A stretch of DNA of 21,634 nt from a virus: the IMG/VR virus record IMGVR_UViG_3300032087_004846, positions 1-21,634 of that record, one strand, 5' to 3'. The notes under the pieces were generated by a model that had not been told where the DNA came from, did no database searches, and was given only the letters and a program-made list of their open reading frames with translations. A program made the translations under genes and the position numbers. How positions within the stretch are numbered: the first letter of the stretch is position 1; every line of letters starts with the position of its first letter. Below are positions 1-21,634 of the stretch, in pieces.

Positions 1-2
1 AA

Positions 3-173
3 TCACACTTTGTTCATTCCGATGAGGTGACGGAATCATGGAGAATTGTTGATGATCTTCTTTGCACTGGTGATTCTTGTCCTGTAAGAACTGCACCTTA
101 TATTTACAAAAAAGGTTATTGGGGCCCTTGGAATAAAGTAGAACAAATTACTAAATGGGATTATCCGGCATGA
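3..173 (+). CDS. zwf: Glucose-6-phosphate 1-dehydrogenase, C-terminal fragment (gene cut by window edge)
   Basis: Only the last 56 codons are visible; the gene begins upstream of the window. The frame opens at base 3 and ends with TGA at 171-173. The segment carries the C-terminal signature of G6PDH: FVHSDEVTESWRIVD, then PYIYKKGYWGP and a final W-containing tail, matching the FVR-DEVE-AW--VD and Y-AG-WGP blocks of bacterial Zwf. The enzyme oxidises glucose-6-phosphate to 6-phosphogluconolactone and makes NADPH at the entry of the oxidative pentose phosphate pathway. Zwf is a known cyanophage auxiliary metabolic gene, thought to pull host carbon into NADPH and pentose for phage DNA synthesis. 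Its stop overlaps the next start (ATGA). The identification rests on the C-terminus alone. Confidence 0.85.
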   Translation, partial: SHFVHSDEVTESWRIVDDLLCTGDSCPVRTAPYIYKKGYWGPWNKVEQITKWDYPA

Positions 174-322
174 TTGGGTTAGTCAGAAATGTAATGGAGA
201 CGCCAGCACTTTTAGGTGTTATGGCATTTTTTCTCGTCTTCGTTCCTATTTTAGGAATGTGGGCTGTACATAGATACAATTGGGAGCACTGGGAACCACT
301 TGACAAGTGGTTCAAGAAGTAG
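170..322 (+). CDS. Small single-pass membrane protein, 50 aa, unknown function
   Basis: The ORF starts at ATG 170, overlapping the zwf stop as ATGA, and ends with TAG at 320-322. The protein has a short N-terminus, one strongly hydrophobic stretch at about residues 12-33 (LLGVMAFFLVFVPILGMW), then a polar, Trp-rich tail with two WE pairs and the ending LDKWFKK. This is one transmembrane helix with a basic end, similar in size and build to the small subunits of thylakoid complexes, but I do not recognise it as any named Psb, Pet or Ndh protein. Translational coupling to zwf supports it being a real gene. Its 3' end holds the -35 box of the next promoter. Function is unknown. Confidence 0.6.
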   Translation: MIGLVRNVMETPALLGVMAFFLVFVPILGMWAVHRYNWEHWEPLDKWFKK

Positions 323-328
323 TATAAT
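300..328 (+). promoter_or_regulatory. Consensus sigma-70 promoter (TTGACA-17-TATAAT)
   Basis: TTGACA lies at 300-305 and TATAAT at 323-328, with exactly 17 bp between. Both hexamers are perfect consensus. The -35 box is inside the 3' end of the 50-aa membrane-protein gene. Transcription would start near 335 and run into the structured leader, the HNH gene and the tRNA. This is the form expected of a phage early promoter read by host RNA polymerase. Confidence 0.8.
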
Positions 329-443
329 TACTTTTGTTGAGACACAACTCAACTGCGACAGTTCCCTTTGATAGGTTCAGGACTGGCGGCGATAGGAACC
401 TATCACTCTACTAAATAATGGTAGATAAAGTTGTTCTACCGAT
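323..443 (+). promoter_or_regulatory. Structured 5' leader between promoter and HNH gene
   Basis: This stretch has no convincing ORF but holds three inverted repeats. GTTGAG 336-341 pairs with CTCAAC 348-353. GATAGGTTC 370-378 pairs with GAACCTATC 396-404, a perfect 9-bp stem with a 17-nt loop. GGTAGA 420-425 pairs with TCTACC 435-440 just before the HNH start at 444. No U-run follows any of them, so they are not classical terminators. The region could be a regulatory leader, a small RNA or an RNase processing target. The pairing is visible; the function is inference. Confidence 0.45.
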
Positions 444-794
444 ATGAAAACACATAAGTGTAGTCACTGTGGTGAAACTGACCCATCCAAGTTCTACGGC
501 CACAAAAAGAGTGTATGTGGTGAATGCCATAACAAATACACTCTTGCATTGGGACAGAAAAAACGTAAGTTTATTGTAGAACAGATGGGTGGTAAATGTT
601 CTGCTTGTGGATTTGATAAGTATCAATCTGCTTTACAGATGCATCACCTTGACCCTTCAACCAAAGATAAAGCATTTGCTTCTATAAGAGGTTGGAGTGA
701 AGAACGCATACTTGAAGAAATTAAAGGATGTGTACTATTATGTGCTTGCTGCCACGCAGCAGTTCATAGCGGTGAACTAACTCTCGGGGATTAG
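444..794 (+). CDS. HNH endonuclease, probably a tRNA-adjacent homing endonuclease
   Basis: The protein is 116 aa, small and Cys-rich. It has an N-terminal zinc-finger-like pair, C6xxC9 and C25xxC28, a second pair C52xxC55, then the HNH core: HHLDPSTKD from H67 and C100-A-C-C-H104 with a final H108. This is the common phage HNH type with zinc-stabilised knuckles, a DNA nickase or endonuclease often mobile by homing. Proteins of this type often have CANCH at the second half, whereas here it reads CACCH. The last codons and stop (792-794) lie inside the acceptor stem and linker of a tRNA-Pro gene, suggesting insertion next to the tRNA. No Shine-Dalgarno is visible, and a 6-bp hairpin ends 3 nt before the ATG. 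The family is clear; activity and target are unknown. Confidence 0.85.
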   Translation: MKTHKCSHCGETDPSKFYGHKKSVCGECHNKYTLALGQKKRKFIVEQMGGKCSACGFDKYQSALQMHHLDPSTKDKAFASIRGWSEERILEEIKGCVLLCACCHAAVHSGELTLGD

Positions 795-855
795 TAAAAT
801 GGTATCACGCTGCTTTTGGGAAGCAGAAACGCAAGTTCGATTCTTGCATCCCCGA
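785..855 (+). tRNA. tRNA-Pro (anticodon UGG)
   Basis: A complete cloverleaf can be drawn by hand. The acceptor stem is 785-791 with 848-854 (7 perfect pairs), discriminator A855. The D arm is 794-808, a weak 4-bp stem with an A-C mismatch. The anticodon stem is 810-814 with 822-826 (5 perfect pairs), loop TTTGGGA 815-821, anticodon TGG at 817-819 followed by G, as usual for tRNA-Pro. The variable loop is 827-830. The T stem is 831-835 with 843-847 (5 perfect pairs), loop TTCGATT. The length is 71 nt and the 3' CCA is not encoded. The first 10 nt overlap the 3' end of the HNH gene. Cyanomyoviruses commonly carry a few tRNAs. Confidence 0.93.
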
Positions 856-873
856 TTTTAATTATAATCAACA

Positions 874-1452
874 ATGAATGATCATATAGTTTCTCAATCT
901 CACATTTTTTATACAGAAGTTTTGCCATCAAATCTTTTGGATTTGATGGAAGAGGAAATATGTAAACTCCAAAAAACAAATTTTGCTTCTGGACCAATTG
1001 GTGATACTGCTAATAATGTTGTAATAAATCCTTCAATAAGAAACTCTCAAGTTTCTTTTACTTCTGAAGATAATTGGATGGTATCTATATTGGAACATTA
1101 TTTTAAGATATCAAATAAGAAAAATTGGGAATATGACCTTGATTATCTGGATTTAATTCAAATTAGTAGATATAGCCAAGGAAATCATTACAGTTGGCAT
1201 TCTGATTATGGAACTTCTTCAAATAAAAAACTTACTAGAAAATTAAGTGCTAGTTTGTTGATGAGCGATCCTAATACATACACAGGTGGTGATCTAGAAC
1301 TAATAGATTATCATGGAAATGTAATAACTGCTCCAAGAAAAAAGGGAACTTTAGTTGTATTTGATTCTAGAGTTCCTCATAGAGTCACAAAAATTATGTC
1401 AGGCGAAAGAACAAGTCTAGTCGCCTGGATGTTAGGTCCTAAACTCATATAA
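874..1452 (+). CDS. 2-oxoglutarate/Fe(II)-dependent dioxygenase (PKHD-type prolyl hydroxylase-like)
   Basis: The protein is 192 aa. It carries the iron facial triad of the 2OG-Fe(II) superfamily: H109 and D111 in YSWHSDYG, and H169 in VPHRV, with R179 in GERTSLVAWM placed to bind 2-oxoglutarate. The order and spacing fit the PiuC/PKHD hydroxylase group, which is close to this size (about 200-225 aa). The family couples decarboxylation of 2-oxoglutarate to hydroxylation of a protein, small molecule or nucleic acid; the substrate cannot be read here. Such oxygenases recur in cyanomyovirus genomes, and links to the 2-oxoglutarate nitrogen signal of the host have been suggested. The ATG follows the tRNA by 18 nt, with a TATAAT-like box at 863-868 but no matched -35. 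Confidence 0.88.
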   Translation: MNDHIVSQSHIFYTEVLPSNLLDLMEEEICKLQKTNFASGPIGDTANNVVINPSIRNSQVSFTSEDNWMVSILEHYFKISNKKNWEYDLDYLDLIQISRYSQGNHYSWHSDYGTSSNKKLTRKLSASLLMSDPNTYTGGDLELIDYHGNVITAPRKKGTLVVFDSRVPHRVTKIMSGERTSLVAWMLGPKLI

Positions 1453-1462
1453 ATTTATAAAG

Positions 1463-1636
1463 ATGGATATTTTTACCGTGCAAGAATGGGATGAAAAGTT
1501 TGATGAACTTTTTGCAAGAGTTGAAAATGGGGAGCATATTGGAATAATAAATGATGAAGGTAAAGCAGCAGTTATGATGCCTGCAGATGATTTTCCCATT
1601 GAACTATATAAAGATAATAACAACGAGGCCCCTTGA
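1463..1636 (+). CDS. Phd/YefM-like antitoxin-type protein, short (57 aa)
   Basis: The ORF runs from ATG 1463 to TGA 1634-1636. The sequence FTVQEWDEKFDELFARVENG, then EHIGIIN, a GKAAV block and VMMPADDF, follows the N-terminal pattern of the prevent-host-death/YefM fold: a first strand, an amphipathic helix ending in RVE-GE, then a beta hairpin ending in A-V-MP-D-F. In that family this part forms the dimer and binds operator DNA, while a C-terminal tail of 20-40 residues covers the toxin. That tail is almost absent here, and no toxin gene is adjacent. The stop codon lies inside the TTGACA of the next promoter, and the last codons form one arm of a 14-bp palindrome. Family assignment is by pattern only. 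Confidence 0.68.
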   Translation: MDIFTVQEWDEKFDELFARVENGEHIGIINDEGKAAVMMPADDFPIELYKDNNNEAP

Positions 1637-1652
1637 CATCGTTGTTATTATC
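1613..1652. repeat. Perfect 14-bp inverted repeat over a promoter (candidate operator)
   Basis: GATAATAACAACGA at 1613-1626 is the exact reverse complement of 1639-1652, with a 12-nt centre. The left arm is in the end of the Phd-like gene, the centre contains the TTGACA box, and the right arm fills most of the -35/-10 spacer. No U-run follows, so a terminator is less likely than a protein-binding site or an mRNA 3'-end hairpin. Confidence 0.75.
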
Positions 1653-1661
1653 GTCTATACT
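1633..1661 (+). promoter_or_regulatory. Sigma-70 promoter (TTGACA-17-TATACT)
   Basis: TTGACA is at 1633-1638 and TATACT at 1656-1661 with a 17-bp spacer. The TGA inside the -35 box is the stop codon of the Phd-like gene. The start point near 1668 gives a short leader to the gene at 1684. This also shows that the longer ORF beginning with TTG at 1633 is not the real start. Confidence 0.75.
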
Positions 1662-1683
1662 AACATCAATAACACTCACAACA

Positions 1684-1899
1684 ATGGCACTGACTGAAAA
1701 ATTCAAGACCAAAGATATCAGCGTTTTACGCGCTGCATCTAATGGAGATTTTTTTCTTGACGTAAAGAATCCAAAACTTTACAAAAAAGTCCGTCGATAT
1801 TATGAATCTGAAGGAGTAGTATTCTCTGGAGACCCTCTCGATGATTATGAGATTCTTATGGAATACATCTATCAAGATCTACTTGTTGAGGTTGCCTGA
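1684..1899 (+). CDS. Hypothetical protein, 71 aa
   Basis: I chose ATG 1684 because the in-frame TTG at 1633 is part of the -35 box. The product (MALTEKFKTKD... ending LLVEVA) is soluble with mixed charge. It has a basic middle (KLYKKVRRYYESEG at about residues 30-43) and an acidic, helix-prone C-terminus rich in D, E, Y and I. No signal peptide or membrane segment is visible, and I do not recognise a domain. It heads a short unit from the 1633 promoter and overlaps the next gene by one base (TGATG), so the two are probably co-translated. Small early proteins of this kind are frequent in cyanophages and usually uncharacterised. Confidence 0.6.
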   Translation: MALTEKFKTKDISVLRAASNGDFFLDVKNPKLYKKVRRYYESEGVVFSGDPLDDYEILMEYIYQDLLVEVA

Positions 1900-2144
1900 T
1901 GAAAATTATTCTGGAACGTTTTCCATATCGTTATGTTGAATGTGGAATTTTAGAAAATGGATTTCCAGATTATAGAATTCAAAAAGCAGATTCTTGGACT
2001 AAAAGATATCATGATATGTACCTTTTAGATAATCAAATGCAACTTTTGACAGCAATGGAAGATTTTGATTATACTCTCTGGTTAGATGGACAACCATGTT
2101 ACAGAGAAATAAGGGGTGATAGAGTAGTATCTCGGTATAAATAA
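1899..2144 (+). CDS. Hypothetical protein, 81 aa
   Basis: The start overlaps the stop of the previous gene by one base, which supports translational coupling. The 81-residue product is rich in aromatic residues (YRYVE, DYRIQ, KRYHDMYLL, DYTLWLDGQPCYREI) and has no membrane helix, signal peptide or nucleotide-binding motif. I do not recognise the family. Its stop codon is embedded in a T4-type late promoter motif (TATAAATA, 2136-2143), so the end of this gene may mark a switch to late transcription. Confidence 0.6.
   Translation: MKIILERFPYRYVECGILENGFPDYRIQKADSWTKRYHDMYLLDNQMQLLTAMEDFDYTLWLDGQPCYREIRGDRVVSRYK
2136..2143 (+). promoter_or_regulatory. T4-type late promoter motif TATAAATA
   Basis: This is an exact match to the T4 late promoter box, overlapping the stop of the 81-aa ORF. 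It lies about 105 nt upstream of the small gene at 2249. In T4-like phages this box is read by the phage late sigma factor (gp55). The motif is short, so position and the second copy at 2216 are the main support. Confidence 0.5.
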
Positions 2145-2163
2145 CCAGAGATACTCCAATAAA

Positions 2164-2208
2164 ATGCCATATAAAAACAAAGAAGATGCTGCGGCTCAGC
2201 AGATATAG
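2164..2208 (+). pseudogene. Possible remnant of an HNH-type ORF (MPYKNKEDAAAQQI)
   Basis: A 14-codon ORF reads MPYKNKEDAAAQQI and stops. The first residues resemble the common N-terminus MPYK-x-K-E of phage-borne HNH endonucleases, which continue with a basic helix. Here the frame ends at once in TAG. It may be the stump of a lost mobile endonuclease, or chance. A small 5-bp inverted repeat (2187-2191 with 2197-2201) sits inside it. Confidence 0.25.
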
Positions 2209-2215
2209 ATTCTTG

Positions 2216-2223
2216 AATAAATA
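2216..2223 (+). promoter_or_regulatory. T4-type late promoter motif AATAAATA
   Basis: The motif matches the cyanophage late consensus NATAAATA and is 26 nt upstream of the ATG at 2249. That places the expected start of transcription just ahead of the gene. It is the second such motif in this 100-bp gap. Confidence 0.55.
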
Positions 2224-2248
2224 ATAAAAGATTTCAATTATTAATAAC

Positions 2249-2452
2249 ATGGCAACAAGAGGAACGGCAGCAAAATCTGCAAGTGGTGCAGCAATGTCAA
2301 AGTATGATGTAGAAGTTGAAGCAAGACTTAAAGCACTTGAATCCCAAGCACATTCAAAGTGTGATGGTGGTGGAGATTCTGAAAGAATTGCAGCACTTGA
2401 AGCAAAGGTTAATGATTTAATTGCTAGACTTTCTAAAAAAATGTCTTTCTGA
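2249..2452 (+). CDS. Small Ala-rich coiled-coil protein, 67 aa, probable late gene
   Basis: The 67-aa product starts with a low-complexity Ala/Ser/Gly/Thr segment (MATRGTAAKSASGAAMS). Two short helical stretches with heptad-like spacing follow (YDVEVEARLKALESQ at about 19-33 and ERIAALEAKVNDLIARL at about 45-61), separated by a Gly-rich link containing GGGD. The build suggests a small oligomerising protein. The late promoter motif 26 nt upstream and the strong terminator 6 nt after the stop make it a single-gene late unit, which could fit a minor structural or assembly role. That role is inference; I do not recognise a named family. Confidence 0.65.
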   Translation: MATRGTAAKSASGAAMSKYDVEVEARLKALESQAHSKCDGGGDSERIAALEAKVNDLIARLSKKMSF

Positions 2453-2457
2453 TATTT

Positions 2458-2484
2458 GATGGGTTGCAATACCCATCTTTTTTT
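2458..2484 (+). terminator. Rho-independent terminator
   Basis: GATGGGT 2458-2464 pairs perfectly with ACCCATC 2471-2477 across a 6-nt loop, followed by seven T (2478-2484). It begins 5 nt after the preceding stop codon and closes the left segment before the glycan cluster. Confidence 0.9.
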
Positions 2485-2491
2485 GTATAAT
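2464..2491 (+). promoter_or_regulatory. Candidate promoter of the glycan cluster, overlapping the terminator
   Basis: TATAAT at 2486-2491 has TTGCAA at 2464-2469 as a possible -35 box with a 16-bp spacer. The -35 is inside the terminator hairpin and the T-run fills the spacer. The -10 is perfect and the -35 is 4/6. The first cluster gene starts at 2514. Confidence 0.5.
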
Positions 2492-2513
2492 ATATTATAA
2501 AGTATTTTTTAAA

Positions 2514-3023
2514 ATGAAAATAGGATTTAATTGTAGTTCATTTGATTTGTTTCATGCTGGTCATGTGACAATGTTAAAGATGGAAAAACGATTATGTGAT
2601 TACTTAATCGTTGCACTTCAGGTTGATCCTACAGTTGATAGGCCTGGAATTAAAAATAAACCCATACAATCTGTATATGAACGGTATGTTCAATTGCAGG
2701 GTTGTAAATATGTTGATGAAATTCTTGTGTATGAAACGGAAGAAGACTTATTGAATCTCATTCAAACACAAAATATAGATGTTAGATTCCTTAGTGAAGA
2801 ATATAAGGATAGGGATTTCACTGGGAAGCAATATTGTATTGACAATGGCATAGAAATTCATTATCATTTGAGGAGGCACAAGTATGCTTCTTCTGAACTT
2901 CGTAATCGAGTTTATTTTCTTGAAAAGAAAAAAAGAGAACAAACTGTACAAGGAGCAGAGACAAATATTGATGAGTTGGAACAATACTCTCCTAAACTTT
3001 TGGAAAAATATAATCAAAAATGA
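2514..3023 (+). CDS. Cytidylyltransferase-fold nucleotidyltransferase (TagD/RfaE-C-like)
   Basis: The protein is 169 aa and begins with GFNCSSFDLFHAGHVTML, the N-terminal block of the HxGH nucleotidyltransferases (H14 and H17). The second signature is RHKYASSELRNRV around 121-133, equivalent to the ISST-R motif that binds the nucleotide. Such enzymes transfer CMP or AMP from CTP or ATP to a phosphorylated small molecule, for example glycerol-3-phosphate (TagD), heptose-1-phosphate (HldE C-domain) or phosphoethanolamine. The substrate cannot be decided here. The length is somewhat more than the usual 130-150 aa because of a charged tail (KKKREQ...) after residue 138. It is the first gene of the cluster and overlaps rmlB by 4 nt. 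Confidence 0.85.
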   Translation: MKIGFNCSSFDLFHAGHVTMLKMEKRLCDYLIVALQVDPTVDRPGIKNKPIQSVYERYVQLQGCKYVDEILVYETEEDLLNLIQTQNIDVRFLSEEYKDRDFTGKQYCIDNGIEIHYHLRRHKYASSELRNRVYFLEKKKREQTVQGAETNIDELEQYSPKLLEKYNQK

Positions 3024-3946
3024 CAATTTTAGTTACCGGTGGTGCAGGATTTATTGGAAGTAATTTTCTTCACCATATAATTGAAAATACTGATGATGAA
3101 ATTATTTGCATTGATAAACTCACATATGCTGCAAATACTAGCAATCTCCCTAAAAATGTATCTTTGTATCCATGTGATATTGCAGAAGATGGATGGTATG
3201 ATAATGTCTTCACTAAACATGATGTCAAGACAATTTTTCATTTTGCAGCCGAAAGTCATGTAGATAATTCTATTAAAGATTGTTCGGAATTCATCAAGAC
3301 AAATATCACTGGAACCGTAAATCTATTGAATGCATCTTTGAAGTATGATGTAGAAAAATTTATTCATGTCTCTACTGATGAGGTTTATGGTTCAATAGAA
3401 GAAGGTTCATTTACAGAAGAATCCAATTACTCTCCCAGAAATCCATACTCTGCATCAAAAGCAGCAAGTGATCATTTTGTGATGGCATATCACAATACTT
3501 ATGATCTCCCTGCAATTATCACAAACTGTTCAAATAATTATGGCCCAAGACAATATAAAGAGAAATTAATTCCACAAACAATTTGTAATATTCTTGACAA
3601 TAAAAAAATTCCAGTTTATGGTAATGGATTGCAAGTTCGTGATTGGTTGTATGTAAAGGATCATTGTGTAGCACTCACTCAAGTATGGAAGTATGGTGAA
3701 GTTGGTGAAAAATATAATATTGGTGGAGAGTGTGAGATTAGAAATATTGATCTTGTAAAGAAAATATTAAAGTATATGGGTAGAGACGAAAGTATGATAG
3801 AATATGTCAAGGATAGGCCTGGTCATGACCGACGTTATTCCACTGACATTAAAAAGATCCAAAACCATATTGGATGGGAACCATTATATTCCCTTGACTA
3901 TGGACTTCAACAAACAATTGAATGGTATGAAAATCACAGAAACTAA
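3020..3946 (+). CDS. rmlB: dTDP-glucose 4,6-dehydratase
   Basis: The protein is 308 aa, an extended SDR. The NAD+-binding GGAGFIG is at residues 7-13, the catalytic TDE at 119-121 in HVSTDEVYG, and Y143-SAS-K147 supplies the Tyr/Lys pair. The blocks NPYSASKAASDH and NCSNNYGPRQ are characteristic of RmlB/RfbB. It converts dTDP-glucose to dTDP-4-keto-6-deoxyglucose, the branch point to rhamnose and other deoxysugars. It is slightly shorter than bacterial RmlB (about 350 aa). It overlaps the start of rmlC by 20 nt. No RmlA (glucose-1-phosphate thymidylyltransferase) is in the window, so dTDP-glucose must come from the host or from another phage gene. Confidence 0.92.
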   Translation: MTILVTGGAGFIGSNFLHHIIENTDDEIICIDKLTYAANTSNLPKNVSLYPCDIAEDGWYDNVFTKHDVKTIFHFAAESHVDNSIKDCSEFIKTNITGTVNLLNASLKYDVEKFIHVSTDEVYGSIEEGSFTEESNYSPRNPYSASKAASDHFVMAYHNTYDLPAIITNCSNNYGPRQYKEKLIPQTICNILDNKKIPVYGNGLQVRDWLYVKDHCVALTQVWKYGEVGEKYNIGGECEIRNIDLVKKILKYMGRDESMIEYVKDRPGHDRRYSTDIKKIQNHIGWEPLYSLDYGLQQTIEWYENHRN

Positions 3947-4475
3947 TCTAAAAGATGCATTTGTAATCACCTCAAAAAAATATGAGGATGATAGAGGATT
4001 TTTTATGGAGTCTTTTAATGCCAAAGACTTTAGAGAAAATGTAAGTAGGACAGAATTTTTTGTTCAAGATAATCATTCTAAATCTAGTAAAGGTGTATTG
4101 AGAGGACTGCATTATCAGATTAAACATCCTCAAGCAAAGTTGGTAAGATGCATTTCTGGTGTTGTGTATGATGTAATTGTAGATCTTCGTAAGACATCAG
4201 AAACATTTGGAAAATGGTTTGGGATTACACTCGACAGGCCTGAATTACAATTGTGGGTTCCGCCTGGATTTGCTCATGGTTTTTATGTAGTCAGTGATTT
4301 GGCAGAGATAGTATATAAAACTACTGATTATTATTACCCAGAACATGATAGAACTCTTTTATGGAATGATTCGGAACTGAATATTGATTGGGGATTTGAA
4401 GGAAATCCCGTTCTTTCTCTAAAAGATTCACAAGGAAAAACTTTTGAAGAGTGTGATAAGTACGAATATGAGTGA
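3927..4475 (+). CDS. rmlC: dTDP-4-dehydrorhamnose 3,5-epimerase
   Basis: I chose ATG 3927 (MKITETNLKDAFVIT), giving 182 aa, the normal RmlC length. The frame stays open upstream but that part is a shadow of rmlB. The cupin-fold signatures are clear: DDRGFFMESF near residue 21, GVLRGLHYQ with the catalytic H62, VPPGFAHGFYV at 111-121, and Y130 in IVYKTTDYYYPEHD. The enzyme epimerises C3 and C5 of dTDP-4-keto-6-deoxyglucose. The start lies inside rmlB (20-nt overlap) and the stop overlaps the next gene by 8 nt, so the three genes are translationally coupled as a deoxysugar module. Confidence 0.92.
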   Translation: MKITETNLKDAFVITSKKYEDDRGFFMESFNAKDFRENVSRTEFFVQDNHSKSSKGVLRGLHYQIKHPQAKLVRCISGVVYDVIVDLRKTSETFGKWFGITLDRPELQLWVPPGFAHGFYVVSDLAEIVYKTTDYYYPEHDRTLLWNDSELNIDWGFEGNPVLSLKDSQGKTFEECDKYEYE

Positions 4476-5289
4476 TAAGATTTCCGTTTATGGTTCCACT
4501 GGTTTTATTGGTGGAACTTTTTGTCGTCTTTTTCCTGACCAAATTATACAAATACCTAGGAATGAGAGAGAACCACAATCAACTAATATATTGTATTTGA
4601 TCAGTACAACAACAAATCACAATGTCTTTGATAATCTTCAGATTGATGTTGATACTAATCTTAAAATCTTGCTGGAAACATTAGAAAAATGTAAGAATGA
4701 AAATATTGTATTTAATTATGTGAGCACTGGTTTTGTTTATGGATTGAATATAAATGATGCATTAGAAACCGATCCTTGTGATCCCAGAGGATTTTATTCG
4801 ATTACAAAGAGAGCTGCAGAGCAATTGATTATTTCATTCTGTCAAACATTTAATGTCAAGTATCGAATCATTCGTCTTGCTAATTTGTATGGGGACGATA
4901 AGACAGTATCACCAAAGAAAAATGTTCTTGGGTTTCTTATTAATTTGATGAAAGAGGATAAGACAATTACTCTTCATGATGGTGGCAGTCATATTCGGGA
5001 TTATACTCACGTTGATGATGTGTGTAGGGGTATAAAACTTGTTATGGACAAGGGAGAGATGAACTCTATTTACAATGTAGCTAGTGGAGAATCAATGCCT
5101 TTTAGAAACATTATGGAAAAGGCAAGAGAACTATTGAATAGTAAAAGTGAATTTGTTTCTGTTGAAACTCCAGATTTTAATAAGGCAGTGTTACCATCAA
5201 ATTTTTACATCAATACTAATAAATTAAAAACTTTGGGTTTTGTTCCCAGTATTTCTCTTGAGCAAGGATTGAAAAATCTATGTTCTTGA
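4468..5289 (+). CDS. NAD(P)-dependent SDR, probable dTDP-4-keto-6-deoxyhexose reductase (RmlD-like position)
   Basis: ATG 4468 overlaps the rmlC stop by 8 nt (ATGAGTGA) and gives 273 aa. A TTG at 4444 in the same frame lies within rmlC and is less likely. The N-terminus has GSTGFIG at 9-15; Y110 and K114 in FYSITK are the catalytic pair; the mid-region has RLANLYG and RDYTHVDDV, typical of sugar-nucleotide SDRs. Directly after RmlB and RmlC, the expected activity is reduction of the 4-keto sugar (RmlD) or a related reductase/epimerase giving another 6-deoxyhexose. The sequence is not a textbook RmlD, so the family is secure but the product is inferred from context. Confidence 0.75.
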   Translation: MSDKISVYGSTGFIGGTFCRLFPDQIIQIPRNEREPQSTNILYLISTTTNHNVFDNLQIDVDTNLKILLETLEKCKNENIVFNYVSTGFVYGLNINDALETDPCDPRGFYSITKRAAEQLIISFCQTFNVKYRIIRLANLYGDDKTVSPKKNVLGFLINLMKEDKTITLHDGGSHIRDYTHVDDVCRGIKLVMDKGEMNSIYNVASGESMPFRNIMEKARELLNSKSEFVSVETPDFNKAVLPSNFYINTNKLKTLGFVPSISLEQGLKNLCS

Positions 5290-5321
5290 TGTATGATATA
5301 TAATAGGAGTTTTATTGAATT

Positions 5322-6368
5322 ATGAGTGAATATAAGAAAACAGCACTGGTGCTCGGTGCTGGTGGCTTTATTGGAAGTCATATGGTAAAGCGTCTTCGTT
5401 CAGAAGGATACTGGGTAAGAGGTGTAGATCTTAAACGACCAGAGTTTTCTGAAACTGAAGCAAACGAATTTATTCAAGGCGATCTTCGGGATGTAGATTT
5501 TGTTCGTCGTTGTATTCGTTTCTCTGGATATCTTGGAAATTTTTATCAGCAGATTGCTGAAAAGTTTGTGCTACCATTTGATGAGATCTATCAGTTTGCT
5601 GCTGATATGGGTGGAGCAGGTTTCGTTTTTACTGGTGAGAACGATGCAGACATCATGCATAATTCTGTTACCATCAATCTCAATGTTCTTGATGAACAAC
5701 GTAAGTTCAATAACACAGTAGGAAATAGAACTAAAATATTTTATTCTGGATCAGCATGTATGTATCCAGAGCACAATCAATTAGATCCTGATAATCCCGA
5801 TTGTCGTGAAGAATCTGCATACCCCGCTAACCCCGACTCTGAATATGGATGGGAAAAACTTTTCTCGGAACGTTTATACTTTGCTTATAATCGCAATTAC
5901 GGGATCCCTGTTAGAGTTGCTCGCTATCACAATATTTTTGGGCCCGAAGGAACCTGGGAAGGTGGAAGAGAAAAAGCACCAGCTGCAATCTGCCGTAAAG
6001 TCGCTTACCTCCCAGAGGAAGGTGGAGCAATCGAAGTGTGGGGAGATGGCCTACAAACTCGTTCCTTCTTGTTCGTTGACGAATGCATTGAAGCAACTCG
6101 AAGACTGATGGACAGTGACTTCATGGGTCCTGTGAATATTGGTTCCGAAGAGATGGTTACTATCAATCAACTTGTAGAAACTGCTGCTAGAGTTGCTAAT
6201 AAAGAAGTAAGAAAGATGCACAAACTGGATGCTCCTCTTGGTGTTCGTGGACGCAACTCTAACAACGATGTCATTCGTAGGGAACTTGATTGGGACTATT
6301 CTCAAACTCTTGAAGAGGGCATTGCCAAAACTTACAATTGGATTTTGGAGCAGATTGATAAAAAATGA
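5322..6368 (+). CDS. GDP-mannose 3,5-epimerase (GME-like)
   Basis: The protein is 348 aa. It matches the GME family along its length: LGAGGFIGSH at 11-20, the distinctive ADMGGAGFVFT (94-104), a catalytic Cys (C146 in SGSACMYPE), Y175 and K179 in SEYGWEKL, the long block RYHNIFGPEGTWEGG, REKAPAA with K218, and QTRSFLFVDECIEA. In plant GME the equivalent residues are C145, Y174, K178 and K217, so spacing is kept to one residue. GME converts GDP-D-mannose to GDP-L-galactose and GDP-L-gulose. An AGGAG site at 5305-5309 precedes the ATG, and a TATAAT-like box at 5299-5304 may be a weak promoter. By eye this gene is more GC-rich at third positions than its neighbours, which could mean a separate origin. 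Confidence 0.88.
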   Translation: MSEYKKTALVLGAGGFIGSHMVKRLRSEGYWVRGVDLKRPEFSETEANEFIQGDLRDVDFVRRCIRFSGYLGNFYQQIAEKFVLPFDEIYQFAADMGGAGFVFTGENDADIMHNSVTINLNVLDEQRKFNNTVGNRTKIFYSGSACMYPEHNQLDPDNPDCREESAYPANPDSEYGWEKLFSERLYFAYNRNYGIPVRVARYHNIFGPEGTWEGGREKAPAAICRKVAYLPEEGGAIEVWGDGLQTRSFLFVDECIEATRRLMDSDFMGPVNIGSEEMVTINQLVETAARVANKEVRKMHKLDAPLGVRGRNSNNDVIRRELDWDYSQTLEEGIAKTYNWILEQIDKK

Positions 6369-7219
6369 AAGTAACTATTTTAGGATCTTCAGGCCAAATC
6401 GGTGCATATCTCACAGAGTATCTTCGTGATAAAAATCATGAAGTCACCGAGTTTGATGTTGCTCGTCATCATGGTGAAGACCTTACCCAGATTCCAAATC
6501 ACAATCTAGATCGTGCTATCAAGAATGCTGATTTTGTTTTCTTCCTTGCATTTGATGTTGGTGGGTCAAGATATCTGAAAAAGTATCAACATACTTTTGA
6601 TTTTATCAATAACAATACCCGTATAATGGCTCAAACTTTTGATTTACTTAAAAAGCATAATAAAAGGTTTGTGTTTGCATCATCTCAAATGAGTAATATG
6701 AGTTACTCTCCTTATGGTGCTTGTAAGAAACTTGGAGAACTCTATACTACTGCACTGAAAGGACTGACTGTTAAGTTCTGGAATGTTTATGGTATAGAAA
6801 AAGATCTAGACAAAGCTCATGTCATCACAGATTTCATTCGGAAAGGATTTGAAGAAAAGGAATTTGAGATGATGACTGATGGTACTGAAGAACGTCAGTT
6901 TCTTTATGCAGAGGATTGTTGTGAAGCTCTTGAAACAGTAATGGAAAACTTTACTGATTTCAAACCAGAAGATCCTCTTCACATTACATCATTTCATTCC
7001 AATACTATTAGGGAAGTTGCTAATATTATTCAAGGTTGCTTCTCAATTGAAGGAATGCATGATGTAAAAATTAAGTCTGGACTTGCTAAAGACAATGTTC
7101 AGATGGATAAAAGGAACGCCGCAGATACATTTATTCTCGATTGGTGGGTTCCTAAAACCACTATTGATGTGGGTATTCGAAAAGTATTCAACGAAATGAA
7201 AAAGGAGTATCAACTATGA
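6365..7219 (+). CDS. NAD-dependent epimerase/dehydratase (SDR), substrate unknown
   Basis: The protein is 284 aa and its start overlaps the GME stop (ATGA). The Rossmann motif GSSGQIG is at 7-13, with D31 likely binding the adenosine ribose. FASSQMS (104-110) stands in the catalytic Ser position and Y117-GAC-K121 is the YxxxK pair. The block AFDVGGSRYL (62-71) is reminiscent of GME-like SDRs. The tail ends DWWVPKTTIDVGIRKVFNEM, and a diverged copy of this tail occurs at 8041-8111. Tight coupling to GME suggests that it acts on the GME product or on the same GDP-sugar, for example as a 4-reductase or second epimerase, but this is inference. Confidence 0.72.
   Translation: MKVTILGSSGQIGAYLTEYLRDKNHEVTEFDVARHHGEDLTQIPNHNLDRAIKNADFVFFLAFDVGGSRYLKKYQHTFDFINNNTRIMAQTFDLLKKHNKRFVFASSQMSNMSYSPYGACKKLGELYTTALKGLTVKFWNVYGIEKDLDKAHVITDFIRKGFEEKEFEMMTDGTEERQFLYAEDCCEALETVMENFTDFKPEDPLHITSFHSNTIREVANIIQGCFSIEGMHDVKIKSGLAKDNVQMDKRNAADTFILDWWVPKTTIDVGIRKVFNEMKKEYQL
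7142..7210 (+). repeat. Source copy of a 69-71 nt direct repeat (SDR tail plus ribosome-binding site)
   Basis: This segment encodes the end of the SDR at 6365 (from WWVPKTTIDVG) and continues through the AGGAG of the next gene. It is repeated at 8041-8111 with 8 mismatches in the first 58 aligned positions and an A-run two bases longer (7 A versus 5 A). Confidence 0.85.
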
Positions 7220-8010
7220 CTAATTTAACACCGTTAAAAAATTTTATTAATGAACCTCATTGTGATTTGGGTAATAATGCATGGAGACTTGCTGATTTAG
7301 TTCGTACAATGAAAAATGCAAGATTCATTGATCTTGGTGTTCGTTTGGGCGCATCATCTGCAGTAATGTCTATCGAAGCTGATGAGCGTAATAATCAAGT
7401 TTGTGGATGTGATTTGAAATATGATGGATTCTTCAAGAATGGTCGTAGGTTTGTTAGTGAGAACTACACTTGCTATCAAGCAGACAGTGTGACTCTTGGT
7501 AAGAATTGGGATGAAGATCCCTTTGATATTATCTTTGTTGACACAGTGCATACTAGAGAACAAGTTCTTTCAGAACTTTATTACTGGAGCAACCATATCA
7601 AAGAAGGTGGTTACTTTGTTTTTCATGATACTCATTGGGTTGCACCAAATGGGGAAGATAATCCAATTGAAGATAATACCTACAGTGGTGAAATTGATGG
7701 TGTGAAATGGGGGAGACCTGATGTTGCAGTCACTGAATTCTTTAATCTACCTAAAAGTGTTCGTCAACTTGATGAATATGAGGATGATGATATTAAATTG
7801 AAGCATTGTGTTGAAAGCCATGGAATGACATTTGTTCAAGTAAAAACTCTGGATGCAATTCAAAGATTCAAGGAATCAATTGATTGGGATAATGTTTTTG
7901 AAGTTAGAAATCGGTTAAACAATCTTTTCCTAAATCCGGATAATCCTAATTTTGTAGATGAGGATTTGGATATTGAAAACATTGATAATGAATTTGCAAT
8001 TACTCCATAG
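7216..8010 (+). CDS. Class I SAM-dependent methyltransferase (Methyltransf_24 / CmcI-like)
   Basis: The protein is 264 aa. Motif I is ARFIDLGVRLGASSAV (35-50), the glycine-rich SAM loop. CDLKYD near 65-70 carries the acidic residue for the SAM ribose. FDIIFVDTVHTREQVLSEL (103-121) and EGGYFVFHDTH (130-140) match the small methyltransferase group (FVD--H, then YW--I--GG---FHD) with a probable metal site. The C-terminus is acidic and of unknown fold. Given its neighbours, a sugar O-methyltransferase that caps or modifies the glycan is reasonable. AGGAG at 7203-7207 precedes the ATG and the start overlaps the SDR stop. The gene is bracketed by the two copies of a direct repeat. Confidence 0.82.
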   Translation: MTNLTPLKNFINEPHCDLGNNAWRLADLVRTMKNARFIDLGVRLGASSAVMSIEADERNNQVCGCDLKYDGFFKNGRRFVSENYTCYQADSVTLGKNWDEDPFDIIFVDTVHTREQVLSELYYWSNHIKEGGYFVFHDTHWVAPNGEDNPIEDNTYSGEIDGVKWGRPDVAVTEFFNLPKSVRQLDEYEDDDIKLKHCVESHGMTFVQVKTLDAIQRFKESIDWDNVFEVRNRLNNLFLNPDNPNFVDEDLDIENIDNEFAITP

Positions 8011-8020
8011 TAAAATGGAG
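8003..8020 (+). repeat. Small inverted repeat at the methyltransferase stop
   Basis: CTCCAT 8003-8008 pairs with ATGGAG 8015-8020 across AGTAAA. There is no T-run, so it is at most a weak terminator or a 3'-end stabilising hairpin. Confidence 0.4.
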
Positions 8021-8022
8021 AT

Positions 8023-8030
8023 GATAAATA
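8023..8030 (+). promoter_or_regulatory. Late promoter-like motif GATAAATA
   Basis: The motif fits NATAAATA and lies in the only sizeable gap of the first half-cluster, about 90 nt upstream of the epimerase gene at 8120. An 8-nt AT-rich motif can occur by chance; its intergenic position is the main support. Confidence 0.35.
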
Positions 8031-8034
8031 TGTT

Positions 8035-8111
8035 TTAGGTTGGTGGGTTCTTAAAACTACTATTGATCTGAGTATTAGAAAAATATTCAATAAAATGAAA
8101 AAAAGGAGTAT
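8035..8111 (+). pseudogene. Remnant: duplicated C-terminal end of the SDR at 6365
   Basis: The reading LGWWVLKTTIDLSIRKIFNK followed by MKK is a diverged copy of the tail of the SDR gene (WWVPKTTIDVGIRKVFNE, then MKK). It has no upstream coding part, so it is a truncated paralogue end. The copied piece includes the AGGAG (8104-8108) that now serves the gene at 8120. Together with the source copy at 7142-7210 it flanks the methyltransferase gene. Confidence 0.8.
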
Positions 8112-8119
8112 GATTACTG

Positions 8120-9112
8120 ATGAAAATTTTTGTAACAGGGTGTGCAGGTTTGCTTGGATCAAACTACACCAGACACTTGCTTGCCAATGGACATGAAGTT
8201 GTTGGCATTGATGATCTTTCCGGGGGGTATAAATCTTTTGTCCCAAAGGGGGAAAAATTTACATTCGCAAAACTAAACCTAGAAAATCGAAAAAAGGTAT
8301 CAGAACTTTTTGAAGAGCATAAACCAGATGTTTTATATCACTTTGCTGCTTATGCTGCAGAGGGATTGTCTCCGTTTATTAGAAATTACAACTATAGAAA
8401 CAATCTTATTTGCTCTGCAAATTTGATTAATGAATGTATCACTCATAAAGTAAAGATTATCTTTACTTCTACTATGGCAGTTTATGGAGATCAACAAGCT
8501 CCATTTACTGAAGATAAAATTCCACAACCAATTGATCCTTATGGTATTGCAAAGTATGCAGTAGAGGTTGATCTTAGAGTTTCTAAAGAACAGTTTGGAC
8601 TTCGATATAGTATCGTTCGCCCTCATAATGTTCTTGGTATATATCAAAACATTTGGGATAGGTATCGCAATGCCATTGGTATTTTTATTCGCAGAACTTT
8701 GAACGGCGAACCTATGCTTGTTTATGGTGATGGAGAACAAACTCGTGCATTCTCTGACATCAAATATTATATGGAACCATTTGATATGTTGATGGATGAG
8801 TTTGATGGTGAAATTTTTAACATCGGTGCGGATAAGTATTTTACTTTGAATGAAGCAGCTGAAACAGTTAAAAAAGTTGCTGAAAAATATGGTTATAATC
8901 CTAGGATTGAGCATGTCCAACCAAGGCATGAAGTAAAACACGCATATTGTGATCATACCAAGGCAAAAACTCTTCTTAATTTTAAGGATGAAACTAAACT
9001 GGAAGAGTTAATTGATTCGATGTTTATTTGGGCGATGAAACAACCAAATAGAAAAATGCGTCAAATGGATTATGAGATAACAAAAGACATTTACGATTAT
9101 TGGAAAAACTGA
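8120..9112 (+). CDS. UDP-glucose 4-epimerase-like sugar-nucleotide epimerase (SDR)
   Basis: The protein is 330 aa, near GalE length. It has the motif TGCAGLLGS (6-14; the second Gly of the usual TGGAGF is Cys), GIDDLSGG (29-36) typical of GalE/WbpP, YHFAAYAAEGLSP in the substrate region, S117-T118 in FTSTMAVYGD, and Y141-GIA-K145. VYGDGEQTRAFSDI is the classic C-terminal block. The likely reaction is epimerisation at C4 of a UDP-hexose or UDP-N-acetylhexosamine; which one cannot be told. Start ATG 8120 is 11 nt after AGGAG (8104-8108). An ATG at 8110 is out of frame. The ribosome-binding site lies within the duplicated repeat. Confidence 0.82.
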   Translation: MKIFVTGCAGLLGSNYTRHLLANGHEVVGIDDLSGGYKSFVPKGEKFTFAKLNLENRKKVSELFEEHKPDVLYHFAAYAAEGLSPFIRNYNYRNNLICSANLINECITHKVKIIFTSTMAVYGDQQAPFTEDKIPQPIDPYGIAKYAVEVDLRVSKEQFGLRYSIVRPHNVLGIYQNIWDRYRNAIGIFIRRTLNGEPMLVYGDGEQTRAFSDIKYYMEPFDMLMDEFDGEIFNIGADKYFTLNEAAETVKKVAEKYGYNPRIEHVQPRHEVKHAYCDHTKAKTLLNFKDETKLEELIDSMFIWAMKQPNRKMRQMDYEITKDIYDYWKN

Positions 9113-9114
9113 CA

Positions 9115-9993
9115 ATGAAAATTTTTGACTCTTTTCTTTTTTACAATGAACTTGATTTACTTGAACTTCGATTAAACATTTTAAATGATGTAGTTGATTA
9201 CTTTGTGTTATCAGAGTCTCCCATGACATTATCTGGTAACCCAACTCCATTATTTTATTTGGAAAATAAAGAGAGATTTAGTAAATTTAACCATAAGATT
9301 ATTCATAATATTACTGAAATTCCAGAAAATTTTAATGAGTATCTTGTTGATAGGCAATATCATTTAAATTATAATGATATTGATCCCAACTGTGGACAAA
9401 GATATATTGATATTCCTATTCGATATCAACGAATGGCTTATGTTAGGGATTGTATGGCGTATGGTTTGGAGAAGGCAGGAGCATCTGATGATGACATTGT
9501 TTTGACAAGTGATGGTGATGAAATAATAAATCCAATTCTTTTGAAAAATAAAGATTCTTGGTTTAATCCTGATAATACTTATATTTCAGTGCAGAGAGCA
9601 TTTTACTATAGTTTGAATCAGTTGTATCAGGAAGAATGGTTGGGAACTAGAGTATGCACTTGGAAGCAATTGAAGAACACTAGTGCAAATAAACTTCGAG
9701 CCAATCATGAAAGTTCTTACAAACTTTTAAATTCGGGGGAAAATCAACTAGCAGGATGGCATTTTAGTTTCTTCGGCAATGCAAATACTGTAAGAGAAAA
9801 AATTGCAGCATATGATGAATGTCAGTATAATGTTCCTCAAGTTACAAGTAACATGGAGGAAAAAATGAATTCAAACAAAGATCCTCTCAATAGAGGAAAT
9901 GTTTTAACGACAATTCCTCTTGATGATTCATATCCAGAATATATCATCAACAATCAAGAAAAATATAAAAATTTTATTAAACCATGGAACTAA
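9115..9993 (+). CDS. Glycosyltransferase family 17-like
   Basis: I took ATG 9115 (MKIFDSFLFYNELDLLELRL); the in-frame codon at 9100 lies in the previous gene. The protein is 292 aa. The N-terminal block FDSFLFYNELDLLELRLN, then YFVLSESPMTLSGNP, is the hallmark of the GT17 family (PF04724), whose eukaryotic members are beta-1,4-N-acetylglucosaminyltransferases. R111-D112 and the acidic DGDE at 133-136 (VLTSDGDEI) are the expected catalytic/metal positions. There is no membrane segment, so it would work in the cytosol at the inner membrane. The donor is uncertain; UDP-GlcNAc is the known GT17 donor. The end overlaps the next gene by 10 nt. Confidence 0.8.
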   Translation: MKIFDSFLFYNELDLLELRLNILNDVVDYFVLSESPMTLSGNPTPLFYLENKERFSKFNHKIIHNITEIPENFNEYLVDRQYHLNYNDIDPNCGQRYIDIPIRYQRMAYVRDCMAYGLEKAGASDDDIVLTSDGDEIINPILLKNKDSWFNPDNTYISVQRAFYYSLNQLYQEEWLGTRVCTWKQLKNTSANKLRANHESSYKLLNSGENQLAGWHFSFFGNANTVREKIAAYDECQYNVPQVTSNMEEKMNSNKDPLNRGNVLTTIPLDDSYPEYIINNQEKYKNFIKPWN

Positions 9994-10913
9994 TTGAAGG
10001 TGTAGCATTATCTGAACTGTGTGATTACTCTTTTGGTGACCAGTCAGGACAATGGGGGAACATCTATACCTCTTTTATGAAAGATGCAAATCTTACAAAT
10101 GTGGAGTTTGTATCAAAGTTATTTGAAATAAAAAAGAGTCGTAATTATATGACTTTGTTTATTGATAATATACGGTTGTATAAAAGAGATATTGTTGAAG
10201 TCAAACCTGAAGACCGGCCATATATTGAATCTCTTCATCAAAAGAGTGATCTTCTTAAACTGTGTGGCAATTTTCCTGATATGAGATTTGTCATTTTTAC
10301 TAATCTGGAAGACACTCCTACTGATGAATTTATATTTGATTCTATTCCTGACAATGTAATTCGAATTGTTGCAGTCAATGCAGTTTCTTTTGGTGAAAGG
10401 GTAATTCCTGCTCCTTATGGAGTTCAAAGAAGAATGTCTATAAGTGATAATAGAATCGAACTTCTTCGGGAGAAGATGGAAAAAGGTAATCCAAACTCAT
10501 ATAAACTTCTTTATATTAATCATAATGAAAACAATCATTCAGAAAGATCTGGATTGAAAGAAAAGTTTCAAAATGAATCCTGGGCCCTTGTTGAACAAAA
10601 TCGAGTTGGTTATTCAACTTTTCTTGAGGGGATTAAAACTTGTAAATTTGTTCTTTGTCCTCGTGGTAATGCTATTGACTGTCACCGCAATTGGGAAGTT
10701 CTGTATATGAGAAGAGTGCCTATTATGAAAAGGCACTCTTATCTAGAGGAACTGTTAAAAGATTATCCAGTTCTTTTTGTTGATGAGTATAGTGAAATAA
10801 CAAAAGAACTTTTGACACAGAATAATGACCTGTTCTTACAGGCACAGAAAATGGAATTATATAATTTAGATTTAAATAATTTCTTTCAAAAACATATTGA
10901 GGATGTAAAGTGA
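9984..10913 (+). CDS. Exostosin-like (GT47-type C-terminal) glycosyltransferase
   Basis: The protein is 309 aa. The recognisable part is at 215-248: FLEGIKTCKFVLCPRGN, then AIDCHRNWEVLYMRRVPIM. This matches the C-terminal nucleotide-sugar-binding region of exostosin-like GT-B enzymes (KF-LCP-G---D--R--E----G--P). The N-terminal 140 residues have no motif I recognise. Similar short proteins occur in viral and marine bacterial glycan clusters. Donor and acceptor are unknown. The ATG is 10 nt inside the GT17-like gene. Confidence 0.65.
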   Translation: MELIEGVALSELCDYSFGDQSGQWGNIYTSFMKDANLTNVEFVSKLFEIKKSRNYMTLFIDNIRLYKRDIVEVKPEDRPYIESLHQKSDLLKLCGNFPDMRFVIFTNLEDTPTDEFIFDSIPDNVIRIVAVNAVSFGERVIPAPYGVQRRMSISDNRIELLREKMEKGNPNSYKLLYINHNENNHSERSGLKEKFQNESWALVEQNRVGYSTFLEGIKTCKFVLCPRGNAIDCHRNWEVLYMRRVPIMKRHSYLEELLKDYPVLFVDEYSEITKELLTQNNDLFLQAQKMELYNLDLNNFFQKHIEDVK

Positions 10914-11608
10914 CAACAAAAACATTAGTAGTATCAAATCATAATTCTGATCTTGAGTGGTTAAGTACTACTTATGATTATGGGTTTTCACCAAAAAATA
11001 CTATCATTTATGATAGAAGTGATGTTGAAAAGGATTGGAGCCATCTTGGTGAAAGTATTCGTTCACCCAATGTTGGTGAAAACATCTATGATATAATGAG
11101 ATATATTGTGGAACATTATGAGAAACTGCCTGATGTTTGTATTTTCATAAAAGGAAATATGTTTCAAAGACTTGATGATAAAGGTGGTACAGAATATTAT
11201 ACAACTCGTGAAAGATTTTATCATGCTTTGACTGCCGAGTATTTTCTTCCTATTGAAAGGTTTCATGACAGCACGGCTTTTGTTTGTAATGGTGGAGGAT
11301 TTATTCAACCAACATGGGAAGCAGTGTCTAATCAGACAATTTATACAAGACACTTTTCAACTTTTCCACAAATGCTTGGCAAACTATTTCAAAATCCTCC
11401 CAATTTTCCTTTTAATAGATTTGCTCCTGGTGGAAACTATGTTGTTCCTAAAGCAAATATTTTAAAATTTAGTAAAGAGTTTTATGAAAAACTAAAGTTT
11501 TTTGTTTCATATGAACCACCTGAAGAATTTCAAAGCACTTCTGGTGAGTCATATTTGATAGAAAGATTATTATATATGATGTGGACTGAAGACCTTCAGG
11601 AAATCTAA
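10910..11608 (+). CDS. DUF3431-like protein, probable glycan-cluster enzyme
   Basis: The start is GTG 10910, overlapping the previous stop as GTGA; the product is 232 aa. It shows the pattern of the DUF3431 family: an N-terminal strand followed by LEWL, the block NVGENIYDIMRYIVEHYEKL (54-73), then PDVCIFIKGN (74-83), where family members read N-GRE---YL--I--NY--LPD---F-QG. Near the C-terminus GGNYVVPKANILK resembles G--F-V----I. The family is uncharacterised biochemically, but its members sit in polysaccharide clusters and look distantly glycosyltransferase-like. It closes the first half-cluster, and the next promoters start right after it. Confidence 0.65.
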   Translation: MTTKTLVVSNHNSDLEWLSTTYDYGFSPKNTIIYDRSDVEKDWSHLGESIRSPNVGENIYDIMRYIVEHYEKLPDVCIFIKGNMFQRLDDKGGTEYYTTRERFYHALTAEYFLPIERFHDSTAFVCNGGGFIQPTWEAVSNQTIYTRHFSTFPQMLGKLFQNPPNFPFNRFAPGGNYVVPKANILKFSKEFYEKLKFFVSYEPPEEFQSTSGESYLIERLLYMMWTEDLQEI

Positions 11609-11614
11609 TAAATA
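11607..11614 (+). promoter_or_regulatory. Late promoter-like motif AATAAATA
   Basis: The motif fits NATAAATA, overlaps the stop of the DUF3431-like gene, and sits just upstream of a sigma-70 promoter in the 63-nt gap that divides the cluster. Confidence 0.4.
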
Positions 11615-11621
11615 TTGAAAA

Positions 11622-11650
11622 TTGACAACTTAATGAGTGTCCTGTAGAAT
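11622..11650 (+). promoter_or_regulatory. Sigma-70 promoter (TTGACA-17-TAGAAT)
   Basis: TTGACA at 11622-11627 is perfect, TAGAAT at 11645-11650 is 5/6, and the spacer is exactly 17 bp. A GGAG ribosome-binding site follows at 11661-11664 and the ATG at 11672. This gives the second half of the cluster its own transcription start. Confidence 0.75.
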
Positions 11651-11671
11651 AAACATTAGTGGAGATTTTGT

Positions 11672-12433
11672 ATGTATTCTGTTGTAATTACGACATTTAA
11701 TTCTAGATTTGAATTTTTTAAAAATATTTTAACCAAGATTAAAAAACAAAGACCTGATATTGAGGTACTGGTATTCATTAATGGATTGACCAAACAACCA
11801 TTTGATGAAGAATATCGAAAATCAATTCTTGAATTTATTTCACCATTTCAAAATACATTTCCATATGTTTTTCCTGAATTTATTTCAAATTCGAGAATGT
11901 GGAATCTTGCTTGCACTATAGCTACAGGTGATAAAGTATTGGTGCTTCAAGATGACTTGGACATGGATGATAATTTCTTTGATCAATTTGAGCAAGTTTT
12001 AAAACCAGAACATGAATTTTGGGTTGTAAACGATTCATACAGCGCATTTGTAATTGATAAGTATGCATTGGAAAAGCGTAACTGGTTTGACGAAAGATAT
12101 CTTGGATTGGGACATGAAGATGGGACATGGACAAAAAAGTTTGGTGGAAGACCAACAGCAGTAATTCCATCACTTTATAATTCTGTTGACGTAAAATTTC
12201 ATGATTGGCAGATGGAACTTTTAGATAATAGTGGTGGAAAAGAAGGTAGTGATATTAGGGGAGTTAAATATGAGAGACTTCCTGGCCATAGACTTGATGC
12301 ATCAAATAGATACTCACAGTTTAATGGTGAAATTGCTGATAGTATTAAATCGGGGAAACCCGTATTTGGTGTAGAAGAACAAAAGCAATATCCTTATCAA
12401 AAATTTTATTGGGATAATAAAGATAAACTTTGA
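11672..12433 (+). CDS. Glycosyltransferase, GT-A fold (GT2-like)
   Basis: The protein is 253 aa. It opens with YSVVITTFNSRFEFFKNIL, the GT2 N-terminal strand and helix. VLVLQDDLDMDDNFF (90-103) is the DxD-type metal site, preceded by MWNLACTIATGDK as the nucleotide-binding helix. DERYLGLGHEDGTW places a conserved ED near the acceptor site, as in galactosyltransferase-like enzymes. No membrane anchor is visible. It is the first gene after the internal promoter. Donor and acceptor are unknown. Confidence 0.78.
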   Translation: MYSVVITTFNSRFEFFKNILTKIKKQRPDIEVLVFINGLTKQPFDEEYRKSILEFISPFQNTFPYVFPEFISNSRMWNLACTIATGDKVLVLQDDLDMDDNFFDQFEQVLKPEHEFWVVNDSYSAFVIDKYALEKRNWFDERYLGLGHEDGTWTKKFGGRPTAVIPSLYNSVDVKFHDWQMELLDNSGGKEGSDIRGVKYERLPGHRLDASNRYSQFNGEIADSIKSGKPVFGVEEQKQYPYQKFYWDNKDKL

Positions 12434-12442
12434 GGAAAGAAT

Positions 12443-13732
12443 ATGTATCAGTTGATTGAAAATTTTATTGATTCTGCCAAGGAGATGGACGATGATGTCT
12501 TTCCATTCATGGCAAATAAGAATTGGAAAGAAGGTAAACCTGTTTTTTATTCTGGTCCTTATTGGGATGACCTTGAAGCTAGAGAACTTATTTACTCTGT
12601 TATGAAAGGTAAGTGGTTATCATCTGGAGAAAAGGTTAATAAATTTGAGCATGAATTTTCACAAAAGTTTGGATTTAAACATTCTGTAATGGTAAATTCT
12701 GGGAGTTCTGCAAATCTTGTAATGTTTGCTGCTCTTAAAAAATATTTTGGATGGAAAGATGGTGACGAAATTATTGTCTGTGCATGTGGATTTGCAACTA
12801 CTGTAGCTCCTATTGCACAATGTGGATTGAAACCAGTATTTGTTGATATTGTTTGGGAGGATTTGAATTGGAATCTTGATCAGGTTGCAGATAAAATCAC
12901 ACCAAATACAAGAGCAGTTATATCTTCACCTGTTCTTGGTAATGCATACGATATGGATAAACTGGTTGATATATGCAAAACAAATGATGTGCATTTAATC
13001 GCAGACAATTGTGATAGTCTTGGTAGCACTTGGAAGGGTGACTATTTGACAAAACATGCTATTGCAGCATCTTGCTCATTTTATCCAGCACATCATATTT
13101 GCACAATTGAAGGTGGAATGGTTTCTTCAAATGAGAAGGCTATAGTAGATCTTGCTAGAAGTTTTGCATGGTGGGGACGAGGATGTTATTGTGTTGGACA
13201 GCAAAATCTTCTTTCGAATGGTGTTTGTGGGAGGAGATTTGACACTTGGTTGCAGGATTATCCTGATATTGTTGATCACAAATATGTGTTTGGTAATATG
13301 GGATATAATCTCAAACCTTTAGATATGCAAGGTGCAGTTGGTTCAATTCAACTTCTCAAGTTTGAAGAGATACATAAGATTCGTAGAAGTAATAAGAAAA
13401 AAATACAAAAGATTGTTGAGAGCATTCCTGGTACTAGAGTTGTAAATGAGCGAGAAGAATCTGAAACAAGTTGGTTTGGAGTTCCTATTGTTTGTGATGA
13501 TAAAAATCTAAAAAGATCTTTAGTTTCGCATTTTGAAAAAAATAAAATTCAAACTCGCAATTATTTTGCTGGTAATATCTTATTGCATCCTGGATATAGT
13601 CATTTAGATGATGCTAGAAAATATCCAGAAGCAAATCAAGTTCTTGATAAAGTATTTTTCTTGGGATGCTCTCCTACAATTACACAAGATATGATTGATT
13701 ACATTGCAAAAGTTGTTTCTAAATTCAAATGA
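12443..13732 (+). CDS. rfbH: RfbH-type CDP-4-keto-6-deoxyglucose 3-dehydratase (PMP/[2Fe-2S] enzyme, DegT/DnrJ fold)
   Basis: The protein is 429 aa, matching RfbH/DdhC/AscC (about 435 aa) rather than ordinary sugar aminotransferases (about 380). The PLP lysine is replaced by His in CSFYPAHHICTIEGGMV (H217), as in E1 dehydratases that use PMP. The [2Fe-2S] pattern C-X57-C-X1-C-X7-C known for E1 appears as C190-X57-C248-X1-C250-X11-C262, with the last spacing enlarged. GSSANLVMFA (87-96) and ADNCDSLGS (187-195) are cofactor contacts. The reaction removes the C3 hydroxyl on the way to 3,6-dideoxyhexoses. A GAGG ribosome-binding site precedes ATG 12443. No rfbF, rfbG or ferredoxin-reductase partner is in the window. 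Confidence 0.85.
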   Translation: MYQLIENFIDSAKEMDDDVFPFMANKNWKEGKPVFYSGPYWDDLEARELIYSVMKGKWLSSGEKVNKFEHEFSQKFGFKHSVMVNSGSSANLVMFAALKKYFGWKDGDEIIVCACGFATTVAPIAQCGLKPVFVDIVWEDLNWNLDQVADKITPNTRAVISSPVLGNAYDMDKLVDICKTNDVHLIADNCDSLGSTWKGDYLTKHAIAASCSFYPAHHICTIEGGMVSSNEKAIVDLARSFAWWGRGCYCVGQQNLLSNGVCGRRFDTWLQDYPDIVDHKYVFGNMGYNLKPLDMQGAVGSIQLLKFEEIHKIRRSNKKKIQKIVESIPGTRVVNEREESETSWFGVPIVCDDKNLKRSLVSHFEKNKIQTRNYFAGNILLHPGYSHLDDARKYPEANQVLDKVFFLGCSPTITQDMIDYIAKVVSKFK

Positions 13733-14664
13733 TAGTTTCTGAATTTTATTATGGGCAAGGTTTTGGTAATCAGTTATTTGTTTACGTAACTACTAGAATG
13801 CTCGCCCATAAGAGAGGGTTTGATTATGGGTTCACTGGACTGGAAAATTTTGGTGATAGAAGATTTAATAATGATGGAATCCATTTTATGGATCTTGATC
13901 TTGGTAAACCAGTTCATGGTGGTTCCAGTCCTCCTGGTGGCCCACCAGATAAACTTCCTGATGGGATAGAGAACTATTATGTAGAACATAGGCACGGGTT
14001 ATATACTGACCCTATGCTAAAAACGGATATTAGACTCACTGATAAAAAACTTTTTGAAATAAAAGATAATACAAAGATTGATGGACTTTTTCAATCGGAA
14101 GATTATTTTTATGACGAAATGGATTTGGTTCGTAGTTGGTTAAAAGTAAAACCAGAATTTGAACATAATGAAACCTGTGGTGATGATATTTGTGTCATCA
14201 ATTTTCGTGGTAGTGATATGATTGGGAATGCTGGTTGTTGGTTTCCAAGATCATATTATGACAATGCAATACAAAATATGTTGAAGTTTAATCCGAACAT
14301 GAGATTTTGTATTGTCACTGAAGATGTTAAAACTGCAAATATAGTTTTACCAGAGTTTCCTGCTTATCATGATAGTGTTGCTTGGGATTTTGTTGCACTT
14401 AAAAATGCAAAAAATATCATCTGTGGAGCATCAACATTTGCTTGTTGGCCATTATGGTTGAATAAAAATATACAAAATTGCATTGCTCCAAAGTATTGGT
14501 TTGATCACAATAGATCTCAAGGATGGTGGTCTCTCGGATGCTGCATATATAGTTACCCAACTTACTATATGGACAGAGTAGGTAAACTCTTTACACCTGA
14601 TGAATGTAGGTTAGAATGGGAAGAGTATAAGCAAAGAACAAATATCTATAGGGATGAGGTATGA
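13729..14664 (+). CDS. Divergent GT11-like (alpha-1,2-fucosyltransferase-like) glycosyltransferase
   Basis: The protein is 311 aa and its start overlaps the rfbH stop (ATGA). The N-terminus has YYGQGFGNQLFVYVTTRMLA (9-17 as G-GFGNQLF), the family's G-LGNQ-F start. IDGLFQSEDYF (117-127) matches the GYFQSEKYF block. The donor-site motif HxRRxD appears as NFRGSD (158-163), keeping only Arg and Asp. ICGASTFACWPLWL aligns with the IANSTFSWW-AWL block. A Pro/Gly loop (PPGGPP, 68-73) is unusual. True GT11 enzymes move L-fucose from GDP-fucose. The changed donor motif suggests another sugar, or reduced activity. Confidence 0.7.
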   Translation: MIVSEFYYGQGFGNQLFVYVTTRMLAHKRGFDYGFTGLENFGDRRFNNDGIHFMDLDLGKPVHGGSSPPGGPPDKLPDGIENYYVEHRHGLYTDPMLKTDIRLTDKKLFEIKDNTKIDGLFQSEDYFYDEMDLVRSWLKVKPEFEHNETCGDDICVINFRGSDMIGNAGCWFPRSYYDNAIQNMLKFNPNMRFCIVTEDVKTANIVLPEFPAYHDSVAWDFVALKNAKNIICGASTFACWPLWLNKNIQNCIAPKYWFDHNRSQGWWSLGCCIYSYPTYYMDRVGKLFTPDECRLEWEEYKQRTNIYRDEV

Positions 14665-15350
14665 TTGATTTATCTGATGTCACATTGGTCAGTATTGATA
14701 CTACAGACCGAATAAATGAAACTCTAACTGCTGTTTATACCAGCATGAATGGTATAAAATATGGATCTGTGAAAGTAGTAACAGATAAAGATCCTCCAAA
14801 TTTAGATTCAAATGTCACTATAGAACGACCAGTGGCTGACATTAAAAATTATGATGATTATAATCATTATGTTGTATATCATCTTCATAATCATATAGAC
14901 ACATCACACTGCTTACTTGTTCAGCAAGATGGTTTTGTTTTGTTCCCAGATAAATGGGATCCACAATGGTTGAATTATGATTATATTGGAGCTCCATGGG
15001 CAGTAGTTGAGGATGCATACATTGATCCTTTTGGTAATCACCATCGTGTTGGTAATGGTGGATTTTCTTTAAGGAGTAAAAAGTTTCTTGAGGTTCCGAC
15101 TAAAGTTGAAGTTCCTTGGGAAACTAACAATAGTGACTTTTATTGGATGCCAGAAGGAGTTGTGAATTATCATGAGGATGGAAATGTTTGTGTTCATAAC
15201 AGGCATATTTTTATAGAGCAGGGGTGTAAGTATGCACCTGTTGATGTTGCTGTAAGATTTTCACAGGAAACAAGAGTTCCGGAATGTGAGGGGGTGACAC
15301 CATTTGGATTTCATTATAGACTACCACCAGGAGTTAAATTAGAAAGATGA
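14661..15350 (+). CDS. DUF5672-like glycosyltransferase-type protein
   Basis: The protein is 229 aa, starting at ATG 14661 (ATGA overlap). The blocks HCLLVQQDGFVLFPDKWDPQ (83-102), YDYIGAPW (106-113) and VGNGGFSLRSKKFLEVP (130-146) match DUF5672, where they read -L--Q-DG-----W---L-YDYIGAPW and VGNGGFSLRS. The acidic PEGVVNYHEDGNVC segment follows. The family is found in polysaccharide clusters and is generally thought to be a GT-A-like glycosyltransferase, with Q-D in place of a classical DxD. No membrane segment. It is sandwiched between two GT11-type genes, which points to the same glycan. Confidence 0.72.
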   Translation: MIDLSDVTLVSIDTTDRINETLTAVYTSMNGIKYGSVKVVTDKDPPNLDSNVTIERPVADIKNYDDYNHYVVYHLHNHIDTSHCLLVQQDGFVLFPDKWDPQWLNYDYIGAPWAVVEDAYIDPFGNHHRVGNGGFSLRSKKFLEVPTKVEVPWETNNSDFYWMPEGVVNYHEDGNVCVHNRHIFIEQGCKYAPVDVAVRFSQETRVPECEGVTPFGFHYRLPPGVKLER

Positions 15351-16156
15351 TAGGACATAACCATCTAGGAAAGAATGGCCGATTTGGAAATCAAATGTTC
15401 CAATATGCAGCAACTAAAGGAATTGCAAAAGCAAGAGGATATGACTTTTGTATTCCGAATGGACCGAGGAATGATGATGAGTTTAATGATGAAGAAAATC
15501 AACATAAACTCTTCATGGCTTTTAAATTGCCATCACTTAATAATGTTGGTCTTTTAAATGGACAATATAAACAGGAATCATCTTTTAGGTATGATAAAGA
15601 ACTTGTAAAAACTTGTCCTGATAATGTAAATCTATATGGTTACTTTCAGTCTGAAAGATATTTCTTTCATGTAGAAGAAGAACTTCGTAAAGACTTTGAG
15701 TTTCGTGATGATGTAAAGAAACTCTGTGATGAAATTTGGAAAGAAATTGTCATTGATGAGGGACATACAGAAGCAATTTCTCTGCACGTTCGTCGCACAG
15801 ATCATTTGATCAAACCAACATATCATCCCGTGCTTCCTATCAGTTACTATGAAGAAGCACTATCTAAACTCCCCGAAGACATTCCAGTTTTTGTCTTTAC
15901 TGATGACCCTCAATGGGCTTTTGGGCATGAGTTTTTCTCTTCAGATAGATTCTTTATCTCTGAAAGTGATAACATACATGATATGTGTTTGATGTCTATG
16001 TGCAATTACAACATCATTGCTAACTCTACTTTCTCATGGTGGGGAGCATGGTTGGCAGGACATAATAGGGTGATTGGTCCTAAACTGTGGTTTGGACCTG
16101 ATGGAGAGGATCCTACGGATATTTACCAGAAGGAATGGGAGTATCTTGATGTCTGA
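15347..16156 (+). CDS. GT11 alpha-1,2-fucosyltransferase-like protein
   Basis: The protein is 269 aa. It has GRFGNQMFQYAATKGIA (11-27), LYGYFQSERYF (96-106), the donor motif HVRRTD (147-152, fitting HxRRxD), FVFTDDPQWA, and ANSTFSWWGAWLAG, all GT11 landmarks in order. Bacterial members transfer L-fucose from GDP-L-fucose in O-antigen synthesis. No gmd/fcl fucose pathway is in the window; a GDP-mannose 3,5-epimerase is, so GDP-L-galactose (the 6-hydroxy analogue) is a possible donor. It starts at ATG 15347 overlapping the previous stop, and overlaps the next gene by 8 nt. It is related to the gene at 17705. Confidence 0.88.
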   Translation: MIGHNHLGKNGRFGNQMFQYAATKGIAKARGYDFCIPNGPRNDDEFNDEENQHKLFMAFKLPSLNNVGLLNGQYKQESSFRYDKELVKTCPDNVNLYGYFQSERYFFHVEEELRKDFEFRDDVKKLCDEIWKEIVIDEGHTEAISLHVRRTDHLIKPTYHPVLPISYYEEALSKLPEDIPVFVFTDDPQWAFGHEFFSSDRFFISESDNIHDMCLMSMCNYNIIANSTFSWWGAWLAGHNRVIGPKLWFGPDGEDPTDIYQKEWEYLDV

Positions 16157-16913
16157 AATCAGTATTTGTATTCCAACATATGAGTATGGTGGTAATGGAG
16201 TCAAATATCTTACCGAACTTTTTGATTCTCTTGCTTCACAAACACTACAAGATTTTGATATTGTAATTTCTGATCATAGTATTGATGATACAATTAGAAA
16301 TTTTTGTGAAACTTGTGAATATGATTTTGATATTACTTATATTCAAAATCCAAATGGTAGAGGTTATCAAGCTCCTAACACCAACTGTGTATTGGGCAAT
16401 GCTGAAGGAAAAATATTAAAACTCATATACCAGGATGATATATTTGTCGATGATACTGCATTAGAAAAAATTAAAAATACATATGATTCGACAGGATGTA
16501 AATGGTTATTCCATGGGTTTACACATACTACAGATGGTATAGAAACTCATCGTGACTGTGTTCCAATGTGGACAGAAATGATGCTTGAAGGCAATAATCA
16601 TCTAGGAAGTCCATCTTGTGTATCTTTTTTAAATGGATATGAAATGGACATGGATGAAAGTATGAAACTATTGATTGATACTGAACTATATCATCGTATG
16701 AGAATTGAATACGGAATGCCGGAAATAATTCCAGATGTTTTAATCGCAAATAGGGAACATGATAATAGGGTGAGTGAGAATAGGGTGAAGTATGATATGG
16801 TATTGCAGTCAAGTGATGGTAAAAGATGGATGGTAAATAGTGGTGAAATCAATCATATTCGTGAAAAGCATAAAGATTTTTTTGAAGTGAGGAGATATCC
16901 AGATGAGAATTGA
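16149..16913 (+). CDS. GT2 family glycosyltransferase
   Basis: I chose ATG 16149 (MSEISICIPTYEYGG), which overlaps the GT11 stop by 8 nt. Upstream in-frame codons lie within the GT11 gene. The protein is 254 aa. SICIPTYEY (5-13) is the nucleotide-binding strand, FDIVISDHSIDDTI (36-49) the second acidic site, and KLIYQDDIFVDD (91-102) the metal-binding DxD equivalent. The C-terminal third lacks clear motifs. It is a cytosolic, non-processive enzyme with no membrane helix. Donor unknown. Confidence 0.83.
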   Translation: MSEISICIPTYEYGGNGVKYLTELFDSLASQTLQDFDIVISDHSIDDTIRNFCETCEYDFDITYIQNPNGRGYQAPNTNCVLGNAEGKILKLIYQDDIFVDDTALEKIKNTYDSTGCKWLFHGFTHTTDGIETHRDCVPMWTEMMLEGNNHLGSPSCVSFLNGYEMDMDESMKLLIDTELYHRMRIEYGMPEIIPDVLIANREHDNRVSENRVKYDMVLQSSDGKRWMVNSGEINHIREKHKDFFEVRRYPDEN

Positions 16914-17718
16914 TTTAACGAAAGCTACATTCATAATTCCAATACGAATAGAGTCAGAAGATCGGCTTAGAAATATCATAACGGTAGTTGCATTTCTTTT
17001 AGAAACTTTTGATACTAATATTCTCATCAAAGAGGTAGATACTCATTCAGTGTTTGAAGAGAAGGCAATGCCAATTCTTCATAATATTGTGGATGTAGAT
17101 ATCAATATTAACCACATCTTTGAGAAAAGTGATGATAAGTTATTTCATCGACAAAGAATTATTAATGAAATGTTGATGGAAGCAAAGACTGAAGTTATTT
17201 TTAATTATGATAGTGATGTAATTCTTCCTCTAGAATCTTATGTAAAATCATATCAAAGTATACTTGATAAAACTTTTGATGTGGTCTATCCTTATGAAAG
17301 AGGAAACTTTCAAAAACGAGTGTATGCTAATGATGAGGTCGTCTCCAAATTTTTAATGACGAAAGACTATAAAGATTTGGATAAGTATACAAATATTTCA
17401 ACTGCTGATGCTGGATGGGTGCAAGTTTTTAATAGGGATGTATATATTGAAGGGGGAATGGAGAATGAAAACTTCAAAGCCTATGCTCCAGAAGATGTTG
17501 AGAGATTGCACAGATTCACTACTTTAGGATATAAGGTTGGTAGAATTGTTGATTTTGTTTATCATTTGGAGCATGGGAGAAGTGAAAATTCTTGGTTTTC
17601 CAATCCACACATGGCAAGTAATGTTGCTGAATGGGAAAAAATAAAAGTCTTAAATAAGAAACAATTGAAACATTATTATTCACGTCAAAAATATCTGAAA
17701 AAATATGCTATTCTTTAA
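16903..17718 (+). CDS. Glycosyltransferase, GT2/galactosyltransferase-like GT-A
   Basis: The protein is 271 aa, overlapping the previous gene by 11 nt. ATFIIPIRIESEDRLRNI (8-25) is the N-terminal strand. VIFNYDSDVILPL (98-110) holds the DSD metal site. YIEGGMENENFKAYAPEDVE with RLHRF after it (181-205) matches the C-terminal GG-NE-F-G-G-ED-D---R block of galactosyl/N-acetylgalactosaminyltransferases. The tail is basic (KKQLKHYYSRQKYLKK), which may help hold it at the membrane surface. Donor unknown; a UDP-hexose is likely from the C-terminal block. Confidence 0.78.
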   Translation: MRIDLTKATFIIPIRIESEDRLRNIITVVAFLLETFDTNILIKEVDTHSVFEEKAMPILHNIVDVDININHIFEKSDDKLFHRQRIINEMLMEAKTEVIFNYDSDVILPLESYVKSYQSILDKTFDVVYPYERGNFQKRVYANDEVVSKFLMTKDYKDLDKYTNISTADAGWVQVFNRDVYIEGGMENENFKAYAPEDVERLHRFTTLGYKVGRIVDFVYHLEHGRSENSWFSNPHMASNVAEWEKIKVLNKKQLKHYYSRQKYLKKYAIL

Positions 17719-18553
17719 TCATATAGGGAGTCTGGGGAGACTTGGAAATCAAATGTTCGAATATGCTGCTCTTCGTGGAATAGCAGCTAAACATGGTTAT
17801 CAATTTTGTATTCCTCCATCACATATGAAAGGGATAGAAAATTATAGTCTTCATGATTGCTTTAAACTCTCATCAAATAGACATGAGGGAATTGGTGAGG
17901 ATGTTAAATATGTTCAGGAACCACACTTTCATTTCTCTCAAGAACTCTTTGACAAATGTCCAGACAATACAAGTCTCTATGGGTTCTTTCAATCTGAAAA
18001 ATACTTTCAACACATTTCAGATCAAATAAGAGAGGACTACACATTTCATGATGAACATCTTCTTCCGTGCAAGGAGATGATATCTACAGTTGAAGGTGAA
18101 CCTATTATGCTTCATGTTCGACGTGGAGATCCAAATCTCACTGACCCTCGTGGATTTAAATGGAGTTATACTCAATGTGGTGATCAACATCCTGTTCAAC
18201 CACTTGAATATTATGAGCGAGCCCTTGCAGAGTTTGATGATGATCAACCAGTAATTGTGTTTTCAGATTCTCCTGAATGGGTTAAAGAACAAGAATTTTT
18301 CTCTGGAGATAGATTTTTAATTTCTGAACCTCAACAGAAATACTCTGATGGTTCCTATACACCATATGCTGACTTGTGCTTGATGTCATTGTGTTCACAT
18401 GCTATAATTGCTAACAGTAGTATGAGTTGGTGGGGAGCATGGTTGATTGCAAACCCCAACAAAAAAGTGATTGCACCAAAGATGTGGTTTGGCCCTGCTT
18501 ATGCAGATAAAAACATCAAAGACCTTTATTGTTCCGATTGGATTGTGCTATGA
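17705..18553 (+). CDS. GT11 alpha-1,2-fucosyltransferase-like protein
   Basis: The protein is 282 aa, its ATG lying 14 nt inside the previous gene. GRLGNQMFEYAALRGIA (11-27), LYGFFQSEKYFQHI (91-104), HVRRGD (137-142) and ANSSMSWWGAWLIA are the GT11 landmarks in order, all close to consensus. It is similar to the protein at 15347 (shared FCIP, FQSE-YF, FFS-DRF-ISE, WWGAWL and P--WFGP), so the two are probably paralogues with different acceptor sites. An inserted segment after HVRRGD (PNLTDPRGFKW and following) distinguishes it. Confidence 0.88.
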   Translation: MLFFNHIGSLGRLGNQMFEYAALRGIAAKHGYQFCIPPSHMKGIENYSLHDCFKLSSNRHEGIGEDVKYVQEPHFHFSQELFDKCPDNTSLYGFFQSEKYFQHISDQIREDYTFHDEHLLPCKEMISTVEGEPIMLHVRRGDPNLTDPRGFKWSYTQCGDQHPVQPLEYYERALAEFDDDQPVIVFSDSPEWVKEQEFFSGDRFLISEPQQKYSDGSYTPYADLCLMSLCSHAIIANSSMSWWGAWLIANPNKKVIAPKMWFGPAYADKNIKDLYCSDWIVL

Positions 18554-19371
18554 ATAGAATTACAGAATATCAACATCTCAAAGAAAGTATTGTTAACTGG
18601 TTGAGTCAATATGTTTTAGATAATCCTAGTATCAAAGCATTTGTTGTAGGGGTATCTGGTGGAATTGATTCTGCTGTTACAGCTACTCTTTGTGCTGAAA
18701 CTGGGTTTCCAACATATGTGGTTTCTATGCCATTATACTCTTCTCATGATACTGATTCTCTTTCAAGAGATTATGTTAATGAATTGGAAAAGAAATATGA
18801 TAATGTGACTAAAGTTCGAGTTGAACTTTCTGGAGTTTATGATAAATTTTTGCAATCATTTGGATGGTGGACTGGTGATGAGTTTACTAAAAATGACCTT
18901 GCAAATGCGAATACAAAATCACGACTTCGTATGGTAACTTTATATCAAGTTGCTGGTTCTAAAAATGGTATTGTTGTTGGAACTGGTAATAAGGTTGAGG
19001 ATTATGGTGTCGGATTCTATACTAAATATGGTGATGGTGGTGTTGATATTGCACCAATTGCTGATCTTTATAAAACAGAAGTATGGGAACTTGGAAAATA
19101 TCTTGGTGTAGATCAACGTATTATTGATGCTCCTCCAACCGATGGGCTTTGGGGAGATAGTAGAACGGATGAGCAACAACTTGGTGTTTCTTATGAACTC
19201 CTTGAATGGGTGATGGAAAGTGGAATACTGACTTGGAAAGATCCATCTTCACTTGATATGTGGAAAGGTAATCCTTTATCTGATGAACAGAAACATGCAG
19301 TTAAGCAGTATCAGAAGTTTAACACCCAGAATCAACATAAAATGACATCAATTCCTACGTTTAAACTATGA
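18550..19371 (+). CDS. nadE: NAD+ synthetase, ammonia-dependent type
   Basis: ATG 18550 overlaps the GT11 stop (ATGA) and gives 273 aa, the usual NadE length; in-frame codons from 18529 are inside GT11. The N-type ATP pyrophosphatase loop VVGVSGGIDSAV is at 32-43 (SGGIDS 36-41). NTKSRLRMVTLYQVA (121-135) and VVGTGNKVEDYGVG (142-155), then FYTKYGDGGVDIAPIADLYK (156-175), and APPTDGLW (194-201) followed by RTDEQQLG are diagnostic NadE blocks. It amidates nicotinic acid adenine dinucleotide to NAD+ using ATP and ammonia. There is no N-terminal glutaminase domain. In a glycan cluster it may support NAD-dependent sugar enzymes or replenish NAD+ under attack by host defence; both are inference. Confidence 0.9.
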   Translation: MNRITEYQHLKESIVNWLSQYVLDNPSIKAFVVGVSGGIDSAVTATLCAETGFPTYVVSMPLYSSHDTDSLSRDYVNELEKKYDNVTKVRVELSGVYDKFLQSFGWWTGDEFTKNDLANANTKSRLRMVTLYQVAGSKNGIVVGTGNKVEDYGVGFYTKYGDGGVDIAPIADLYKTEVWELGKYLGVDQRIIDAPPTDGLWGDSRTDEQQLGVSYELLEWVMESGILTWKDPSSLDMWKGNPLSDEQKHAVKQYQKFNTQNQHKMTSIPTFKL

Positions 19372-20504
19372 AAATTGGAGTTATCGGAGCTGGTAGATTA
19401 GGTATTTGCTTTGCTCTTCTTTGCGAACAATCTGGATATGAAGTTATTGTTTCTGATTGTAGAGAAGACTATGTAAATGGTCTCCAAAACAAATTCATTC
19501 ATACCAATGAACCTGAAGTACAGAAGATGCTACTTGAGGCAACAAACTTTACTGCTACGACAAGTAATCAGCAAGTAATTGATGAGTGTGATATAATTTA
19601 CACTCTGGTTGCAACACCTTCACGTTCGGATGGAAGTTATAACGTTGAAGCTGTATGGGAGGTAGTGGAAGATATTAAAAAATCTTCTAAATCTGCTGGT
19701 AAATCTTTTGTTGTTGGGTGTACAACAAATCCTGGAGATTGTGCAGAGATTCGGGAAGAGTTGAAAGAATATGGTGTAGAAGTATTTTACAATCCAGAAT
19801 TTATTGCTCAAGGATCCATTATACGTGATTTGAGACGTGCAGATATGGTTCTCATTGGTGGTGATAACAGTTTAGTATATGCAGATCTTTGCGAACTTTA
19901 TCACAAGATTCAGGAAACTGAACCAAAGATTCACTTTATGTCAACTACTTCTGCAGAACTTGTCAAACTTGCAGTTAATTGTTTCCTAACAACAAAAATT
20001 AGCTATGCAAACATGGTTGGACAAGTGATGACTCTCTATGGATTGGAGAATGAAATATCAACTGTTCTTGAAGCAATTGGTGATGATACAAGAGTTGGTC
20101 GTAAATATTTGAAGTATGGATATGGTTTTGGTGGCCCATGTCTTCCTAGAGATAATCGTTCTTTCGGAGCATTTGCAAAAAAACTTGGTCTCAAATTTGA
20201 TTTAGGAAACACTACCGATAATTTCAACAATGAACATGCGAGATTCTTATGTGATTATTTCATATCCAAAAATGTAAATAAACTTCCTTTTTACTTTGAT
20301 TATGTTTCTTATAAAAAAGGAACAGATATTCTTACAGAGAGTCAGCAGTATAGACTTTGTTTAGACCTTCTTTATGCTGGTTATACCGTTTATATTGACG
20401 ATATTGAAACTATTATGGCACAGATTAGAGACGACCTTGATGGATATGGTGAACGGGTTAAGTTTGGCAAACCATCTGAAGAAGTTTATAGGATTGACTT
20501 TTAA
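19368..20504 (+). CDS. UDP-glucose/GDP-mannose 6-dehydrogenase family protein
   Basis: The protein is 378 aa and overlaps nadE by 4 nt. GVIGAGRLGICFALL (4-18) is the NAD-binding loop, TLVATPS (79-85) the conserved VPTP-like block, YNPEFIAQGSIIRDL (141-155) contains the acid/base Glu (E144), AELVKLAVNCFLTTKISYAN (196-215) carries the Lys/Asn pair, and GFGGPCLPRD (253-262) has the catalytic C258. The order matches UGDH/GMD enzymes, which oxidise a nucleotide hexose to the uronic acid with two NAD+. The C-terminal domain is shorter than usual (family about 430 aa) though YKKGTDILTES preserves the FK--TDD-RES block. The choice between UDP-glucose and other donors is open. It follows nadE directly, so an NAD-consuming enzyme is next to an NAD-making one. 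Confidence 0.87.
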   Translation: MKIGVIGAGRLGICFALLCEQSGYEVIVSDCREDYVNGLQNKFIHTNEPEVQKMLLEATNFTATTSNQQVIDECDIIYTLVATPSRSDGSYNVEAVWEVVEDIKKSSKSAGKSFVVGCTTNPGDCAEIREELKEYGVEVFYNPEFIAQGSIIRDLRRADMVLIGGDNSLVYADLCELYHKIQETEPKIHFMSTTSAELVKLAVNCFLTTKISYANMVGQVMTLYGLENEISTVLEAIGDDTRVGRKYLKYGYGFGGPCLPRDNRSFGAFAKKLGLKFDLGNTTDNFNNEHARFLCDYFISKNVNKLPFYFDYVSYKKGTDILTESQQYRLCLDLLYAGYTVYIDDIETIMAQIRDDLDGYGERVKFGKPSEEVYRIDF

Positions 20505-20506
20505 AA

Positions 20507-21313
20507 ATGACACAAGCACTTTTAGATAAAAATAAATCTGCCTTTAAACTTAAGGGTATGGGTCCGATATATTGTATCAATCTGGATGATCAACCAGAAA
20601 GATGGAAGTATATGGAAGATCAATTTAAGTATTGGGAAATTGAAAACTATACTCGCATCTCTGGATATGATGGCCGTGATGATGACTTGAGTGATATACT
20701 CACAGGAAAATATCCTGATAGAGTTTCTTCTGGAGAAATTGGATGTTCTACAAGTCATCTTAAAGCCATCAAGCATTGGTTAGAAACTTCTGATTCTCCT
20801 TATGCGATTATGATGGAAGATGACTGTAGTTTAGAAACGGTAAGGTTTTGGAATTTTACTTGGACTGACTTTTATGCACATGTCCCATATGATTGGGATG
20901 TAGTGCAAATTGCTATTATCTGCACTGGAGACATTCATGTCCGTCTTCATAAAAGATTTGTCAATGATTTTTCTACAGCATGTTATATTATCAATCGTCA
21001 TCATGCAGAAAAACTTTTAAGATTTCATGTTCGTGGTGAAAAGTATAAATTGGATAATGGATGTAAACCAAGACCAGTTGCTGATGATTTGATTTATAAT
21101 TCCGGTAACACTTATTCCATGCCCCTATTAGTCTATAGAACCGAACTTGGGTCTTCTATACACCCAGAGCACGTTGACATCTATCACAAGGGCAATTACC
21201 AGGCTCTCACTAACTTCTGGCAACAGAATGGTGCTAACATTGATATTGTTGATTATATGAACTACGATCCATATCTTGGAAGAATTACGGAACCAACACA
21301 AAGAGATGCTTGA
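20507..21313 (+). CDS. Glycosyltransferase family 25 (LPS-type)
   Basis: The protein is 268 aa. PIYCINLDDQPERWKYMEDQ (20-39) is the GT25 N-terminal block, SGEIGCSTSHLKAIKHWL (75-92) the central G-IGC--SH block, and AIMMEDDCSLE (100-110) the acidic metal-binding EDD, all in order. GT25 enzymes in bacteria add galactose or similar sugars to LPS; animal relatives act on collagen. A later ATG at 20558 would remove 17 residues before the domain and cannot be excluded. It is the last cluster gene. Its TGA stop (21311-21313) lies in the -35 box of the hli promoter. Confidence 0.87.
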   Translation: MTQALLDKNKSAFKLKGMGPIYCINLDDQPERWKYMEDQFKYWEIENYTRISGYDGRDDDLSDILTGKYPDRVSSGEIGCSTSHLKAIKHWLETSDSPYAIMMEDDCSLETVRFWNFTWTDFYAHVPYDWDVVQIAIICTGDIHVRLHKRFVNDFSTACYIINRHHAEKLLRFHVRGEKYKLDNGCKPRPVADDLIYNSGNTYSMPLLVYRTELGSSIHPEHVDIYHKGNYQALTNFWQQNGANIDIVDYMNYDPYLGRITEPTQRDA

Positions 21314-21338
21314 CAGAACTTTACATTTCCTATATAAT
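21310..21338 (+). promoter_or_regulatory. Perfect consensus sigma-70 promoter (TTGACA-17-TATAAT) for hli
   Basis: TTGACA 21310-21315 and TATAAT 21333-21338 are both perfect with a 17-bp spacer. The start near 21345 gives a leader of about 20 nt to hli. The GT25 stop codon is within the -35 box, and no terminator separates the two genes. Confidence 0.85.
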
Positions 21339-21363
21339 TATGTAACAGTTCTTTACAAAGACA

Positions 21364-21582
21364 ATGACCGTAACAACTAATGAGCGTGGACAACAGAATA
21401 TGTGGGCAACTGAACCCACCATGTACATGACTAAAGAAGATCTTGATCGTTATGGTATCGAGACTCATGCTGAAAAAGCAGAGAAACTGAACGGTCGTGT
21501 TGCTATGCTGGGATTCGTCGCAGCAGTCGTTTCCTATGCAACTACTGGTAGCCTGTTCTTCTTCGGTGCATTCGGTATTTGA
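21364..21582 (+). CDS. hli: High-light-inducible protein (single-helix chlorophyll-binding protein)
   Basis: The protein is 72 aa. The chlorophyll-binding motif AEKLNGRVAMLGFVAAVVSY spans 39-58 with E40, N43 and R45 as in the ExxNGRxAMxGF consensus. It starts a single transmembrane helix followed by a Phe/Gly-rich end (SLFFFGAFGI). The polar N-terminus (about 38 residues) is of the longer cyanophage/Synechococcus type. Hli proteins sit in the thylakoid membrane, bind chlorophyll and carotenoid, and protect photosystem II from excess light. Cyanophages carry them to keep photosynthesis running during infection. The gene has its own strong promoter; the gene after it starts 2 nt after the stop. 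Confidence 0.95.
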   Translation: MTVTTNERGQQNMWATEPTMYMTKEDLDRYGIETHAEKAEKLNGRVAMLGFVAAVVSYATTGSLFFFGAFGI

Positions 21583-21584
21583 TT

Positions 21585-21634
21585 ATGGAACACAGCATCG
21601 TTGAACTTTTCACATATTATGTGATTGCTGGAGC
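21585..21634 (+). CDS. Start of an unknown gene, cut by window edge
   Basis: The frame ATGGAACACAGC... gives MEHSIVELFTYYVIAG and runs off the window after 16 codons and two bases. It begins 2 nt after the hli stop, so it is probably co-transcribed with hli. The visible residues are hydrophobic and aromatic, possibly a membrane-protein N-terminus. Too little is visible to name it. Confidence 0.45.
   Translation, partial: MEHSIVELFTYYVIAG

Follow-up and report, generated by a model that had tools for sequence, protein, structure and literature searches.

An HNH endonuclease reading frame that takes its stop codon from a tRNA-Pro gene raises the question of whether the two genes overlap by chance or whether the nuclease gene inserted at, and possibly targets, the tRNA. 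The frame lies in a virus record of 21,634 bases, analysed here at its full length (the window), whose features at this locus are collected in Table 1. The ORF list, Rfam, and ARAGORN agree with an earlier sequence-only reading that the HNH frame ends within tRNA-Pro(UGG) and shares 10 nt with it (785-794); ARAGORN called the tRNA at 784-856 with anticodon TGG, and tRNA was the sole Rfam model above threshold across the window. The HNH ORF has its own start, lies outside the other listed same-strand ORFs, and is not contained in a self-splicing intron or intein. Neighbours at the locus include the end of a dehydrogenase gene, the small phrog_1184 gene, and a 2OG-Fe(II) oxygenase gene (Pfam, PHROGs); in the related record L002, the dehydrogenase neighbour is glucose-6-phosphate dehydrogenase. 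Among named relatives of the region, Synechococcus phage SynMITS9220M01 gave the highest coverage, 40% of the query. A Phd-like antitoxin gene was also observed at window positions 1463-1636 (phrog_375, E 4.5e-10; Pfam PF02604 below cut-off).

Table 1. Features of the HNH-tRNA-Pro locus in the window.
Feature	Position	Strand	Remarks
Small gene phrog_1184	155..322	+	PHROG match; upstream flank of the insertion site
Sigma-70 consensus promoter	300..328	+	TTGACA-17 nt-TATAAT, 12/12 match
Leader stem-loop GATAGGTTC/GAACCTATC	370..404	+	Belongs to the ancestral site and lies outside the cassette; stem shared with cassette-free L218, equivalent in L002; by eye
Inserted cassette	408..784	+	~377 bp: ~36 nt leader plus HNH ORF; right end at tRNA base 1
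Late-promoter-like CTAAATA	411..417	+	One mismatch to cyanophage late motif NATAAATA
Hairpin GGTAGA (420-425)/TCTACC (435-440)	420..440	+	3 nt before the start codon
HNH endonuclease ORF	444..794	+	116 aa; stop TAG at 792-794; last codons and stop within tRNA-Pro
tRNA-Pro(UGG)	785..855	+	Rfam tRNA model, 61.8 bits; HNH stop at tRNA bases 8-10

The predicted protein matched PHROG 2255 (HNH endonuclease; E 3e-25, residues 2-111 of 116 against profile positions 52-172 of 211), while its Pfam HNH match was weak (E 0.01, below the Pfam cut-off); the Pfam and PHROGs matches included HNH families in PHROGs and weak HNH in Pfam, with no GIY-YIG family among them. Residues C52, C55, H67, H68, C100, C103, H104, and H108 were invariant across 28 aligned sequences including that of the window, and dN/dS ranged from 0.04 to 0.33 in nine pairs, indicative of purifying selection. 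An AlphaFold model derived from 28 sequences reached a pLDDT of 93.8 and a pTM of 0.80. Foldseek matches to solved structures were weak (best E 0.09; best second-look Z 5.4), and many of the top ones were HNH or related nucleases (4h9d, Cap5, T4 endonuclease VII). The predicted fold is consistent with an HNH nuclease without amounting to proof of one. A close solved relative was also sought by sequence and rejected, as just two weak matches were returned, to a maturase reverse transcriptase (E 0.0033) and a cytochrome c family (E 0.03).

A protein scan of viral contigs yielded 39 close relatives with 75-96% identity to the window HNH, on contigs that are often near copies (44 contigs including the window represent 26 distinct HNH genes). 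All 39 abut tRNA-Pro(UGG), with the stop inside the tRNA in 37 and directly before it in two (L035 and L046, each with a TAA stop). Within this close family, the same HNH gene was thus not seen apart from tRNA genes, nor was the overlap peculiar to the window. A second, alignment-based scan comprised 80 loci, on contigs partly the same as those of the protein scan. Stops within tRNA-Pro were found in five of five members of a 68% identical group (L079-L083), in L086 (anticodon CGG), and in L089; distant members stop in tRNA-Lys (L104), tRNA-Asp (L118, L126), or tRNA-Ser (L131), others have a tRNA merely nearby, and no tRNA was called in the loci of viral relatives L102, L123, and L132. Contig L126 also encodes a second HNH-like ORF (1346-1810; CPNCHWEYD) that stops in tRNA-Arg, its query-related HNH being the one that stops in tRNA-Asp. 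Distant relatives in L103, L112, L115, and L128 overlap an opposite-strand tRNA-Ile, tail to tail. Salmonella phage Arash (GenBank) exhibits the same layout as the window, with the HNH stop in tRNA-Pro, and the HNH genes of PAK_P4 and Mendera end 39 nt inside annotated tRNA-Lys and tRNA-Arg, respectively; the PAK_P4 tRNA-Lys was not called by ARAGORN. Close HNH relatives were absent among 47 cultured cyanophage records examined.

In a comparison across 80 deduplicated loci, whose rows are not phylogenetically independent because the loci were picked by HNH similarity, a same-strand tRNA contained the stop of 43 of the 85 ORFs that a residue pattern marked as HNH-like, as compared to 5 of 661 other ORFs of at least 80 aa, a cut-off that excludes small genes. 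Six more of the 85 ended no more than 5 nt before a tRNA, as did 10 of the 661, and one of the five control ORFs stopping in a tRNA was HNH-like by eye. Chance overlap is ruled out by recurrence in relatives together with this control. Recurrence in many viruses suggests a selfish gene spreading by targeting tRNA genes.

The sequence-only reading had pointed to related phages that carry the tRNA but no HNH gene as an informative comparison, and such cassette-free tRNA-Pro sites were found, revealing a discrete unit of ~377 bp. Exact patterns for two tRNA-Pro 5′ ends matched at least 128 places in viral contigs, some of them contigs of the protein scan; among the places listed, 38 carry a close HNH, seven another HNH (five distant; two unrelated, L187 and L217), and 83 none. 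A strict empty set comprised 81 of these 83 HNH-free listed places, each with at least 400 nt of upstream DNA. When 27 cassette contigs were compared with 85 empty flanks (HNH-free places and L002-L004, with flanks below 60 nt dropped), a homologous empty flank was detected for 20 (22-380 nt aligned) and none for seven. Homology broke 36-45 nt before the HNH ATG in 15 of these 20 and 177-274 nt before it in five. The window and cassette-free L218 are 86% identical over 148 nt up to a break 36 nt before the ATG, which places the mobile unit approximately at the cassette interval in Table 1; L039 and L134 are 90% identical over 380 nt, with the alignment ending one base short of tRNA C1 in the empty site. 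As judged from these alignments, a discrete unit containing the late-promoter-like motif, hairpin, and ORF is present or absent at the same site and ends exactly at tRNA base 1.

The tRNA-Pro of the window displayed no mismatches over 73 nt to those of cassette-free L253, L254, L256, and L258, and seven identical tRNA-Pro alleles of another tRNA type were shared between cassette-bearing contigs and strictly HNH-free ones. Because identical alleles occur in both states, insertion leaves the tRNA unchanged, and a protective base change in cassette-bearing tRNAs, considered as a means of self-protection, was not found. If the cassette-bearing locus is protected at all, the disrupted 5′ junction must provide that protection.

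Window HNH DNA is 91 and 95% identical to that of L009 and L015, respectively, and the leader 89% identical to each, as compared to 62 and 64% for tRNA-Pro (shuffled tRNAs, 42-52%) and 46 and 41% for the next 80 nt upstream, which is shuffle level (43-52%). A cassette 74% identical to that of the window lies beside the window's tRNA type in L257 (three mismatches over 73 nt). In an HNH tree, the window is joined first by L015 (98/94) and next by L009 (100/100), loci with two other tRNA types, and a clade of the window and L257, with the same tRNA type, was rejected (p-AU 0.0046); L257 forms a long branch. Presence/absence polymorphism at one target site was observed across different backgrounds. 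On the minus strand of L244, two tRNA-Pro genes occur in one contig with a different HNH before each.

Distinct HNH groups meet at this junction. Among the at least 128 tRNA-Pro places, at least 45 ORFs of 80 aa or more, in 27 clusters, end between −12 and +60 of tRNA base 1. By phmmer, 20 clusters matched the window HNH at 1e-57 or better, five at 6e-11 to 2e-14, and two (L187, L217) not at all; PHROGs identified L187 and L217 as HNH by other families and L189, L228, and L236 as phrog_2255, the Pfam HNH match being weak or absent for these five. All 45 listed ORFs are HNH by phmmer or PHROGs, and their stops fall at tRNA base 15 in 42, at base 10 in one, and directly before the tRNA in two. 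Among the places listed, 12 of the 81 strict empties have an ORF of at least 40 aa ending inside the tRNA, mostly of 43-47 codons, and these look spurious. The earliest-stop frame is used in all 13 tabulated ORFs with a readable frame, from lineages that are not all independent; this earliest stop lies at base 15 on one tRNA type (10 of 13) and at base 10 on the types of the window (window, L257) and of L015, with L059, L035, and L046 standing outside these 13. The tRNA-coded C-terminal tails differ, reading GD, GM, RSIA, or HPSIA. On these comparisons, the cassette sits beside very different tRNA-Pro genes and borrows whichever frame stops earliest, leaving the tRNA intact.

A relative that interrupts the tRNA itself was found in vequintavirus 241Ecol014PP, in which a 353-bp HNH insert stands in place of exactly tRNA-Pro positions 26-32 as compared to rV5_ev146, a cassette-free phage with an intact tRNA-Pro. 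The coliphage HNH is 62% identical to that of the window, and the two phages match at 100% over the 109 bases before the insert and over at least 372 nt after it, from the T loop onward. The vequintavirus HNH is present in 14 phage records at 99% or higher. Ten of these, the MG0656xx records labelled Campylobacter phage, have it at 100% protein identity; this label is doubtful, the records probably being mislabelled or mixed assemblies. Split tRNAs as a general rule were rejected, as a scan of 26 loci revealed clear spanning tRNAs just in L007 and L098 and none in 22, with hits in L090 and L113 read as neighbouring tRNAs; the same scan of control ORFs returned 0 of 60. The proposal that the endonuclease targets or inserted at a tRNA gene divides into two parts on this evidence: insertion at tRNA-Pro with the tRNA staying intact is strongly supported by the empty sites, shared alleles, and intra-tRNA relative, while targeting by the nuclease, that is, homing through cleavage of tRNA-Pro, is the best inference.

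A single promoter had been proposed to transcribe both genes. The sigma-70 site exists, and related contigs show it ahead of tRNA-Pro genes that lack the cassette, which makes it probably a promoter of the tRNA itself; the cassette has a late-promoter-like motif and hairpin of its own; promoter-like sites in the window are no commoner than in shuffles (10 versus 9.7). A structured leader precedes cyanophage tRNA-Pro in the window (340-404) and in L002, L004, L218, and L220, with no Rfam match in the window; its stems in the window (GATAGGTTC/GAACCTATC) and L002 (GGTAGTTC/GAACTACC) differ by apparently compensatory changes, by eye. Relative to the cyanophage late motif NATAAATA as given in PMC2984593, most close relatives have CATAAATA or TATAAATA at the corresponding position, and [A/C]TAAATA lies 31-35 nt before the ATG in 21 of 21 distinct close-family elements long enough (L039 by eye). 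Across the window, the late-promoter core ATAAATA occurs four times versus 11.4 expected, always on the + strand.

The window hairpin folds at −8.6 kcal/mol (z −2.1). A GGTAGA/TCTACC hairpin 0-3 nt before the ATG is the longest stem in 20 of 22 elements (a 5-bp variant in L015), other stems being longest in L009 and L019. Among 17 distinct aligned elements, 97.5% of cells are paired as compared to 20-66% when the stem is slid, and no covariation beyond shuffles was detected (247/500). Inspection by eye revealed no clear Shine-Dalgarno sequence. In L079, L081, L082, and L035, TATAAATA lies within a longer hairpin just ahead of the start (z −4.9, −2.5, and −1.4 for the three folded), and the added N-terminal segment of these proteins is read as a helix-turn-helix. 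With T4-type spacing, the late start of the cassette would fall within the hairpin and so free the start codon. Contigs L030 (1366-1640) and L040 (1862-2136) carry a phage-encoded tmRNA of cyanobacterial type (RF01851; 99.9 and 101.8 bits) ending ~50 nt upstream of the HNH gene, the message of which would be left without a stop once the tRNA is processed.

Beyond viruses, among the best 80 of 288 bacterial/archaeal relatives (33-56% identity), a tRNA lies within ~150-200 nt in 35, a raw count without a random-gene baseline; six of these 35 stop inside the tRNA, one abuts it, three meet its antisense end, and 25 are near. The tRNA is further away in seven of the 80, and 38 have none in the fetched locus; these 38, with viral L102, L123, and L132, exclude a universal tRNA association. 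Chromosomal relatives in bacteria adjoin tRNA-Asn and tRNA-Arg. A wider HNH tree comprised 142 rows and 119 columns, with 71 of 138 inner branches drawn open; of the 80 bacterial loci, 16 that all lack a tRNA within 200 nt were left out of it. Isotype labels were assigned to 100 of the 142 rows from a tRNA within 60 nt of the stop or 250 nt upstream, those of L007 and L049 being set by hand and PAK_P4 (L048) being labelled by its upstream tRNA-Arg. The label required 26 changes on the tree versus 58.2 in shuffles (0 of 200 as low), a statistic inflated by near copies and obtained from partly hand-picked rows. Pro, Asn, Arg, and Ile groups stand out, and on this labelling the clades of phage and bacterial HNH genes follow tRNA isotype. 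The window HNH may be one tip of a large family of homing endonucleases specific to tRNA genes, spanning phages and bacterial chromosomes, with one isotype parasitised per clade (Pro, Asn, Arg, Ile) and repeated evolution of a tRNA-borne stop, such that RNase P maturation would remove the stop and throttle the nuclease; we put this forward tentatively, at somewhat less than even chances.

For the window itself, we consider it likely that a compact, free-standing HNH homing-endonuclease cassette has been spreading among phages by targeting tRNA-Pro(UGG) genes. The nuclease would nick or cut tRNA-Pro genes that lack the cassette, probably near the anticodon arm, the site of the insert in the coliphage relative, and repair of the break from a cassette-bearing genome would copy the cassette in, with the tRNA as right homology arm. 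The start-codon hairpin would hold expression back early, and a late promoter starting inside the hairpin would open it, an arrangement described for I-TevI, SegB, and MobE (PMC2988022). RNase P processing of the tRNA would take off the HNH stop codon, so that any one transcript could become a mature tRNA or serve as an HNH message with its normal stop, but not both; the earlier suggestion that processing of the tRNA would cut the end of the HNH mRNA is a plausible and attractive idea. The overlap is not essential, since two of the 39 close relatives end directly before the tRNA. Nor is a lack of self-protection fatal to homing, because SegB is reported to show no isotype preference and to cut DNA of its own locus in vitro (PMC13096335).

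The cassette might instead move passively, just through tRNA genes acting as recombination joints, with the nuclease having no role in its transfer. tRNA genes are described as co-occurring with non-syntenic regions of cyanophage genomes (PMC3037559), the tRNA does provide homology at the right end, and small non-HNH ORFs (at least 40 aa) end 0-6 nt before the tRNA in 6 of the 81 listed strict empties. Passive joints should carry genes of all kinds, however, and the 45 listed junction ORFs above the 80-aa cut-off, which excludes small genes, are all HNH; with the rarity of tRNA-borne stops among control ORFs, the conserved catalytic residues, and purifying selection, this renders passive transfer unlikely. 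The exclusive association of the close family with a single tRNA isotype would also fit a nuclease that acts elsewhere, on host DNA or a host tRNA-Pro or its gene, with the adjacent phage tRNA-Pro serving as replacement or antidote. Yet the coliphage relative breaks the phage's own tRNA-Pro, bacterial chromosomal relatives lie beside tRNA-Asn and tRNA-Arg, and PADLOC returned no match, leaving this the least probable of the explanations, and very improbable in itself.

A further alternative concerns the RNase P step alone and is compatible with homing: the junction leaves the ORF open into the tRNA, selection favours a prompt stop, and the overlap has no regulatory meaning. The relatives with TAA directly before the tRNA, the differing tRNA-coded tails, and use of the earliest-stop frame are all in keeping with this, whereas 37 of the 39 close relatives, and other HNH groups too, show the overlap even though a stop ahead of the tRNA is easy to reach; we lean slightly toward the absence of a regulatory role. 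If correct, the homing reading would offer one explanation for how phage tRNA genes come to be gained, exchanged, and disrupted, would tie in with tRNA-based anti-defence (from the SegB work), and would provide a case in which RNase P processing may control how much of a selfish nuclease is made.

Phage tRNA regions are already known to harbour homing endonucleases, as GIY-YIG SegB or as HNH genes noted in tRNA arrays (further background in PMC10448857, PMC7344957, PMC2988020, and PMC3185647). Added here are an insertion boundary, empty sites, clades that follow tRNA isotype, and the convergence of several tRNA alleles and HNH groups on a single junction; together they nominate the tRNA-Pro gene as a testable target. 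Among the top matches of a search of mainly open articles, without preprints, no published description of an HNH gene that stops within a tRNA gene was listed. In mycobacteriophage and mycobacterial tRNA arrays, HNH genes are reported as the most widespread coding sequences, in accounts whose relevant sections describe neither stop overlap nor isotype specificity nor empty-site mapping (PMC5966550, PMC6409571). As predicted for the cassette, I-TevI has a late-type motif set so that late transcripts should miss the 5′ arm of the hairpin, but it is intron-encoded and GIY-YIG, whereas the cassette has no intron, no clear Shine-Dalgarno sequence, and a putative promoter. The nearest precedents are Aeh1 MobE and T4 SegB. 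MobE and the T4 Mob endonucleases are free-standing HNH enzymes, MobE with a late promoter and hairpin, but the targets named for them in PMC2988022 are protein genes (nrdB, 39), the rest being listed there as unknown, with no tRNA among them. T4 SegB is a GIY-YIG enzyme inserted between tRNA-Arg and tRNA-Ile and, unlike the window HNH, does not end in a tRNA; like it, SegB is described as lying among phage tRNA genes, with a predicted late promoter and hairpin upstream, and as cutting within tRNA genes and favouring inheritance of the tRNA region (PMC2988022, PMC13096335).
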